A DNA stretch of 64,000 nucleotides, taken from NCBI GenBank assembly GCA_025454405.1, contig JALOON010000017.1, positions 62,001 to 126,000 of the forward strand, read 5' to 3'. Of this stretch, positions 1-64,000 are shown piece after piece (the first letter of the stretch is position 1; each line of letters begins with the position of its first letter). This DNA is from Oscillatoriaceae cyanobacterium Prado104 (GTDB lineage: Bacteria > Cyanobacteriota > Cyanobacteriia > Cyanobacteriales > Microcoleaceae). The notes beneath the pieces were generated by a model that saw nothing but the letters and a program-made list of their open reading frames with translations, had not been told where the DNA came from and made no database searches. Both the position numbers and the translations under genes were made by a program.

Positions 1-63
1 ATTGAGTTGATTATCGAGTTGATTTCCTAGAGTACCTAATAAGTCGCTAATCTTTGTTTGCAT
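1..63 (-). CDS. 5' end of an unidentified protein, cut by the window edge
   Basis: Read on the minus strand, an ATG at 63-61 opens a frame of 21 codons that reaches the left edge without a stop (MQTKISDLLGTLGNQLDNQ...). A good Shine-Dalgarno (GAGGG) lies 7 bases upstream of the ATG, which is the main reason to call it. The visible residues are polar and helix-like, with no signal peptide. No family can be named from so few residues. The downstream part must lie in the adjoining sequence. Confidence 0.5.
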   Translation of the reverse strand, partial: MQTKISDLLGTLGNQLDNQLN

Positions 64-1517
64 CAAGTTTCCCTCTAATTATATCAAAGTATCTCTCTGG
101 TGAGCTTTCGGTGCAATTAGTCAATAAATTGTACAATCCCATTATTTGCAGTTATCTATAAAGTGTATTCTGTAGGTTTCATTTTCAAGTTTACTGACTA
201 TTAATCTAAAAGCAGTTACAAATCCAAGTTTCCATTCAATCCCTATTCCGATCAACCGAAATTAACGAACTTAATAAAAAAAGTTAAACTTCCCCTTATC
301 AAGGTTATAAACCTGATTCAACAACCATTCTAAACATTGTTAAACCAATCCTAATTTCTCAGTTTTTCCCTTAAAAGTGGTCAATAACCTTAACTTCGGT
401 ATCTGCGCTAAATTCTGAAGCAGAAAATCCTCGAATCTATTGCGCTTCTCAGAGGTGTAGACTACGGGTAGGGACACGATACCAAAGCCCCTACAGATTG
501 TATGTGTTCCACTCAATTGAGAACCGCTATATCTAAGCAATCACCCTTCTGTCTTCAATCTCATCAGCAGACATAGACAAGAGGAGAAAAGACGTTATGC
601 TAAAGCGATCGCTCCTCATTCCAATTGGGATCGATTGTATGTGAACTCGAAGCGAGCGATCGCCTTCCACTAGATCTGAAGAAAGAGCGATCGTTCTACG
701 CGAGAGCAATCAGGGGTGAAGCATTGACAACCCAGTTTCTAGTCACGCACTAATTCCTCATCGGCGATCGCCTCCAGATCGGTTAACTGCCATCGTTTAA
801 CTGAGCGATCGCATCTGATATTGATATAGTTCGTTACCGCATCAAGCCAATACCCCTTCGCTGACTAGCGGGGACTAACTTGCTTAAATTCGGCAAAAAT
901 TCTTAACTTCTCTATCCCAAAATTATGATAAGATAAAAATAAACATGGTGCCTCTACTCCAGTCAGTCTTCCCACCTTAACTTCCCTTAACAATCCGGAC
1001 AAATATCATCTCTCCTTTGTAACTATCTATTAAGATTAGACTTCTTAAAAAAAACCTTGGATGGGTGAAGCACTCAAATAAAAACTTTGTCGATCGGTCT
1101 ATAACCCCAGATACTTCGCCTTTAAAGATTTTAACAACTGACTTTGGCAAGAAGTCTATTCACATACCGAGATTTGATTCATTATCGCCTTACTAGCAAC
1201 AGCGATCGCACTCCCGCAAAAGATGGTTGATGAAGGAGCGATTGCCTGCGGCACGCTGCGAGATCGCACTCATTGAGCAGTTATCTCCAGAGCAGCGATC
1301 GACCTAAAAAAACAGAATTCCAAGCAACAAAAAAAGCGATCGCTCTCGATAACTGATGAAAAAAGCGATCGCACTTGAAGAGAGATAGTCAGTAACTTTC
1401 CCTGACTCCAGAGCAAATTGACTCAGAAACTCCAAATGACTGATTTTTTCCCAATGTCCTGATGCACTATTTTAGCTGTACCGCGCCACTAGCTTTAGAA
1501 AAAGGGGGCTTTACGCA
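64..1517. other. long non-coding stretch, HIP1-rich
   Basis: No convincing gene is present in these 1.4 kb. Clusters of the HIP1 octamer GCGATCGC and partial copies occur around 600-800 and 1200-1380. The stretch contains the first copy of the 362-bp direct repeat (805-1166). Short open frames here lack ribosome binding sites and recognisable sequence. The region looks like decayed or rearranged intergenic DNA. Confidence 0.6.
805..1166. repeat. 362-bp direct repeat, copy 1
   Basis: This block matches 3948-4309 over its full length with no indel (constant offset 3143) and about 13 substitutions counted by eye, roughly 96% identity. Copy 2 is the immediate upstream region of the NB-ARC gene. 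Copy 1 has no such gene after it: the similarity stops abruptly at 1166. The two copies flank the DUF4347 surface-protein gene, which suggests a segmental duplication or an insertion event that left a promoter copy behind. Confidence 0.9.
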
Positions 1518-3527
1518 TCACGAAGCGTAATAGATATCAGCGCCGCCTTGACTGGCTGTGTTGCCAGCAATCGGGCTATGGCTGAGATTCAGTGTGCCAT
1601 CGTTATAGATGCCACCACCATAAAGGACTGCCGAGTTTCTACTGACGGTGCTATGGCTCAGAGTCAACGTGCCATCGTTATAGATGCCGCCACCGCTTGC
1701 GGTTGCCTTGTTGCCGCTGAGGGTGCTATGGTTCAGAGTCAGTGTGCCATTATAATTGCCGATGCCAGCGCCTTGAGTGGCTGTATTGCTATAGATCGGG
1801 CTATTATTTACGATCGCTGTTGTCGCGGCTGAAGGATCGTCTCTCAATATCAAAAGCCCACCGCCTACCCCATACGGGCGTCCATTGTTCTGCCCATAAT
1901 ATGGAATCAATACCGAGTTACCCCTGAGGGTGCTGTTGTTCAGAGTTAGCGTGCCATTATAATTGCCGATGCCACCGCCACCAGCACCTGCCGAGTTACC
2001 ACTGAGGGTGCTATTGTTCAGAGCTAGCGTACCATAGTGGTTGAAGATTCCGCCACCGTAATTTTCTGCGTTGTTGCCGCTCAGGATGCTGTTGCTTACC
2101 CTTACCGTACCTGCTCCACTCGGGCCCTTCCCGTTCAGAATGCCACCGCCGATGCCAGAGTCCGGATTGGTTGCGCTGAGTTTGGCCGAGTTGCCACTGA
2201 GGGTGCTATTGCTCAGAGTCAGCGTGCCGTTGTTACCGATGCCGCCGCCCCGATTGGCCCAGTTGTCACGGAGAGTACTATTGCTCGCAGTTACAACTCC
2301 ACCCTCGCCGATTGAGATGCCACCACCAAATTCTGCCGAGTTACCATTGAGAGTGCTATTGCTCACTCTCACCCTCCCAGTTGTGCAGATGCCGCCGCCG
2401 CTTTTGGATGCTGAGTTGCCGTTGAGGGTGCTATGGCTCACACTCAGCGTGCCACCCGTAGCATTGGAAATACCCCCGCCACAATCGGCTGAGTTGCCGC
2501 TGAGGGTGCTATTGCTCACATTCAACGTGCCAGAGTTGGCGATGCCACCGCCACTGTTGTCTAGCCTCTGCCCGCCCGTGATAGTTAGCCCATTAAGATT
2601 GAGCGTGGCTCCATCTAATACCTGAAATACCCGGTCAATTTGCTTGGCATCGATTGTGGTGGTGGCAGCTCCAGCTCCCTGAATGCTGATTGTACCGCTA
2701 GTAATATCCAGATCGCCTGCGGCAGCAGTATTGTCCGGTGTGCCAGTAAGGCTTAAATTGTAGGTGCCGGCCTTTAACAGGATAGTGTCTGAACTATCCT
2801 GATTGGTGTTCGCGGCAACGATCGCTTCCCGCAACGAGAGGAACCGATCGTTCCCATTCACCACATCATCAGTCGTGTTGACGTTGAAAGTTGCCAGCAC
2901 GTTCTGATACGTCGCCTGCGCCGAGTCTGACAAAGCCCCCGACGCTTCAATACTGCCTGTGCTGAATTCCAGATTCCAGTTACCACCCAGGGCTTGGCTG
3001 CCCGTTAAGTCACTCGATGCCGCCACATCTGCCCCAGTCACAGTCGCTAGCTGATGCACAAAGTTCTGTCCCACCGTATCTTCGGCGACATCACAGCCAT
3101 AAAGCAAAATATCAGCATCCTCTGTCAATGCCCCTGCCCAAGACTGCAACACTCCGGCATAGCCCAGCAGGTTGTCCGTATTCAAGCTGGTGTTGCCCAA
3201 TTGCAATGCGCCATCGCTACCGTGGGAGAAGATCTGCACCGAGGTAAGGTTACTGTACCCTGCCAACACCTGGCTGATTTGAATGAGTTCATCCCCTGCG
3301 GGATCGAGCACATAGACAGTCATGTCTGCTTGCAATCCATCCACCAAGGTTTGGTAATCGGGCAATCCCGCATCGATAAATGCCAGTTGTGTAATCTTAG
3401 AGCTTTGCCCCATCAGGGGTAGCGGTGTTAACGCTAGCTCTGTGCCCTCACCTAGCGGGTTTCTCAGCAGTGTCGTATCCAAGGGGATGCGATCGCAGGT
3501 AAAGGTAAAGCTTGGGGAATTGAACAT
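1518..3527 (-). CDS. DUF4347 / CSLREA beta-helix repeat surface protein
   Basis: A large, probably exported or surface protein. Residues about 46-200 form a DUF4347 domain (motifs IFSHGSDG and LLYGCDVA). A CSLREA-type segment follows at about 213-245 (FLSLREAIVAAN). From about 315 to the end there is a run of short repeats of the type STLSGNSA...GGGI.N.GTLTLS, the signature of a right-handed parallel beta-helix. I chose the ATG at 3527 because AAGGAG lies 11 bases upstream; an in-frame ATG at 3578 has no such site. DUF4347 occurs at the N-terminus of large cyanobacterial adhesin-like proteins; many homologues are longer, so this one may be a short form, though it ends cleanly after a repeat. 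Function is inferred only as adhesion or surface structure. It lies between the two copies of a 362-bp repeat. Confidence 0.85.
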   Translation of the reverse strand: MFNSPSFTFTCDRIPLDTTLLRNPLGEGTELALTPLPLMGQSSKITQLAFIDAGLPDYQTLVDGLQADMTVYVLDPAGDELIQISQVLAGYSNLTSVQIFSHGSDGALQLGNTSLNTDNLLGYAGVLQSWAGALTEDADILLYGCDVAEDTVGQNFVHQLATVTGADVAASSDLTGSQALGGNWNLEFSTGSIEASGALSDSAQATYQNVLATFNVNTTDDVVNGNDRFLSLREAIVAANTNQDSSDTILLKAGTYNLSLTGTPDNTAAAGDLDITSGTISIQGAGAATTTIDAKQIDRVFQVLDGATLNLNGLTITGGQRLDNSGGGIANSGTLNVSNSTLSGNSADCGGGISNATGGTLSVSHSTLNGNSASKSGGGICTTGRVRVSNSTLNGNSAEFGGGISIGEGGVVTASNSTLRDNWANRGGGIGNNGTLTLSNSTLSGNSAKLSATNPDSGIGGGILNGKGPSGAGTVRVSNSILSGNNAENYGGGIFNHYGTLALNNSTLSGNSAGAGGGGIGNYNGTLTLNNSTLRGNSVLIPYYGQNNGRPYGVGGGLLILRDDPSAATTAIVNNSPIYSNTATQGAGIGNYNGTLTLNHSTLSGNKATASGGGIYNDGTLTLSHSTVSRNSAVLYGGGIYNDGTLNLSHSPIAGNTASQGGADIYYAS

Positions 3528-3947
3528 TAACGTTGAATCTCCTTTTTTCCGTATGTAGAGTGACTCACAAGACAACACTCACTCTCAACCTTTACGGTTG
3601 AAGCATTGCACTTAGTTGTGTTGCTTTCATTTCTCAACGGGCGCGCTCGTACTTGCAGGGATCTCCTAAATTAAGTTTGTCAGTTAAATTTCGCTGCCGC
3701 TACCGAAATTAGCGAACTTAAAAACTTCGGGTTCCAGGCTCTAACTTCAGCACAGTTCAAGTTAAGACTCTGAGCGCTTGTAGCTATTTCTAGTTCTTCA
3801 AACCCTGGACTTACTTGGCCATTTAGCGTTGCCAAAAAACTAAGTCCTTCACAATGTCAAACTGAATCATAAAGACAGTTAATTGTGTCGCTTATGCTGA
3901 ATGAGTGGAGAGAACACCAAATTGCAATTTCCGAGTGCAGGGATAGT

Positions 3948-4309
3948 GCGATCGCATCTGATATTCATATATTTCGTTACCGCATCAAGCCAATACCCCT
4001 TCGCTGACTAGCAGCGACTAACTTGCTTAAATTCGGCAAAAATTCTTAACTTCTCTATCCCAAAATTATGATAAGATAAAAATAAAGACGGTGCCTCTAC
4101 TCCAGTCAGTCTTCCCACCTTAACTTCCCTTAACAATCTGGACAAATATCATCTCTCCTTTGTAACTATCTATTAAGATTAGACTTCTTAAAAAAGACCT
4201 TGGATGGGTGAAGCACTCAAATAAAAACTTTGTCGATCGGTACATAACCCCCTATACTTCGCCTTTAAAGATTTTAACAACTAACTTTGGCAAGAAGTCT
4301 ATTCACATA
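3948..4309. repeat. 362-bp direct repeat, copy 2 (leader of NB-ARC gene)
   Basis: Second copy of the block at 805-1166, ending 80 bases before the NB-ARC start codon. It is AT-rich near 4060-4085 (TATGATAAGATAAAAAT), a plausible -10 region, so the repeat probably contains the promoter of that gene. The spacer 3528-3947 shows nothing further that I can identify. Confidence 0.88.
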
Positions 4310-4389
4310 AGGGTGTATCTGACCTGTAGAACACAGGCAGATTGTTTTACGTGTTTTATCAGCTTATTTAAAAAACGGAGAAACTTCCT

Positions 4390-5826
4390 ATGAATCCGCA
4401 AAAAGGCAGCCGCAGACGCGGTGTAATCCTGACGCTTCCAGGATTGAAGAAACTTCAAGATGCAAAATCTGAAGCCGAAAGTCGCGACAATTTTGACAAA
4501 CGTTACACCTTTGAAGCCTTAAGCTTTCGCACTGGCTTAGACTCTGATACCCTGAGGAAGGTCTTTGCTTGTGAAATTGGGGTTGATAAAAGTACCCTCC
4601 GTCACTGCTACAAGGCTTTTAACCTACAGCTTGAAACCAGTGATTATCAGTTACTTCAACCCGATGCAGCAATTAGCACTCAGCATCTAATCGAAAATCC
4701 AAAATCCTCTAGCGCAGCGGCGGGTAGCGCTATCCAAAATAGAATTGATTGGGGTACAGCACCGGATGTTTCTGTTTTCTACGGACGCACAGAAGAACTC
4801 GCCACCCTCAAGCATTGGATTTTAGCAGAAGGCTGTCGGCTGGTGACGATTTTCGGCATGGTAGGGATGGGTAAAACCAGCTTGTCCGTGAAGCTGGCAC
4901 AACAAATTCAAAATGAGTTCGAGTTTGCGATTTGGCGCAGTCTCCGCAATACCCCACCCATCCAAGACTTGTTAGCAGAGTTAATCCTATTCTTTTCTAA
5001 CCAGCAAGAAAACACGGAAGTATCGCCCCTACCAGATACGATCGACCGCAGTATCTTGCGGTTGATGGATTATCTAAAAAAGCACCGCTGTTTGCTAATT
5101 CTCGATAATGTCGAATCAATCCTCAGCAACGGTAATGGCACTACTTATCGATCGGGATATGAGGGCTACGGACAGCTATTTCGATGTGTGGGCGACAGCC
5201 TCCATCAAAGCTGTTTAATCCTCACCGCCACTCAAAAACCGAAATGGTTAAGCTATAAAGAAGGGCAAACTCTACCCCTCCGCTCGCTCAAATTGACAGG
5301 TTTGCAACCAACAGATGTCAAGGCAATCTTTCAATCGAAAGGATGCTGCTGCGAATCAGCCGTCGAGTGCAGTCGCTGTGAATCGCTATCGCTATGTAGC
5401 AGATTAACTAATTACTACGGTGGCAATCCATTCTTATTAAAGCTCGTCTCTGCAAGCATTGGCAATTTATTTGATGGACGCATTCCGGAATTTATCAACC
5501 AAAAAATCGCAATTTTTGGCAAAATTAGCCAGGTTTTTGAACAGCAGTTTCAAGATTTATCAGAGTCAGAAAAAGCAGCGATCGAATGGCTAGCGATTAA
5601 TGGCAAACCGGCTTCATTTGCAGAAATGCGATCGCACCTCCTCCGCTCGCTATCGCCGCAAAAACTGCTAGGGGTGTTGGAATCTCTCCAAGAGCGCTCT
5701 TTAATTGAAAAAAAGGCGACACTTTTCTTCATGCAGCCGGTGATGAGGGACTATGTTGCTAACCAAGTAGCCCCAGCTAATATTACCCAATTCCCGCTAA
5801 AAGATGGCTTTTCATCGGTTGGGTAG
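4390..5826 (+). CDS. NB-ARC (STAND-class) ATPase without C-terminal repeats
   Basis: A signal-transduction NTPase of the AP-ATPase/NB-ARC type. Residues about 1-90 resemble the N-terminal helical, HTH-like domain found in front of many cyanobacterial NB-ARC proteins. The NB-ARC core follows: FYGRTEEL at 130-137, Walker A GMVGMGKTSL at 156-165, Walker B LLILDN at 235-240, and the GNPFLLKLV motif near 345-353. Related cyanobacterial proteins usually continue into WD40 or TPR repeats; this one stops at residue 478 just after the winged-helix part (SLIEKKATLFFMQPV), so the sensor half is absent. An unusual cluster of six cysteines lies at residues 319-336, just before the GNP motif. The start is supported by GGAG 9 bases upstream. 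Ligand and output are unknown; defence or regulated signalling are both possible. Confidence 0.85.
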   Translation: MNPQKGSRRRGVILTLPGLKKLQDAKSEAESRDNFDKRYTFEALSFRTGLDSDTLRKVFACEIGVDKSTLRHCYKAFNLQLETSDYQLLQPDAAISTQHLIENPKSSSAAAGSAIQNRIDWGTAPDVSVFYGRTEELATLKHWILAEGCRLVTIFGMVGMGKTSLSVKLAQQIQNEFEFAIWRSLRNTPPIQDLLAELILFFSNQQENTEVSPLPDTIDRSILRLMDYLKKHRCLLILDNVESILSNGNGTTYRSGYEGYGQLFRCVGDSLHQSCLILTATQKPKWLSYKEGQTLPLRSLKLTGLQPTDVKAIFQSKGCCCESAVECSRCESLSLCSRLTNYYGGNPFLLKLVSASIGNLFDGRIPEFINQKIAIFGKISQVFEQQFQDLSESEKAAIEWLAINGKPASFAEMRSHLLRSLSPQKLLGVLESLQERSLIEKKATLFFMQPVMRDYVANQVAPANITQFPLKDGFSSVG

Positions 5827-6073
5827 CCGCAGTGGATGTTTCTCTTCTCACTGGCAATCAGCGTGACAATTAATCCACCCTGCTTAAGCGGCACTTACCC
5901 TCAGGCTCGATCGCTCCCTGGTTTCAAACCTAGAACTCACGGGCAATCGGGGTGAGAACCCTCACCTAATACATGACTACAAATTCAGTACAACACGAGC
6001 GTAAATCGAAAGCTTTCTGCTGTAAAGTAGTCGGCATCGTCAACTTATCAAAGCTAACTGAAACACCCAGTTG

Positions 6074-6913
6074 TTAATAATTAATAATTAACTGATAACT
6101 AATCTCCGATCGCGCGCCAAAACCTCGAAAACTTCCCGAAATCGGAGCAGCATTGCGGGGAATAGCACTAGCAGCTAAAACGATATGTCGATCGGCCACA
6201 GCGAGTCCTTGCGTCGGATCGTAACCGCGCCAGCCCGCACCGGGCAAATACACTTCCGCCCAAGCATGAAGGTGCCTTTCTGTTTGATCTCGATCGCCCT
6301 CTTGATACCCGCTAACAAACCTAGCAGCCAGCCCAAAAACGCGGCAAGCTTCAATAAAAACTACCGCCATATCCCGACAGGAACCTAATTTTTTATTCCA
6401 AGTAATACCGGCCGGAAAAGGCTCGCCTGTTTCCCGAGTAATGTATTTGCAATTTTGATAAATCTGTTGATTTAGCTCGTTTAAAAAAATGGCAGTATTC
6501 CCTCCAGCAGCCTGCCAGCTTTCCTGTGCCAACTGCACGATCGACTGGTCAAAATCGCGCTGCAAATATGGTTGAAGGTGAGAGATAACAGCTACTGGGT
6601 AATCAGTAATGGGAAGTTGAATCGCCCAAGGTTCTAAAATATAATTAAAAGGATTAGTGCAGCGAGTTTCAACTTGTGAATTCACCTCAATTTTGAGACT
6701 GTCAGTTTGCTGTTGAAACCAAACTTTGAAAATAGTGTTGCCTTCCGCATCCAGCACTTCGGAAATCCCTGCGGGTTCGGGAGTAACTTGTATGGAAAAA
6801 TTCCGCAAAATTTGACTGCCGTCAGAGCGCGATCGCAACCTAACTGTATGAGGTTCCAAATCGACTTTTTGGCTGTAATTATAAGTAGTTGTATGAACGA
6901 TTTGGTAGAGCAT
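6074..6913 (-). CDS. transglutaminase-like protein with bacterial N-terminal domain
   Basis: A cysteine-protease-fold enzyme of the bacterial transglutaminase-like family. The N-terminal 100 residues are the beta-rich Bact_transglu_N domain; the core covers about 130-240. The catalytic triad is visible: Cys179 in GSCRDMA, His216 in HLHAWAE and Asp232 in YDPTQG. No signal peptide is seen, so a cytoplasmic location is likely. It is the last gene of a minus-strand set with an alpha-E protein and a circularly permuted ATP-grasp protein. That trio is widespread in bacteria and has been proposed (comparative genomics of amidoligases) to make or trim a peptide or amide-linked product. Whether this enzyme hydrolyses or cross-links is not decided by the sequence. 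A repeat-rich gap of 172 bases separates it from the alpha-E gene. Confidence 0.9.
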   Translation of the reverse strand: MLYQIVHTTTYNYSQKVDLEPHTVRLRSRSDGSQILRNFSIQVTPEPAGISEVLDAEGNTIFKVWFQQQTDSLKIEVNSQVETRCTNPFNYILEPWAIQLPITDYPVAVISHLQPYLQRDFDQSIVQLAQESWQAAGGNTAIFLNELNQQIYQNCKYITRETGEPFPAGITWNKKLGSCRDMAVVFIEACRVFGLAARFVSGYQEGDRDQTERHLHAWAEVYLPGAGWRGYDPTQGLAVADRHIVLAASAIPRNAAPISGSFRGFGARSEISYQLIINY

Positions 6914-7080
6914 TTAGTTGACAGTTGACAGTTGGTAAGGAATTTTGAGTTTTGAATTTTGAGTTGTGAGTTAAAGACAGTTATTGGGAGTTTTGAGTTT
7001 TGAGTTTTGAGTTAAAGACAGTTCTTAATTCAAAACTTAAAACTCAAAACTTAAAACTCAGAACTTTACCTCTACCTTCT
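6914..7080. repeat. GAGTTTTGAGTT family interspersed repeat
   Basis: Two forward blocks of the TTTTGAGTTTTGAGTT type, each ending in GAGTTAAAGACAG, are followed by the inverted form (CAAAACTTAAAACTCA). The block can therefore fold into a long AT-rich hairpin. It begins with the typical edge AGTTGACAGTTGGTAAGGA. The same family recurs at 9996, 14158, 20228, 34438, 41397 and 56374. It fills the gap between the transglutaminase and alpha-E genes. Confidence 0.85.
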
Positions 7081-7085
7081 TCCTT

Positions 7086-8039
7086 CTAACTAACAGATTT
7101 TAAAGCAAAAAAAACCTCAAACATTTGTTTGCCCACATCATTCAATTGCTGCTGCAAATTGTCCAAAAACTCGTGCAAACCCTGCTTGATAACTTCCTCA
7201 ATTGTCACGTAATCCAACTCAGCCCGCAAGCGGCCTAAAGCTCTTTCTGCTGGATTTTGCCAGCGATCTGCAGGGGTGCCGGTAATTTCGTGCAAAGAGC
7301 GTTCAGCTTGCAACAAACAAAACTGGATAGCTCGCGGAAATTCGCGATCGAGAATTAAAAACTCCGCTACATGAGTTGGATTGATGCGGTGCTGCTTGCG
7401 CTTGCGGTACATCTCGTAAGCGCTAGTAGATTTTAACAATGCCATCCACTGAATTTCATCGAGTGCAGTACCTACATATTGCACCGAAGGTAGCAGAATA
7501 AAATACTTTACATCCAGAATTCGAGTAGTTTTATCAGCCCGTTCGATAAACCTACCAATTTGACCGAAATGCCAGCCTTCATTGTGCGTCATCGTCGCAT
7601 CAGTCACGCCAGCAAACAGGTGTCCTGCCATTTTTACTTCCGCAAAAAACTCGGGTAATTGCAGCATAGTTTGTTGGCGGGCTGCATCTTCTACCATCAT
7701 GTAAAACCCGTTAACTTGTTCCCACATTTCCGAAGAAATAATTTCGCGGATCGATCGAGCATTTTCCCTCGCAGCCCGCAGGCACGATATAATTGAATTG
7801 GGATACTCGCGATCGAAACTGAGAAACTTAATCACATTTTCTGCTGTGGCTTCTCCGTAGCGTTGTCGAAATAGTGGCAAGTCACCTGTTGTCCGCACTA
7901 AAGGTTCCCATTGTTGCGTGACGCCAGTAGGAGAATCCAGAATTAAATTGAAATTTACATCGGCAAAGCGGGCAATATTTTCTGCTCGTTCGACATAGCG
8001 ATTGAGCCAGTAAATTGAATCGGCAACGCGGCTTAGCAT
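7086..8039 (-). CDS. alpha-E domain protein (DUF403)
   Basis: A single all-helical alpha-E domain spans the whole 317 residues, beginning MLSRVADSIYWLNRYVERAENIAR, the usual start of this family, with conserved Arg/Glu/His residues along it. The length is normal. The domain has no proven reaction. It is almost always encoded next to a circularly permuted ATP-grasp enzyme and a transglutaminase-like protein, exactly as here (ATP-grasp upstream at 8333-9766, transglutaminase downstream). A role as partner of the ATP-grasp enzyme in amide-bond formation is inference from that context. The intergenic gaps on both sides are filled by repeats, so co-transcription is likely but not certain. Confidence 0.92.
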   Translation of the reverse strand: MLSRVADSIYWLNRYVERAENIARFADVNFNLILDSPTGVTQQWEPLVRTTGDLPLFRQRYGEATAENVIKFLSFDREYPNSIISCLRAARENARSIREIISSEMWEQVNGFYMMVEDAARQQTMLQLPEFFAEVKMAGHLFAGVTDATMTHNEGWHFGQIGRFIERADKTTRILDVKYFILLPSVQYVGTALDEIQWMALLKSTSAYEMYRKRKQHRINPTHVAEFLILDREFPRAIQFCLLQAERSLHEITGTPADRWQNPAERALGRLRAELDYVTIEEVIKQGLHEFLDNLQQQLNDVGKQMFEVFFALKSVS

Positions 8040-8059
8040 AGGTGGTTTGCAGTTAAAAA

Positions 8060-8262
8060 ATTACAATTAGATCTAGATCCCCCCTAGCCCCCCTTAAGAA
8101 GGGAGGACTGGATGTACTTAAAGTCCTGGGAGGGGCATATGGGAAGTTCAAAGTCCCCCTTGTTAAGAGGGATTTAGGGGGATCTAGACCAGTGGTAAAA
8201 ACGAGAGACTAGATGTACTCAAATTCCCCCTTTTTAAGGGGGATTTAGGGGGATCGAAGCTC
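8060..8262. repeat. CCCCCTTAAGAAGGGGG-type palindromic repeats
   Basis: Three successive copies of an imperfect palindrome of the form GATCCCCCTAGCCCCC(C)TTAAGAAGGG, each followed by TTTAGGGGGATC or a variant. The same family occupies 47287-47610 between purQ and purS. It lies between the ATP-grasp and alpha-E genes. Such GATC-bounded GC palindromes are common in filamentous cyanobacteria and could form strong RNA hairpins. Confidence 0.8.
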
Positions 8263-8332
8263 AGGTAAAAACGAGGTTTCTCAATAGTTTTAGTCGATTG
8301 TTGGCACCAGCCCCAAGCACGATACCCTATCC

Positions 8333-9766
8333 TTAATCGCACAAAACCCAAGTATCTTTGCTACCTCCTCCCTGAGACGAATTGACTACCAAAGAGCCAA
8401 GTTTCAAAGCTACGCGAGTTAAGCCTCCCGGATGCACGTAAATGTCCTTACCGTATAGAATGTAAGGACGCAAATCTACATGACAGCCTTCAAAACTGTC
8501 GCCAAAAATTGTCGGCACTCGCGACAAACATAAAGTCGGCTGCGCGATATAATTCCTCGGATTCGCACTAACTTTTTGTGCGAAACTTTGCCGTTCTTCT
8601 TGCGATGCGTGCGGCCCGACTAACATTCCGTAACCGCCCGATTCGTTGGCTGCTTTGACTACCAGTTTGTCCAAATTTGCCAAAACATATTCTAACTGCT
8701 TTTCCTCCCAACATACGTAGGTCGGAACATTTGATAAAATTTGTTCCTCGCCCAAATAATATTTAATTATCTGGGGAACGTAAGCGTAAATGACTTTATC
8801 GTCAGCAACTCCCGTACCCAAAGCATTAGCTAAAGCTACGCGGCCACTGCGGTAAACTGCCATCAATCCGGGTACTCCTAACAAAGAGTCCGATCGAAAT
8901 ACTAAAGGATCGATAAAATCGTCATCAATCCGGCGGTAAATTACGTCAACTCGCTGCAAACCTTTAGTAGTTCGCATTTTGACATAACCGTCAGCTACTA
9001 CTAAATCGCGCCCTTCTACTAACTCCACTCCCATTTGCTGCGCTAAAAAAGAATGTTCAAAATACGCTGAATTGTAGATGCCTGGCGTCAGCACGACTAC
9101 GTTGGGATTGGGAATGTGGGAAGGTGCTAAATTCAGCAGAGTTTCTAACAAATGACTGGAATAATCGTCTACCGGCTGAATTGCCAATTTCGCAAAAACT
9201 TGAGGAAAGGTACTTTTCATCACCCGGCGGTTTTCCAAAACGTAGGAAATGCCTGAAGGACAGCGCAAATTATCTTCCAAAACGTACCATTTCCCGTCTT
9301 TGTCGCGCACTAAATCCGTGCCGGTAATGTGACACCAAATTCCTGCGGGCGGCTGCAAACCGATGCAGGGTTGCATATAACCTTTCGCCGAGGCAATTAT
9401 TTCGGCGGGAATTATGCCATCTTTGAGAATTTTCTGCTCGCCGTAAATATCTGTGAGAAACAAATTGAGAGCGTGAATTCGCTGCTTGAGTCCGCCTTCG
9501 ATCCAACTCCATTCTGAGGCAGAAATTATTCTGGGAATTACATCAAAAGGAAATATTTGTTCAGTCCCCCGATCGTCCCCATAAACGTTGAAAGTCGCTC
9601 CTAATTTCATTAAAGCAGCTTGTGCGGCTTGGTGTCGCTGTTTGAGTTCGCCGTCGCATAAAGAATGAATTCTTTGTATCAAGAGGGTAGCTTCAGGACG
9701 GGGTTGTCCTTTCTCGACGAACAGTTCATCCCAGAAGTCACCCGGATCGTAGGTATCGAATCTCAC
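8333..9766 (-). CDS. circularly permuted type 2 ATP-grasp protein (DUF404/DUF407)
   Basis: An ATP-dependent ligase-fold protein of 477 residues, the normal length for the family. Typical segments are visible: YDELF-like N-terminus ([10 protein letters not shown]), [17 protein letters not shown] near 165-180, the RRIDDDF motif near 280, [14 protein letters not shown] near 370-385 and [11 protein letters not shown] near 428-438. The family is thought to form amide bonds on a small molecule or peptide using ATP. It leads the minus-strand trio with the alpha-E and transglutaminase-like genes. The start is a GTG at 9766 (GTG AGA TTC GAT); no ATG lies close by and the ribosome binding site is weak. 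The substrate is unknown. Confidence 0.92.
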
Positions 9767-9939
9767 GGCAGTTTATCCCAATTTCTTAAAGACTGTAACT
9801 GTTGATACTTTTTGATGCTTGCAAGCGGTTGCTTAGCATAAACTATCGGGGACGCCATCCCTAATTGGGCAGAAGTTAAGATTATTTTACGAATTGAGCG
9901 ATCGCCGCATTTTGCAGGCAAAGCTCAGTACAATATGAA

Positions 9940-10215
9940 GGAAGAAGGAAGAGGGAAGAAGGAAGAAGTAAGAGGAGGAGAGGGGGAGAGGGGAAGTTCT
10001 GAGTTTTGAGTTTTAAGTTTTGAGTGCGTGAATTTTGAACTGTGTTTAACTCACAACTCACAACTCACAACTCAAAAGAACTGTGTTTAACTCACAACTC
10101 ACAACTCAAAAGAACTGTCTTTAACTCACAACTCAAAATTCAAAACTCAAAACTCCTTACCAACTGTCAACTATCCAATTGTCAACTATCAATTGTCAAC
10201 TGTCAACTGTTATAA
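9940..10215. repeat. polypurine heptamer run plus GAGTTTTGAGTT family repeat
   Basis: Starts with a run of AAGGAAG-type heptamers (about 9938-9975) and continues into forward and inverted blocks of the GAGTTTTGAGTT family. The inverted half (AACTCACAACTCA with GAACTGT and CTTTAACTC) is tandemly repeated here. The end is a string of CAACTGTCAACTATC units up to the start of the next gene. Apart from repeats, the 450-base gap 9767-10219 shows no gene. Confidence 0.8.
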
Positions 10216-10219
10216 AATC

Positions 10220-10756
10220 ATGGCTTATATTTGCGATTTGGGTGCCGGAGTGCAAGTTTACGTAGAAAATTCGGGAATGCAAACTACTATTACCTCAGCG
10301 AGCAGTTCTCCGGGGCAGCAGCAACAAGCAAGCAGCAGTTTTACAACAGGAAAATGGTTGCAACTGCCGACTGCTTTTCGCACTGCATCTGGAGTTATTT
10401 TGCGATTTGAGTCGGCGCAAGGTCAATATTTCGTGCAGGTACAAGGTAACAGTACGATCGCCCTTAATTCCCCTCCTTCTCTTGCCAATGCTGAAGAATT
10501 GCCACTGACAGAGGCGGGCGTACCTCCGATGCAACCGATGCAACCGATGGCACCAATGAAGCCTATGGAACCCATGAAACCGATGGAACCTATGAAGCCG
10601 ATGACCATGAATAACATGGAAATGCGGATGGGAAATATGTCGATGCAAATGGGGAATTCTGCACCCGCAGCGAAGCATTTTTGTCCGCAATGCGGTGCGA
10701 AAACAGGAGAGAGCGATCGCTTTTGTACTAGCTGTGGTCACCGCTTGCAAGCTTAA
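10220..10756 (+). CDS. Met/Pro-rich protein with C-terminal zinc ribbon
   Basis: An unidentified protein of 178 residues. The N-terminal two thirds (about 1-95) look like a small beta domain (MAYICDLGAGVQVYVENSG). Residues about 100-145 are a tandem PMxPMxP run that turns into a methionine-rich stretch (MNNMEMRMGNMSMQMG). The C-terminus is a zinc ribbon, CPQCGAKTGESDRFCTSCG, with two CxxC knuckles. I chose the ATG at 10220; an earlier in-frame ATG at 10193 lies inside repeat DNA. Met-rich tracts can bind Cu(I) or mediate protein contacts, but nothing here proves either. It converges on the class V aminotransferase gene, with a MITE-like element between them. Confidence 0.75.
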   Translation: MAYICDLGAGVQVYVENSGMQTTITSASSSPGQQQQASSSFTTGKWLQLPTAFRTASGVILRFESAQGQYFVQVQGNSTIALNSPPSLANAEELPLTEAGVPPMQPMQPMAPMKPMEPMKPMEPMKPMTMNNMEMRMGNMSMQMGNSAPAAKHFCPQCGAKTGESDRFCTSCGHRLQA

Positions 10757-10759
10757 ATT

Positions 10760-10861
10760 ATACCATTTCTCTAAAATGCTGCTGATGCTGCCGATCGCTC
10801 GCCTTTTGTAATTAGATTTATCAGTACAGACTACTGTTGCATTCTTTTGGAGAAATGGTAT
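10760..10861. repeat. MITE-like element with ATACCATTTCTC termini
   Basis: A 102-bp segment bounded by inverted repeats ATACCATTTCTC(T)AAAA on the left and TTTTGGAGAAATGGTAT on the right. The first twelve bases of each end match exactly. It has no coding capacity and lies between two convergent genes (stops at 10756 and 10880), where it may also act as a bidirectional terminator. Confidence 0.7.
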
Positions 10862-10879
10862 TAAAAACGGCGGCGCATC

Positions 10880-12031
10880 CTAAAGTATGGCGATCGCCCC
10901 TACCAACTTATCGATCTCCGCCTCAGTGGTAAAATAATGAACGCAAGCCCGCACGCAATCGGGATTCAGAATTGTCCGCACCATAATTCCCTGTTTTTCC
11001 AACCAATCGACAAGCTTGTTGTGTGGCGTCCCGTTAGTTAATTGAAACGAAACTAAACCCGCTTCCGGCGGCGAAGTTCGCAAACATTTTACGTGACTGA
11101 TTTCCGACAAACTCTCCCACAAATACTTGCTCAAACGGCAAATTTCTGCATACCTTTCTTCAACTGTTCCCCATTCGTGTTGAAGGGCGATCGCACTTCG
11201 CAAACCCGCATACAAAGGATAAGCAGAAGTCGCAATTTCGTAACGTTGAGCACCCGGCTTCCATCCCATAACTTTAGCCTTGGTATCCGTCACAATTCCG
11301 CGCCAACCGATAAACGCCGGATGCAAATCCGCCAAAGCGGCAGCGCTGACATAAAGCCCTCCCACACCCTCCGGACCGCACCACCATTTATGACCCGTAA
11401 AAGCATAAAAATCAACTCCAGACTCAATCAAATTTAACGGCAAAACTCCGACAGATTGAGCAGCATCAACTAATACTTTAACCTCCTGTTGGTGGCATAC
11501 TTTTACAATTTCAGTCAGGGGCAAAACTTGACCCGTATTCCACAAAATGTGACTGATAACCAACAAACGAGTATTTGGCTGCAAACTATCAGCAATTACC
11601 TGCACCGGATCGCCCTGATTCAAAGTCGCCGCCAACGGACAAACCGCAACCTCCAGGTTGAAGCGGCGCTGAAGTTCCATTACACTAGCGATAATGCCAG
11701 GATGTTCGCAGTCCGAAATCAGCAATCGATCGCCCGCTTGCCACTCAATACCCCACAGCGCAATATTGCAGCCTACGGTAACATCTTCAGTCAAAGCAAT
11801 AGTTTCAGGAGGGACAGCCAACTCAGAAGCCATCGCCCGCCGCGTCAGCATCGCCTCCTGAATCACCCACGCCCCCACATCCCCCGAAAATGGCCCCCCA
11901 AGCTGTACCCGTTTGTAAGCGCCGTAAATCGCTTCTAAAGCAGCCTCAGGCAGCGGTCCTTGTCCGCCGTAGTTAAAATAAGCTTTATTGGTCAAAGCTG
12001 GGAATTGTTGTCGGTGATTGTCCTTTGTCAT
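10880..12031 (-). CDS. PLP-dependent aminotransferase class V (cysteine desulfurase-like fold)
   Basis: A fold-type I PLP enzyme of 383 residues. The cofactor-binding features are clear: DAAQSVG at 189-195 (aspartate contacting the pyridine nitrogen) and the Schiff-base lysine Lys215 in FTGHKWWCGPEG. The N-terminus (FPALTNKAYFNYGGQGPLP) and C-terminus (GIMVRTILNPDCVRACVHYFTTEAEID) match the class V group that includes cysteine desulfurases, isopenicillin-N epimerase-like and kynureninase-like proteins. No Fe-S assembly gene is adjacent, so a dedicated SufS/IscS role is not supported. The exact substrate is unknown. It is divergent from the RecB-like nuclease gene. Confidence 0.88.
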   Translation of the reverse strand: MTKDNHRQQFPALTNKAYFNYGGQGPLPEAALEAIYGAYKRVQLGGPFSGDVGAWVIQEAMLTRRAMASELAVPPETIALTEDVTVGCNIALWGIEWQAGDRLLISDCEHPGIIASVMELQRRFNLEVAVCPLAATLNQGDPVQVIADSLQPNTRLLVISHILWNTGQVLPLTEIVKVCHQQEVKVLVDAAQSVGVLPLNLIESGVDFYAFTGHKWWCGPEGVGGLYVSAAALADLHPAFIGWRGIVTDTKAKVMGWKPGAQRYEIATSAYPLYAGLRSAIALQHEWGTVEERYAEICRLSKYLWESLSEISHVKCLRTSPPEAGLVSFQLTNGTPHNKLVDWLEKQGIMVRTILNPDCVRACVHYFTTEAEIDKLVGAIAIL

Positions 12032-12114
12032 TTTTCCAAGAGAATGATTAATGCTGTGAATCTGATAATTTTTGCCCGATTCCTTTCTGCCCGATCCTAC
12101 TTTTGCCTTCTACC

Positions 12115-12192
12115 TCCTGCCTTCTTCCTTCTTCCTTCTTCCTTCTTCCTTCTTCCTTCTTCCTTCTTCCTTCTTCCTTCTTCCTTCTTGTT
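12115..12192. repeat. CCTTCTT heptamer array
   Basis: About ten near-perfect tandem copies of CTTCCTT/CCTTCTT in the 185-base gap between the divergent aminotransferase and nuclease genes. The complementary AAGGAAG form recurs at 9938, 13188 (inside a gene), 37211 and 47157. Copy number is likely to vary between strains by slippage. Confidence 0.85.
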
Positions 12193-12215
12193 ACCTTATG
12201 GGTTGCCAACGCTAA

Positions 12216-14147
12216 ATGTTAATCACAGACAAACTGCTACTTTCCTACCAGCGATGCACTCTCCGAGCATTTTTAGACACTTGCGGAGACTGGAAACAAT
12301 TAGATCCTCCCAGCGATTTTCTGCTGAAACTGATGCGCGACAGCGCGACTTACCAGCAGCAAGTTTTAGCAAGCGAGACTTACCAACAACCATCTTATCC
12401 TAAAGGAGATTGGCAAGCTGGCGCGATCGCTACATTAAGTTTAATGCAGCAAGGGGTCGAGCGCATTTATCGAGGTGTTCTGATTTGGGAGGAATTCGGC
12501 AAAACTAACGGCGCAACAGATTCTTTGCCAGTAATTGAAAGTCAATATTTTCCGGAAAGTGGCAAAATTTCTGAAATTCCCGTTCGCATTTCACCCTCTG
12601 CCCGCGATTTGGCAAACATTACTTTAGTCAGCCGCCCGCATTTATTAATCAAACAACCGGGACGATCGAAATTTGGCGATTGGAGTTATGCGACTGCGGA
12701 TATTTGGCTCAGCAAGCGCCCGAAATTAGATTATCAAATTATTGCAGCTTTTCACGCCCAAGTATTAACTTTCGTGCAGGAAACGATGCCGGAAAATGCG
12801 TGGTTGATCCTGCGAAAAAAAGGGTTGTGGGCGGTGAATCTCGAACAGCGCACTCCTCAGATGTTTGAGATTTTAGATGAGTGCATCGAGATGTTGGAAA
12901 ATCGCTACAAACCGGAAGTATTTATTTCGCGCCAAAAGTGCAATCTTTGCGGTTGGTACAGCACTTGTCACGCGGAAGCTGAATCGATTAAACATCTTTC
13001 GCTGTTGCCCGGAGTTACGGCAAATAGATATTCTAGATTAAAGGAATTGGAATTAACAAATTTAGAAGCTCTCGCTAATGTCAGTTCTGAATTATTAGCT
13101 AGTTACCCAGAATTCGCTGACGGAGTTGCGCGGGATGTGGTGCAACAAGCCCGATCGACTTTATTAAATCAGCCATTGTTGCGAGAGGAAGACGAAGGAA
13201 GAAGGAAGAAGGAAGAAGGAAGAACGAAAGACGAAGCAAGAGGGAAGCTGGAACCAGAAATTTCGGCAATCATCGAGGTACACGATGTCATGAATTTAGC
13301 GGATCTCGGGAACCAAATAGCAGGAATTTCGGCAACAATAGACGTACAAGATGTAACGAATTCAACGGATTTCGGCAACCACGAGGCAGCAATAAATGAA
13401 GGGGAAGAATGTATTGGGGAAGCATCGGTATTTCAGCAGTCAATAATCAGCTCGGAACTCGTCAATAATAGTTTATCTATAGCTAACTTTGAAGCAGTAA
13501 AAATTCGAGAAAATCAACCTGCTGTACCTACCAAACCTGCTCCGATTCTCCGAAAGAAACCAATTCCTTATTCTCAATCTGTATTTTTGCCGATTGCCCC
13601 GATCGAACTCTATTTTGACATCGAGGCAGAACCGGATTTAAACTTAGACTACCTGCATGGAGTTTTAGTTGTTGACAGGTCCAACAAAACTGAAAAATTT
13701 TACGCTTTTTTGGCAGAATCCGCAGCAGAGGAAGGTGCTACTTGGCAGGAGTTTTTAGAATTAATGTGGGCTTATCCCATCGCTCCGATTTTCCACTTTT
13801 GCGATTACGAAGTCAAGACTTTTAAGCGGCTGGCTAAACTTTACGAAACTCCTGTTTATTTGTGGAAGCCGGTGCTGAAACGGTTTGTTGATATTCACAA
13901 ATATGTTACTCAAAAAGCGGTAATGCCTGTGGAAAGTTACGCGCTAAAACCTATTGCCCGCTGGCTGGGTTTTGAGTGGCGGGATGCTAATGCTAACGGC
14001 GCTCAATGTGTCTGCTGGTACGATGAATGGTTGAAGACGGGCGACCGATCGATCTTGGAGGCGATCGTCCGCTACAATGAGGATGATTGTCGCGCTACCT
14101 ATGTTGTTAAAGATTGGTTGGCTGATTTTTTGCTCGATCGCAAATAG
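12216..14147 (+). CDS. TM0106-family RecB-like nuclease with DEDD exonuclease domain
   Basis: A two-part DNA-processing protein. The N-terminal half resembles Cas4/AddB-type RecB nucleases: Cys14 (SYQRCTLRAF) plus a CxxCx5C group (Cys242, Cys245, Cys251 in KCNLCGWYSTC) would hold a 4Fe-4S cluster. The C-terminal half (about 460-640) is an RNase_H_2/DEDD exonuclease-like domain: Asp468 and Glu470 in YFDIEAEP, and YNEDDCRATY near 620. This is the TM0106 architecture; its biological role is not established and no cas gene is nearby. The linker (about 320-440) is odd: it contains an in-frame run of the genomic AAGGAAG heptamer, read as Glu/Arg/Lys-rich sequence, followed by a 66-bp tandem duplication. 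Unlike its neighbours the linker is low complexity. Confidence 0.88.
   Translation: MLITDKLLLSYQRCTLRAFLDTCGDWKQLDPPSDFLLKLMRDSATYQQQVLASETYQQPSYPKGDWQAGAIATLSLMQQGVERIYRGVLIWEEFGKTNGATDSLPVIESQYFPESGKISEIPVRISPSARDLANITLVSRPHLLIKQPGRSKFGDWSYATADIWLSKRPKLDYQIIAAFHAQVLTFVQETMPENAWLILRKKGLWAVNLEQRTPQMFEILDECIEMLENRYKPEVFISRQKCNLCGWYSTCHAEAESIKHLSLLPGVTANRYSRLKELELTNLEALANVSSELLASYPEFADGVARDVVQQARSTLLNQPLLREEDEGRRKKEEGRTKDEARGKLEPEISAIIEVHDVMNLADLGNQIAGISATIDVQDVTNSTDFGNHEAAINEGEECIGEASVFQQSIISSELVNNSLSIANFEAVKIRENQPAVPTKPAPILRKKPIPYSQSVFLPIAPIELYFDIEAEPDLNLDYLHGVLVVDRSNKTEKFYAFLAESAAEEGATWQEFLELMWAYPIAPIFHFCDYEVKTFKRLAKLYETPVYLWKPVLKRFVDIHKYVTQKAVMPVESYALKPIARWLGFEWRDANANGAQCVCWYDEWLKTGDRSILEAIVRYNEDDCRATYVVKDWLADFLLDRK
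13188..13225. repeat. AAGGAAG heptamer run inside a coding frame
   Basis: About five consecutive GAAGGAA heptamers in the linker of the RecB-like nuclease. Seven bases per unit cycles through all three frames, so the translation is a mix of Glu, Gly, Arg and Lys ([10 protein letters not shown]). The same heptamer makes non-coding arrays at 12115 and 47157. Confidence 0.85.
13261..13392. repeat. 66-bp tandem duplication in the nuclease linker
   Basis: Two adjacent 66-base units start with TTTCGGCAA at 13261 and 13327. They encode the related 22-residue segments ISAIIEVHDVMN... and ISATIDVQDVTN.... Divergence between the units is substantial but the frame is kept, so the linker grew by in-frame duplication. 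Confidence 0.75.
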
Positions 14148-14157
14148 TTGATAGTTG

Positions 14158-14316
14158 TTCGGAGTTTTGAGTTTAAGAGGGAGTTTTGAGTTTTGAGTTT
14201 TGAGTTTTGAGTTAAAGAATAGTTTTGAGTTGTTCGGGAGTTGTGAGTTGTAAGTTTTGAGTTGAAAGACAGTTCTTAATTCAAAACTTAAAACTTAAAA
14301 CTCAAAACTTCTTGCG
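14158..14316. repeat. GAGTTTTGAGTT family interspersed repeat
   Basis: Forward copies of TTTTGAGTTTTGAGTT ending in GAGTTAAAGA, followed by an inverted block (CAAAACTTAAAACTTAA). It lies between the nuclease and the phytase-like gene; TTGCCCATTGCCCATCA follows. No gene is present here. Confidence 0.8.
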
Positions 14317-14354
14317 CATTGCCCATTGCCCATCAAGCATTAATATTTAGTAAA

Positions 14355-15482
14355 ATGCGAAAAATTGTCAAAGCAACTATATTTATTCTCTGTGTTTCAC
14401 TCGCGGCAGTCGCTGCTATTTTGCTGAACTTATCCGTTCGATCTTTTGCTGTTACTAAAATAGACTTCACCGGCAGGGCTGTATTTCCTACAGGCACGCA
14501 GTTTCAGGAGACGGAAATCGGCGGAATTTCAGGAATTACTTACGATGCTGAAAGACAAGTTTATTATGCTATTTCGGACGATCGCAGCAGCAAATCTCCG
14601 GCTCGCTTTTACACTCTCAAAATTGACTTGAATTCCGACCAACTAGCCAAAGAAAAAATTGCTTTTACAGGAGTTACTACTTTACTAGATGAAAATGGCA
14701 AGAGTTTTCCTGAATTGAGTTTAGATCCAGAAGGCATAGCTTTTACTGGCAACAGCTTATTTGTTGCTTCCGAGGGAGATGTCGATCGCCAAATTCCACC
14801 TTTCATCAAAGAATTTACGCTTGCCGGAAAACAACTTAAAACTTTGTCAATTCCCGAGATATTTTTGCCGGATGGTAAAAACAATAAAGGCGTTCGCAAC
14901 AATCTGGCTTTTGAAAATTTGACTTTAACGCCCGATCGCAAATATCTATTTACTGCCACGGAAACTGCTTTAATTCAAGACGGTACAGTACCCACTTTGA
15001 CAACAGGCAGCCCCTGCCGGATTTTGCGGTACGATGCTGCCAGCGGCAATCCAGAAGCATCGTTTCTCTACATCACCGAACCGCTACCCGCCGGTGCCGA
15101 TCCTGCGGGAAGATTAACAGGTAGCGGTTTAGTTGACTTATTGGCGATCGAGGATAACCGCTTGCTGAGCTTAGAACGCGGTTTTTCCCTGGAAACCGGA
15201 ACTACTGTTAAACTATTCGAGATTTCCTTGGTTAAGGCCGATCGAATTGAAACACTCGCCAGCCTCAAAAACCGCCTCACCGACATTTCCCCCGCCCAAA
15301 AACGGCTGCTGCTGGACTTGGAAACCTTAAAAATCCCCCTGGACAACATTGAGGGCTTGACATTTGGTCCCGAATTGGGAGACGGTAGCAAGGCACTGAT
15401 TTTGGTGAGCGACAACAACTTCAGCCGCCTGCAAGAAACCCAGATTTTGGGATTTCGCGTAAAAATTCAACAAACCTCTTGA
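14355..15482 (+). CDS. phytase-like esterase, secreted or membrane-anchored
   Basis: A protein of about 375 residues with an N-terminal membrane segment (IFILCVSLAAVAAILLNLSV), then a single phytase-like beta-propeller domain: GGISGITYDAERQVYYAISDDRS near the start, DPEGIAF, NLAFENLTLTPD and IEGLTFGPEL further on, the acidic GxxG strands typical of the family. Family members are annotated as esterase-like activity of phytase proteins and are often extracellular in cyanobacteria. I chose ATG 14355 because it begins directly with the basic n-region MRKIVK; an upstream in-frame ATG at 14319 lies in repeat-like DNA. The substrate is unknown; phosphate or phosphoester scavenging is a guess. The tRNA-Asp gene follows 64 bases downstream. 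Confidence 0.85.
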   Translation: MRKIVKATIFILCVSLAAVAAILLNLSVRSFAVTKIDFTGRAVFPTGTQFQETEIGGISGITYDAERQVYYAISDDRSSKSPARFYTLKIDLNSDQLAKEKIAFTGVTTLLDENGKSFPELSLDPEGIAFTGNSLFVASEGDVDRQIPPFIKEFTLAGKQLKTLSIPEIFLPDGKNNKGVRNNLAFENLTLTPDRKYLFTATETALIQDGTVPTLTTGSPCRILRYDAASGNPEASFLYITEPLPAGADPAGRLTGSGLVDLLAIEDNRLLSLERGFSLETGTTVKLFEISLVKADRIETLASLKNRLTDISPAQKRLLLDLETLKIPLDNIEGLTFGPELGDGSKALILVSDNNFSRLQETQILGFRVKIQQTS

Positions 15483-15546
15483 CAAATAGTTGGGTAATCC
15501 GCATAATAGAGATTGTGCCTGAAAAACGGCAAAAACCAAAAAATAA

Positions 15547-15620
15547 GGGACAGTAGTTCAATTGGTTAGAGCACCGCCCTGTCACGGCGGAAGTTGCGGG
15601 TTCGAGCCCCGTCTGTCCCG
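15547..15620 (+). tRNA. tRNA-Asp (GTC)
   Basis: A 74-base cloverleaf. The acceptor stem GGGACAG pairs with CTGTCCC at 15613-15619, with discriminator G. The D-loop has AGTTCAATTGGTTAGAG. The anticodon stem CCGCC/GGCGG encloses CTGTCAC, with anticodon GTC at 15581-15583. The T-loop contains GGTTCGAGCCC. CCA is not encoded. No intron is seen. Confidence 0.97.
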
Positions 15621-15950
15621 TTTATCAGAAAACGATCGCAGCTTAGGCGATAGTGTAGGGGATGGCTAAAACCCCATAATTTTAGTAAGAAAAGCTTCAC
15701 TAGCGACAGATTTCCCGATGATCGGACAAGGAATATGAAGGGTTGAAAAATAAATCCTCTTCATCAAATAGCATCGGAGCCAATAGAGCGCGCATCTGCC
15801 ATTAAACCTCTCCCATAATTCCAATCCCTGTAGGTAAAAACCACCGGCACGACCACTTGCTAATGACTGATAACTGATGAGTAATGACGTTCGCGAGTTC
15901 CGATGCTCGCACTAATAACTATCAACTATCAACTATCAACTATCAACTAA
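15621..15950. other. non-coding stretch after the tRNA
   Basis: About 330 bases with no supported gene. The end, near the HlyD-type gene, carries a string of ACTATCAACTATCAAC units and a GCGAG...CTCGCACTAATAA segment of the kind that is tandemly repeated at 51853. I found no terminator with a clear T-run. Confidence 0.5.
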
Positions 15951-17741
15951 CTACCGACTAACAACCTTAACCCGATCGCCATCTTTAAGATAACCTGCCC
16001 CGGCAACAACTACGCGATCGCCCGCTTTTAACCCCTGTTTAATTTGTACTTTAGCATCAGTCAAATCGCCAACAGCGCCCCCAGAAATCTCTCCGACTTC
16101 CACTTTTTGAGCCTGCACGGTATCGTCTCCTGCAAGTTTGTAAACGATCGAACTGCCGTCAGATTGCGGTAAAATAGCTTTAGCGGGAACAGTCAAACCT
16201 TGCGATGTTGCAGTGGCGATCGAGCCGCGCAAAAACATTCCCGATTTCAGAAACTCGCTTTGAGGCAAATCGACTCTTACCGTAGCTTGTCGGGTTTGGG
16301 GGTCAACTAAGGGCAAAATATCCCGCACAGTTCCTGACAGTTTAATCCGCTTGTCAGAATCAGAAGTAATCTGCACGAGCGTTCCCGGCTGCACTTGCGC
16401 TAACTGAGTTTCCGGTACTTTTAATTGCAGTTCTAACTTGTTGCCCCGGACGATCGAAAATAGTTTTTGATTGCCAGATGAAACATCGCCAACTCGCCCG
16501 ATTCTTTCAGCTACCAAACCGCTATCCGGCGCGCGGACAATAGTTTGTTCCAATTGAGTTTGCAACTGTCTGACTTGAGCTTCATTGCTGCGGACTCCTG
16601 CTGCATTATTTCCCACATTTGCCCTAGCGCTGCTGACAGCAGAAGCTGCTGTATTTACTTTAGCTCGGGCGCTGCTAACGGCTGCTCTTGACGTACTGAT
16701 ATTAGCTTCAGCATTAACTACTTTAGCTCGGGCAGCTTGCACTTCTTCCTGAGCTTTGTTCTGCTCTTGCAAGGCTCTATTTAAATCTGCCTTGGCTTTG
16801 TTAACATCTTGAAGAGCCGTTTGCCGTTCCGTCTTGCGCCTTTCCAATTCTTGCTGGCTGATTACTCCTTGATTTGCCAAATCTTGGGTGCGATTCACTT
16901 CTCTTTGAGCTTGCTCTAATTTAGCTTGAGCTGAAGCAATGCCTGCTTGAGCTTGCTGGACGCCTGCTTTAGCTTGCTGGACGCCTGCTTGAGCTTGGCT
17001 GACGCCTGTTTTGGCTTGCTCTGCGTCGGCGATGGCTTTTTCCACATTAGCTACGGCTTGGGCGACGCCTGCTTCGGCTTCTCTTTGAGCGGACTGAGCT
17101 TGCTGTACCTGAGCTTCTGCTTGTTCTACAGTAGAGTTAGCAGATTGTACTCTGGCTGTCGCTTCGGCAATTTGCGATCGCAGCACGGAATCATCCAACA
17201 CCGCCATCGTTTGACCCTTTTCTACCCTGTCTCCTTCCTGCACCAAAACCTGCTTGATTTGCAAGCCGTTAGCTTGCGGCAATACCGGCAGCAAATCGTA
17301 GGCGACAACTGTTCCTGTAGCTTCCAAAGTTTGAGACACCTGGGTAGATTCCACAGGCGCTACAGTTACAGTCTGAGTGGTTGGCTGCTGGGCCACCGCC
17401 GGGGCTGCGACTGGGGGACGGGCGCTTTTTCCCGAAACCAAGTGTACTGTTAGCAGAGTTGCAGCCACGCCAATGCCCGCGCCCGCCAACAGGAGCGGCC
17501 ACCGGGTGCCTTTGTTGGGGGGAACTTCTGCTGCTTCTGCTTCCCAAGATTCAGAGTCTTCCGCTTCCTCTGGAACTTCTAGGGGTATTCCGCGTTCATC
17601 TTCATCAGATGGTAAATGGCGGCGAGAAGATTTTGGGGCAACACTTTCAGGCGCATCCGCTGCTGAATGCCCGTCGCGCTCGCTCTGAACCTCCACCAGG
17701 CGTTGCTTTTCTTCCGTTTCTGAAAACACTCGATCGATCAC
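15951..17741 (-). CDS. HlyD/RND-type periplasmic adaptor protein
   Basis: A membrane fusion protein that would link an inner-membrane pump to the outer membrane. Using the start chosen here (596 residues), there is an acidic cytoplasmic tail (1-78), one membrane segment (about 81-103), a biotinyl-lipoyl-like half (IKQVLVQEGDRVEKGQ), a very long Ala/Gln-rich coiled coil (about 190-370) and beta-barrel domains (IVRAPDSGLVAERIG, GTLVQITSD, VDPQTRQATVRVDLP). I start at GTG 17741 because GGAGGA sits 6 bases upstream; an earlier in-frame ATG at 17849 adds 36 residues without such a site. No RND or ABC pump and no outer-membrane factor is adjacent, so the partner must be elsewhere. The long charged N-terminal tail is unusual for the family. 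Confidence 0.88.
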   Translation of the reverse strand: MIDRVFSETEEKQRLVEVQSERDGHSAADAPESVAPKSSRRHLPSDEDERGIPLEVPEEAEDSESWEAEAAEVPPNKGTRWPLLLAGAGIGVAATLLTVHLVSGKSARPPVAAPAVAQQPTTQTVTVAPVESTQVSQTLEATGTVVAYDLLPVLPQANGLQIKQVLVQEGDRVEKGQTMAVLDDSVLRSQIAEATARVQSANSTVEQAEAQVQQAQSAQREAEAGVAQAVANVEKAIADAEQAKTGVSQAQAGVQQAKAGVQQAQAGIASAQAKLEQAQREVNRTQDLANQGVISQQELERRKTERQTALQDVNKAKADLNRALQEQNKAQEEVQAARAKVVNAEANISTSRAAVSSARAKVNTAASAVSSARANVGNNAAGVRSNEAQVRQLQTQLEQTIVRAPDSGLVAERIGRVGDVSSGNQKLFSIVRGNKLELQLKVPETQLAQVQPGTLVQITSDSDKRIKLSGTVRDILPLVDPQTRQATVRVDLPQSEFLKSGMFLRGSIATATSQGLTVPAKAILPQSDGSSIVYKLAGDDTVQAQKVEVGEISGGAVGDLTDAKVQIKQGLKAGDRVVVAGAGYLKDGDRVKVVSR

Positions 17742-17849
17742 GGTAGTTCCTCCCGCCGGTCTTTGCCTCTGATTTGCGATCTTAATTGTAAAGAAAGATT
17801 GCAGTCTGAATATCTCTCCAATTTTAGCGGAGTCTCTCAACTCTGGCAC

Positions 17850-18263
17850 GTCCTCCTTCTGGGTGAATAGTGGCAGATTTTTGTCGGCGGGGGATGGGGC
17901 GATCGAATCGATAATTAATTCACCACCATCTAAAAATATGCCCTAAGGTAGTGGCTGAAAAACCGACTTTGGGTTGGATACACAGAATGGATTCCCCATT
18001 GGGCTTGCGAGTGAAGTTGAGAACTTTTGGTCGGATTCGAGAGTTCGATACGAACACAGGAGGCAGGGGGCGATCGACATCACTACCAACTGCGTAATTG
18101 CGACTACAATAGTCGTCAAATATTATACTTACGTATTTTTATATTCAAATGCGAAAATTGCAAAATTCCTGAAGTGTGTTAAAAACTTTAACAACAACAT
18201 CCCACCGTCAAGCAAACCGTCAAGTAAAAAGATATTGGACTCAGGACCAGCAATTCCAAAGTT
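17850..18263. other. divergent intergenic region, nothing identified
   Basis: About 410 bases between the divergent adaptor and HD-domain genes. It must contain both promoters. The part near 18120-18200 is AT-rich (TACGTATTTTTATATTCAAA). No repeat family or structured RNA is recognised. A 105-codon open frame here has no family resemblance or ribosome binding site. Confidence 0.45.
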
Positions 18264-19118
18264 ATGGTTTTTAATGCAACAGAACTTTTGATCGATGCCT
18301 TCGTGCAAAAAATTCGGGAAGGCTACCACCGCACTTACGGAGGTTACAAGCCAGACTGCGAAGACATTATCGCTTGGGCAGGAAACATGGCCCTGGAAAA
18401 TATCGCAAACAGCGACGCCCTGTACCACAATGTAGAACATACGATTTTGGTGGCATTAGTAGGTCAAGAAATCTTGCGCGGCAAACAAATTCGCGAGGGC
18501 GGGATTTCCTGCGAAGACTGGCTGCACTTCATCATTTCTCTGGTTTGCCACGATATCGGTTACGTTAAAGGAGTTTGCCGCCAAGATCGACAAGGCTGGT
18601 ACGCAACCGGTCGAGGAGATGAATTGATACCTTTGCCTGCGGGATGTACTGACGCCAGTTTAACTCCCTATCACGTCGATCGGGCTAAATTGTTTGTTGA
18701 AGAACGGTTTGGCGGTCACAAACTGATCGATGCCGAAATTATTAAGTCTAACATCGAACTGACCCGATTTCCCGTGCCGAAAAAGACGGATAATGCAGAT
18801 ACAAACAACTTTCCGGGATTGGTGCGGGCTGCGGATTTGATCGGGCAACTCAGCGACCCCCGCTACCTCAAAAAAATTACTTCGCTGTATTATGAATTTG
18901 AAGAAATTGGGTTTAACCAAAAAGTGGGATACAAAAATCCTACCGACCTGCGCAATCACTATTCTCAGTTTTACTGGGATATCGTTCACCCTTATGTAAA
19001 AGATGCCCTGCTCTACTTGTCCCTGACCCAGCAGGGCAAACAGATTACTGCTAATCTATACTCTAACGTGTTTGTCGTCGAACACGACAAATCCCTAGAG
19101 GAAGTTGTGCCTGTTTAA
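18264..19118 (+). CDS. HD-domain metal-dependent phosphohydrolase
   Basis: A 284-residue protein with HD-superfamily metal ligands: His55 and His59 in YHNVEHT, then His96-Asp97 in CHDIGY, in normal order. HD enzymes hydrolyse phosphoesters, for example nucleotides or cyclic nucleotides. The C-terminal half (AADLIGQLSDPRYLKK) supplies a likely later Asp ligand. No GYP motif is present, so it is not a canonical c-di-GMP phosphodiesterase. The stop at 19118 abuts the AI-2E exporter frame, which suggests co-transcription. The substrate is unknown. Confidence 0.85.
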   Translation: MVFNATELLIDAFVQKIREGYHRTYGGYKPDCEDIIAWAGNMALENIANSDALYHNVEHTILVALVGQEILRGKQIREGGISCEDWLHFIISLVCHDIGYVKGVCRQDRQGWYATGRGDELIPLPAGCTDASLTPYHVDRAKLFVEERFGGHKLIDAEIIKSNIELTRFPVPKKTDNADTNNFPGLVRAADLIGQLSDPRYLKKITSLYYEFEEIGFNQKVGYKNPTDLRNHYSQFYWDIVHPYVKDALLYLSLTQQGKQITANLYSNVFVVEHDKSLEEVVPV

Positions 19119-20222
19119 TTGACCGAAATTAAAATGAATAGTGTTTTTTCTCCCGTCCAACAGTTTCTGATTACTTGGTTGCTGGTACTCGTGACGGGAT
19201 GGTTTACGATCGCGGCTGTCAATTATGTGGGAGAATTGGTCAGCATTTTAGTAACTGCCGGATTGATTGCGTTTTTGTTAAACTATGCAGTAGCGAAGTT
19301 GCAAGTAATATTGCCTCGGGGAATCGCTGCGGGGCTGGTTTACGCAACCGCGGGTTTGCTAGTAGCAGTAATTGGTTTAACCATCGTCCCGCCAGTGTTC
19401 AATCAAGCGCGGCAGTTGGGGTTGAGATTGCCGGATTTATTGGAGTCGGCAAGGCAGCAGCTAAGTCAATTTCAAACTTGGAGTGCCGATCGCAATTTAC
19501 CATTTGACGTGCAAATCTTGGAACAGCAACTATCAGCTAAAGTACAGGAACAAGTACAGTCGATCGCAAGTACCAGTTTAGGTTTAGTTGTCGGTACGGT
19601 TAACTGGTTTCTCGATTTAATTCTGATTCTGGTAATTTCATTTTATATGCTCCTAGACGGGCAGAGAGTGTGGGAGGGACTGACGAGCATTTTTTCCCCA
19701 GAAATTCGCTATGTTTTAACCGAAACTTTAGAGCGAAATCTCCAGAGATTTGTATCGGGACAGTTGCTGCTAGGGTTATTTATGGCAACAACGCTGACTC
19801 TAGCTTTTTGGTGGTTGCAAGTGCCGTTTTTCCTGCTGTTTGCCGTATTTATCGGGTTGATGGAAGTAATTCCGTTTATTGGAGCGACGCTGGGCATTGG
19901 AACAGTTAGTATAATTGTAGCATTCATTGATTGGTGGTTGGCATTGCAAGTTTTGGCAGTGGCGATCGCCCTCCAGCAAGTTAAGGATAATTTAGTAGCG
20001 CCCCGGATTATGGGCAATCTTACGGGACTCAGCCCGGTAGTTATTTTCACGGCTTTGCTGTTAGGAGGTAGAGTTGGGGGACTGTTAGGAGTGATCCTGG
20101 CAATTCCGCTAACTGGAGTTGTCAAAAGTATCGTAGAAATTGTCCTCAATCCCAAATTGCCCCCACAAACAGGTTCGTTTTTTTACAATCCTTTTAGCGG
20201 GGAAGCATTGGGGAAAGATTAG
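19119..20222 (+). CDS. AI-2E family transporter
   Basis: A polytopic membrane protein of about 365 residues from the AI-2 exporter/PerM family. The hydrophobic pattern shows two or three N-terminal helices, a soluble segment (about 90-150, RLPDLLESARQQLSQF), then a C-terminal helix bundle with LVISFYMLLDG, FIGLMEVIPFIGATLG, QQVKDNLVAPRIMG and the closing GVILAIPLTGVVKS, all family motifs. The start is either TTG 19119, directly after the HD gene stop, or ATG 19134; the sequence does not decide. Some family members export quorum signals and others Na+ or unknown solutes, so the cargo here is open. Confidence 0.92.
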   Translation: MTEIKMNSVFSPVQQFLITWLLVLVTGWFTIAAVNYVGELVSILVTAGLIAFLLNYAVAKLQVILPRGIAAGLVYATAGLLVAVIGLTIVPPVFNQARQLGLRLPDLLESARQQLSQFQTWSADRNLPFDVQILEQQLSAKVQEQVQSIASTSLGLVVGTVNWFLDLILILVISFYMLLDGQRVWEGLTSIFSPEIRYVLTETLERNLQRFVSGQLLLGLFMATTLTLAFWWLQVPFFLLFAVFIGLMEVIPFIGATLGIGTVSIIVAFIDWWLALQVLAVAIALQQVKDNLVAPRIMGNLTGLSPVVIFTALLLGGRVGGLLGVILAIPLTGVVKSIVEIVLNPKLPPQTGSFFYNPFSGEALGKD

Positions 20223-20227
20223 TTAAA

Positions 20228-20490
20228 GGAGTTTTGAGTTTTGAGTTTTGAGTTTTGAGTTAAAGACAGTTTGCGGGAGTTTTGAATTTTGAGTTTTGAG
20301 TTTTGAGTTAAAGACAGTTCTCAAGAGTTTAGAATTTTGAGTTTTGAGTTAAAGACAGTTCTCAAGAGTTTAGAATTTTGAGTTTTGAGTTAAAGACAGT
20401 TCTCGGGAGTTTAGAATTTTGAGTTTTGAGTTAAAGACAGTTCTTAATTCAAAACTCAAAACTTAAAACTCAAAACTCCCACTCTCCCTT
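20228..20490. repeat. tandem GAGTTTTGAGTT family repeat array
   Basis: Five successive forward units of about 45-60 bases, each with TTTTGAGTTTTGAGTT followed by GAGTTAAAGACAG and TTCTC(A/G)(A/G)GAG, end in one inverted unit (CAAAACTCAAAACTTAAAAC). It fills the gap between the AI-2E exporter and the permease. The inverted unit could pair with any forward unit. A CTTCCTTCTTCCTT stretch follows. Confidence 0.88.
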
Positions 20491-20511
20491 CTTCCTTCTT
20501 CCTTTATTATT

Positions 20512-21579
20512 ATGAACTGGTGGCAAAATCTTAAAAACAATCCTCTAGCTCGATTCGGTGCAGTGCTGCTGTTAATGTTTTATACAGTAGCATTATTCGC
20601 CGATTTTGTAGCGCCTTACGACCCCTACGACTCTCAATTAGACGGTTCCTTGCTGCCGCCGACGCAGATTTATTTAAAAACTGCCGACGGGCGATTTATC
20701 GGGCCGCACGTTTACCCGACAACTCAGGGGCCTGTGGATGCAAATACTGGAAATCGCGAGGTAATTGTAGACTCGCGCAAACCATCACCTTTGGGTTTAT
20801 TTGTCAAGGCTTCTCCTTATAAATTATTTGGAATTTTGCCATTCGATCGACATTTATTCGGCTCTTCAGGAGAAGGCAGAATTAACATTTTAGGCACCGA
20901 CGAACAAGCTCGCGACCAATTCAGCCGTTTAGTACATGGCAGCCGTATCAGCCTCAGCATTGGCTTAGTTGGCATAGCAATTTCTTTTCCCTTAGGACTC
21001 TTAATCGGCGGAATTTCCGGTTATTTCGGCAGTTGGATCGACAGTATTTTAATGAGACTTGTCGAAGTTTTGATGACCATTCCCGGTTTGTATTTATTAG
21101 TAGCGCTAGCAGCCGTACTGCCACCAGGATTGTCAAGTACCCAAAGATTTATGCTAATCGTGCTGATTACTTCATTTATTAGCTGGACTGGTTTAGCGCG
21201 GGTGATTCGCGGTCAAGTTCTTTCAATTAAAGAACTAGAATTCGTGCAAGCGGCGCGGGCAATGGGTGCAAATCCAATTTATATTATCGTCCGCCATGTC
21301 CTGCCGCAAACAGCAACATACGTAATTATTTCCGCTACACTATCAGTTCCCAGTTTCATTGTAGCCGAATCAGTCTTGAGCTTGATCGGCTTGGGAATTC
21401 AGCAACCAGATCCATCTTGGGGAAACTTGCTATCCCTGTCTACAAATGCTTCAATTCTAGTCTTGCAACCGTGGTTAGTTTGGCCGCCTGCAATCCTAAT
21501 TATTTTAACTGTATTGGCGTTTAACTTATTGGGAGATGGCTTGCGAGATGCCCTCGATCCGCGCAGCATTCAAAGATAG
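20512..21579 (+). CDS. ABC transporter permease, oligopeptide/dipeptide type (DppC/OppC-like)
   Basis: An inner-membrane permease of 355 residues. One N-terminal helix (FGAVLLLMFYTVALFADFV) is followed by a periplasmic insert and then the BPD_transp_1 core with five helices (IGLVGIAISFPLGLLIGG onward). The EAA loop is EFVQAARAMGANPIYIIVRHVLP. The ending LGDGLRDALDPR is typical of DppC/OppC. The partner DppB-like permease is encoded at 26202-27227 in the same direction but 4.6 kb away, with a histidine kinase on the other strand between them. No ATPase or binding protein is adjacent. Confidence 0.92.
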   Translation: MNWWQNLKNNPLARFGAVLLLMFYTVALFADFVAPYDPYDSQLDGSLLPPTQIYLKTADGRFIGPHVYPTTQGPVDANTGNREVIVDSRKPSPLGLFVKASPYKLFGILPFDRHLFGSSGEGRINILGTDEQARDQFSRLVHGSRISLSIGLVGIAISFPLGLLIGGISGYFGSWIDSILMRLVEVLMTIPGLYLLVALAAVLPPGLSSTQRFMLIVLITSFISWTGLARVIRGQVLSIKELEFVQAARAMGANPIYIIVRHVLPQTATYVIISATLSVPSFIVAESVLSLIGLGIQQPDPSWGNLLSLSTNASILVLQPWLVWPPAILIILTVLAFNLLGDGLRDALDPRSIQR

Positions 21580-21624
21580 TTGAGAGTCGATCGCTGGCAA
21601 TTGAGATTAATCTCGCAGTCCGTC

Positions 21625-21656
21625 AGTCCGGCAGGGGTTTAAACCCCTGTCGGACT
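21625..21656. terminator. palindrome between convergent genes, likely bidirectional terminator
   Basis: Arms AGTCCGGCAGGGGTTT and AAACCCCTGTCGGACT pair over 16 bases with one G-T position and practically no loop. It lies between the convergent permease stop (21579) and kinase stop (21702). There is no long T-run after it, so it may equally be a member of a dispersed palindrome family. Confidence 0.6.
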
Positions 21657-21701
21657 CTTGAAAATCTCGATCGAATCCCGGTACGCGCAAACTGTCAACT
21701 C

Positions 21702-24700
21702 TCAATTAACAGGTAAACGAATCGTAAAAGTAGAACCAACACCCACTTCACTTGTTACGTCAATACTGCCGCCCATCATCTGACAGAAACGCTGGCTGAT
21801 AGCCAGCCCCAAACCAGTACCTCCGTACTTCCGCGTTGTCGAAGCATCAGCTTGAGTAAAAGGTTGGAAAATGCGTTCCAACTCATCTGGATTCATCCCA
21901 ATTCCAGTATCAATACAACTAACAACTAAAAATTCTTTATGAGCAATAGATTGTTGAGAATTACCGCTGTTTTCTTGACTGCCTCCACTCCTATCGTCTG
22001 CCCCAAATTCCCGACTCGCAACCAGAGTAATGGTGCCGTTATGAGTAAACTTAGCAGCATTGCTCAACAAATTTAATAAAATCTGCCGCACTTTAGTAAT
22101 ATCGGAGTGCATAGTTCCCGCAACGCTAATTTGGCTGACATCTAAAATGTTGCCATTTTTTTCGATTAACGGCCGCGCAGTGGTAGCAGCTTCTTCAATT
22201 AAATTTCCAATATCGAAATTTTCTAAATACATATCCATTTTGCCAGCTTCGATTTTGGAAATGTCGAGGATGTCGTTAATTAATGACAGCAAATGTTTGC
22301 TAGCAGCTAAGACTCTTTCTAAATCGGGAATAATTTCCGTATTGCCGCAATCTTCAGCTTCTTCTAAAAGAATTTCGCTGTAACCCACGATCGCATTTAA
22401 TGGAGTTCGCAATTCGTGGCTCATGTTGGCTAAAAATGCACTTTTTGCCGTCGAAGCGGCTTGGGCTGCTTCTAGGGCCAATTGCAGCGCGGATTCAAAG
22501 GCTTTACGAGTGCTGATATCCTCGACGCTGCCTTCGTAATAGAGTACCTCACCGCTAGCATCTCGCACCGCGCGCGCGCTTTCGGAAACCCAAATTATGC
22601 TGCCATCAGCGCGGTATACCTGAGACTCAAATCCCGAAATTTCACCAGTTTCATTCATGATGCGCGTAAATTCTGCGCGACGCTGGGGATCGATGTAAGC
22701 TTGCTGTCTGATATCTGTCAAATTCGATGTCAATTCTTCGGGCGTAGCGTAGCCGTAGATGCGGGCTAAAGCCGGATTTACACTTAAAAAATTACCATCG
22801 GGAGTTGTTTGAAAAATTCCTTCGACGGCGTTTTCAAAGATGCTGCGGTATTTTTGTTCTGCTTGGCGCAGGGCGATTTCTGCTCGATCGCGCTCGCTAG
22901 CTTCGATCGCTAATGATACCAAATCTGCGAGGGAAGCAGCAAAATTTTGTTCTTCTACCGTCCAGTGGCGAGCGATTCCTCTTTGTTCGACACAGATGAC
23001 TCCTATGGTTTGCCCGCCCAAACGAATCGGAGCATCTAAAGTAGAAGCAGTACCGCTGTCGTTAAAATAAGGTTCGGCAAGTTCTCTAGTTCTAACATCT
23101 AAAAGTGCATCGTCAGCCGCGATCGTCCGGTCTTCTTCTAAAGCTTTAAAATAAGTGGGAAAGTCGGCAGCAGCCAGTTCGCAACCGGCGGAATGTTCGG
23201 AGGTGCTGCGGTGAAATAAGTCGAGGCATTGCAGTTTCGTTCGCCCTTCATCGTACAGCCAAGCGCCGACTGCTTCTGCTTCTAGAGTATTGGCCGCAGC
23301 TTTGGTAATTTCCCTCAAAGCAACTTGTAAATTGCCCCGATACAAAGATTTATTCCTTGCCAATTCTACCAACATCGTATTTTGTTTGAGCAATTGTTTT
23401 TGCCTGACGCGCCGCGCCGATTCGGAGCGTTTTTGTTCGGTAATGTCGCGGGCAACCCAAATTACCGAGCCTTCAGAAAGTGGCGAAACGCTAGCGGCAA
23501 AATAAATTTCGCGTTCTTTAACGATTAAAGGGTACTCTATGCTCACAGTTGTTTTAGTGGTTAAAGCTTCTCTAATGCAGTTAATAAATCGCTCTGCTGT
23601 AGCTGGCGGAAACACCTCTGTCACAGTTTTTCCAACTAATTCTTCTGCTGGTTTGTACAACAATAATTGATTGGTCGGCGCAATTTTTAAGTAGCGACCG
23701 CTAGCATCCACAACTATAATTAATTCTGTCATAGCTGCAAACAAAGCCCGCAGTTCTGCTTCGGTGGCTTTGAGTTCGGCAGTCCGCTGTGCGACTCGGC
23801 TTTCTAAAGTAGAATTAGTTTTTTCTAAGGCCGCAAACGAGGAACGCAACTGTTTTGCCATGTGGTTGAAGGATTGAGCGAGAATCCCCAGTTCGTTAAC
23901 GCCTCGAACTTCAATTTCGGAATCCAACACCGGCGAAGTAAAGTCCGAATCTTCGGACATTTTGGTTAAGGCGCGAGAAGCTTCTAGCAATCTGGCAATC
24001 GGTTCGGCAACCCAGCGAGAGGTGAGCAGTCCCAGGAAGATCGCCAGTACAAAGGCAAAAAAGCACAATAAAATAGTTGTGCGAGTGTTGGCATTAATTT
24101 GCTGCATGAAGTCAGCTTCGGGAATTGCCACTACAATCAACCAATCGAGGCCGCGACCGTCTTGCAGGGGAGCAACTGTAATAAATTGACGCTTGCCGTC
24201 AATGTCGAAGCTAAACTGTCCTTTGTTCTCAATGTTTGCTAAACTGCCAAATCTGTTTTGTAAATATGCAGCGGCCGATCGAATTAACAAGTTTTTGCTG
24301 TCAGTTGCCATCAGCCGTTTTTGCCCGTCTTTGGTGGTGGCAAATGGCAATTCATCCGTCGAACTGCCAACTATTTCACCGCTGCGTTCGATCGCGAAAA
24401 CTTGTCCCGATTCGCTGATTCTGATACTTTTGAGAAAATCGCTGATTTGGGAAAGAGTCAGGTCAATTGCCAGTACCCCTTTTAGGCTGCCGTTGTCGTT
24501 GTAGATTGGCGCTACAGGTGTAATTCCCAACACCGGCGAGGCGGTAAATACATAGATGGGCGACCAAGTGGGTACTTTCGACTTTTTGGCGGCTGCGTAC
24601 CAGGGTCGAGTACGGGGGTCATAGGGGGCGGTTTTGACAAGCTCAGTGCGATTTCCCCGCTCGTCCAAGCGATAAATATCGCGGTTGGGAGCAGTTGACT

Positions 24701-25094
24701 CGTCTCTAATATATACCAAGTCTTCTGCTTCTCTTTTGAGCAAGAGAAATCTGCCTGCTTCGTCGCCGTAGTAAATTGTAGTAGTGCGATCGCTCAATTT
24801 GGTCTGCTCCCACAAATAGCGTTCCAAATTGGGAAAGTCTTCAGGGTCTAAGTTACCAGATGCGATCGTGGCGGTGTTCATTTGCAGGAACAGGTGAGAC
24901 AAGTCTGCAAAACTTTGGAAATGCTCTTTTGTTCTGGCGGCAACTTCCAAACTCAGCCTGGTGGCGAGGTCGTTGACAGCTTTCTGCCCGTTGCGAAACG
25001 ACAGCCATCCTGTCACGCCGACGGCTACGGAGATTTGCACCAGCAGCGGTACTAACAAAATCAAGCGCAGCGACATTCTGGGTGAAGCTTTCAT
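21702..25094 (-). CDS. membrane sensor histidine kinase: Cache-HAMP-PAS-GAF-PAS-HisKA-HATPase
   Basis: A 1130-residue sensor kinase. A membrane helix (about 10-30) is followed by an extracytoplasmic dCache-type domain (about 40-325, with RTRPWYAAAKKS), a second helix (about 337-357), HAMP (to about 415), a coiled coil, PAS1 (about 440-555), GAF (about 590-735, AVGAWLYDEGR), PAS2 with PAC (about 745-865), HisKA with phosphoacceptor His893 in MSHELRTPLN, and HATPase_c (N box LLNLLSNAAKFT, G boxes DTGIGM and GGTGLGLAIS). There is no receiver domain, so it must pass phosphate to a separate regulator, and none is adjacent. Cache suggests sensing of a small extracellular molecule. The flanking DppC- and DppB-like permease genes make a peptide or amino-acid ligand imaginable but unproven. 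Confidence 0.93.
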   Translation of the reverse strand: MKASPRMSLRLILLVPLLVQISVAVGVTGWLSFRNGQKAVNDLATRLSLEVAARTKEHFQSFADLSHLFLQMNTATIASGNLDPEDFPNLERYLWEQTKLSDRTTTIYYGDEAGRFLLLKREAEDLVYIRDESTAPNRDIYRLDERGNRTELVKTAPYDPRTRPWYAAAKKSKVPTWSPIYVFTASPVLGITPVAPIYNDNGSLKGVLAIDLTLSQISDFLKSIRISESGQVFAIERSGEIVGSSTDELPFATTKDGQKRLMATDSKNLLIRSAAAYLQNRFGSLANIENKGQFSFDIDGKRQFITVAPLQDGRGLDWLIVVAIPEADFMQQINANTRTTILLCFFAFVLAIFLGLLTSRWVAEPIARLLEASRALTKMSEDSDFTSPVLDSEIEVRGVNELGILAQSFNHMAKQLRSSFAALEKTNSTLESRVAQRTAELKATEAELRALFAAMTELIIVVDASGRYLKIAPTNQLLLYKPAEELVGKTVTEVFPPATAERFINCIREALTTKTTVSIEYPLIVKEREIYFAASVSPLSEGSVIWVARDITEQKRSESARRVRQKQLLKQNTMLVELARNKSLYRGNLQVALREITKAAANTLEAEAVGAWLYDEGRTKLQCLDLFHRSTSEHSAGCELAAADFPTYFKALEEDRTIAADDALLDVRTRELAEPYFNDSGTASTLDAPIRLGGQTIGVICVEQRGIARHWTVEEQNFAASLADLVSLAIEASERDRAEIALRQAEQKYRSIFENAVEGIFQTTPDGNFLSVNPALARIYGYATPEELTSNLTDIRQQAYIDPQRRAEFTRIMNETGEISGFESQVYRADGSIIWVSESARAVRDASGEVLYYEGSVEDISTRKAFESALQLALEAAQAASTAKSAFLANMSHELRTPLNAIVGYSEILLEEAEDCGNTEIIPDLERVLAASKHLLSLINDILDISKIEAGKMDMYLENFDIGNLIEEAATTARPLIEKNGNILDVSQISVAGTMHSDITKVRQILLNLLSNAAKFTHNGTITLVASREFGADDRSGGSQENSGNSQQSIAHKEFLVVSCIDTGIGMNPDELERIFQPFTQADASTTRKYGGTGLGLAISQRFCQMMGGSIDVTSEVGVGSTFTIRLPVN

Positions 25095-25789
25095 AAAAAT
25101 CTCACGGGAGCTTAGAAACGAGTGTGCTTTTAGAACTGAGAGGAAAAGCGATGCTGCAGGCTTTAGCCTACGGTGTTTGTAGCTTGCCTAAAATTACTTT
25201 AATGTGAATTTGAGTGGATTTTGATGATTTGTATAACAGTTACAGGTTTGCATATTCTTTGTGGCTTAGCTGATGCCTAAATAGTAAGTTACAAATTCCC
25301 TCTTCGATCTAGAGGTGGCGCGGCTGAGGACTGCCAATTCCGATGGTGCCTCAATTGCTTGCAATATCAATCATGCCATTACTTGAGTGAATGCGCCGAT
25401 CGCTCCCCTCGCCAAATGCAGCTATGCAGTTGTGCCACCAGTTCAACCCAATCTCGGAACCAGCCCGCAAGTAATACAACAATCATTAGTCATTAGTCAT
25501 TAGTCAGCAGTGCCAGCCTCAGCACTTGCGAACTGAGTCATTAGTCATTACTAACTCTTCCTTCTTCCTGCTTCCTTCTCAAATTTTAAAAAAATTAATT
25601 GTTCGGAACAAATGTAAATTTTTTAACAATTATTTTCCAACAAGTTTGCTATTAATAAAATAAGCTGGAAAAATCCCGACGATAGCGGGGAATAGCAGCG
25701 CCTGCAGCAAACGAACAACAGCAATGCTGTACGTTTGCTGGTGGCAGCAGGAGCGAAATTTTAGCAAAATAAAACCTTGGGAGGATGGC
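25095..25789. other. intergenic, no gene seen
   Basis: About 695 bases between the kinase start and the next small gene. It contains a short CATTAGTCATTAGTCATTAG run near 25486-25504 and a CTTCCTTCTTCCTGCTTCC stretch near 25557. The stretch 25575-25660 is very AT-rich (AAATTTTAAAAAAATTAATT) and probably holds the promoter of the following gene. No further feature is recognised. Confidence 0.45.
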
Positions 25790-26131
25790 ATGAAATATAC
25801 ATTTGAAATTTTAGGCGTATCTCCGATATTATCTTTTTTCAACCAACAGCAGGAATTGCGCAAACAGCAGCCGATCGGTGTAGAATACTTGGGAAACCGC
25901 AAATGCACTCTCGATTCGTTCGTCGCATCCGTGGAAACAGTTTCGCCCGCCCGCGGTTGGGAAGTCGAAGCAGTAGTAGACACCGTGATTAGTTTCTGGA
26001 TGCACAACTCCGAGAGCATTCAGTATTGGAAGCGGCGCTTGCAGGATGCTGGCAGCGAAAACTTGTTAGTTGCTAGAGTCGGTGACATCAAATCACTGCA
26101 AGCCGCCTTTGAATCGCTGCTGGGACAATAG
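25790..26131 (+). CDS. small protein of unknown function
   Basis: A 113-residue protein beginning MKYTFEILGVSPILSFFNQQQ. The ATG at 25790 has GGAGG 6 bases upstream, which fixes the start; an upstream in-frame ATG at 25724 is less likely. The protein looks soluble, with helix near the middle (VVDTVISFWMHNSESIQYWKRRL) and a helical end. I do not recognise the family. It is followed after 70 bases by the DppB-like permease gene in the same direction. Confidence 0.7.
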   Translation: MKYTFEILGVSPILSFFNQQQELRKQQPIGVEYLGNRKCTLDSFVASVETVSPARGWEVEAVVDTVISFWMHNSESIQYWKRRLQDAGSENLLVARVGDIKSLQAAFESLLGQ

Positions 26132-26201
26132 GAACATCCTGGAATTGGTAATTGGCGATCGACAATACTACAATCAATTCAATTGCCAATTCCCCAATAT
26201 T

Positions 26202-27227
26202 ATGTCTCGCTCCAAAGCCCTGCAATCTTATATTTTCGTTCGCGTGCTCCTCGCACCGCTAATGCTGTGGACGATTACCACAGCAGTATTTTTGCTGCTG
26301 CGCGCCACCCCTGGAGACCCCATCGATGCCATTCTCGGTTCGCGAGCTCCCGCTGCTGCTAAAGAAGCAATGCGAACCCAACTCGGCCTCGACGCCCCCC
26401 TGTGGCAACAATATCTCAATTACATGAAAGATTTGTTAAGCCTGGATTTGGGGACCTCCATTACCACTCGGGGACAAACCGTATGGCAAATTATCGGAGA
26501 CTACTTCCCGGCGACGGTGGAATTAGCTGTTGGTAGCATGACCGTAGCTTTAATTCTCGGTATCACTATCGGCGCGCTGTCAGCATCCCGCCCCAACACG
26601 GCTTTTGATGTTGCGGGCCGTTTGTTTGGCATTATCACTTACTCGCTGCCGGCTTTTTGGGCTGGCATGGTTTTGCAGTTGATTTTTGCAGTCCAGTTGG
26701 GCTGGTTTCCTTTGGGAACTCGCTTTCCGGTAACATTTCCCGCGCCTCAAAGTTACACCGGGCTGTACACTGTAGATAGCCTTCTGAGCGCCAACTTGGG
26801 TCAGTTTTTCACGGCTTTGCATTATTTGGCACTGCCAAGTTTGACTCTAGGAATTCTCTTGAGCGGCATTTTCGAGCGAATCGTGAGAGTGAATCTCAAG
26901 CAAACGATGCAAGCCGATTATGTAGAAGCGGCTAGGGCTAGAGGAATTCCAGAATTGCGAATTTTGCTGGCTCATTCTCTGAAAAACGCGCTAATTCCAG
27001 TGATTACGGTCTTGGGATTGACTTTTGCAGCAATGTTGGGCGGTGCTATTTTAACAGAAGTAACTTTTTCTTGGCCGGGCTTGGCAAATCGCCTTTATGA
27101 AGCAATTAGCTTGCGGGATTATCCAACAGTCCAAGGCATTGTAGTATTTTTTGCTGCAATAGTGACGATCGCCAGCATTGCAATCGATATTTTGAATGCC
27201 TATATTGACCCGCGAATTAGGTACTAA
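26202..27227 (+). CDS. ABC transporter permease, oligopeptide/dipeptide type (DppB/OppB-like)
   Basis: An inner-membrane permease of 341 residues with the classic DppB start (FVRVLLAPLMLWTITTAVFLLLRATPGDP), six helices and the EAA loop DYVEAARARGIPELRILLAHSLKNALIP. It ends with the family-typical DILNAYIDPRIRY. It would form a heterodimer with a DppC-like subunit; the only one in view is at 20512-21579. I start at ATG 26202, where the hydrophobic core begins; a longer frame from 26070 overlaps the preceding gene and is not expected to be used. The ATPase and binding protein are not in this window. Confidence 0.92.
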   Translation: MSRSKALQSYIFVRVLLAPLMLWTITTAVFLLLRATPGDPIDAILGSRAPAAAKEAMRTQLGLDAPLWQQYLNYMKDLLSLDLGTSITTRGQTVWQIIGDYFPATVELAVGSMTVALILGITIGALSASRPNTAFDVAGRLFGIITYSLPAFWAGMVLQLIFAVQLGWFPLGTRFPVTFPAPQSYTGLYTVDSLLSANLGQFFTALHYLALPSLTLGILLSGIFERIVRVNLKQTMQADYVEAARARGIPELRILLAHSLKNALIPVITVLGLTFAAMLGGAILTEVTFSWPGLANRLYEAISLRDYPTVQGIVVFFAAIVTIASIAIDILNAYIDPRIRY

Positions 27228-27447
27228 AAATATCAATCAAGTTGAGAGTTGAGAGTTGATAGTTGATAGTTGATAATAGTGCGAGATCTGACGCTCGCCA
27301 ACAGGCTCAGAGTTCGCGAAGGCTATCAAGTATCATTTGCCAAAAAGAAAGAAGGAAGAGAGAAGAAGAAAAACTATTATGTTCCGATACTCTTCTTTAA
27401 CTTGTAATGGTATATTGGGTGCGATCGACTAAAATATTTCACGATAT

Positions 27448-27945
27448 ATGAAATATTTTAAGCCACAAGTAGAATTACTGACAGGACAAATTATCAAAAA
27501 TATGAAAACACTGGGAACGGGGTATGCGACAGCTATTACACTTGCTCGGAAATTGCTGGAAAAACTTTTAGGAGAGAGAGTTTTAGTGCGGTCGCAGCTA
27601 CCAATTCAGTTAGAAGATGCTCTGCCAAAACCAGCAATCGCTGTGGTGATGCCAGATGTGCTGCGGTACGCCGACAGCCACCCCATCGCCTCGGAAATAT
27701 ACCTGTTAATTGAAATAGCAGATAATACGCTGGTTGAGGACTGCGAAATTCAAGGAAAAAAATACGCGCGATCGAAAATAGAGGAATATTGGGTACTAGA
27801 TATTAACGGGCGGCAACTTTATGTATTTCGAGAACCTTCTGACGACGGCTACCACAGCCAATTGATTTTATCAGAGGACTCAACAGTTGCTATCTTGGCT
27901 TTGTCTAACTGTAGTTTCGCCGTGCGCCAGATGTTGCGACCGTGA
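27448..27945 (+). CDS. Uma2 family endonuclease (DUF820), short N-terminus
   Basis: A PD-(D/E)xK-fold protein of the Uma2/DUF820 family, hugely expanded in cyanobacteria. The core is present: AVVMPDVLRYADSHP, the acidic EIADNTL and the Lys motif CEIQGKKYARSKIEEYWVLDI, then VFREPSDDGYHSQ. Family members usually have about 30-40 more residues at the N-terminus leading to DGEI; here the equivalent (LLTGQII) comes at residue 10, so the gene may be truncated or the start lost by mutation. The role of the family is not established. Confidence 0.8.
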   Translation: MKYFKPQVELLTGQIIKNMKTLGTGYATAITLARKLLEKLLGERVLVRSQLPIQLEDALPKPAIAVVMPDVLRYADSHPIASEIYLLIEIADNTLVEDCEIQGKKYARSKIEEYWVLDINGRQLYVFREPSDDGYHSQLILSEDSTVAILALSNCSFAVRQMLRP

Positions 27946-28146
27946 ACTACGCGACGCTGACCGCGCTTGCGTTACAACCACATCTTGCAACGAGCAGGAC
28001 ATGATTTCGGAACCTCCGGGGTTGTTTGCGAGAACCCCCCAAAGCGGCAATATTTCTTGCCCCATTCTCATATCGGCTTTCGGGTTGACGACACTTACTC
28101 GTTTATAGGCAATACTGGAGCAAAGATAGAAATAGAGGAAATGCTG

Positions 28147-28752
28147 ATGAGATTATTGCGAATAACAGTCGCTCTATCGGCTGCCCTGACTCCACTGGTG
28201 GCGGAAGCTGCTTTGAGCCGCCCCATGCCCCGAGCTTCTGATTTTCCCAGAGCGTACAATCCCCAAGTAAATGTACCCGTTTGCTTCATCGAAACTCCAG
28301 GCGGTACGACTTTTGATTTAGTCAGCTTGTGCGGCACCAACGCAAACCCCCCGGCTCCCAATAACGCCGCTCCGGCTGCGCGCAACCCTGCAAGCGCTCC
28401 TGCAAATGCCCCTAACGCAGCCAATCCGGCAAATCCGAATCCCAATGCCGTCACGAGGGATGCGGCGGGCACTCCGATAACAACTCCTGCGGGTACTGCC
28501 AATCCAGCCAATCCCGCCAATCCCGCCAGTCCCAACAATCTCAATCCGGGAACTGCGCCCAACACCAATCCCAACAATCTCAATCCGGGAACTGCGCCCA
28601 ACACCAATCCCAACAATGCCAATCCGGGAACTGCTGGCGACGGTTTGGTGCCAGATACTAATATCAATCTTCCGAGAGTCCCGCCCAGTTCTTTTGGACC
28701 TGGAGGGGTGGCACCGACTAGGGATGCAATTGACGGCCCTGCCAGTCAATAA
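28147..28752 (+). CDS. secreted Asn/Pro/Ala-rich low-complexity protein
   Basis: About 200 residues. A signal peptide is clear (MRLLRITVALSAALTPLVAEA). A short region of ordinary composition (SDFPRAYNPQVNVPVCFIETPGG...VSLCG, two Cys) precedes a long Asn/Pro/Ala/Thr-rich tail with tandem units such as NLNPGTAPNTNPN. The ATG at 28147 has GAGGAA 6 bases upstream; the in-frame ATG at 28141 is too close to that site. The product is probably an extracellular or cell-wall-associated disordered protein. I do not recognise a family. A hairpin with a T-run follows at 28858. Confidence 0.7.
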   Translation: MRLLRITVALSAALTPLVAEAALSRPMPRASDFPRAYNPQVNVPVCFIETPGGTTFDLVSLCGTNANPPAPNNAAPAARNPASAPANAPNAANPANPNPNAVTRDAAGTPITTPAGTANPANPANPASPNNLNPGTAPNTNPNNLNPGTAPNTNPNNANPGTAGDGLVPDTNINLPRVPPSSFGPGGVAPTRDAIDGPASQ

Positions 28753-28857
28753 TTTAGGACTTACGCATGAGGTTGAGAAACCGGGTTGTTTGCCGAATCT
28801 GCAGGCTGCAATGAATAATGTTCAAAAACCCGGTTTTTTCACTACTTCGCGGGCAGG

Positions 28858-28881
28858 GACACAGCAATGCTGTGTCTTTTT
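28858..28881 (+). terminator. intrinsic terminator-like hairpin
   Basis: Stem GACACAGC / GCTGTGTC with a 3-base loop AAT, directly followed by TTTTT. It lies 105 bases after the stop of the secreted low-complexity protein gene. The hairpin is preceded by two AACCCGG(TTT)-type repeats at 28780-28840, so it may belong to a dispersed repeat. Confidence 0.55.
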
Positions 28882-28993
28882 GATATCCAGCGCGTAGCGC
28901 CAAGCAATTGGCGGCGAGTAATTTACAATTAAGGGTCCAGCGAATGATATTATTTAAAATAATTTGTATTCAAACTTAACAATGTGCTGCTAA

Positions 28994-29695
28994 ATGCTGA
29001 GACTGATTACAGACTTTGACGGACCGATAATGGACGTGTCCGATCGCTACTACCGAGTTTACCAGGAATGTCTGGCGGGGGTTCGGCATCCTCAACAGCA
29101 AGTACGCGAACTTACTAAAGCCGAGTTTTGGGACATGAAGCGCGCTCGCATTCCCGAAACAGAAATTGCCATCTTGTCGGGGTTAGACGAGCGTCAAGCT
29201 TGGGAATTTGCCCAAAAACGTCGCGAGACCGTACACGGGATGCCTTATTTGGTGTACGATCGGCCTGTGCCGGGAGTTTTAGAAGTTCTCAAAAAGGTAC
29301 AGCGAGCAGGAGTAGACCTAGCCGTCATGACCATGCGCCGCGTTCGGGAACTCGACGAAGCTTTTAACCGCTGCGATTTGGGGCAGTTTTTCCCCGAAAA
29401 CCGCCGCTATTGCCTCCCCAATGATTATGTCAAAACCGGAGATGTCAAAGATAAACCCCTGTTGATGGCAAAAGCTCTTGCCCAGTTGCCCCCGGTTTCC
29501 GAGGTTTGGATGGTAGGCGATACGGAGGCGGATATTATAGCAGCAAAAACGCATGGTGTCAAGGTAATTGGAGTTTTGTGCGGGATACGCGATCGCACCC
29601 AACTGGAAAAATACCAACCCGATTATATTGTGACGAATTTAGATGCAGCAGCGGAATTTATTTTAGAGCGATCGCTGCAAAAAATCGGTCATTAG
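28994..29695 (+). CDS. HAD-superfamily hydrolase
   Basis: A 233-residue HAD phosphatase-like protein. The motifs are in order: motif I DFDGPIMD at 7-14 (the second Asp of DxD is replaced by Gly; the order is D-F-D-G-P), motif II VMTMRR near 113-118, motif III Lys in VKDKPLLM, and motif IV VGDTEADI near 176. A helical cap lies between motifs I and II. Such proteins hydrolyse small phosphate esters; the substrate cannot be told. The downstream end lies next to a decayed tnpB, seven bases after the stop. Confidence 0.85.
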   Translation: MLRLITDFDGPIMDVSDRYYRVYQECLAGVRHPQQQVRELTKAEFWDMKRARIPETEIAILSGLDERQAWEFAQKRRETVHGMPYLVYDRPVPGVLEVLKKVQRAGVDLAVMTMRRVRELDEAFNRCDLGQFFPENRRYCLPNDYVKTGDVKDKPLLMAKALAQLPPVSEVWMVGDTEADIIAAKTHGVKVIGVLCGIRDRTQLEKYQPDYIVTNLDAAAEFILERSLQKIGH

Positions 29696-29701
29696 TTACA
29701 G

Positions 29702-30278
29702 AAATTTGCCAGGAAAAAAGGTGAAACGAACCGTCGCAAAGCCAAACATCTTGTTGCTAAGGTTTCGAGTAAGATTTCGAGAATCCGTGAAGATTTTCTC
29801 CACAAGCTATCCCGCAAAATAGCTCGCGAAAACCAAACGATCGTGGTGGAAGATCTAGCTAGTCAAGAACATGGTGAAGAATCCTAACCTGGCGAAAGCA
29901 ATATCTGACCGGGGATGGGGAACTTTTCAAACCATGCTCAAATACAAAGCTGAGAAATTCGGTCATCAGTACGTTGAGATTAATCGGTTTTTTCCTTCGT
30001 CTCAACTTTGTTCCGAAACTTTGCTAACGCTCCCGATGCTTCAGAAAGGTTTTGATAGCTTAGGAATTAGATTTGTAGACTGTCCCAATTGCGGTAAACA
30101 ACACGATCGTGACATCAACGCAGCGATTGAGATCGGAAATGAAGGTTTGCGAATTTTGGCGTTAGGAACTAGCGCTACTGCTTCTGGAGGGGATGTCAGA
30201 GCAAAACGGTCAGGATGTAAAACATCCACGATTGTTGAGGCGATCCCCACTGAAGGAAGAAGCCCCCACCATACCTGA
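29702..30278 (+). pseudogene. tnpB (IS200/IS605 group) remnant, truncated and frameshifted
   Basis: Translated similarity to TnpB in two frames. From 29702 the frame reads KFARKKGETNRRKAKHLV...IVVEDLASQ and hits a stop at 29885. The continuation (MVKNPNLAKAISDRGWGTFQTMLKYKAEKFG) is in the next frame from 29871, so one extra base lies near 29868. The N-terminal half of the gene is missing. The C-terminal zinc finger is damaged: the first CxxC is CSET, while the second, CPNCGKQHDRDINAA, is intact with the catalytic Asp. The tail ALGTSATASGG...EGRSPHHT is typical. No tnpA is present. The remnant cannot encode an active nuclease. Confidence 0.9.
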
Positions 30279-30293
30279 AAGGTTGGTGGTGGG
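30263..30293 (+). repeat. right-end hairpin of the decayed IS200/IS605 element
   Basis: CCCACC(A) at 30265-30271 can pair with (T)GGTGGG at 30288-30293 around ACC-TGAAA-GGT, immediately after the tnpB remnant. This is the position where IS200/IS605 elements keep their right-end hairpin and omega-RNA. It abuts the stop codon of the convergent CPP1-like gene. Confidence 0.65.
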
Positions 30294-30297
30294 TAGT

Positions 30298-30909
30298 TCA
30301 CCTCAGAAAACTGCTAACCATCCACAGAATAAAAAACGTAAACAAAGCGATAAATTTCTCTGTTGTTATAAATGCAGTACCAACCAAAGATCCCAACAGA
30401 CCGCCGACCACCAAACCAATCGTCAAGCCAGTGACAGTCAGCAGTACGGCCCGACCAAATTTTTGTTCTTTGCGATTAACAAAATACAAGCAAGAGCCAA
30501 CGCCCACAGCGAGAGCCAACTGCAGCAAAGAATCATTAGCCGCGGGATAAACGCTCATGCCTCCCAAACTCGCGTACACACCGGCCGGCCACAAAATGTC
30601 AGCGCGGCTCGGAGTATCCACCAGTCGTTGCAGCCAAGCGGGTCCACTTTTAGCAGGAGACTTAACAAAAGAGGGAACGGGAGGAGTTGCCCGTTCGGGG
30701 TGGCGGATGCGGTCGGGGACGGGAATTTTCCCTTGCAGGCGCAGCGACAAGCGGTGCATGAGGATCGCGTCGAAAGCAGCTTCGATCGCTTGCAAGCGTT
30801 GCTTATCGCTGCTGTACTGCTGGGTCAGGCGCGTCCGGGCCTCTTGTACTTCTTCATAGGAAGCATCTTCATCGACCTCAAGCAGTTCGTAAGGAGTAGG
30901 CTCGCTCAT
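30298..30909 (-). CDS. CPP1-like protein (DUF3353), J-like domain plus membrane helices
   Basis: A 203-residue protein of the CPP1/DUF3353 family, whose plant member protects protochlorophyllide oxidoreductase. Residues 1-60 resemble a J-domain without the HPD motif (TPYELLEVDEDASYEEVQEARTRLTQQY). The C-terminal half has three or four membrane helices (LLQLALAVGVGSCLYFVN, VLLTVTGLTIGLVVGGLLGSLVG, FIALFTFFILWMVSSFL). It would sit in the thylakoid or plasma membrane. Length and order are normal. A tnpB remnant ends at its 3' side and another lies behind its start, so the locus has been hit by insertion sequences at least twice. Confidence 0.9.
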   Translation of the reverse strand: MSEPTPYELLEVDEDASYEEVQEARTRLTQQYSSDKQRLQAIEAAFDAILMHRLSLRLQGKIPVPDRIRHPERATPPVPSFVKSPAKSGPAWLQRLVDTPSRADILWPAGVYASLGGMSVYPAANDSLLQLALAVGVGSCLYFVNRKEQKFGRAVLLTVTGLTIGLVVGGLLGSLVGTAFITTEKFIALFTFFILWMVSSFLR

Positions 30910-31059
30910 ATGAATAACCCGCTAGAGACTCTCGTTACAGCGCAATCTTAACAAGAGAGGAAAGCGGGGCGGGGTTTTGACCGCTTTCCCAAAACTGTTG
31001 CTGCTAGTTTTTAGAGCAAGCGAGGAACTAGCAAACCGTTACATAAGACTGATTCACAA

Positions 31060-31232
31060 CTACTCATAACTAGACAAATCTACTCCTGTGTAGATGCGAT
31101 GCTTACTTCCTGCTTCGTCCTGGCTCATGGAGGCACTCACCACGGGAGCAGGCTAACCCCGTCTAACTGACGGTTTTTGACAGATTAATCGCTGCGTTCA
31201 AATCGCACTCAATTTTGAAGGAGCAGACGCAG
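31060..31232 (-). pseudogene. C-terminal fragment of a second tnpB (IS891/IS1341-like)
   Basis: On the minus strand, from about 31232 the frame reads CVCSFKIECDLNAAINLSKTVS and stops; this is the zinc-finger and DRDLNAAINL end of TnpB with the Arg of DRD changed. After a frame change the typical tail MSQDEAGSKHRIYTGVDL follows, with the stop at 31062-31060. Only about 55 codons remain. It differs in sequence from the remnant at 29702 and lies on the opposite strand, so it comes from a separate element. It sits between the CPP1-like and pgeF genes; the rest of the gap 30910-31248 shows nothing. Confidence 0.75.
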
Positions 31233-31248
31233 CCAGTTGCAGGTGCAG

Positions 31249-32133
31249 TCAGTAGGCCCGCTCAAAACTCTTGCAGCCGCTGACAATTCCCGACCACTGA
31301 ACTTTTTTGAGCCGATCGCGCCGGTAGGAAAAAAAGCGATCCGCGTCAGAATAAGTACAGTAAGGAGCGATCGCCACTTGAGAAGGATTAATTCCCAAAT
31401 GCTGCAATTGCAGGGCATTAAAGCCGCGCACGTCCAAGCGTACCTTTCCCGGTTCCGGATCTTGCCATACAGGCATTTCTGGTAGTTGGTGCAAAAACTG
31501 GAGAATGTCGGCCGCACGATCGACCGCACCCTCAGGAGCAACAGTAGCTCCCAGTTGAGCTGCCACTTCCACAGATACCTGATAAACCTCTCCAGAGATC
31601 GCAGGCCCCATAGCAATTCTGAGATTTTCCAGTTGACTGCCTCGTGCCATAAGTTGAGCGATCGCCTCTGGTAATATCTTAGCAGCAGTCCCGCGCCAAC
31701 CAGCGTGGACTGCTGCAGCAAGTCCTGTTCGATCGTCGGCAACCAGCACCGGCACGCAATCCGCCGTACAAACCCAGACCGCTTCTTGAGGGCGATCCGT
31801 CACCAAGCCATCAGCTTCAGGATAGCTCACAGTAGCAGTTTCGGGTGTTTCGGAGGCAGCGAGCGCTCGGACAGTTCCCGTATTGAGTACCGCATTACCG
31901 TGTACTTGTTTGACTCGGTAAACTTGCGCCTCCGGACGCAGCGCTCCCACCAACTCGATCGGTCCTCTGGGGGAAAACTGTTGAGTAAAAAAGCCGTGAT
32001 CCCAGCGCGCCAGCAAGCTGCAAGTCAAGTAAGACAAGCCTTCCCAGCTCTGCCACTGCCACGCAGCACCGTGTGGTTCTGGCGTGTTTTCTAAGTTGAG
32101 AGAATTTAAAGAGCGATCGCCAGCTACAGTCAT
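31249..32133 (-). CDS. pgeF: peptidoglycan editing factor PgeF (DUF152, laccase-domain purine nucleosidase fold)
   Basis: A YlmD/YfiH-type protein of 294 residues. The metal-site signature is present: His in VKQVHGNAV, Cys in CTADCVPVLVAD and His in AAVHAGWRGTAAKI. C-terminal FFSYRRD is also conserved. Family members were first described as polyphenol oxidases and later shown to edit peptidoglycan precursors or to act as purine nucleoside phosphorylases. The protein is cytoplasmic; no signal peptide is seen. It is a single gene, with a tnpB fragment just downstream. Confidence 0.93.
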   Translation of the reverse strand: MTVAGDRSLNSLNLENTPEPHGAAWQWQSWEGLSYLTCSLLARWDHGFFTQQFSPRGPIELVGALRPEAQVYRVKQVHGNAVLNTGTVRALAASETPETATVSYPEADGLVTDRPQEAVWVCTADCVPVLVADDRTGLAAAVHAGWRGTAAKILPEAIAQLMARGSQLENLRIAMGPAISGEVYQVSVEVAAQLGATVAPEGAVDRAADILQFLHQLPEMPVWQDPEPGKVRLDVRGFNALQLQHLGINPSQVAIAPYCTYSDADRFFSYRRDRLKKVQWSGIVSGCKSFERAY

Positions 32134-32566
32134 AAAAAATATCCTTACCCAACCGAGTGATTTGCTTTGTACTCTAAAATATTTAATTATTTTGCCAACT
32201 CACAGTAATTCTGAAGAATCGACATAAGTTCGCAAGCAACTAATTAACACAAAGGAGCGTCAAAGCGCTATTATCAGTTTGGTCGCCATTAGCGACTTGC
32301 CCGCCTACTTGCCCTCACAAACACCATAGATAACAGCCAATGTGTTAATTATCCACCGCGATTCGGATTAGACTCGCTCGCAACTAGAACAAATTCTCAT
32401 TCAAAGAATCCCCGCGCATTTATGCCGGGGAGCTAGTCAAGTTCCAGATAACTAAAGTTCTAAATAACTAAATTTCTAAATCACTAAATCTTTCGTGCTT
32501 CCGTCCTGCTTTCTTATCTGTTAAATTCGCTCCCCTTGCATCCCCTGTTGAGTTCAGACAAACATC
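32134..32566. other. intergenic with an IS-end-like hairpin
   Basis: A 433-base divergent gap. It contains the hairpin at 32401-32441, and near 32442-32490 a string of AACTAAAGTTCTAAATAACTAAATT units. Otherwise no gene is recognised. Promoters for pgeF and the M23 protein must lie here. Confidence 0.5.
32401..32441 (+). repeat. IS200/IS605 right-end-like hairpin without transposase
   Basis: AATCCCCG(C)GCAT-TT-ATGCCGGGGAG forms a stem of about 9 pairs with one bulged C, flanked by TCAAAG and TAGTCAAG. This layout, ATCCCC...GGGGAG...GTCAA, is how many cyanobacterial tnpB elements end. No tnpB is found next to it, so it may be a solo end or a non-autonomous derivative. Confidence 0.5.
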
Positions 32567-34432
32567 GTGAAACCAGTTTCAGACCAGCAAAACACCTCTG
32601 AGTTAAACGCCAAACAACCCGAAAATAGCCAGATAGCCACCCGGAATCGCAAGCGCCTGTTGTCCGATCGCTCCCTGCTGGTAGGATTGAGCTGTCTGGT
32701 CAGTTTGGGAATGTTGAGTAAAGGCATAGTTTGGGCCCAAGCCGAAACCCCAGCAGCAGAACTGACGATACCCGCCGAACCCGAGCCAGTATTTGAAGCT
32801 GTACCCCCTGCCAACCCGGAACCTGCCCCAGCCGAAGCAGCAGCGCCCCCAGAACCCGAACCCGAAACCTACGCAGCACCGCCTGCTGAAATTGCGCCAG
32901 AACCTGAATATATCGCACCAGCTCCCGAACCCGAGTACATTCCCGAACCCCCTACAGCCGCAGCACCCACTGCCCCTGAGTATTACCTGCCAGAACCCGA
33001 ACTGATTCCGGTGCCGGAACCGACGGCTCAGGAACCCGAACCTCCTTTTGAAGCGCCAATCAACCCCGCCAACGCTTACATCGACAGCACGGATTACAGT
33101 CTCGGCGCTACCAACGGCTACGATTCCCCCACAGCAGTAGAATTTGCAGAACGATCGACCGGCTGTCACACAGTCTTAGAATCGGGACAAGGCGTTGGCT
33201 CTTGGTGCGGTGGTGGCGATTCCGCCGTAGCCTCAGGAGGAGGCGAGGACGGATATAGCTCTCAAAATCCGATCGCAGAAGGTGGCTATATCGCCTCCCC
33301 TCCTTCTGGAGCTAATAACGCTAATAACAATGTTGGCGGTGGCAATAGTGGTAGCATTGCCAACGGCAATACTGGTGCTAGGAATGCTCCGAATATTCCC
33401 GATCTTCCTGGCAATATTAACGGCACGAACAGCAACGTCAAAGGCAACCCAGCCGAAAACATTGCAGGGGCAGTGGGTCAAGCCGTCCAGCAAATAGGAG
33501 GCCAGCTTTGGGGGCAAGCAGCCCCGCCCCCGCCCGGTTACGGACAACCAGCCTACTCGGCTGACTTCCCCGACTCCCCTGCTGCAGACTCGGGTGACAG
33601 GGGTTATTTCGCTTCCGCTGCATACTACGGCGGGGGAGGCGGCGGAGCATTTGCGCCCAGCATGGGATTCGGACCGATTCCAGTCGCGCCGATTTCCGTG
33701 ACGAGCGGCAGCAGTGCGGCTTCTGATTATTACAATCCGGTGCGCCCTGTTGGTTTGCCAGGAAACGGCAACACTAGCTTGCTGTTCCCCCTCTCGATTG
33801 CAGCGGCAATTACTTCGCCCTTCGGTTGGCGGGTGCATCCGGTGCTGGGCTACGGCAGATTTCACACCGGTACGGACTTGGGCGCGCCGATGGGGACGCC
33901 GGTGCTGGCAGCTTATGCGGGTCAAGTCGCGATCGCGGATTGGTTGGGCGGTTATGGTTTAACAGTAGTGCTCAATCACAGCCAAAAATCTCAGGAAACT
34001 CTTTACGCCCACCTTTCGGAACTGTTTGTCAAACCGGGAGAGTTCGTGAAACAGGGCGAAACTATCGGGCGCGTCGGCAGCAGTGGAATGTCCACCGGAC
34101 CTCACCTGCACTTCGAGATCCGGCAAATGACCGATCGGGGTTGGGTAGCGATCGACCCTGGTTCTCAGTTAGAATTCGGTTTAGCTAAAATGCTCGGCAC
34201 TTTGCAAACTGCAAAAATACCGGAAATGCCGAAAATTTTGCCAGCGCCAAGTGGCAACAGTCTCAAAGATTTGGAAAATGACTTGCCCCAACTTCCTCCC
34301 TTGCCGGTGGGAATGGACATCGAAGTTGTCAACCTCCAGCCGCCATTCCCGGAACTTTTAAAAACTGACACTTCCAAGCCTAAAAGTAACGAAGTCGCGA
34401 AACCGAAAACTCAAAAACAAGCCAGCAGGTAA
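32567..34432 (+). CDS. M23/LytM peptidoglycan endopeptidase with Pro/Glu-rich stalk
   Basis: A 621-residue cell-wall hydrolase. A membrane anchor or signal (about 37-58, LLVGLSCLVSLGMLSKGIVWA) is followed by a Pro/Glu/Ala-rich stalk (about 60-165), then Gly/Asn/Ser-rich linkers. The peptidase domain (about 415-530) has the zinc ligands His433 and Asp437 in HTGTDLG and His515 in HLHFEIR (catalytic His513). It would cut peptide cross-links in the periplasm. The start is GTG 32567. The long, low-complexity N-terminal half probably spans the thick cyanobacterial wall. The C-terminal 90 residues are Pro-rich and unassigned. Confidence 0.92.
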   Translation: MKPVSDQQNTSELNAKQPENSQIATRNRKRLLSDRSLLVGLSCLVSLGMLSKGIVWAQAETPAAELTIPAEPEPVFEAVPPANPEPAPAEAAAPPEPEPETYAAPPAEIAPEPEYIAPAPEPEYIPEPPTAAAPTAPEYYLPEPELIPVPEPTAQEPEPPFEAPINPANAYIDSTDYSLGATNGYDSPTAVEFAERSTGCHTVLESGQGVGSWCGGGDSAVASGGGEDGYSSQNPIAEGGYIASPPSGANNANNNVGGGNSGSIANGNTGARNAPNIPDLPGNINGTNSNVKGNPAENIAGAVGQAVQQIGGQLWGQAAPPPPGYGQPAYSADFPDSPAADSGDRGYFASAAYYGGGGGGAFAPSMGFGPIPVAPISVTSGSSAASDYYNPVRPVGLPGNGNTSLLFPLSIAAAITSPFGWRVHPVLGYGRFHTGTDLGAPMGTPVLAAYAGQVAIADWLGGYGLTVVLNHSQKSQETLYAHLSELFVKPGEFVKQGETIGRVGSSGMSTGPHLHFEIRQMTDRGWVAIDPGSQLEFGLAKMLGTLQTAKIPEMPKILPAPSGNSLKDLENDLPQLPPLPVGMDIEVVNLQPPFPELLKTDTSKPKSNEVAKPKTQKQASR

Positions 34433-34437
34433 TAGTT

Positions 34438-34545
34438 GACAGTTAGTAAGGAGTTTTGAGTTTTGAATTTTGAGTTTTGAGTTAAAGACAGTTCTAAATT
34501 CAAAACTCAAAACTTCAAACTCAGAACTTCCCCTCTGCCTAGTCC
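34438..34545. repeat. GAGTTTTGAGTT family interspersed repeat, near-consensus copy
   Basis: A compact copy: edge AGTTGACAGTTAGTAAGGA, forward block TTTTGAGTTTTGAATTTTGA ending GAGTTAAAGACAG, then the inverted block CAAAACTCAAAACTTC and CTCAGAACTTCCCC. The copy at 56374 matches it almost base for base. It follows the M23 gene stop and can fold as one long hairpin. Confidence 0.85.
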
Positions 34546-34575
34546 CTCGTTACCAGGCTTTCCCTCGTTTTCCCT

Positions 34576-34600
34576 CGTTACCAGGCTCTGCCTGGTAACG
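34576..34600. repeat. short perfect hairpin CGTTACCAGGC / GCCTGGTAACG
   Basis: An 11-bp perfect stem with a 3-base loop (TCT). It is followed by a second small hairpin, CGAGGCTCTGCCTCG, at 34609-34623, and preceded by CCCTCGTTACCAGGC-type half copies. It lies in the 384-base gap between the M23 gene and the next gene; the rest of the gap is repeats. Confidence 0.8.
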
Positions 34601-34735
34601 CAGATAAGCGAGGCTCTGCCTCGAATACCGTAAGGTGCGCGCTGCAAGCCCCACAAATGACTGCACGCCCTGCATTAACAAGTAAGTTCGGAGCTTAGAT
34701 GGTGGACTCTGGACGATCGAGCGCAATAAGATTAG

Positions 34736-34792
34736 TTTGTAGTGAGGACTAAAGTCCGCAAGATGATGAGGACGCTCAGTCCTCACTACAAA
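34736..34792. repeat. GTAGTGAGGACT palindromic mini-element
   Basis: A 57-bp element with terminal inverted repeats TTTGTAGTGAGGACT and AGTCCTCACTACAAA. Related copies occur at 38612, 46326, 57794 and 57899. It lies just before the start of the large membrane protein gene; an in-frame GTG/ATG inside it would extend that protein artificially. Confidence 0.88.
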
Positions 34793-34816
34793 CCTTTTTC
34801 AGGTAATTTGCCGGCC

Positions 34817-37210
34817 ATGCTATTAATTGCACAACATTTGTGGGAATTAATTTTATTTCTGATTGTTTTAGTCGGACCGATCCCGCTGTGCTTGTCACTA
34901 GCAGGATGGAATTTCAAAGAAAATAGCAACAGTTCGTTTGCTCATTTTCTGCTCGTAATTATGACGGGATGGAGTAGCATACAACTCTTAACGGGATTGA
35001 TTTTAGGCAGTCTCGATCGGCTCAACCTTTCCGCAGTTATTATAGCACAATTAATAATTTTTGCTCTCGGTATACTGGCGATCGAGTATATCAAAAAAAA
35101 TACGGGCGATCGTGCCAGCCTGCAAATCCCCCAACTCAAACAATTTCTAAATAAATGGGAACTGCTAATTATAGCTGCTGCCACCTTTGCCGGATGCGTG
35201 CTGTTAGGAACTTTAGCCACTAAACCCACAACAAATTACGATTCTTTGTGGTTTCACCTGCCCGCGATCGCGCGTTGGTATCAAACAGGTTCCTTTACCT
35301 TGCTAGATCCTTCAGGCAACTGGATGTTTGAACACGAACAAGCCAGAATCTATCCTTATAATTGGCACGTCTTATCGGTCTTGTGTGTCATGCCATTTAG
35401 AGAAGATTTCCTCGCAACTTTCCCCCTGTTAATTGCCTGGGTTCTGCAAGGACTTTCCATCTATCTTGTCAGCGTTAAATTTGGAGCCAATAGACTTTAC
35501 AGCATGGCAGCATCATGTTTAGTGCTGACTGTACCGATGCTGCTCAATCAAGTTAATAGCATTCACCCAGACTTACCGCTAGCTGCAATTTTTACAGTAA
35601 GTTTTTACTTCGGTATTTCCTATTACCGCAGTCGCGTCGCATCCGAACTAGCGCTGTTCTTAGCTACCGCAGGTATTCTAGCAGGAATAAAAGTTACAGG
35701 TATTGCCTACACAGTAGCGCTTTTAGGAGGATTGGCAATATTAGAAATAGCAAGATTTGCAGCAAATAAAAAATTAGTAAATTCACAAACAGCAGTCAAA
35801 ACTAAAAATGTATTAGATAATTTAAGAACAGTAAATTTTGGCAAATTTCAAACACAAAATGGAGCTAATAAGTTTGTCTTGAATTTTAGCAAACTTGTCT
35901 TGCTAGCAGGAATAGTTTGTCTGCTATTTTTTGGAGGTTTTTGGTATGCGAGAACCGTGATGCAAATTAACTATCCTGTCAGCGCGCCTGCTGGAGTACA
36001 AGTGCCGTTACAGCCAGTCCAGCCTCCGCCATCCCCTCCAGCAGAAGCAACACCGCAACCAGCACCGCCTGTAGGAAAATCTGTGCCGATTTCATCTCCG
36101 TATTTAAAGATTTGGCACAGCACCTTAGCAGGTCAATTCAATCCGTTGAGTCTAGCTCACTGGCAAACTTTAGGGGTGCAAATAATCGCGAGATTGCAGT
36201 TACCATTTATCGCGATCGCCCTGCAAATATTAGCAGCAATCCTGGCTTCGATTAACAGTAGAAAAAGAGCGTTCGGCGAACATAACATCATTTTAATAGC
36301 TACTCTCGCAGGCACGGGCATTCTGTATTTAATTACGCCTTACAGTTCCGGTACTGAAGGCAATTGGTCGGGTGTCATCAGTCCTTTACTCGGTTTTAAC
36401 TTGCGATACGGATTTCCATTTTTAAGCTTGCTGGGCATCGCAGCAGCAGTTGCAGCTACCCAACTCAAAACTAGAAGTCAAATAGTTGTTGCTGCGGTAA
36501 TGGCGAGCAGTTTTTTGGGAATTGTCAGCAACACAATCTTTGACATTATTAGAGATAGTTCTTTTACCGGAAAATCGATTGTTTGGGGAAGTTTGCTGAT
36601 TGACACTTTTAAATCAAATCCAGGCGAAGCAGTCAATATTTTACATAAATCTTTGGCCGACAGCGGGTTAGAATTGGCAGTTTATCCAGTAGTTGGTTTG
36701 GGGTTAACTCTGCTGTTAGTTGGGATATTGTCTCTGGCAATTCCCGAATTGAGTTGGTCGATCGAGCGTTCCAGAAACAATCTAAAAAATTTGAGTTTGG
36801 CGATCGCACTTGTTACTTTGATATTGTTGGTAGCAAGTGCGAGTTTGGTAGCGCGGGAAAGGCGAGATGTGGCTAGAACTGAATTATATCGCGATATCTA
36901 CGAGTATATTGACAAAAATGCCGCGCCGGATGAGAGAATAGGATTCTTTTTCAGTTCCCGCAGCTATCTGTTTTACGGCAAGAATTTGAACAGGGAAGTT
37001 TTATACGTTCCTTTTAAGTCAGACGTGCTTGCTGATTGGCTGGCAGATTTGCGACAAAATAAAGTAGGGATGGTGGCGATCGGACCTCTGACTAAGACTG
37101 ACGAACCAACGGTAAAAAATCTGTTTTGGCTGACAAGTTCTCAAGGTCCCTTAGAACCTGTTTTCGGTCAAGATTTTTTGAGTGAGCCGGTACTTTATCG
37201 GTTAAAATAA
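34817..37210 (+). CDS. polytopic membrane protein, GT-C glycosyltransferase-like
   Basis: About 797 residues with twelve or more hydrophobic segments. After three N-terminal helices comes TKPTTNYDSLWFHLPAIARWYQTGS, the type of acidic first-loop motif seen in GT-C glycosyltransferases of the dolichyl-phosphate-mannose family, followed by YPYNWHVLS. A Pro-rich insert (about 390-425, QPVQPPPSPPAEATPQPAPP) and a soluble C-terminal segment (YIDKNAAPDERIGFFFSSRSYLFYG) are present. This suggests use of lipid-linked sugars for exopolysaccharide or protein glycosylation, but the family is not certain. I start at ATG 34817, after the palindromic element. A GT2 glycosyltransferase gene follows on the same strand, which supports a surface-sugar role. 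Confidence 0.75.
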   Translation: MLLIAQHLWELILFLIVLVGPIPLCLSLAGWNFKENSNSSFAHFLLVIMTGWSSIQLLTGLILGSLDRLNLSAVIIAQLIIFALGILAIEYIKKNTGDRASLQIPQLKQFLNKWELLIIAAATFAGCVLLGTLATKPTTNYDSLWFHLPAIARWYQTGSFTLLDPSGNWMFEHEQARIYPYNWHVLSVLCVMPFREDFLATFPLLIAWVLQGLSIYLVSVKFGANRLYSMAASCLVLTVPMLLNQVNSIHPDLPLAAIFTVSFYFGISYYRSRVASELALFLATAGILAGIKVTGIAYTVALLGGLAILEIARFAANKKLVNSQTAVKTKNVLDNLRTVNFGKFQTQNGANKFVLNFSKLVLLAGIVCLLFFGGFWYARTVMQINYPVSAPAGVQVPLQPVQPPPSPPAEATPQPAPPVGKSVPISSPYLKIWHSTLAGQFNPLSLAHWQTLGVQIIARLQLPFIAIALQILAAILASINSRKRAFGEHNIILIATLAGTGILYLITPYSSGTEGNWSGVISPLLGFNLRYGFPFLSLLGIAAAVAATQLKTRSQIVVAAVMASSFLGIVSNTIFDIIRDSSFTGKSIVWGSLLIDTFKSNPGEAVNILHKSLADSGLELAVYPVVGLGLTLLLVGILSLAIPELSWSIERSRNNLKNLSLAIALVTLILLVASASLVARERRDVARTELYRDIYEYIDKNAAPDERIGFFFSSRSYLFYGKNLNREVLYVPFKSDVLADWLADLRQNKVGMVAIGPLTKTDEPTVKNLFWLTSSQGPLEPVFGQDFLSEPVLYRLK

Positions 37211-37292
37211 AGGAAGAAAAGAAGGAAGAAGGAAGAAGGAAGAAGAAAAGAAGGAAGAAGGAAGAAATAAGAAGGAAGAAATAAGAAGGAAA
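37211..37292. repeat. AAGGAAG/AAGAAGG polypurine array
   Basis: About eleven imperfect units of GAAGGAA and GAAGAAA directly after the stop of the membrane protein. It is the same heptamer family as at 12115, 13188 and 47157, here with more interruptions (AAATAAGAAGG). Confidence 0.8.
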
Positions 37293-37514
37293 ACACGTGA
37301 TTTGTAAGTTGCGTCGCCGCGAGACTTTTAAGTTGATTTGCAGGGTGTTAATAGCGACTCAACCGAAAGCTAATGAAGTTGGTTGGGACTGGTTTAGGAG
37401 ATATCGAAATTGTATTGTCTAATCGCAGGCGATCGAAATGTATATAGCAATTAATGGTTGGGTGGGGGCGGTTTTTGAGATTGTCGATTATTGACCAATA
37501 TTGTTGGTGAACCC

Positions 37515-37645
37515 TTTCAAGGTAAAACTCGAATATGCTACTATTTGACCTCCAACTCGAATATGCTACGCTCGTTATCAGAGTTAGAGGTCAAACTCAT
37601 TCTCAGCGCTGCGCGCTGGCAAGTCCTGCGAGTTCCACCTTGAAA
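37515..37645. repeat. nested inverted repeats
   Basis: Outer arms TTTCAAGGTAAAACTCG (37515-37531) and CGAGTTCCACCTTGAAA (37629-37645), and inner arms TTTGACCTCCAACTC (37544-37558) and GAGTTAGAGGTCAAA (37581-37595). The four arms are arranged one inside the other, so a transcript would fold into a long broken stem. A GAATATGCTAC word occurs twice. The rest of the gap 37293-37697 shows no gene. Confidence 0.75.
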
Positions 37646-37697
37646 CCTACAGGAATTATATTGATTGAATCAAAAACTATCTAACAACTAATGACTG

Positions 37698-38591
37698 ATG
37701 ACTAACAACCAATTGGTATTTTCAATTATTGTCCCAACCTACGATCGCCCGCAACAACTTGCTGGGTGTCTCGATTCATTTGTTAAACTAAAATATCCGC
37801 GCGATCTTTTTGAAGTAGTTGTCGTTAACGATAGCACCGAAATCTCAATAGAAACAACAGTTTCTCCCTTTCAAAATCGATTAAACTTAAAATTGCTTTC
37901 ACAACCGAATTCCGGACCGGCAACAGCTAGAAACACCGGGGCTTTTGCTGCTAAAGGCAAATTTTTCGTATTTACAGACGATGACTGTACTGTGGCTGAA
38001 GATTGGCTGCAAGCTTTAGAAAATAGGTTTTTAGAAACCCCCGACAGCTTGCTTGGAGGTCGAACTGTCAACGCGCTGCATGATAATATATATTCTGCTG
38101 CCAGCCAGCAACTAATCGACTATCTTTACAGTTATTACAATGCTATCCCCGATCGCGCGCAATTTTTCACTTCTAATAATTTTGCCCTTCCTGCTGCTGA
38201 GTTCCGCAATATCGGCGGTTTTGACACGAGTTTTTCGCTAGCTGCTGGAGAAGACAGGGAATTTTGCGAGCGGTGGTTGAATTCGGGGCGTTGTGCGGTA
38301 TACGCTCCCGAAGTTACAGTTTATCACTTTCACGAACTGACGCTGCGCAAATTTTGGTGGCAGCAGTTCAATTACGGGCGGGGTGCGTTTTTGTTTCAGC
38401 AAACTACTGCTAAACGGGTGGTCAATGCAAAAAAAATGCAGCATCCATTATTTTATCTGAATTTGTTAACTTATCCGTTTTCCCAAACATCGGGAATTAA
38501 AATGCTATTAATTGCAGCATTGTTCGTGCTTTCGCAGGTAGCAATTGCAGCCGGAATTGTGCGAGAAAAAAAATCAAAAGACGAACAGTGA
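37698..38591 (+). CDS. GT2 family glycosyltransferase
   Basis: A 297-residue inverting glycosyltransferase of the GT-A fold. The N-terminus FSIIVPTYDRPQQLAGCLDSF is diagnostic. The nucleotide/metal site is VFTDDDCTVAEDW (DxD-type). GGFDTSFSLAAGEDREFCERW holds the ED acceptor-site motif and the conserved acidic residues. The C-terminus has one hydrophobic segment (IKMLLIAALFVLSQVAIAAGIV), so the enzyme is tethered to the membrane. It follows the GT-C-like gene on the same strand; the 487-base gap filled with repeats argues against tight coupling. The donor and acceptor sugars are unknown. Confidence 0.9.
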   Translation: MTNNQLVFSIIVPTYDRPQQLAGCLDSFVKLKYPRDLFEVVVVNDSTEISIETTVSPFQNRLNLKLLSQPNSGPATARNTGAFAAKGKFFVFTDDDCTVAEDWLQALENRFLETPDSLLGGRTVNALHDNIYSAASQQLIDYLYSYYNAIPDRAQFFTSNNFALPAAEFRNIGGFDTSFSLAAGEDREFCERWLNSGRCAVYAPEVTVYHFHELTLRKFWWQQFNYGRGAFLFQQTTAKRVVNAKKMQHPLFYLNLLTYPFSQTSGIKMLLIAALFVLSQVAIAAGIVREKKSKDEQ

Positions 38592-38611
38592 ATTAATTGT
38601 CATAAAATAGG

Positions 38612-38640
38612 TTAGTAGTGAGGACTTCAGTCCTCAGATT
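38612..38640. repeat. short copy of the GTAGTGAGGACT palindrome
   Basis: TAGTAGTGAGGACTTCAGTCCTCA: a half-size copy of the palindromic family, the arms GAGGACT and AGTCCTC meeting almost without a loop, 20 bases after the GT2 stop. It could act as a weak terminator. Confidence 0.7.
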
Positions 38641-38721
38641 TTGATATTGAAAGAGGTAGATTGTAATATCGTGTCCGGTCGATTGACCGCCGCTATCTTC
38701 CTTCTTCCTTCGATTCAACTG

Positions 38722-39171
38722 TCAACTTTTTCTCGGCCACTTGCCAATCCATTCGCCACCGCGAAACCGCCAGCGAGGAAACAGCAGCCTCATAATTACC
38801 CAAGAAGAAAGGTAGACGGATACCCAAACTAAAGAGTAATGTTTGATAAAGGTAGGAATCTTAAAATATTCTACCTGAATGTACGGCAAGCCAAATATTT
38901 CGATCGTCGCTCCGAGAACTACTCCTTCGGCAATCGCAGCAAAAAGTTGAAAAACACCAGGCCAGTCTCTATCCCACATGAATTTTTGCAAAAAATCGTA
39001 GAGAACATCCCAGCCCAATCCTAAAAGTCCGACATAAAACAATACCCAAAAGTAAATTGGGTTGTATCGAGTTCCTAAGTAACCCAAGTAAAAAGGTAAG
39101 GAGGCTAAAACTCCAACTGTAGATAAGAGAAATATTCGAGTTTGCCAGCGACCAAATAGTGTAGGAGTCAT
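38722..39171 (-). CDS. small integral membrane protein of unknown function
   Basis: A 149-residue protein with four likely membrane segments: IFLLSTVGVLASLPFYLGYL, IYFWVLFYVGLLGLGWDVLY, VFQLFAAIAEGVVLGATIEIF and YSLVWVSVYLSSWVIMRLLF. Conserved-looking charged pieces are WDVLYDFLQKFMWDRDWP and a basic C-terminus. I do not recognise a named family. It lies downstream of the FHA-oxidoreductase gene on the same strand, with about 150 bases of CTAATGAC-type simple repeats between. Confidence 0.75.
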   Translation of the reverse strand: MTPTLFGRWQTRIFLLSTVGVLASLPFYLGYLGTRYNPIYFWVLFYVGLLGLGWDVLYDFLQKFMWDRDWPGVFQLFAAIAEGVVLGATIEIFGLPYIQVEYFKIPTFIKHYSLVWVSVYLSSWVIMRLLFPRWRFRGGEWIGKWPRKS

Positions 39172-39318
39172 GGGATTTTAGATTTTAGATTGAGAATGAG
39201 GAATGGGGAATTGGGCAGCGGGCATCGGGCATCGCGCATGGGTAATGAACAATTTATTGCTCTTTATTCTTTTTGACTAATGGCAGATGACTAATAACTA
39301 ATGACTAATGACTAATGA

Positions 39319-41370
39319 CTAAGGCGATTGATTTGTTGCCCATTTCAGCCACTGCCAAAGGGAACCGATACCTTCGAGATGGCGAATTCCGAGGGCTTTG
39401 GATCTTGCCAAGCCTTCGGCGGAACGGTGGGCGGCATATTGCAATCCTAAAAAAGTATCGACTGGTGCGTAGGGTCCTCCCAAGGTCATGATGCCGGCAG
39501 CATACATTTTAGCTCGATCGTTCCGCATTTCTACTATTTCAAAATCGTTGGCTACGTGCAGCCTGCCAAAGGGATTCAGCAGCAAGTTATAATGACTAAT
39601 TAAATCGTCTAACAAAGGATTGTCTTTAGGTTTAGCTTCCAAACCGGTCGAGTCGATAATAAAGTCGGCTTTGATTTTTTCGATGCCTTCATAATTGCCG
39701 CTTTTGATGTAAGTAACTAGCTTGCCATTTTGCTTTTCTACTCGCTCTACTTGACCGAATTTTATGGTATACCAACCTGCTTGCATTCCCGTCTTAACTA
39801 TGCGCCGCCAATCTTCACGGCTGGCGGTAGTTGTACCGCCCCAAGCTGTTAGTAATTCGTACCTTTTTAGAGGGCTGGCTGCTTCTAACATTGCCCGCAT
39901 ATCGCCGCCCCAAGTGCCTTTCGGCCAGTTGTAAGGTTGAAATTCCCACTGATTTTCTACATATCGCTGGGACAAACCAAATTTGTTACCTTGGATTTTG
40001 GGCGACTGCATTAAATGGATGACGCTAATTTGGTTGCTGGGCTGGCGAATTTCGTAAAGCCTTTGCAAGATTCTCGAAGCAACAATTCCTCGACCGCGGA
40101 CGACGACTGTACCACCTTGGCGAGATAATTGTTCGTAAACGTGTTCGTGTTCTTCGTAGGCGTTTACTACCGATCTGAAATCGCCGGTTTTGGCGCGGTA
40201 TTCTTGCAAGTCCGGCAGGAATCTGATTGCTGGATAGCCGGTAGCTATGTGGATGTATCTAGATAGTAAAAATCGGTGTTCGCTGCTAGAATTTGGTTGG
40301 GGTACGGAATAAGCGATCGCATATCTGCCGTCGTCGGTTTTGCGGATGCCTCGCACTCGGCCGTAACGCAGCATTTCATTCCAGCCGATGCGTTTTGCTT
40401 CTCTATCCATTGAAGCAAAAACATTTTGAGCTTGGGGAGTGTAAGTGTCAGCAAATACGGGTTCGGCAAAGACTTGCCAGAAATGTTTGAATCCCGAAAC
40501 AATTTGACCGGAAACGATTTCTTTTGCTGCTTCCCGCCATGCGTAGCCGGGCCATCCCCAAATATTATCGGGACAGGAATCGGAACCCGATCGAATTCTT
40601 TCGTGACCGGGAATTTGCGAATTGCGGCAAAGTTTTTGATACCGTCCGTAGGGCTTGCTTTCTAAACTAACGATCGCGATTTGTTCGCGTTTCACTCCGC
40701 AAATTACGATCGTATCTACCCACATAAATGTCCCCATCCCGCCGCCGACTGCAGCGTAGGTTGTTTCTTCAATTTGCTTGCCTGTAGCGTGCAGTGCTTC
40801 GACGGATATTCGATCGGCCGCAAACAATCCTGGAGGCGGAAACGGTGTTAAAGTATTGGGAACGGGCGGAATTTGAGGCAGTTGAGTTTGCAGGTCGTCG
40901 GTATCTGGATTGAAAGATATCGGCGGAGATGAAACCGATCGCCCTTGCGCTTCAGCAGCTTGAGAATTGAGAATGTTAGTATTGGGATTGAAGATAATTG
41001 TAGATTCTTGATTTAAAATTTTTGTCGGATCGGATTCTGCCGTTACTAACACCCCAACTGTCACGCTGTAGGGACCGATTTGTAAGGTATCGCCGCTTGT
41101 TAATGGCTTGGTGGAGTTTTGAATTTTTTCGCCATTGACAAACGTGCCGTTGGCGCTGCGATCGGTAATTGTTATTTTCCCGCTAACCAATCCGATTAAT
41201 GCGTGAAATCGCGAAATTTCTTCGCTTCTAAATACAGCCCGAGAAACTTGCTGGCCCTCAAAATTTGTCGGCATTTGACCGATTTCCCGACCCAATGCTA
41301 CAGGAACAGTAAAAACTGGCTGCCTCATTTCTCCGGTAACTGGATCTTCCCAACTCAGTTGAATTTGCAT
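39319..41370 (-). CDS. FHA domain fused to an FAD/NAD(P)-dependent oxidoreductase
   Basis: A 683-residue fusion. Residues about 20-105 are an FHA domain (VALGREIGQMP, then SRFHALIGLVSGKITITDRSANGTFVNGEKI), which binds phosphothreonine peptides. After a Pro/Asn-rich linker, residues about 195-680 form an FAD/NAD(P)-binding oxidoreductase. The first dinucleotide motif is AVGGGMGTF, and the second Rossmann motif VVRGRGIVASRIL has the GxGxxxS pattern; FIIDSTGLEAKPKDNP closes the FAD site. It most resembles flavin monooxygenase-like or pyridine nucleotide-disulfide proteins, without a redox CxxxxC. The start ATG 41370 has GAGG 6 bases upstream; GTG 41382 is an alternative. A separate FHA-zinc-ribbon gene lies upstream on the same strand. 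Phosphorylation-dependent control of the enzyme is inference. Confidence 0.85.
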   Translation of the reverse strand: MQIQLSWEDPVTGEMRQPVFTVPVALGREIGQMPTNFEGQQVSRAVFRSEEISRFHALIGLVSGKITITDRSANGTFVNGEKIQNSTKPLTSGDTLQIGPYSVTVGVLVTAESDPTKILNQESTIIFNPNTNILNSQAAEAQGRSVSSPPISFNPDTDDLQTQLPQIPPVPNTLTPFPPPGLFAADRISVEALHATGKQIEETTYAAVGGGMGTFMWVDTIVICGVKREQIAIVSLESKPYGRYQKLCRNSQIPGHERIRSGSDSCPDNIWGWPGYAWREAAKEIVSGQIVSGFKHFWQVFAEPVFADTYTPQAQNVFASMDREAKRIGWNEMLRYGRVRGIRKTDDGRYAIAYSVPQPNSSSEHRFLLSRYIHIATGYPAIRFLPDLQEYRAKTGDFRSVVNAYEEHEHVYEQLSRQGGTVVVRGRGIVASRILQRLYEIRQPSNQISVIHLMQSPKIQGNKFGLSQRYVENQWEFQPYNWPKGTWGGDMRAMLEAASPLKRYELLTAWGGTTTASREDWRRIVKTGMQAGWYTIKFGQVERVEKQNGKLVTYIKSGNYEGIEKIKADFIIDSTGLEAKPKDNPLLDDLISHYNLLLNPFGRLHVANDFEIVEMRNDRAKMYAAGIMTLGGPYAPVDTFLGLQYAAHRSAEGLARSKALGIRHLEGIGSLWQWLKWATNQSP

Positions 41371-41396
41371 GGATTCCCTCACAACTCCTCCTCTTA

Positions 41397-41592
41397 ACAG
41401 TTGACAGTTGGTAAGGAGTTTTGAGTTGTGAATTTTGAGTTGTGAGTTAAAGACTGTTCTTTATTCACGCACTCAAAACTTAAAACTCAGAACTTCCCCT
41501 GGTTAGGAGTTTTGAGTTGTGAATTTTGAGTTGTGAGTTAAAGACTGTTCTTTATTCACGCACTCAAAACTTAAAACTCAGAACTTTCAAAA
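41397..41592. repeat. GAGTTTTGAGTT family, tandem double copy
   Basis: Two nearly identical units, each with GGAGTTTTGAGTTGTGAA, TTGTGAGTTAAAGACTGTTC, then TTATTCACGCACTCAAAAC and CTCAGAACTT. It lies between the two FHA genes, so those are probably not tightly co-translated. Confidence 0.85.
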
Positions 41593-41614
41593 CCGCGCTA
41601 TTAACTATCAAGTA

Positions 41615-42154
41615 TCAACTTTTCGCCTGTTTCAATACTTCCGATTCTCCAGACTGCATTGCTTTGCCGCAGTGGGGGCAAAACAGTCCCAAATAATTGT
41701 AGGGCAAAATGTGACCGCTAGGGCATTTGACTCCGTAAACTGGCCGATCGGAAACTTGGTTGATTTGCTCTGCTTCTATTGGCTCGATCGCCCCAATTTT
41801 TAAAGCTATTTTTCCCATTTGAATTTGACTTCCCGTGTTGATGCTTGCTGCTCCTTCCAAAACTTTTTGACCGTCAACAATTATCGGGTTGCGTTTGGCG
41901 GCCGGTCGATCGCGCGTCAAGTTCCGCACCCAGAAATTATTCGTGTTAGTATTCAGAAAGATTTCCGCATGCAAGCGAGACAAACTGCTTTCGGTCTCGC
42001 TTGGTACCAAGTCGCAATGTTCTTTCGATCGTCCGATGCGAATTGCGCCCGGACATTTAGTAGTTTGCACGGAAGTAAAGGTTTGCGATCGCTCTCGCCC
42101 CCCTTCCATCCATTCCAGTGTTAACTTATACATAATAGGCTGGATAACCGGCAT
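41615..42154 (-). CDS. FHA domain protein with C-terminal zinc ribbon
   Basis: A protein of about 172-179 residues. The FHA domain spans most of it (IRIGRSKEHCDLVPSE, SLSRLHAEIFLN, FWVRNLTRDRPAAKRNPIIVDGQKV, with conserved Gly-Arg, Ser and Asn positions). The C-terminus is a zinc ribbon, CPSGHILPYNYLGLFCPHCG. The start is ATG 42154 or, in frame, ATG 42133 (MYKLTLEWMEGG). In other cyanobacteria, small FHA-zinc-ribbon proteins occur near Ser/Thr kinases or forkhead-associated regulatory genes; no kinase lies here. It precedes the FHA-oxidoreductase gene on the same strand, so the two may read the same phosphorylation signal. That link is inference. Confidence 0.85.
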   Translation of the reverse strand: MPVIQPIMYKLTLEWMEGGRERSQTFTSVQTTKCPGAIRIGRSKEHCDLVPSETESSLSRLHAEIFLNTNTNNFWVRNLTRDRPAAKRNPIIVDGQKVLEGAASINTGSQIQMGKIALKIGAIEPIEAEQINQVSDRPVYGVKCPSGHILPYNYLGLFCPHCGKAMQSGESEVLKQAKS

Positions 42155-42529
42155 CTAACAACGGATGAGGTTCTATTATACAGCAGACCGCCTCGCACTT
42201 AGTCTAAAATAAATTAAGAAAAAGCGGACAAGATTGAGGAAACCGGGTTTTTTGCCGAGATTAAAAGCTAGGTTCCTGTATTTTCGTAAAAAATCCGGTT
42301 GCTGCGCCCGAGACTAATTACCTTGCTGCTGCATCCCGCAGCGCTCGATCGTACCGCTAGAATGGGGGTATTCTGCTGTTTGACCCCAACAACCCAATCA
42401 ATTCATCAATATGATTTTTATGAATTTGTTGCTATGACTTTATATGAGTTCGAGAAATAAATTTATGAATTGACCGAGCTCAAATTTTTTGATACAGTTT
42501 GACACCTAAAGCTATAAAGTTGTACAGTT
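42155..42529. other. divergent intergenic region with an AAACCGGGTTTTTT repeat
   Basis: 375 bases. At 42238-42305 lies GAAACCGGGTTTTTTGCCGAG...AAAAAATCCGGTTGC, an imperfect inverted repeat of a family also seen at 28780-28840. The segment 42395-42480 is AT-rich and should hold the promoter of the binding-protein gene. No gene is recognised. Confidence 0.55.
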
Positions 42530-43960
42530 ATGTCCAAAAAAAATGAAACCACTGTTCTGATATTATCGCTCCTAATTACACTCGGTTTAGTCGGTGCAGG
42601 ACTGTGGTGGCTGACAGGAAGACGGAGCAATTTTAGCAATCCTTTGCCCGAAAATGCAACTGATGCCAAACCCGAGATCGGCAACTCAGTGCGATCGTCA
42701 GATGCAATCGGTCAGCGTTTGAGTAGCGGCAAAAAACAATTAGTTCCGGGCTCGTCAACAACTGCCAAACAATCAGCAATAAAAGTTTTCGCCTCCGGCG
42801 ATTACAGTGCTGCTATTGCCGATTTTGAATCGTCACTGCGCACCAATCGCAACGATCCAGAAGCACTAATTTATCTCAATAATGCCCGCATCGGCGATCG
42901 CAAAGCCTACGGTATTGCCGTTGCCGTTCCTGTTAGTACCAATACCGGCATTGCTTTAGAAATTTTGCGCGGTGTCGCTCAAGCTCAAAATGAAATTAAC
43001 CAAAAAGGCGGCATTAACGGTACTTTTCTTCAAGTGACGATCGCGAGCGATGATGACAGCCCGGAAATAGCCTCGCAAGTTGCCGGTGCTTTAGCACAAA
43101 ATCCCGATATTTTAGGAGTCGTCGGACATTTTAGCTCGGATACAACTTTAGCAGCTAGCAAGATTTACCAACAAAATCAATTAGTAGCAATTTCTCCAAC
43201 CAGCACCTCCGTCCAACTATCGGGAGTTGGCAACAATATATTTAGAACCGTACCGAGCGATCGATTTGCTGCTAATGCCCTGTGTCGCTATATGCTCGCC
43301 AAGTTGCAAAAACGAAGCGCAGCAGTATTTTTCAATTCTAGCAGCAGTTACAGCAAATCTTTAAAAAATGAATTCACGACAGCAGTTTACGCCGACGGCG
43401 GACAGATAGTATCGGAATTTGACCTGGGAAACAGCAATTTTAATGCTGCCGATAGCGTGCAACAAGCGATCGACAAAGGAGCAGAAGCTATTATGCTAGC
43501 ATCTAATGCCTCCACCATAGACCAAGCTTTGCAAGTAGTGCAAGCCAACAACAAACGCCTGCCATTACTAGCAGGAGACAGCGCTTATACTGCAAAAACA
43601 TTGCAACTTGGCGGCGCGCAAGCAACAGATATGGTGCTAGCAGTTCCTTGGCACATTCTTGCAGATCCGCAGTCAAATTTTCCCCAAACATCCAAACAGT
43701 TGTGGAGTGGTGAAGTAAGTTGGCGGACGGCTTTAGCTTACGATGCAACTCAAGCATTAATTGCCGGTTTAGAGCGCAATCCGACTCGTACCGGGATTCA
43801 AAAAACTTTATCGGCATCTGCTTTTTCAGCAACAGGGGCTTCTGGCGCGATTCAATTTTTACCTTCGGGCGATCGAAATCGCGCCGTTCAGCTAGTAACA
43901 ATTCAACCGGGAAATCGCACCAGTTACAGTTACGAATTTGTGCCGATCTCCAGTTTTTAA
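42530..43960 (+). CDS. ABC-type periplasmic binding protein, branched-chain amino acid/amide type
   Basis: A 476-residue protein with an N-terminal membrane anchor (VLILSLLITLGLVGAGLWWL), a stretch of about 70 residues that looks like a TPR-type helix pair (FASGDYSAAIADFESSLRTNRNDPEALIYLNNARIG), then a type I periplasmic-binding fold (about 125-470: IAVAVPVSTNTGIALEILRGVAQAQNEINQKGGINGTFLQVTIASDDDSPEIA, VVGHFSSDTTLAASKIY, ALAYDATQALIAGL). In cyanobacteria this TPR-plus-binding layout also occurs behind Ser/Thr kinases and in stand-alone anchored sensors. No permease or ATPase is adjacent, so a receptor role is as likely as transport. Confidence 0.88.
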   Translation: MSKKNETTVLILSLLITLGLVGAGLWWLTGRRSNFSNPLPENATDAKPEIGNSVRSSDAIGQRLSSGKKQLVPGSSTTAKQSAIKVFASGDYSAAIADFESSLRTNRNDPEALIYLNNARIGDRKAYGIAVAVPVSTNTGIALEILRGVAQAQNEINQKGGINGTFLQVTIASDDDSPEIASQVAGALAQNPDILGVVGHFSSDTTLAASKIYQQNQLVAISPTSTSVQLSGVGNNIFRTVPSDRFAANALCRYMLAKLQKRSAAVFFNSSSSYSKSLKNEFTTAVYADGGQIVSEFDLGNSNFNAADSVQQAIDKGAEAIMLASNASTIDQALQVVQANNKRLPLLAGDSAYTAKTLQLGGAQATDMVLAVPWHILADPQSNFPQTSKQLWSGEVSWRTALAYDATQALIAGLERNPTRTGIQKTLSASAFSATGASGAIQFLPSGDRNRAVQLVTIQPGNRTSYSYEFVPISSF

Positions 43961-44093
43961 ATAGTTGATATTCGATCGTTGATAGTCGATCGCATTTGGC
44001 GGGCAGGGCGAAGCATAGACCTGCTGCAGGCTGTGACAACGGATATTAATCCTTACATTTGTTGCAGAAATTGTCGCCCGAATGCGAGAGACC

Positions 44094-45836
44094 CTACGAA
44101 GATTTTCGCAAATCAATTTGCCGCACTACTGTTAATGCGGAATAAGAAACACCAGCAGTTCCTTCTCCCGGATGGGTAGAATCTCCAACTAACCACAGGT
44201 TTTTAATCGGTGTGCGATTGGCAAAGCCAAAAGGTCCGAATGTCGGTATTCGCTGTCCGATCCCGCCCACAATTCCTTTATCTCTCGCTGTAAAGCGGGC
44301 AAATGTGCGCGGTGTAGCAGCTTCTTTGTGTACGATGTTCTCTGGCGCTAAATCGAAATATTCGCTCAAACGATCGATCGCACCTACACTGTATTTGTGT
44401 TTCAATCCTTCATAATCATCGCAATTCCACCACTTGCGAGTATCGGTAAATGATGAAGCAATAATTGTTGCCATTCCCTCCGGTGCTCTGCCATCTCCCG
44501 GATGGCTGACGGAAACAAATAACGAATTGTTTTCACCAATCTCGCCGTCGTAATCGTAAAGAAATTGCAAGTGTGGCGGACAATTTGCCGGAATTGCTGT
44601 TGCTTTCACTCCCAAATAGATTACAAATGCACCGGATGCGGGCGGCAGTTTATCTACTCGATATTTGTAGCCTGCCATTCGCTCTGGAAGTCGGTCTGTT
44701 TTTGCTAAATCTTCGTTTATTGTGCTATAATTTGCTGTTGAATTGTCTGCTAATATTGCGTTCGATCGCCCGCTATTAATCTCGGACACGGGCTGGTTTA
44801 ATAGTTCCCCGATTTGCGATCTAGATTTCGGCGAAGGGACTCCTACAAGTTCCTTGTCAATTGACTGGACTCGATCGAATGCCCGAGCTGACAGCAATTG
44901 TACTAAATTTTGCGCTGTGACATTAGCAATAATATGTTCGGCGGTTTCTGTCCAAACTTCCCCGGTTTTTTGACTGCGAATTACAACACCAGTTGCTTTG
45001 CCATTTTTGGTGACAATTCTTTCTACTGTATGCCGCAGCAATATTTTACCGCCATCGCGCTCGATCGACTCTACCAGTCGATCGCTCAATACCTGCATGC
45101 TTCCTTGTAAATGATACAATCCCTGCGGTTCTTGCGAAACTCCTAAAGCTGTCGCCGCGTAAAGCAATGCTGTTGCTTCAGCATCAACTTGAGAATACAG
45201 TTTTAACTGCAAATCCAAAAAAGTTCGCAACCGCAAATTGTCGCCCAATCCGTACAGTCGCAACGCATCGCCGACTGTCATGAAAGTGAAGGGCAATGTA
45301 ATTAAAGTATCGGGGCGGACTGCTTTTGTTAGCTGCCAGAAATCCCAGAGATTTCTCGGCGGCAGCACCGGATCTCGCTCTTGAAATTTCCAACTCACTT
45401 TAAATAAAGTAGATAATAACTGCCAAAAAGGTTCGCTGCCGGGAAATTGCTGCTGTCTTTCTTGCTGCCATTTTTGCGGATCTCGCCAAACATTAATCGG
45501 TGTTGTTTCTCCCGGCAAAAATACCGCACAAGCCGGATCGCAGGGCATCGCGGCGGGAATTTCGATGTTTAATTCTGAGAAAATCCGGTGGTGAATGCCT
45601 CCGGGCTCCAATCCCGCAACTTGGGTAGCGCCGACATCGAAGGTAAAGCCTTTGCGCTTGAAGGTGGAGGCGCATCCTCCTGGGATAAGTGCCTGTTCTA
45701 AAACTAACACTCGGTATCCCCTGCGAGCTAACAATGCTGCTGCTGTCAGCCCCCCGATTCCTGCGCCGATTGCGACGATGCGGGCTTTTCTAGGAGCTGC
45801 TGCGGGTTGGCTGTGAGGGGTGCGATCGATCGGCAT
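44094..45836 (-). CDS. crtD: carotenoid desaturase of the CrtD (C-3',4' desaturase) type
   Basis: An FAD-dependent phytoene-desaturase-family enzyme. The N-terminal dinucleotide motif is VAIGAGIGGLTAAALLARRGYRV; GGCASTFKRKGFTFDVGATQVAGLEPGG follows and the C-terminus is NLWLVGDSTHPGEGTAGVSYSALTV. These segments match my recollection of cyanobacterial CrtD proteins, which introduce the 3',4' double bond on the way to myxoxanthophyll-type carotenoids. Compared with that recollection there is an extra segment of about 65-70 residues, Ser/Asn/Asp-rich, at roughly 44690-44900 between QNLVQLLS and GYKYRVDKLPPASG. The start is ATG 45836 (MPIDRTPHS) or ATG 45875. A sister desaturase or isomerase role (CrtH/CrtI) cannot be fully excluded. 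Confidence 0.82.
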   Translation of the reverse strand: MPIDRTPHSQPAAAPRKARIVAIGAGIGGLTAAALLARRGYRVLVLEQALIPGGCASTFKRKGFTFDVGATQVAGLEPGGIHHRIFSELNIEIPAAMPCDPACAVFLPGETTPINVWRDPQKWQQERQQQFPGSEPFWQLLSTLFKVSWKFQERDPVLPPRNLWDFWQLTKAVRPDTLITLPFTFMTVGDALRLYGLGDNLRLRTFLDLQLKLYSQVDAEATALLYAATALGVSQEPQGLYHLQGSMQVLSDRLVESIERDGGKILLRHTVERIVTKNGKATGVVIRSQKTGEVWTETAEHIIANVTAQNLVQLLSARAFDRVQSIDKELVGVPSPKSRSQIGELLNQPVSEINSGRSNAILADNSTANYSTINEDLAKTDRLPERMAGYKYRVDKLPPASGAFVIYLGVKATAIPANCPPHLQFLYDYDGEIGENNSLFVSVSHPGDGRAPEGMATIIASSFTDTRKWWNCDDYEGLKHKYSVGAIDRLSEYFDLAPENIVHKEAATPRTFARFTARDKGIVGGIGQRIPTFGPFGFANRTPIKNLWLVGDSTHPGEGTAGVSYSALTVVRQIDLRKSS

Positions 45837-45935
45837 GATTAATTTACTGCAACATTTCTTAATATTATGCTGCATAACAATAAAATTGTCTAAAATACTG
45901 TACGCTGATGCTCAGCTTAAATAAAAAAATTACTC

Positions 45936-46042
45936 TTACTCCCTTCCCACTAGAAGAATTTGTATTGAACGAACCGCGAAGACGCGAAGAACGCGAAGAT
46001 AAGAAGAAAGAAGTACATAGTCTTTTAGTGGGAAGGGAGTAA
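45936..46042 (+). promoter_or_regulatory. 22-bp inverted repeat masking the ribosome binding site of the RHH gene
   Basis: Left arm at 45936-45957 (TTACTCCCTTCCCACTAG...) and right arm at 46021-46042 (...TAGTGGGAAGGGAGTAA) match in 21 of 22 bases with a 63-base loop. The right arm contains the AAGGGAG ribosome binding site and ends two bases before the ATG at 46045. If transcribed, the hairpin would hide the site. It could alternatively be the ends of a mini-element. The loop holds GAACCGCGAAGACGCGAAG, a dispersed word seen inverted near 53930. Confidence 0.7.
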
Positions 46043-46044
46043 TA

Positions 46045-46230
46045 ATGGCTAAACGTATCTCGACATCTTTAAACGAAGGAATTTATGAATTACTTCAGGA
46101 GTGGGCAAATGAGGAGCACCGTTCCATCAGTGGTTTGTCGGCATTTCTTTTAGAACAAGCCGTGAGAGAACGTCAAAAACAACTGCAAAAACAGTCCCCA
46201 CGATCGGATGAAAAGCAGGATAAAAATTGA
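46045..46230 (+). CDS. small ribbon-helix-helix (CopG-like) protein
   Basis: A 61-residue protein. MAKRISTSLNEGIYELLQEWANEEHRSISGLSAFLLEQAVRE has the beta-strand, helix, helix pattern of the CopG/Arc fold, with a charged tail. Such proteins are DNA-binding repressors, often the antitoxin of a toxin pair; no toxin gene follows. The ribosome binding site AAGGGAG is 5 bases upstream and lies in the arm of an inverted repeat, which may be the operator or an RNA switch. It stands alone between crtD and purQ. Confidence 0.85.
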   Translation: MAKRISTSLNEGIYELLQEWANEEHRSISGLSAFLLEQAVRERQKQLQKQSPRSDEKQDKN

Positions 46231-46325
46231 GTGGTTGTTTTGCCAAATCTACAGTGTTTCCCACAATCGATCGCCTCGAACCTAATAGTTAATATTGCGT
46301 TCGATCGATTACCGCAATCAAAACG

Positions 46326-46385
46326 GCTCGTAGTGCGGACTTCAGTCCGCATTTTTCAAGGACTGAAGTCCTTACTACAAACCTA
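46326..46385. repeat. GTAGTGCGGACT palindromic mini-element
   Basis: Starts CTCGTAGTGCGGACTTCAGTCC and ends GGACTGAAGTCCTTACTAC. The two halves form nested hairpins. It lies between the RHH gene and the 3' end of purQ. Confidence 0.8.
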
Positions 46386-46450
46386 ACTTGTCGTGAGTAA
46401 AGAGCATGGCCGCGTCTCGATACTGTTAAAAAAGCGAAATTAACTTGCAA

Positions 46451-47152
46451 CTACAAAACAGCCACCACAGTAGCCATCAGCAAGCTTTGAAACAATTTAA
46501 TCCCGTCAGTTTCTCCCAACATCGGATCGGATGCTCTCTCAGGATGCGGCATCATTCCTAACACATTTCCCTCGCGATTGCAAATGCCTGCAATATTATT
46601 TAACGAGCCGTTCGGATTGCTAGCAGCGCTAATTTCGCCCTCACTCGTACAGTAGCGAAACAGAACTCGATCGCCATCTTCTAACTCTGCTAAAGTATCG
46701 GCATCGGCATAATAATTCCCTTCGCCGTGAGCGATGGGCAGGTCAATAATTTCACCGGAAGTGTAAGCTGAAGTCCAGGGAGTATTGCCGCGTTCTACTT
46801 TTAAAGAAACTCGATCGCAAATAAAATTCAATCCCGCATTGCGCACCAAAGCACCGGGCAACAAACCAGCTTCAGTTAATACTTGAAAACCGTTGCAAAT
46901 TCCCAAGACAAGTTTGCCTTGTTTCGCGTGTTCCGCAGTAGCTCTCATCGCCGGAGAAAAACGGGCGATCGCGCCGCACCGCAAATAATCTCCGTAACTG
47001 AAACCGCCGGGGATTACAATAATATCAATGTCCGAAATATCGGTATCTTCGTGCCATATTTTGCGCGTCGGTTGGTGCAGCAAACCTTGAGTTACCCACA
47101 CCACATCGCGATCGCAATTTGAACCGGGAAAAACAATAACTCCAAATTTCAT
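46451..47152 (-). CDS. purQ: phosphoribosylformylglycinamidine synthase, glutaminase subunit PurQ
   Basis: The glutamine amidotransferase subunit of FGAM synthase in purine biosynthesis, about 233 residues. [17 protein letters not shown] is the diagnostic start; [13 protein letters not shown], the nucleophile Cys in [10 protein letters not shown], and the His/Glu pair in [10 protein letters not shown] complete the triad. I start at ATG 47152: an in-frame extension to 47209 would encode only LLPSSFF repeats, translated from the CCTTCTT heptamer array. That array abuts the start and leaves no visible Shine-Dalgarno. purS lies 459 bases upstream on the same strand, separated by repeats. Confidence 0.97.
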
Positions 47153-47156
47153 AAGT

Positions 47157-47232
47157 CGAAGGAAGAAGGAAGAAGGAAGAAGGAAGAAGGAAGAAGGAAG
47201 AAGAAGCAAGAAGGAAGGAAGAAGGAAGAAGG
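47157..47232. repeat. GAAGGAA heptamer array
   Basis: About nine AAGGAAG units directly 5' of the purQ start (the array ends four bases from the ATG on the minus strand). It is the same family as at 12115. Read as mRNA it is a CU-rich leader, so copy number could affect purQ translation. Confidence 0.85.
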
Positions 47233-47286
47233 TTCAGCTTCAAAAACTTAGATATTCTGTTTTTTATCCTTTGTATCGAAGTCTCG

Positions 47287-47606
47287 ATCCCCCTAAATCC
47301 CCCTTAAGAAGGGGGACTTTTAGTGTTCCGAGTTTCTTCCTTTTTCAGAAAGACTTTGAAAGCTCTTGTTCCCCCCTTCTTAAGGGGGGTTAGGGCGTGT
47401 TTTCAAACTACTTTTTCAGATCCAGATCCCCCTAAATCCCCCTAAAAAAGGGGGACTTTGAGACTCTTTCTCCCCCCTTTTTAAGGGGGGCCGGGGAGGA
47501 TCTCAGACTTTGAAAACACGCCCTAGGGGGCTCGAAGTTTCTTGCTTTTTCAGAAAGACTTTGAACGCTCTTGTCCCCCCCTTCTTAAGGGGGGCTAGGG
47601 GGGATC
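47287..47606. repeat. CCCCCTTAAGAAGGGGG palindrome cluster
   Basis: Four or five copies of GATCCCCCTAAATCCCCC...TTAAGAAGGGGG-type palindromes, separated by GACTTT...CTTTTTCAGAAAGACTTTG spacers. They fill the space between purS and purQ. One copy is interrupted by the mini-element at 47391-47525. Confidence 0.88.
47391..47525. mobile_element. mini-element with perfect GGGCGTGTTTTCAAA ends and TA duplication
   Basis: TAGGGCGTGTTTTCAAA at 47391-47407 and TTTGAAAACACGCCCTA at 47509-47525 are perfect inverted repeats (17 bases, or 15 plus a TA on each side). Removing the element and one TA restores AAGGGGGGTTAGGGGG, the expected continuation of the surrounding palindrome. This is the footprint of a TA-targeting (IS630/Tc1-mariner-like) non-autonomous element. 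Its inside carries another CCCCCTAAA palindrome and no gene. Confidence 0.8.
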
Positions 47607-47610
47607 TAAT

Positions 47611-47892
47611 TTATGTTGCTGTCTCCACGGGAACGAGAATTTCAGTCAAATCGAAGCGATAATTTTCGATAACTGGATTTGCCAAAAGTTGGTCGCAAAT
47701 TCGATCGAGTTGTTCGCGGGCCTCCGATTCAGCAGCAGCAGTCAGCGTTACTTCGACGTATTTGCCGATGCGCACACTTTCAACATTGTCGTATCCCATG
47801 TGTTGCAAACCTGACTGTACGGCAGTACCTGCGGGATCTAAAACCGAAGGGCGGAGGGTCACATAAATTTGGGCAAGATATTTCTGAGTCAC
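47611..47892 (-). CDS. purS: phosphoribosylformylglycinamidine synthase subunit PurS
   Basis: The small structural subunit that links PurQ and PurL in FGAM synthase, 93 residues, a normal length. MTQKYLAQIYVTLRPSVLDPAGTAVQSGLQHMGY and VRIGKYVEVTL are the family signature. purQ follows on the same strand; in most cyanobacteria the two lie close together, but here 459 bases of repeats, including an inserted mini-element, separate them. Confidence 0.95.
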   Translation of the reverse strand: MTQKYLAQIYVTLRPSVLDPAGTAVQSGLQHMGYDNVESVRIGKYVEVTLTAAAESEAREQLDRICDQLLANPVIENYRFDLTEILVPVETAT

Positions 47893-48038
47893 GGGAATGT
47901 TGCGGTAGGTAATGCAAAAGTTAGCGCTATTTTATTTTGACATACTCTTTCTACTTTGGCGGAAATACATTTGTCAACTGGCGCTTTCCTCTCTGAATGT
48001 GCGATCGTCTCGATCGCACTGTCTCAAAACCAATATAA

Positions 48039-48968
48039 TTAATAAAATTCAGTTGCCTTAATCATGTGATAAGCTACTAACAACTGGGTTAAAGCTAGCG
48101 GGTAACTCTGCAAAACTTCTCCCGTTGTACCGATAAGTTTGCCAATTTCCTGATTGCCTTCAGTGCTGCAAAAACCGCGCAGGTGAGGCATCTCGCCGCA
48201 CAAAATCATTTCCAGTTCCTGTACCTGTGCGCTGGTAGCGTGGGAATCTACTTCTAACACATCAACTGGTTTTCCCATATCTCGATCGAGCCCCAAGCGA
48301 ATTGCCGGTTTCAGAGTCTCGCTGCCCAGGTTTAAAATCTTAGTAAAATCAGGGTGGGGAATGGTTGGTCTCAGCACTAAACGCACGTTTAAACTCGAAT
48401 TATCTTCGCCTTGTGCGGGGTAAAAACTAACTACAACATCAGCAAACTTGCGCTGGGGGCGGATAAATTCTTCAGAATCCGGCTCCCGCTTGTGCAGCTC
48501 AGCAATTACCTGTTCTTCTGTATATCCTCGCTTCATCGTATCCCGCTTGATTTTCCACTGAGCGCGCAGATTTTCCGGGGGAGCAAGGTAAACTTTTACG
48601 TCGTAAGAATCGCGAATTGTTCTAGTTGCATAACCCAGCAAACCTTCTACTATGACAAATTTGTTGGGCTTGATGTATACTGGTGGGTCAAAGGTACCCG
48701 TGTCGTGATTGTAAATTGGTTTGAGAATAGGTTGCCCGGTACGCAAGAGGGTGAGCTGCTGCTGCATGATGTCGAGATAATTGCAGTCGGGATGCAGGGC
48801 TGTGATCCCAATTTCGGCCCGCTGCTTTCTGTCGTAGCGGTGGTAGTCGTCGGTACACACGATCGTAACGTTTTCAGGACCCAATACTTGTGAAATTCCT
48901 CGCGTGAGGGTGGTTTTCCCCGCCGCGCTGTCTCCGACAATACCCAGAATAATTGGACGAGCGCTCAT
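48039..48968 (-). CDS. phosphoribulokinase/uridine kinase family protein (PRK paralogue)
   Basis: A P-loop kinase of 309 residues. Walker A is GDSAAGKTT at about 11-19; CTDDYHRYDRKQRAEIGITALHP, KPIYNHDTGTFDPPVYI and VIVEGLLGY match the phosphoribulokinase/uridine kinase family. The sequence differs from the usual cyanobacterial Calvin-cycle PRK as I recall it (GDSGCGKST, ALDPKANNFD, EGLHPL), and the regulatory cysteine pair near the P-loop is not in the expected places. I therefore read it as a paralogue of unknown substrate, not as the main prk. The start ATG 48968 has GGAG 8 bases upstream; ATG 49022 is an unlikely alternative. Confidence 0.8.
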   Translation of the reverse strand: MSARPIILGIVGDSAAGKTTLTRGISQVLGPENVTIVCTDDYHRYDRKQRAEIGITALHPDCNYLDIMQQQLTLLRTGQPILKPIYNHDTGTFDPPVYIKPNKFVIVEGLLGYATRTIRDSYDVKVYLAPPENLRAQWKIKRDTMKRGYTEEQVIAELHKREPDSEEFIRPQRKFADVVVSFYPAQGEDNSSLNVRLVLRPTIPHPDFTKILNLGSETLKPAIRLGLDRDMGKPVDVLEVDSHATSAQVQELEMILCGEMPHLRGFCSTEGNQEIGKLIGTTGEVLQSYPLALTQLLVAYHMIKATEFY

Positions 48969-49287
48969 TATGTTTGCTCCGCTAGACTTATAATTTTTAT
49001 TGTAAACTTTAAAGGATATCAAACTATGTTACTTCAAATTGTAAATTTATTCTAAATTTTATTAAGCTCATTTAGCAAAAAAACAGAAGGAGCATCTGAG
49101 ATATTTTTTAATGCCGATCGCATAAATTACATTTTAAAATAGATAGCGACCTACTATATATTAATAGACTGGCAAAAAATCTAGGAATGAGTTATGTTTG
49201 CGATCGGCGTAATTTTTTAGTAAATTCGATTCTCAGCGACATCGAGAGCTGTCAGAGGCTGAATAAACCGTTATTTATAAAAAGCCT

Positions 49288-50418
49288 ATGAATCAATCTA
49301 ATTTTCCAACATTCAGGGGCAGTATCTTAATTGTTGACGACAGTCTGAATAATTTAAGCTTGCTCGATCGAATTTTATCGAGGAAAGGTTATAAAGTTCG
49401 ACTGGCAGCTAGCGGTAAATTAGCACTGGAAGCTATTGCCTTAACTCAGCCAGATTTAATTTTGCTCGACATTATGATGCCCGATATGGACGGCTACGAA
49501 GTTTGCCAGCATCTCAAAGCAAGCGAAAGCACGCGCGGCATTCCGATTATTTTTCTGAGTGCCTTGGTGGAAGTAGCCGATAAAGTGAGAGGTTTCAGTC
49601 TGGGAGGAGTAGACTACATTACCAAACCTTTTGAACCTACAGAGGTGGTAGCGAGAGTAGAAAATCAGTTGCGGATGCGCGAATTGGAGTTGCAACTCAG
49701 AGAAAAAAATCTGATGCTGCGGCGCGAAATTGCCTATCGGGAACAAGCAGAAGTTGAAACTCGCTTGCTGCTGGAAACAACAAAATTTCAAAAAGAACAA
49801 ATAGAAGAATTGCTATTAAATATATTACCAAAACCGATCGCCGATCGCTTGCAAGACAGACAAAATATCATTGCCGACAGTTTTACCGATGTCAGCGTTT
49901 TATTTGCCGACTTGGTAGGATTTACCAGCTTTGCTTCCGAACAAACTGCATCGGAAACAGTAAAAATTCTCAATCAAATTTTCAGTCAATTCGACCAACT
50001 CTCAATCCAGCACGGTTTGGAGAAAATCAAAACTATCGGCGATGCTTACATGGTAGTTGGGGGTTTGCCCGAACCATCAGCAAATCACGCTGAGGATATT
50101 GCCCTGATGGCGTTAGATATGCAAGCTTCTGTAGCTAGATTTAATGTTAAAAACGATCGAGACTTTAAGTTGCGCATCGGGATAAATATCGGTTCGGTAG
50201 TCGCGGGAGTCATCGGTTTGACTAAATTCAGTTACGATTTGTGGGGAGATACAGTGAATGTTGCTCACAGGATGGAATCGAACGGTATTCCGGGAGAAAT
50301 TCAGGTGACAGAGGCGGTTTACGAGCGTTTGAAAGATAAATTTTCGTTTCAAAAGCGCGGTTCTATAGAGGTGAAAGGGAAGGGACAAATGATAACTTAT
50401 TTATTGCTCGGTAAGTAG
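49288..50418 (+). CDS. response regulator-adenylate cyclase (REC - coiled coil - class III cyclase)
   Basis: A 376-residue cyclase under two-component control. The receiver domain is 12-128 with phosphoacceptor Asp61 (LLDIMMPDMDG) and Lys113 (ITKPF). A coiled coil (about 130-175) leads into the class III catalytic domain (about 195-376). Metal ligands Asp208 (LFADLVGF) and Asp252 (TIGDAYM) are present. Lys248 and Asp317 (YDLWGDTVNVAHR) are the adenine-selecting pair, so the product should be cAMP and not cGMP; Arg328 is the transition-state residue. The cognate kinase is not adjacent. A stem-loop follows the stop at 50443. Confidence 0.93.
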   Translation: MNQSNFPTFRGSILIVDDSLNNLSLLDRILSRKGYKVRLAASGKLALEAIALTQPDLILLDIMMPDMDGYEVCQHLKASESTRGIPIIFLSALVEVADKVRGFSLGGVDYITKPFEPTEVVARVENQLRMRELELQLREKNLMLRREIAYREQAEVETRLLLETTKFQKEQIEELLLNILPKPIADRLQDRQNIIADSFTDVSVLFADLVGFTSFASEQTASETVKILNQIFSQFDQLSIQHGLEKIKTIGDAYMVVGGLPEPSANHAEDIALMALDMQASVARFNVKNDRDFKLRIGINIGSVVAGVIGLTKFSYDLWGDTVNVAHRMESNGIPGEIQVTEAVYERLKDKFSFQKRGSIEVKGKGQMITYLLLGK

Positions 50419-50442
50419 TCGATGATTTTAGATTTTCGAGCA

Positions 50443-50510
50443 GTAGGTTGGGTTAAGGGACGAAACACAACATCAACTTTTGTTGGGTTTCGTTCCTCAA
50501 TCCAACCTAC
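50443..50510. repeat. GTAGGTTGGGTT hairpin element
   Basis: A 68-bp inverted repeat: GTAGGTTGGGTTAAGG...ACGAAACACAACA paired with TGTTGGGTTTCGTTCC...AATCCAACCTAC. The stem is about 30 pairs with a few mismatches and a short loop. Elements of this type are dispersed in many cyanobacterial genomes. It lies between convergent genes and could stop transcription from both sides. Confidence 0.85.
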
Positions 50511-50544
50511 TTAATATTGATAGATTCAAGAGGTACAAAAACTC

Positions 50545-51606
50545 TTACTTAATAGTAAAACTCGTTCCCCGATAGCATCCTTGAAAAGAAGTCAAATTGG
50601 TGTGATTGATCTGTTCCAATTTAGTCACGAGAGAGGGAGTATTCGTACTTTCAGTAGTCGAACCCCACTTGTAGATAAAGTTGCCGAAATACTCGCCATT
50701 TCCTTCGTAGGTGCGCGTTTCAATGGGAATTCCCGAAACACCGGAAACAGTTTGGTTGTGGTAGCCGTTAACCACGATTTTTTCAATAACCGCACCCGGT
50801 TCTACAGTCACGTTCCAGTTAATCGGTTCGTAGGCTGAAAGTGCGAGAATTATCGGCTTATTTTGGCGTTCGACTTTGACTTCAACTGCCCCTGTCGCCC
50901 TCACTCCATTTCCGTGCGCTGAAGTAGCTTCGTAAACGCCGATTAAATGCAGTTCTTTATCTCCCTTAGTCGTGCCGACGTAGGCAGAAAAATCGTCGGA
51001 ACCGCCGATACCGCAACTAGCACCAGGAATAATCGGAGAAATATTAGCTGTTTCTTTCTCGCTCAGTTTCTGCTGCACTGCAGGTCCGATCCACAATCCA
51101 GTTACTACTCCCAAAGCGCCTATTAAAGTTGCTGCAATACCGAGGGGAATGAAGACAGCCAGCCGGCGAAAAGCGTCGGTTTCTGTTGCTTTAGATAGCT
51201 TTTGAGATAACTTTTGGTGCAAATTTTCATTGGCAGATCGATCGCCCTTGCTACTACCGTCAAGGCAGGCTAGTAACATCAAACTTTCCGGTTGTTCCAA
51301 CAAATTTTGTACGGCTTTTCCTTCGCCGACATAGAGGTTGCGAGTTTCTCTATCTAACAGCAACCAGTGGCGATCGCTCTCGCTGAGGTTGTATTTTTGT
51401 AGTGCAGGATTGATTAAATCGTGCTGCAAAAACACCAGCCAAGGCATATTATTGCCCGTTCCCACTATTTTGCCGTCGCTGCAAATCAGTTGGTCGATTT
51501 GCGGTTCCCACCGCCAAGCTACCCAGCGCTTGTCGCCGCGATAGCCCAGGGATTTTTCCAATTGCGGGTGAGCCGCGATCGATAATCGTTGAATTAAGTT
51601 TGACAT
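50545..51606 (-). CDS. membrane-anchored protein of unknown function
   Basis: A 353-residue protein. The N-terminal 130 residues are soluble and contain WVAWRWEPQIDQLICSDGKIVG and NMPWLVFLQHDLINPALQKYNL. A single membrane segment lies at about 150-172 (LAVFIPLGIAATLIGALGVVTGLWIG). The remainder has a beta-rich look (LHLIGVYEATSAHGNGVRATGAVEVKVE, PINWNVTVEPGAVIEKIVVNGYH) and is probably outside the cell. I do not recognise a family. It lies between the two adenylate cyclase genes, convergent with the first and downstream of the second. Confidence 0.75.
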   Translation of the reverse strand: MSNLIQRLSIAAHPQLEKSLGYRGDKRWVAWRWEPQIDQLICSDGKIVGTGNNMPWLVFLQHDLINPALQKYNLSESDRHWLLLDRETRNLYVGEGKAVQNLLEQPESLMLLACLDGSSKGDRSANENLHQKLSQKLSKATETDAFRRLAVFIPLGIAATLIGALGVVTGLWIGPAVQQKLSEKETANISPIIPGASCGIGGSDDFSAYVGTTKGDKELHLIGVYEATSAHGNGVRATGAVEVKVERQNKPIILALSAYEPINWNVTVEPGAVIEKIVVNGYHNQTVSGVSGIPIETRTYEGNGEYFGNFIYKWGSTTESTNTPSLVTKLEQINHTNLTSFQGCYRGTSFTIK

Positions 51607-51852
51607 AATCTGTCTGCTCCTCGGGCGATCGCCATTTTTAGGTTTTTACTTAATTTAAGTCGCGCATTCATAGAGCTTTCCTGTCGTGAATTATATCATA
51701 CAGGAAATTGACCGATCGGCAGCTCGACAAATTACCTGCAATCGTAAGGTAGGTGCGCACTGCGCACCCCAATGATAAGTTTGGCGGGCGAGGACACTGC
51801 TGCTAATATAATGATGAAGTGCGGGATCGGGGGCGATCGCGCTAATAATTAA

Positions 51853-52023
51853 TGATAAGATTTGCGAGCGGGGACTGATAAGATTTGCGAGCGGGGACTG
51901 ATAAGATTTGCGAGCGGGGACGCTCGCACTAATAATTGATATTGCGATTTGCGAGCGGGGACGCTCGCACTAATAATTGATATTGCGATTTGCGAGCGGG
52001 GACGCTCGCACTAATAATTGATA
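51853..52023. repeat. tandem repeats with GCGAGCGGGGACGCTCGC hairpins
   Basis: Two 23-bp units with GATAAGATTTGCGAGCGGGGAC are followed by three 41-bp units starting at 51910, 51951 and 51992. Each 41-bp unit contains GCGAGCG-GGGA-CGCTCGC, a 7-bp stem, and then ACTAATAATTGATATTGC. The array ends five bases before the stop of the CHASE2 cyclase gene. The rest of 51607-52027 holds the small palindrome GGTGCGCACTGCGCACC at 51752 and no gene. Confidence 0.92.
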
Positions 52024-52027
52024 ACTC

Positions 52028-53839
52028 TTACTTTTCCCCCAAAATAGCATAAACCACAGTTTCTTCTTTTTTTCCTCGCAATTGAATAGCTCCCACTTTT
52101 TGACCTTCATAGCGATCGCGCACGTAAGCAAAAGTCCGACCAGTTACCAACAAATTAAACGGACTGTCAGAAACAATTTCCTTATTCATTGCCTCTAACC
52201 TAGCAGCCACATTAACCGCATCGCCAATTACAGAATAATTCAAACGCCGCGAACCGCCAACGCTGCCAGCAACTAACTGCCCCGTATGCAAACCAATGCC
52301 AAATTTAATTAAAGGTTTGCGTTCGATTCTAAGTTGTTCGTTGAGTTTGTGCAGCCGTTCGTGCATGGCGATGCAAGCTTCCACAGCATTCAAAGCATCT
52401 TGTTGAACTTCTCGATATTCTGTGTGGCAAAAAGGCACGCCAAAAACAGCCATAATTGCATCGCCAATATATTTATCCACAACACCGCCGCGATCCATAA
52501 TGCACTCGGTCATCGCTTCCAAATAAGTGTTCAACCAATCGAGCAAATCCCGCGGTCGCATTTTTTCCGAAATCGATGTGAAACTGCGAATATCCATAAA
52601 TAAAACAGTCGCTGTGAGCTCTTGCGGTTCGAGTTCTCCCTGTTCAAATATCTCGGCTTTCCGTTCCCAAATAAGTTGCGCCGTTTCCGGGGCAACGTGC
52701 TTTTCAAATAACCTCATCAACTGCTGTTTTTCGTATTGTTCCCGCAATTGCAAAGCAGTTCCCGAAAGAATCAAAGTACCTATCGGCGCAGCAATTGGCA
52801 GCCACCAGAAGTGAAAGCCAAACAACACGGCTGCGCTGGCAATCCAAACTAAAGGTAAACCCAAAGAGATCGCAATTCTGCTTTTCACATCTCGATCGCA
52901 CAGCACCAAACTCGTTAGCGGTCCGATGCCCAGCAATAGAATAATTTCTAACAGTCTGGGCAGCCGTTTTAGCAAGCGCTGGTTGAGCAAATTGTCAACC
53001 AAAGCTGCATACAAATAAACCCCCGCCGTAGTTCGATCGAGCGGCGAAGCAATTCGATCGAAACCAGTAGCTACTAAACCGACTAACACTAATTTATCTT
53101 TCAAATCCTCCGGCGGAACTCTACCTTCTACAACATCAACAAAAGCATAAGTCGGTAACAGTTCGGTTTTTCCCGGCCAATTAATCCAGGCATTTTGTGA
53201 AGGCCAATTTTGCGGCTGCGGTAGCGGGACGGGGTTTTGCGGGTTAGCCGCATTGTACCTCTGAGTCATGACTAAACCGAAGTTAGGCATCGAATGCAAA
53301 AAGATTTTGGAATCGCGACTGATGCCGTCGCTATCGGGTTTGTGAACGATATGGCCGACACCGGCAGCCGCTGCTTGCAAAGATGGTACGGGTGCTTCTT
53401 TGCTAGTTCTAGGAAGTACGACTCTACCATTAGTTGCGATCGCCCGAGCTAAGATATCATCTTGAGGACTCGGATCGAGGAACAAAATATCGAAACCGAT
53501 AGCTGTCGGCGGAGATTTTTTCAGCGCTGCCAAAAGTTCGGCGTAGCGGCTGCGAGGCCAGGGAAATTGACCGTAAGCCTGCAAACTTTGAGGTTCGATC
53601 GCGATTACTGCGATTCTCGAATCCCATCCCGGATCTGGCAAAACACCCGATTCTCGAATTTGAAATAGCGTTCTGTATCCCAAATACTCTAGCGGCTGCC
53701 ACATTCCAACTTGCAGCATCGCTACAGACACAATACTTGCTGCAATCCCTGTCATCCAATGAGGATTTGTATTGATATAATGCCGGAGGATTGGCAGTTG
53801 ATTTTGCTGTAGATGCTGGAGCCATTTTTTAAATTTCAT
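52028..53839 (-). CDS. CHASE2-domain adenylate cyclase
   Basis: A 603-residue membrane cyclase. An N-terminal helix (about 33-50) is followed by an extracytoplasmic CHASE2 domain (about 60-275, with IAVIAIEPQSLQAYGQFPWPRSRYAELLAAL and AIGFDILFLDPS), three membrane helices (about 285-360), and a class III cyclase domain (about 400-600). Metal-binding Asp residues are in LFMDIRSFTS and KYIGDAIMAVFG. The purine-selecting positions are Lys (DKYIGD) and Ser (NYSVIGDAVNVAARLE), the pattern of class IIIb adenylate cyclases. The start is ATG 53839; ATG 53857 is in frame. It should make cAMP in response to an external signal. The two cyclases in this region have different inputs. Confidence 0.93.
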   Translation of the reverse strand: MKFKKWLQHLQQNQLPILRHYINTNPHWMTGIAASIVSVAMLQVGMWQPLEYLGYRTLFQIRESGVLPDPGWDSRIAVIAIEPQSLQAYGQFPWPRSRYAELLAALKKSPPTAIGFDILFLDPSPQDDILARAIATNGRVVLPRTSKEAPVPSLQAAAAGVGHIVHKPDSDGISRDSKIFLHSMPNFGLVMTQRYNAANPQNPVPLPQPQNWPSQNAWINWPGKTELLPTYAFVDVVEGRVPPEDLKDKLVLVGLVATGFDRIASPLDRTTAGVYLYAALVDNLLNQRLLKRLPRLLEIILLLGIGPLTSLVLCDRDVKSRIAISLGLPLVWIASAAVLFGFHFWWLPIAAPIGTLILSGTALQLREQYEKQQLMRLFEKHVAPETAQLIWERKAEIFEQGELEPQELTATVLFMDIRSFTSISEKMRPRDLLDWLNTYLEAMTECIMDRGGVVDKYIGDAIMAVFGVPFCHTEYREVQQDALNAVEACIAMHERLHKLNEQLRIERKPLIKFGIGLHTGQLVAGSVGGSRRLNYSVIGDAVNVAARLEAMNKEIVSDSPFNLLVTGRTFAYVRDRYEGQKVGAIQLRGKKEETVVYAILGEK

Positions 53840-53857
53840 ACAATCATTTTGAAACAA

Positions 53858-54311
53858 TATTTGATAAAATACTCGCTTCCTGATTTTTGTCCTATCCCTT
53901 CAATCCTTTCTCTACTCTTCGCGCCCTTCGCGTCTTCGCGGTTCCATCAAAAACGAATTATTTCAGTGAATTTGTATGATATCAAAAAGAGAGAAGTATT
54001 GTCAAAAAACTTCTCGATCGCGACTCATAATGCGTCCGGTCGATCGCCAGATATCGGTAGGGGTCGGTTGATAAAAACTCTCGTCTCGATCGCAGTTATT
54101 AGCGAACTCACCTCTTGTATTTTTAAAGATGCGGGCGATCGTATTTCTTTGGCGGGGTGAGGGCGGGTTTTTAAGATTGTTGGTAATAACTTAAGATGGT
54201 TGGCGAACCCGCCCCTACAAGAATCATGGTTAATTAGCCGATTTCAATTAACCGATTTAAATTCCCGCCTTAACAGCAAACAATCGCTGTCCCAGGTCAA
54301 CTGTCAACTGT
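53858..54311. other. intergenic with a GGGCGGGTTTTTAAGATTG repeat
   Basis: A 454-base gap. Near 53925-53945 is CGCCCTTCGCGTCTTCGCGG, the inverse of the word in the hairpin loop upstream of the RHH gene. At 54160-54225 lies GTGAGGGCGGGTTTTT...GTTGGCGAACCCGCCCCTAC, an imperfect inverted repeat also seen in diverged form at 37455-37517. No gene is recognised. Confidence 0.5.
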
Positions 54312-55424
54312 TTAAGGAACGGCGAGTTCGTAATGCCTTTCTCTAACTGACGGGCCGCGCACCGCAATTTTCAAGCGGCGGCTGGGAGGTAAAACTCCTT
54401 GGATGTTAAATCTGCCCGCACGATCGACTTTAATCTCTCGATCGTTCACGTAAACTATATCCATCGGGTGAATTTGACCCCTGAAACGGTAAGTATTGCC
54501 GCTGAGTCTGAACAAACTGCGAACTTTGAGTTCGGCCAGTCGGGGAGTTGCAGCAGGCGCGACCGCCCCGGTTTGAGGAAACACAGCCGTCCAGTTGCCG
54601 CGATTGACAACTACTTCCTCCGAACCCGTGCGGCTGGATACTCCGACTGCACCTTCAATAGTATCGACCCCGGTTTTGCCGTCGGGTCCGACGCTAACGC
54701 CAAAGGATGTGCCGCGGACTCCGGCCACGCCTTCTGGTGTTTCAACTCTGACGGGCGCTGGTTTGGAATTTCTTCTTTGTCTTTGTTGCGCGATTTGAGG
54801 GGATTGACCGATGCCGGCGAAAGTATTTAGCGAGGCAATTTGTTGCGGCAGGATAGTTGTTGAGATTTGGGCGGATTGAGTTGCTTCCCCTGTTTTGCCG
54901 ACTGACAATCTGACTCGTCCCCGGCTGACAAAAATAGATGTGTCTGATTCTTCTCCCGTACCCGACAAGCTGGAGATTCTGACTGCTGTGTTTTCGGCAA
55001 CTTCCACAAAACCGATGTTGTTGTCTATGGCCAAACGGACTGTTGAACCCGGACCCGTGACGATTTCGTCTCCGGGAGCAACCAACCGATCGCCCGTTTG
55101 CGCCTGACGCCCTTTAAATATTACCGTACCCCGAATTTCTTGAACTTCGAGCGATCGCCCTGCTGCTGGTCCTTGAGCTTTTAGTCTCTCAGTCTCTGGG
55201 AAATTCGCCGCTGTCTTGAGTGCCGTTTTTTGCAAGTTTGAGGCGATCGCGCTTGTTTCGGGGCGATCGAACATTTTACTGCTGTTTGACTGCTGTTTGG
55301 GGGCAGCAGACACCGGATTCGCGATCGCCGCAGCACGACCGACCGACAAACAGCTAACGGCAGCCAGTGACAAGCTCAGGAGGGCAATTTTAACCGCTTT
55401 CGGGCAGGTAAAAATTTTATTCAT
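54312..55424 (-). CDS. secreted FecR-domain protein
   Basis: A 370-residue exported protein. The signal peptide is IALLSLSLAAVSCLSVGRAAA (about 10-30 from ATG 55424). The FecR domain (about 85-200) shows VIFKGRQAQTGDRLVAPGDEIVTGPGSTVRLAIDN and SSLSG. Further on are VETPEGVAGVRGTSFGVSVGPDGKTGVDTIEGAVGVSS and a beta-rich C-terminus (FNIQGVLPPSRRLKIAVRG). Unlike true FecR it is not membrane-bound and has no sigma factor next to it, which is common for cyanobacterial FecR-domain proteins of unknown role. ATG 55457 is an in-frame alternative that adds 11 residues before the signal. Confidence 0.88.
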   Translation of the reverse strand: MNKIFTCPKAVKIALLSLSLAAVSCLSVGRAAAIANPVSAAPKQQSNSSKMFDRPETSAIASNLQKTALKTAANFPETERLKAQGPAAGRSLEVQEIRGTVIFKGRQAQTGDRLVAPGDEIVTGPGSTVRLAIDNNIGFVEVAENTAVRISSLSGTGEESDTSIFVSRGRVRLSVGKTGEATQSAQISTTILPQQIASLNTFAGIGQSPQIAQQRQRRNSKPAPVRVETPEGVAGVRGTSFGVSVGPDGKTGVDTIEGAVGVSSRTGSEEVVVNRGNWTAVFPQTGAVAPAATPRLAELKVRSLFRLSGNTYRFRGQIHPMDIVYVNDREIKVDRAGRFNIQGVLPPSRRLKIAVRGPSVRERHYELAVP

Positions 55425-55457
55425 CTTGTGTATTATCTCATGTCGAAGTTGTCGCAC

Positions 55458-56166
55458 TTCTCTTTCTCTATCAGACGCATCACATCAGGAAATCGTTCCA
55501 TTTTTTTTTGCCACCAAACAACAGAAACCGCAGCCGAGATCGGCAGACAAGCTTAGCATTAAGTTCTTGATTTTTGCAGTTAACTTATTAAACTGTTACA
55601 ACTATTCTTCCGAGCGGTTTGGCAGCGTGCTCCAGCTTGGTTTCAAGTCGCGCAACCCTTGCAAGGTAAAAGTTTCGCCAAATCCCGGAGGTGGTCAAGC
55701 GAAAATTTATATATCAAAAATGGAAAATTTTATACAGCTATTGAATCTATTTGATCCGTGCCGAAACTGTGACTAATTATCGAGCGAGTCCCGAGTAACA
55801 GCAATTAGATAAAACATTTCGATCGGCAAGATGAGAATCACTAATATTTTTGAGTTTCAGCTATCTAGATCTTGTAGCAAACCAGAGATAGCTAATTAAC
55901 CAGAAATCACCAGATTTGTCAAATTTAGGGGCGATCGGACTTTAATTAACTAGCTCGCTTAACCGGCGACCTCGACGATATTTTTGGTTTTTCCCAGCAT
56001 AGCGCAGCATGGGGAACCTCCCCGAGGCAGACCCAACCTTTGGAAAATGGCGCGTCAGTCTCGATCGAGTTAAAAGCGGGCGATCGGGCAGGCGATCCGG
56101 AAAAGACGCCAAACGGTAAAATGAAGAGTTGTAAAGAGCTTATCAAGAGCAGGAGAACAGTTTAGC
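55458..56166. other. intergenic, possible structured segment
   Basis: About 710 bases without a supported gene between FecR and petP. At 55990-56040 is CAGCATAGCGCAGCATGGGGAACCTCCCCGAGG, with a GGGGAACCTCCCC hairpin. This could be part of a small RNA, but no known family is recognised. The promoter of petP probably uses TAAAAT at 56117. A 66-codon minus-strand frame here is not convincing. Confidence 0.4.
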
Positions 56167-56367
56167 GTGGCAATAGAAGTTGGTCAGAAAGTCAAGGTAC
56201 GCCGTCTCAGAGATCGGATACCCGCAGATATGGTAGGCAAGTTGAAACAGAATCCGGTAGGCACGGTGGACGGATTTAGAATGGTTGACGGCAGTGGAGT
56301 AGGCGTAGTTGTCAAGTTTGACGGTTTTGCCACTTGGTTCTTTGAAGACGAATTAGAACCGATTTAA
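56167..56367 (+). CDS. petP: cytochrome b6f complex subunit PetP (DUF2862)
   Basis: A 66-residue SH3-like protein. MAIEVGQKVKVRRLRDRIPADMVGKL, VGTVDGFRMVDGSGVGVVVKF and ATWFFEDELEP are the DUF2862 signature, which corresponds to PetP, a peripheral subunit of the cyanobacterial cytochrome b6f complex on the cytoplasmic side of the thylakoid, affecting linear electron flow. The start codon is GTG with AGGAG upstream (CAGGAGAACAGTTTAGC-GTG). The length is normal. It is a single gene, followed on the same strand by an ArsA-like ATPase after a dispersed repeat. Confidence 0.92.
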   Translation: MAIEVGQKVKVRRLRDRIPADMVGKLKQNPVGTVDGFRMVDGSGVGVVVKFDGFATWFFEDELEPI

Positions 56368-56373
56368 GGAAGA

Positions 56374-56477
56374 GTTGACAGTTGGTAAGGAGTTTTGAGT
56401 TTTGAATTTTGAGTTTTGAGTTAAAGGCAGTTCTGAAGTTCAAAACTCAAAACTTAAAACTCAGAACTTCCCCTCTT
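56374..56477. repeat. GAGTTTTGAGTT family interspersed repeat, near-consensus copy
   Basis: AGTTGACAGTTGGTAAGGAG, TTTTGAGTTTTGAATTTTGA, GAGTTAAAGGCAG, then the inverted part CAAAACTCAAAACTTAAAAC and CAGAACTTCCCC: the same order and length as the copy at 34438. It lies between petP and the ArsA-like gene. Confidence 0.88.
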
Positions 56478-56573
56478 CCCATCCCCTCTTCAAAAAGAAC
56501 GATGGCGCTGATTCTAAATCCTGGTTAAGATAAGTTGCGGTTGATTAGCAAGCTTGGACACTGAGAACAGAAA

Positions 56574-57668
56574 ATGGCTGTGATTTTGACATTTTTGGGC
56601 AAAGGCGGCACGGGCCGCAGCACGATCGCGATCGCAACTGCGAAAAAGCATGCAGCCGCCGGCAAGCGAGTTCTGCTGCTGAGCCACGATCCGGGTCCGG
56701 GATTGGGCATTCTGTTGGGTACGCCCCTGACTTCCCAACCGCAGGAAATCGCCCCCAACTTCAAAGCAGTTCAGGTGCACAGTGCGTCGCTGCTGGAAAA
56801 AAGATGGGATGAAATCAAACAATTAGAAGCTCAATATGTCCGCACTCCCTTTTTCAAGCAGATTTACGGTCAAGAATTGGGGGTTTTGCCGGGAATGGAC
56901 AGCGCGCTGGCGCTAAACGAACTTCGGGAATACGACAACAGCAAGGAATACGACGCGATCGTTTACGATGGTGCCGGTGGCATGGAAACGCTGCGGATGT
57001 TGGGAATGCCGGAAATTTTGAGTTGGTACATCCGCCGCTTCCGCCAAGCTTTGCAAGATTCGGATTTGGGGAAAGCACTTTCGCCTTTTATTCAACCGGT
57101 GGTAAGTGCCGTTTTGACTGTGGATTTGTCGGGAGATAATGCTTTTCAATCTACCAAGCAAGTCGATAATCTTTTAGATAAGGGCAAAGAAACACTGTCC
57201 GATCCGAACCGCACGGCGGCTTATTTGGTGACGACTGGCGATGAGTGCGCGATCGCGACTGCCCGCTATCTTTGGGGAAGTTCCCAACAAGTTGGTTTGA
57301 CCGTTGGCGGTCTGATTTGCAATCAAAATCCGGTGACGGAAACTATTAGCGCGGATTTTGAACCGCTTACAGCAGCAAGCATTCCGACGCGCAGTGGCGA
57401 TAATTGGCAGCCGTTAATTGATGCTTTACCGGATTTTTCGCAAGCAGCAAAAGCTCCCAAGCCGATCGATATCAATATCGCGCAGCGTCAGGTTAGTTTA
57501 TTTTTGCCGGGTTTTGATAAGAAACAAATTAAACTGATTCAATCTGGACCGGAAGTGACGATCGAAGCTGGCGACCAGCGCCGCAATATTTTGCTGCCTC
57601 CGGCTTTAACGGGTAAATCCGTTACAGGTGCTAAGTTTCAAAACAGTTACTTGATAATTTCTTTTTAG
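56574..57668 (+). CDS. ArsA/Get3-like ATPase with Arg in place of the P-loop Lys
   Basis: A 364-residue SIMIBI-class protein. The N-terminus MAVILTFLGKGGTGRSTIAIA is the deviant Walker A of the ArsA/Get3/MinD group. The signature Lys10 is present, but the P-loop position normally Lys is Arg15. Switch-like segments are LLLSHDPGPGLGILLG and YDAIVYDGAGGMETLRM. The C-terminal 75 residues (INIAQRQVSLFLPGFDKKQIKLIQSGPEVTIEAGDQRRNILLP) look like the HSP20-like domain found fused to cyanobacterial ArsA-type proteins. There is no metal-binding Cys triad for arsenite, so an arsenite pump role is not supported; a chaperone or photosynthetic-assembly role is inference. petP is the upstream neighbour. Confidence 0.88.
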   Translation: MAVILTFLGKGGTGRSTIAIATAKKHAAAGKRVLLLSHDPGPGLGILLGTPLTSQPQEIAPNFKAVQVHSASLLEKRWDEIKQLEAQYVRTPFFKQIYGQELGVLPGMDSALALNELREYDNSKEYDAIVYDGAGGMETLRMLGMPEILSWYIRRFRQALQDSDLGKALSPFIQPVVSAVLTVDLSGDNAFQSTKQVDNLLDKGKETLSDPNRTAAYLVTTGDECAIATARYLWGSSQQVGLTVGGLICNQNPVTETISADFEPLTAASIPTRSGDNWQPLIDALPDFSQAAKAPKPIDINIAQRQVSLFLPGFDKKQIKLIQSGPEVTIEAGDQRRNILLPPALTGKSVTGAKFQNSYLIISF

Positions 57669-57793
57669 TAGCATCTGGCGCGGCAGTTTGTAGGGTGCGC
57701 CGCCACGAACAATTTTGGCTATTTACAAAGATTTTAAAACGACGCACCACACAACTTATATCAAGCCAGATCGATTACCCGTAATAAAAAATG

Positions 57794-57852
57794 CTTGTAG
57801 TGTGGACTTCAGTCCGCATTCAGGGACCAGACTGAAGTCCACACTACGAACC
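57794..57852. repeat. GTAGTGTGGACT palindromic mini-element
   Basis: Ends TTGTAGTGTGGACTTCAGTCC and GGACTTCAGTC inverse (GACTGAAGTCCACACTACGAA): arms pair over about 19 bases. It is the first of two adjacent copies. Confidence 0.85.
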
Positions 57853-57898
57853 TTACTTATCGCGGTCAATCGCCTCATATCAATTCTTCGAGCCAAAA

Positions 57899-57957
57899 AG
57901 CGTGTAGTGAGAACTCTAACCCGCGCGATGGCGGACTAAAGTCCTCACTACAAACCT
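57899..57957. repeat. GTAGTGAGAACT palindromic mini-element
   Basis: GCGTGTAGTGAGAACTCTAAC...GGACTAAAGTCCTCACTACAAACC: a second, more diverged copy of the palindrome 47 bases further on. Both lie in the gap between convergent genes. Confidence 0.8.
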
Positions 57958-57986
57958 TATTTACTGCAATTATTTGCGTCGAGTTG

Positions 57987-58610
57987 CTAACCGGCGATTT
58001 TTAACAATTCCACATCAAAAATTAGCGTCGCATTCGGAGGAATCACCCCACCCGCACCGCGAGCTCCATAACCGAGATCTGGAGGAATAATCAATTTGCG
58101 GCGGCTGCCAACCTTCATCGTACCGACGCCTTCATCCCAACCCTTAATTACTTGGCCGACACCAATTCGGAACTGGAAAGGAGAATTGCGATCGCGCGAA
58201 CTGTCAAACTTCGTACCGTCTTCCAGAGTACCGGTGTAGTGAACTACCACCGTCTGGCCGGTTGTGGGAGTTGCCCCGTCAGCTTCTTTTAATTCTACGT
58301 ACTTCAGACCGGAATCTGTGGTGACGATTTCCTCAGTATTTGTAGAGGTTTTCTCAGTATTTTCAGTCATGTTATTGCCAGCGATCGTAGCTGGTACTTG
58401 CGGTAAAGTAGCATTAGCCACTAGCAGGCTATCTGGCTCGGAAGACGGCGCTGAAATTTGTTTGACAGCCGTCATTGCCACAGGATTCTCGGGTAAAGAA
58501 TTATTCAATTCGGCAGCAATTGCTTTCTGTTGAGCATCGCTAAATTGAGCGACGAGCAAAAACACAAAGCAAACCAGCATTACCCCCAAGCTAATTAGAA
58601 TTCCTCGCAA
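57987..58610 (-). CDS. FKBP-type peptidyl-prolyl cis-trans isomerase, membrane-anchored
   Basis: A 207-residue protein. An N-terminal hydrophobic segment (about 4-22, [21 protein letters not shown]) acts as signal or anchor; residues 25-95 are a Ser/Thr/Glu-rich linker. The C-terminal FKBP domain (about 100-207) is complete: [79 protein letters not shown] and IFDVELLKI, with the active-site aromatic and Asp residues in place. It catalyses proline isomerisation in the periplasm or thylakoid lumen. Confidence 0.95.
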
Positions 58611-58704
58611 AGTTAACTCTCCTTCTTACCTTTTATGAGTTGTGAATTGTGAGTAGTTACAAATCAGGTGATGATTTTATCACAAAATACCAGCCCACTT
58701 TGCC

Positions 58705-59031
58705 TCAACGCCAGTGACGGTTTTCCAGATCCCGCACTTGACGTTCCAAACGATCGAGCCTGCCGCGCAACTCATCCATTTCCGACTGTCGGGGAACTCC
58801 CATATCTTGCAGGATATTCCGCAGTTGTCGCTGCAACTGCGTTTCCCAATTGCCCTGTTCCGACTTGAGGTGTTCCGTCATGTCATCAACAAAGGTTTTG
58901 GCTTGTTCGGAATTGATTTTGCCATCTTTGACCCACCGATCGCTAGCTTCCTGCAATTTTTCGGCTACCAGGGAAGTGGTGCCGATGCCCAGCATGAACA
59001 GTTGTTTGAGTAAGTCGTTATTGTTATCCAT
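58705..59031 (-). CDS. phasin-like helical protein
   Basis: A 108-residue all-helical protein. LLKQLFMLGIGTTSLVAEKLQEASDRWVKDGKINSEQAKTFVDDM is typical of proteins annotated as phasin family, and the C-terminal MDELRGRLDRLERQVRDLENRHW is a coiled coil. Phasins coat polyhydroxyalkanoate granules, but proteins of this short type occur in cyanobacteria without PHA synthase, so the role here is open. It is a single gene between the FKBP gene downstream and the divergent zinc-ribbon gene. Confidence 0.82.
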   Translation of the reverse strand: MDNNNDLLKQLFMLGIGTTSLVAEKLQEASDRWVKDGKINSEQAKTFVDDMTEHLKSEQGNWETQLQRQLRNILQDMGVPRQSEMDELRGRLDRLERQVRDLENRHWR

Positions 59032-59214
59032 AAATTTTTCCTGCTGTTTGCCCCAAAAGACTCGATCGACTCAAGTCCCCTACCAATATATTTTGAAGCA
59101 TCCCCCTGCCTGCTGGCGAGTCTCAAATGGGCGATCGGCGTTCGGAAAACCCGCTAATCTAGGGGTAGGTTTCTTTTTCTCTCGAATTCTCCAGTAGTTA
59201 CTAGGTTGCCGTCC

Positions 59215-59571
59215 ATGCCTGATTGCCCTCGCTGTCACCAACCTGTGGAGGCTCGATCGATCGTCTGTCCCCACTGTAAAACTCCTCTCAAAGCCTTCGG
59301 TCATCCGGGGATTCCGCTGTACCGAGCTCGAAAAAAAGAATTTCTCTGCACTACCTGTATTTACCACGAAGATGACACTTGCAACTACCCGCAGCGTCCG
59401 TTTGCCAAAGAATGCACGCTTTATCACGATAAAGCCGAGCCCTTAGTTCCCGAAACTGTCAAATATATCAGCGGTGGCTGGCCGCAATTAGTGAAAAATT
59501 GGTGCAGGCAAAATCTTGTTTGGTTGGTTGTGTTAGGTTTAATTATTGTTAGCATCGCTCTGTCAATGTGA
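59215..59571 (+). CDS. zinc-ribbon protein with C-terminal membrane anchor
   Basis: A 118-residue protein. A first zinc ribbon (CPRCHQPVEARSIVCPHCKTPL, two CxxC knuckles) is followed by GHPGIPLYRARKKEFLCTTCIYHEDDTCNYPQRPFAKECTLY, a second Cys cluster that could be a metal or Fe-S site. The tail is one membrane helix (NLVWLVVLGLIIVSIALSM), so it is a tail-anchored protein facing the cytoplasm. I use ATG 59215; TTG 59206 would add three residues. The function is unknown, but the layout is conserved in cyanobacteria as far as I recall. Confidence 0.82.
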   Translation: MPDCPRCHQPVEARSIVCPHCKTPLKAFGHPGIPLYRARKKEFLCTTCIYHEDDTCNYPQRPFAKECTLYHDKAEPLVPETVKYISGGWPQLVKNWCRQNLVWLVVLGLIIVSIALSM

Positions 59572-59862
59572 GTTTTTTATATCGAAAAACTTGCCAGATT
59601 GCGAGCGAGCATTCTCGCAATGCAACGCTAGAATATCCTGGCAATGAAACGCTTCAATCGGAGCGAGCGATCCCCAAAAAACAACGCGGAATTGCCAACG
59701 AAAACTTCGCGCTGCAATGACCGAGATTGCGATCGCGATGCGGAGCGCGTCGCTCGGAGAAATTGACACCAACAAGCACGCAAGATGGCGATCGAGGATA
59801 CTAAAAATGCTAGGGAAATTTGATATAATTGCACCAATCTAAAATCTAAAATCTAAAATCCC

Positions 59863-60687
59863 ATGAATATTTCAATTTTACCAAAAGCATTTCCAGACCA
59901 CACCCAATTGCCAGAGTCAGACGGAACCTTTGTGAAAAACTTTCAAGAACACCCTCAGAGCCTAATTCTCACAGATTCGATCGGACCTATTTTGCAGCAA
60001 ATACATCCTGACGGACAGTACGCGATCGGTCAAGATTGCGGCATTTACTGGCGAGAAACCGAGCCTGCAGAAAAGGGAGCAGAAGCCCCGGACTGGTTCT
60101 ACGTTCCCGACGTACCGCCGAAACTAGACGGTCAAATTCGCCGCTCCTACGTTTTGTGGAGAGAACATTTGGCTCCGTTAATCGCGATCGAATTTGCCTC
60201 CGGCGACGGTTCTGAAGAAAGAGACAAAACTCCCCTATACAATAAAGCCGGAGAAATCCAAAAACCTGGGAAGTTCTGGGTTTACGAGCGCATTATGCGC
60301 ATACCTTTCTACGCCATCTTTGAGGTGAGGGCTAATAAATTAGAGGTTTATCACTTTACCGACGGTTACTATCAAATCACAACACCAAACGATCGCGGAC
60401 ATTATCCCATTCCTCTCTTAGGAGTAGAGTTGGGATTGTGGGAAGGTAGCTATCAAAATCAAACGCAAATCTGGTTGCGGTGGTGGGATTTGGAGGGGAA
60501 TTTGCTGTTAATTGGTGCGGAGCGAGCTGAATTAGAAAAACAGCGGGCAGAACAAGCTGAGTCTCAGTTAGAACAAGCTGAGTCTCGACTGGAACAAGTG
60601 GAGTCTGAGTTAGAACGCGAACGGCGGGAAAAACAGCAATTGCTAGATCTGCTGCGAGCGGCGGGAATTGACCCAGACAATCCATAA
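59863..60687 (+). CDS. Uma2 family endonuclease (DUF820) with C-terminal coiled coil
   Basis: A 274-residue protein. Residues about 30-210 are the DUF820/Uma2 domain with the PD-(D/E)xK fold (WFYVPDVPPKLDG, PLIAIEFASGDGSEE, FWVYERIMRIPFYAIFEV, LEVYHFTDGYYQI). The tail (about 215-270) is a coiled coil with tandem copies of QAESQLEQ/ESRLEQVES. That variant is frequent in cyanobacteria, where dozens of copies per genome are normal. No partner gene is adjacent. Compared with the copy at 27448 it is complete. Confidence 0.9.
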   Translation: MNISILPKAFPDHTQLPESDGTFVKNFQEHPQSLILTDSIGPILQQIHPDGQYAIGQDCGIYWRETEPAEKGAEAPDWFYVPDVPPKLDGQIRRSYVLWREHLAPLIAIEFASGDGSEERDKTPLYNKAGEIQKPGKFWVYERIMRIPFYAIFEVRANKLEVYHFTDGYYQITTPNDRGHYPIPLLGVELGLWEGSYQNQTQIWLRWWDLEGNLLLIGAERAELEKQRAEQAESQLEQAESRLEQVESELERERREKQQLLDLLRAAGIDPDNP

Positions 60688-61292
60688 TCTCAGATTCGAT
60701 CGCACAAATAACATCAAAACTTGTTTCGCAGTAGGGTGCGTCCTGTTAACTTTCGATTTCCGATTGTCGGCGTTCGTAGAAGACAATTGACAATCTACAA
60801 TCGCCTGACCCACCTACCGAAAATATTGCTGTGACAGCATTTCCCTGATTCTTGCTTTCTGCTTCCTTCTTCCTTCTGCTAATCAGCCAACAATTTTTCG
60901 GATCGAAGGGATTTTCAGCGTAAGACTTTATACAGTGCTAGGCTCGGAGAATGTTACAATTATCAATTGTGTCGATCGAGCCGTGTTCTGTACTTTATAC
61001 CTACAAACATTGCCAAAGTTGACCGCATTTAGCTAATATCGGTAGGTACTAACAATACCTGCGATAACTTAATAATCTCTACACAAACATTGTCAGGACG
61101 TAAAAACGGTTAAAGATCGCTGCCTCCGCAAGAGTTCTGACGATCGACCGTTGGGAATCAAACTCTTGACAATGGTAAAAAGATCGGGGTGCCGCGCGAT
61201 CGGAAACTATCGCACAGGATTATGAAGAAAATGTAAAGGTGAAAACCTTTTATCGACTCGAACCAATTAACTTAATTTAAGGGAGCAAAAAA
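60688..61292. other. intergenic upstream of the kinase, nothing identified
   Basis: About 605 bases. A CTTCCTTCTTCCTT stretch occurs at 60860-60880. AGGTACTAACAATACCT near 61042-61058 is a short inverted repeat. TTATACAGTGCTAGG near 60928 resembles a -10 region. The promoter of the downstream kinase is presumably here. No gene or structured RNA is recognised. Confidence 0.4.
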
Positions 61293-64000
61293 TTGGAAAT
61301 TTTGCAAAGGGCACAGCGGGTGCAGCGCCCCTCAAACCCAATTACGGCACTCCAATCTTTTTCCAAACAAGCGAGTATCGCAGTCAGCGCGATCGGCGTG
61401 ACAGTCATCTTGGGTTGGATTTTTGGTCTGCAACTTTTGCAGAGCATATTGCCCGGAATGCCCAGCATGAAAGTCAATACTGCAACTTGCTTCATATTGG
61501 GGGGATGTTCTTTATTGCTGCAACAGCGGAAACGGGCGGGATTAACAACCATTAAAAATCCCAAAGTAGACCGGAATTTAATTTTAAGTTGCTTGTTTTT
61601 AACGATCGCAATAAGCATCGCCAGCTTAATTAAATGGAGCTTAAACTTGATTTTAGGCAGCGATGGACTGCTGTTTGCAGGCAGCCCTAACTTGACATTA
61701 GTAGCACCGGTAGAGATGGCATCAAACACTGCTGCTGCTTTTTTATTGCTCGGTACTGCCATGCTGATGCTGTCGGTGCGCAGCCCCAAATACATCGAGG
61801 TTCAGATATTAAGTATCGGAGCATTTTTAATTGGATTTACGAATTTTTTAGGCTGCATCTACAGCCAAGCTTTTTACGAGTTTAACGCGCCAGCAGGAAT
61901 GGCATTGCAAACAGCAGCAGTATTTATGCTGTTGAGTCTCGGCATTTTATTCGCCAATCCAGACAAGGGATTGATGGCAGTAATTGCCAGCGATCGAGCG
62001 GGGGGAGTCATGGCTCGCAAGTTGTTTCCCCCAACTTTGATTCTCCCGCCTTTAGTTGGCTATTTAATACTGTGGGGCGATCGACTGCAATTCTACAGAT
62101 CGGACTTAGGAATATCTCTGTTTGCAGTAGTATTGAACGTCATTATTTTTGCTGCGCTGATTTGGCAGAATGCAAAAACTCTCTGCGCCGTCGATCGGAA
62201 GCGCTATCGAGCAGAGTTGGCCCTAAAAAAGGCTAAATCTGAATTAGAAAATAAAGTCGAGCAACGAACTGCTCAACTGCAAACAGAGAACGATCGATTG
62301 CAAAAACAAATTCTCGAATCCAAAGCAACAGAACAGGCACTCCACAAAAACTACAACCTGTTGCTAACATTAATTAACAGCGTAGCAGCAGCTTTATTTG
62401 TCAAAGACATTGAGGGGCGCTACGCGATGCTCAACGCTGCCGGAGCCAGCATTATTGGCAAACCTTTTGAAGAGATTATCGGGCGACATGACAGCGAATT
62501 GTTTCCGCCAGAAATTGCCAGCAAAATAGTAGAAACCGATCGCGAAGTCATGACAGATGGCAAAACAAAAATTCTCGAAGAAGAACTGCCCATTCAAGGA
62601 ACTTGGCGGACTTTTCTATCTACAAAAAGCGCTTACCGAGACTGGAAAGGAAATATCAGCGGTATAGTCAGCATATCGCGAGATATTACCGATCGCAAAC
62701 AAGCAGAAGTGGCTAACAGAAGTTTGGCAGCAATCCTCGAAGCAACGCCGGATTTTGTGGGTATCTGGGATTTGCAAGGGTGCGCTGTTTACATCAACAA
62801 AGCAGGTCGAAAAATGCTCGGCTTGGACGAGAAAGAAGATATATCTTACCGACAAATAGCAGAATTTGCGGCAGTCCCCGAGACTTTAGCAGAAGCGATC
62901 GACACGGCTGTTGCGGGGGGCGTTTGGCGGGGACAAACTGCTTTGCGATCGGTATCGGGACTGCAAATTCCGGTCAGCCAAGTCATTATTTCCCACAGCG
63001 TCGCCGGCGACAAACCCGAATATTTTTCCACCATTGCCCGCGATATCAGCGCTTTCAAACAAGCGGAAAACGCCCTGCGTTTGAGCGAAGAAAGGTATCG
63101 ATCGCTAGCAATTGCTACCGCACAAATGGTGTGGACGACCGATGCTAGCGGCGTCCCGACGGAACCCCAGCCGGATTGGATGGCTTATACCGGCACGAGT
63201 GTTGAAGATTTTCAAGACAACTGGATCGCAGCAGTGCACCCAGAAGACCGCGATCGCACTCAGCAAGCTTGGCTGCGCGCGGTAGAAACCAAAAGTCTCT
63301 ACGAAGTCGAACACCGCTTGCGGGCTGCAGACGGTAGCTACCGCCACTTTTGGGTGCGGGCAGTCCCCATTTTGGCAGGCGACGGCAGGGTTCGCGAGTG
63401 GGTGGGAACTCACACCGACATCAGCGATCGAGTGCAAGTTGTGGAAGCATTGCGACACTCAGCCGAACAGTACCGATTGCAAGCAGCCCAATTAGAAAAG
63501 GCGATGCGAGACTTGCACGAAACTCAATCTCAATTGATCCAAACCGAAAAGATCTCTTCTTTAGGACAGTTAGTAGCAGGCGTCGCCCACGAAATTAACA
63601 ACCCAATTAATTTTATCTACGGCAATATCTCTCACGCCAGTCAGTACGCCAGAGAATTGCTGAATTTACTCAAACTTTACCGCGAACACTATCCAGATCC
63701 CGCCCCTGAAATTGCCGAAACTGCCGAAGAGATCGAGATCGATTATTTAGTAGATGATTTTCCCAAAATTTTGGAATCGATGAGTGTTGGTGCCGATCGC
63801 ATCCGCGATTTAGTTGTATCCTTGCGGAACTTTTCGCGACTCGACGAATCGCAGATGAAGCAAGTGGACATTCACGAAGGTATTGAAAGTACCTTGCTGA
63901 TTTTGCAACACAAACTCAAAGCCAAGTCCGATCGACCGGCGATCGAGCTGGTTAAAGAATACGGCGACTTGCCAAAAGTCGAGTGCTATGCAGGTCAGCT
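61293..64000 (+). CDS. membrane multi-PAS sensor histidine kinase, cut by the window edge
   Basis: An open frame runs to the right edge with no stop (about 902 codons). The start is TTG 61293: GGGAG lies 7 bases upstream and an in-frame stop at 61278 rules out anything earlier; the next ATG (61458) would remove part of the first membrane helix. About eight membrane helices (residues 25-310) precede a coiled coil, then PAS1 (about 355-470, AALFVKDIEGRYAML), PAS2 (about 475-590) and PAS3 (about 605-715, AQMVWTTDASGVPTEPQPDWMAYTG, a PAS_3 type). A HisKA domain follows with phosphoacceptor His766 in GVAHEINNPINFI. The ATPase domain lies beyond the window. The membrane part does not look like a named sensor family to me. 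Confidence 0.9.
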   Translation, partial: MEILQRAQRVQRPSNPITALQSFSKQASIAVSAIGVTVILGWIFGLQLLQSILPGMPSMKVNTATCFILGGCSLLLQQRKRAGLTTIKNPKVDRNLILSCLFLTIAISIASLIKWSLNLILGSDGLLFAGSPNLTLVAPVEMASNTAAAFLLLGTAMLMLSVRSPKYIEVQILSIGAFLIGFTNFLGCIYSQAFYEFNAPAGMALQTAAVFMLLSLGILFANPDKGLMAVIASDRAGGVMARKLFPPTLILPPLVGYLILWGDRLQFYRSDLGISLFAVVLNVIIFAALIWQNAKTLCAVDRKRYRAELALKKAKSELENKVEQRTAQLQTENDRLQKQILESKATEQALHKNYNLLLTLINSVAAALFVKDIEGRYAMLNAAGASIIGKPFEEIIGRHDSELFPPEIASKIVETDREVMTDGKTKILEEELPIQGTWRTFLSTKSAYRDWKGNISGIVSISRDITDRKQAEVANRSLAAILEATPDFVGIWDLQGCAVYINKAGRKMLGLDEKEDISYRQIAEFAAVPETLAEAIDTAVAGGVWRGQTALRSVSGLQIPVSQVIISHSVAGDKPEYFSTIARDISAFKQAENALRLSEERYRSLAIATAQMVWTTDASGVPTEPQPDWMAYTGTSVEDFQDNWIAAVHPEDRDRTQQAWLRAVETKSLYEVEHRLRAADGSYRHFWVRAVPILAGDGRVREWVGTHTDISDRVQVVEALRHSAEQYRLQAAQLEKAMRDLHETQSQLIQTEKISSLGQLVAGVAHEINNPINFIYGNISHASQYARELLNLLKLYREHYPDPAPEIAETAEEIEIDYLVDDFPKILESMSVGADRIRDLVVSLRNFSRLDESQMKQVDIHEGIESTLLILQHKLKAKSDRPAIELVKEYGDLPKVECYAGQ

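Follow-up and report, generated by a model that had tools for sequence, protein, structure and literature searches.

Does an FHA domain joined to a flavin enzyme in one polypeptide, with a second FHA protein and a small membrane protein encoded alongside, mark a redox system under the control of Ser/Thr kinases? The question is raised by a cassette of three minus-strand genes in the window, which is the whole stretch of 64,000 nucleotides of Oscillatoriaceae cyanobacterium Prado104 analysed here. FHAZ (41615..42154, 179 aa) encodes an FHA domain with a putative C-terminal zinc ribbon, FUS (39319..41382, 687 aa from the GTG at 41382) the FHA-flavoenzyme fusion, and MEM (38722..39171, 149 aa) a membrane protein with four predicted helices. 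For FUS, the ATG at 41370 (683 aa) is the likelier start because the similarity of relatives begins there, and its residues are counted from this ATG. The MEM reading frame lies just beyond the interval 39319-42154 in which the sequence-only reading had placed its module.

The FHA domain of FUS (41041..41370, minus strand, residues 1-110) matched the Pfam FHA family (PF00498) with an E-value of 1.6e-12 and 48.1 bits, and that of FHAZ (41813..42043, minus strand) with 4e-9 and 37.2 bits, the curated cut-off being 20.7. All 41 FUS relatives contained the domain (Pfam, E<=1; best 1.8e-16). The canonical phosphothreonine-contact residues of FHA domains are Gly-Arg, Ser and Asn, and there is a structural His besides. 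In FUS, G27, S53, H56 and G75 were conserved in 41/41 sequences, and R28 and N74 in 40/41. In FHAZ, G41 R42, S59, H62, N78 and N89 were kept in 36/36 aligned sequences, with Asn-Pro instead of Asn-Gly. The key residues, on which the sequence-only reading depended, are thus intact across both families, and the two domains are putative phosphothreonine readers.

Behind the FHA domain of FUS follows a linker (40852..41040, minus strand, residues 111-173), which had low model confidence, is probably disordered and contains two FNPxT motifs; an F[NS]PxT motif was present in 87/115 FUS linkers. The zinc-ribbon part of FHAZ (41666..41725, minus strand) contains C144, C159 and C162, with H148 near the replaced second Cys. 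Among the aligned FHAZ proteins, C144 and C159 were found in 36/36, C162 in 35/36 and C146 in 30/36, the window copy being without C146, and the zinc-ribbon Pfam matches of the window FHAZ fell under the cut-off.

The rest of FUS (39322..40833, minus strand, residues 180-683) is predicted to be a flavoenzyme domain of the two-dinucleotide-binding type, judging from the model and its fold matches. It contains an FAD-type GxGxG motif (40732..40746, minus strand), of which G209, G211 and G213 were invariant in 41/41 relatives, and an NAD(P)-type GxGIVAS motif (40075..40095, minus strand, residues 426-432), which was invariant in the alignment. Neither Pfam nor NCBIfam (E<=1 in both) gave a match for the enzyme half of the window FUS. 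The best non-FHA Pfam matches among the 41 relatives were all weak, namely Trp_halogenase (E 0.01, 5 members), LSDAT_prok (0.016), FAD_oxidored (0.036, 9 members) and Pyr_redox_2 (0.045, 4 members). No SidA/PvdA/IucD sequence model was among the 15 Pfam families matched by the 41 FUS proteins (E<=1), and none was matched in NCBIfam (E<=1) by the window FUS or by the enzyme part of the Nonomuraea relative described below. PADLOC anti-phage models gave no match at E<=0.1 for FUS, FHAZ, MEM or the Nonomuraea enzyme.

The predicted FUS model had a mean pLDDT of 80, and residues ~198-668 resembled flavoproteins. In the Foldseek search the best match was SidA (3.4e-16), with 519 chains at E<=0.001; TM-scores by target to the SidA/PvdA/KtzI class were 0.62-0.73 among the Foldseek matches listed. 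Structure comparison gave Z-scores of 19.1-23.4 among the 50 matches listed (YpdA, PvdA, FMO and TrxR-type), with 23.4 for the reductase YpdA and 21.8 for the monooxygenase PvdA. Its modelled fold puts the C-terminal half of FUS among the two-dinucleotide flavoproteins, close to enzymes of the SidA/PvdA and YpdA/FMO types, and from motif and fold we infer that it binds FAD and NAD(P)H. The fusion of an FHA domain to an FAD/NAD(P) enzyme, as proposed in the sequence-only reading, therefore holds by domain match, motifs and predicted fold. The CxxC of thioredoxin reductases was not found in the alignment of 41 FUS proteins, in which Cys reached >=40% of rows only in columns 248, 266, 351 and 486, and identification as a thioredoxin reductase was ruled out on this ground. 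Since this CxxC is absent, the enzyme is most likely monooxygenase-like and NAD(P)H-dependent, with the reaction class standing between reductase and monooxygenase because the fold is as near to YpdA as to PvdA.

Known systems resemble the cassette only in part. The N-hydroxylating monooxygenases SidA, PvdA and KtzI, which were the top Foldseek matches, appear to share the two-dinucleotide FAD/NADPH fold with FUS, and the likeness extends to an ATGY stretch, which we take to be typical of N-hydroxylating flavoprotein monooxygenases. However, identity to them is just 10-16%, and FUS has no Pfam or NCBIfam match to the class; unlike them it carries an N-terminal FHA domain and has a conserved membrane partner, and by eye no siderophore-type gene was present among its conserved neighbour clusters. 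Enzymes of the TrxR, YpdA (Bdr) and ferredoxin-NADP reductase type have a fold similar to that of FUS over the same range of Z-scores, but FUS differs in its FHA domain and membrane partner besides the missing CxxC. Other cyanobacterial FHA proteins comprise FHA-GGDEF-EAL proteins, FHA with one helix beside an MscS-type protein, and kinase-FHA proteins; FUS-type FHA domains were found in loci L188-L192 and L194-L196, and an FHAZ-type FHA domain in the kinase of L202. Their outputs are different, and no flavoenzyme was found in those inspected (Pfam on L188, L195 and L202). OdhI and GarA are FHA proteins under Ser/Thr kinase control which act on a metabolic enzyme, according to PMC8546545; there the FHA domain is a separate protein working in trans, whereas in FUS it is on the same chain as the enzyme. 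A full-text literature search, with most subscription papers outside its coverage, revealed no such fusion in titles or abstract openings.

Among 386 sampled genomes of the phylum, full-length FUS was found in 61 and MEM in 61, and both in 60, so the pairing is not due to chance. In 36/40 fetched loci FHAZ preceded FUS on the same strand, in line with the stand-alone FHA gene that had been noticed there, and MEM lay within 35/40 loci, downstream on the same strand in 32/40. The neighbours are therefore conserved across cyanobacteria. MEM was also present where unlinked to FUS (e.g. genomes G068 and G262). The only genome with MEM and without FUS (G385) has a MEM interrupted by stops, and one genome (G278) contains FUS and FHAZ with no detectable MEM. 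No MEM was found in the fetched stretch of 33/80 named loci, several of which end at contig ends. The FHAZ match was missing from six FUS genomes, and a seventh (G087) has one weak match elsewhere. FUS and MEM were jointly missing inside genera and families that otherwise carry both. One clade of the same 20/47 rows appeared in the FUS tree (support 100/99) and in the MEM tree, a quick search (SH-aLRT 98), and because of this shared clade the cassette appears to have been duplicated as one. Linkage, co-occurrence and co-duplication were thus observed, and by these comparisons the three genes make up one functional unit.

The unit does not extend further. A wider conserved operon was ruled out, the next commonest neighbour clusters occurring in 19/41 and 12/41 loci only; by eye they presumably resemble endonuclease V and SGNH hydrolase. 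The GT2 gene at 37698 had ORF matches in 3/41 loci including the window, and the PBP gene and the flavoprotein at 44094-45875 were found at the window only among the 41 loci. No kinase or phosphatase was among the conserved neighbour clusters (41 loci); the genome itself contains 71 kinase-domain matches over the cut-off. A genome-contig scan revealed 297 FUS relatives, and the best 80 of 297 all had cyanobacterial titles, including Calothrix sp. PCC 7103 and Tychonema bourrellyi; the two scan patterns were made from cyanobacterial sequences, and spread beyond the phylum is known through Nonomuraea alone. One genome (G255) contains an in-frame FUS-MEM chimera lacking the last ~130 FUS residues, and has another, complete FUS as well (L072). 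The chimera was not counted as Rosetta-stone proof, as its FUS part is incomplete and may be decaying.

Searching the plasmid collection with FUS and with MEM gave one and the same single record, from Nonomuraea (Actinomycetota), the two matches being adjacent. The Nonomuraea enzyme is 38% identical to FUS residues 193-683 (E 1e-88) and has no FHA domain; its MEM homologue was detected by tblastn over the first 86 residues of MEM (E 7e-6) and by profile (105 bits). The two genes are start-stop coupled with a TTGA overlap. Among the 119 columns invariant in the 41 cyanobacterial FUS proteins, 83 are also kept in the Nonomuraea enzyme, many of them outside both dinucleotide motifs; a few fall in the N-terminus, which is not homologous, and agree by chance, and C266 is not retained. 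No phage record matched the Nonomuraea enzyme, and no copy was confirmed in viral contigs when these were scanned with a pattern derived from this one protein. By sequence comparison, then, the enzyme and MEM pair exists in a second phylum with no FHA on the enzyme, and since it does, enzyme and MEM would be the core pair, while FHA looks like an add-on, a separable control part. The tree is unrooted with a very long Nonomuraea branch, and FHA gain in cyanobacteria and loss in the Nonomuraea line both fit it. Of the earlier interpretation, the FAD/NAD(P) enzyme is borne out by fold and motifs, and the small module with a downstream membrane protein by co-occurrence, congruent trees and the second phylum; control by phosphorylation stays a conjecture, no kinase gene being a conserved neighbour. 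The pair without FHA on the enzyme could not be seen from the window sequence alone.

In MEM, the charges (K+R/D+E) are 2.0/0 at the N-terminus, 3.9/0.3 at the C-terminus and 0.2/0.3 in the first loop, with balanced charges in loops 2 and 3, and this pattern suggests that both termini lie on the cytosolic side. T2 of the T2-x-x-L5 motif is invariant in 35/35 aligned cyanobacterial MEMs and is Ile in the FHA-less Nonomuraea pair, with which PTLxGRxQTR of the N-terminus is common. The invariant N-terminus as proof of FHA docking was weakened, because it is largely kept where the enzyme has no FHA. Pfam matches of the 35 members were weak and mutually inconsistent: DUF3267 (0.0098, 16 members), UbiA (0.01, 1) and DUF6587 (0.011, 6). 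The best weak match of the Nonomuraea MEM was HdeD (E 0.021). With the predicted MEM model, Foldseek gave 4 matches at E<=10 and 0 at E<=0.001, and the best structural match was VIA (Z 4.0); in these searches MEM matches no known fold.

We consider it probable that the cassette encodes a MEM-assisted, membrane-side, NAD(P)H-dependent FAD enzyme which is placed or switched by FHA-phosphothreonine contacts. The enzyme would act on the cytosolic membrane face through MEM, which may anchor it, supply a lipid-phase substrate or accept the product. The FUS FHA would read phosphothreonine on MEM, the FUS linker, a kinase or an outside protein, and this reading would switch enzyme placement or activity; from the sequence we infer that a kinase could steer the reaction in this way. 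FHAZ would be a second reader, perhaps with a bridging or competing role, and some lineages manage without it. More tentatively, and with less expectation that it will hold, enzyme and MEM might jointly modify a membrane-dissolved substrate, with phosphothreonine on T2-x-x-L5 of MEM or on F[NS]PxT of the FUS linker docking the enzyme on MEM.

Conserved linkage could be inherited synteny without function, as the genomes are related and part of the linkage is inherited. This is very improbable, considering that MEM accompanies FUS even when unlinked, that the two are absent together within genera and families otherwise carrying them and share one duplication, and that the pair recurs in Actinomycetota. 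It is also improbable that FUS is a pseudoenzyme, a flavin/nucleotide redox sensor signalling through MEM; it has no known substrate, no sequence family and a long linker, but the 83/119 invariant columns kept in Nonomuraea reach well beyond the dinucleotide motifs. A reductase that takes electrons from NAD(P)H and hands them on by way of FAD, either to MEM or to a MEM-bound quinone, with no oxygen chemistry, deserves more weight and is still unlikely. The top Z-score belongs to a reductase, and an enzyme with a small four-helix membrane partner suits an electron entry site; against it, FUS has no CxxC, and a bis-His haem in MEM is unlikely because the cyanobacterial alignment has one invariant His (H111), which is Met in Nonomuraea; a quinone site is conceivable all the same.

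The FHA domain, for its part, could act phosphate-free, by offering a contact surface or serving as a fixed scaffold. Unphosphorylated OdhI/GarA acts on 2-oxoglutarate dehydrogenase, as stated in PMC8546545, and by this precedent, with no phosphosite known for the cassette, such a role is conceivable, although we hold it to be rather unlikely. The phosphothreonine-contact residues are kept in FUS and FHAZ, which would be needless for a phospho-independent surface, but their weight is reduced as OdhI and GarA retain theirs too and use both modes.

Under the preferred reading of a membrane-side enzyme with FHA control, a flavoenzyme with a covalently attached FHA domain and a conserved membrane partner would link kinase signalling directly to redox chemistry, while in OdhI/GarA, the best-studied bacterial cases, the FHA protein has to reach its metabolic enzyme from outside. 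The FHA-less Nonomuraea relative offers a natural control for the FHA contribution. As neither the enzyme half nor MEM matches a curated family well, the cassette marks a redox activity of an unnamed family kept in many cyanobacteria. If the more tentative reading of joint substrate modification is true, it would represent a flavoprotein-membrane system not previously named, present in at least two phyla and kinase-controlled in cyanobacteria.

Three genes on the minus strand of the window form a cassette. In transcription order they are FHAZ (41615-42154, 179 aa), an FHA protein with a zinc ribbon, FUS (39319-41382, 687 aa from GTG), an FHA-flavoenzyme fusion, and MEM (38722-39171, 149 aa), a four-helix membrane protein. 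For FUS, the ATG at 41370 is a likelier start than the GTG at 41382. The surrounding genome comprises 8.5 Mb in 161 contigs. The FHA domains of both FUS and FHAZ exceeded the Pfam cut-off; the FUS enzyme half and MEM of the window gave no Pfam match, not even a weak one, and those of relatives gave weak matches in some proteins only (best E 0.01). The closest named FUS relatives (best 80 of 297) were cyanobacterial, including Microcoleus records. The FHAZ-FUS gap contained two 87-nt direct copies with 99% identity (41409-41586), so both genes may be partly uncoupled in Prado104. Short tandem TGACTAA-type repeats were located at the FUS-MEM junction (39274-39322).

ORF clustering of 41 loci (the window and 40 fetched) revealed FUS in 41/41, FHAZ in 36/41 and MEM in 35/41, and the next commonest clusters fell to 19 and 12. 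The sequence-only reading had proposed that the neighbours form a module with FUS, and this was supported: when the 40 fetched loci were scanned again by profile, 36 had FHAZ upstream of FUS in the same orientation, 35 had MEM somewhere in the locus and 32 had it downstream in the same orientation, and MEM was present in 60 of the 61 sampled genomes with full-length FUS. The corresponding counts were 76, 47 and 46 among 80 named loci, several of which repeat genomes of the 40-locus set or end at contig ends. Several loci showed gap 0, with MEM starting where FUS ends; in some sampled genomes (e.g. G068 and G262) MEM was distant from FUS or on a different contig. A single 735-aa ORF in genome G255 (loci L083 and L200; G255:C1:41184-43307) contained FUS to about residue 555 and the complete MEM; this frame may be decaying, because the C-terminal motifs of FUS are absent.

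In 386 genomes sampled from the phylum, any FUS match was found in 92 and full-length FUS in 61 (best E below 1e-180); the best E of the other 31 was no lower than 1e-32, and among the matches listed these covered the FHA part. MEM was found in 61 genomes and an FHAZ match in 56. The hypergeometric chance of the 60 genomes common to FUS and MEM is 2.5e-68, uncorrected for kinship. A better argument is that, within the genera (g12, g28, g16) and families (f2, f4, f8, f10) holding the pair, FUS-less genomes were also without MEM. Genome G278 had FUS and FHAZ, and no MEM was found there even by profile at E<=10. In G385, which lacks FUS, MEM was broken into pieces with stops (L199, G385:C1:3657581-3658011), and MEM seems to decay once the enzyme is lost. 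An FHAZ match was present in 55/61 FUS genomes, among them G087, whose match was weak and elsewhere; G241 had a weak match without FUS.

Contig C45 of the Prado104 genome carries a further cassette comprising FUS (57% identical), FHAZ and MEM. In FUS and MEM trees of 47 rows each from the same loci, an identical 20 rows, including the window, made one clade (support 100/99 for FUS; SH-aLRT 98 for MEM, a quick-search tree). FHAZ profile scores in the 40-locus set split in the same way: clade members scored 147-174 bits and all others at least 199. In the named set clade membership was assigned to tree rows only. From these sequence comparisons, the cassette was most likely duplicated as one unit.

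Searching 72,556 plasmid records with FUS gave a single match, an 11.85 Mb replicon of the actinomycete Nonomuraea gerenzanensis (residues 193-683, 38.2%, E 1e-88). MEM of the window likewise matched this record alone, immediately downstream of the enzyme (E 7e-6 for residues 1-86); the MEM profile scored 105 bits across its length, and the enzyme TGA overlaps the MEM TTG. The 505-aa open frame of this enzyme leaves no space for an FHA domain. It keeps 83/119 columns invariant in 41 cyanobacterial FUS, including a few chance matches in the non-homologous N-terminus, and its MEM keeps 21/29 columns invariant in 35 MEMs. Therefore the pair stands without FHA on the enzyme; this one sequence is compatible with FHA gain or loss.

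The AlphaFold model of FUS, predicted from a 41-row alignment (mean pLDDT 80, pTM 0.71), comprises FHA (1-110), a linker (111-173, pLDDT under 50) and the enzyme from about 180. With Foldseek, 519 chains of solved structures matched at E<=0.001, SidA being the top hit (3.4e-16), followed by PvdA, KtzI and dihydrolipoamide dehydrogenases. A second structure comparison (VIA) matched YpdA (Z 23.4, rmsd 3.0, 309 aligned), PvdA (Z 21.8, rmsd 3.4, 367 aligned), FMO (Z 21.1, rmsd 3.4, 314 aligned) and ferredoxin-NADP reductase (Z 20.8, rmsd 4.3, 311 aligned). By these matches the modelled enzyme domain is a two-dinucleotide flavoprotein, in agreement with the FAD/NAD(P)-type half read earlier from sequence, and the fold does not settle the reaction class. 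CxxC-forming cysteines were absent from FUS in the 41-row alignment. The linker motif F[NS]PxT was found in 87/115 distinct proteins.

The MEM model (mean pLDDT 80) has helices at 5-28, 39-64, 72-92 and 105-135 and gave no fold match by Foldseek or VIA. Its K/R-rich termini and charge-poor first loop suggest that both termini, and hence the WDxDWP loop, are cytosolic; loops 2 and 3, whose charges balance, are uninformative for topology. This putative cytosolic side, where FUS would meet MEM, harbours many of the best-conserved residues.

At the positions which we take to contact phosphothreonine, FUS keeps G27, S53, H56, G75 and N79 in 41/41 and R28 and N74 in 40/41, and FHAZ keeps G41, R42, S59, H62, N78 and N89 each in 36/36. 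The defective key residues that the sequence-only reading had named as speaking against it did not occur in either protein. FHAZ carries Asn-Pro at the position of the Asn-Gly found in most FHA domains. The FUS-type FHA also precedes GGDEF-EAL and, with one membrane helix, adjoins an MscS-type protein, and the FHAZ-type FHA was found after a kinase domain; thus FUS is one among several outputs carrying such FHA in cyanobacteria. At loci L188-L192 a long membrane protein adjoins an FHA protein that has a single hydrophobic stretch. In L188, the one scanned, the membrane protein is of MscS type and carries a DEP domain at its C-terminus; such neighbours may be a phospho-regulated channel pair. 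The Prado104 genome contained 16 FHA and 71 kinase matches over the cut-off, with three FHA matches inside 2.6 kb (G000:C130:4636-7146). No kinase was found in the conserved neighbour clusters of the 41 loci.

The cassette is real and conserved, and it is undescribed in the literature searched; passages of PMC6213207 and an abstract passage of PMC7347517 contain nothing relevant to it. Sequence comparison showed linkage, co-occurrence, apparent co-duplication, intact FHA residues and an FHA-less homologous pair, on which the proposed unit is based. At the membrane, FUS would carry out flavin chemistry for which MEM serves as an anchor or as a gate for the substrate, and FHA-phosphothreonine contact would switch the placement or activity of FUS. 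Kinase steering of a redox reaction through this phospho-reader is the proposed step. Enzyme control by an FHA protein has a precedent in OdhI/GarA, which inhibits 2-oxoglutarate dehydrogenase until phosphorylated (PMC8546545); its FHA works in trans. A survey lists FHA among the added domains of cyanobacterial kinases (PMC2176072). The cassette would represent FHA-controlled metabolism in a new form, built on an unnamed flavoenzyme-membrane pair.
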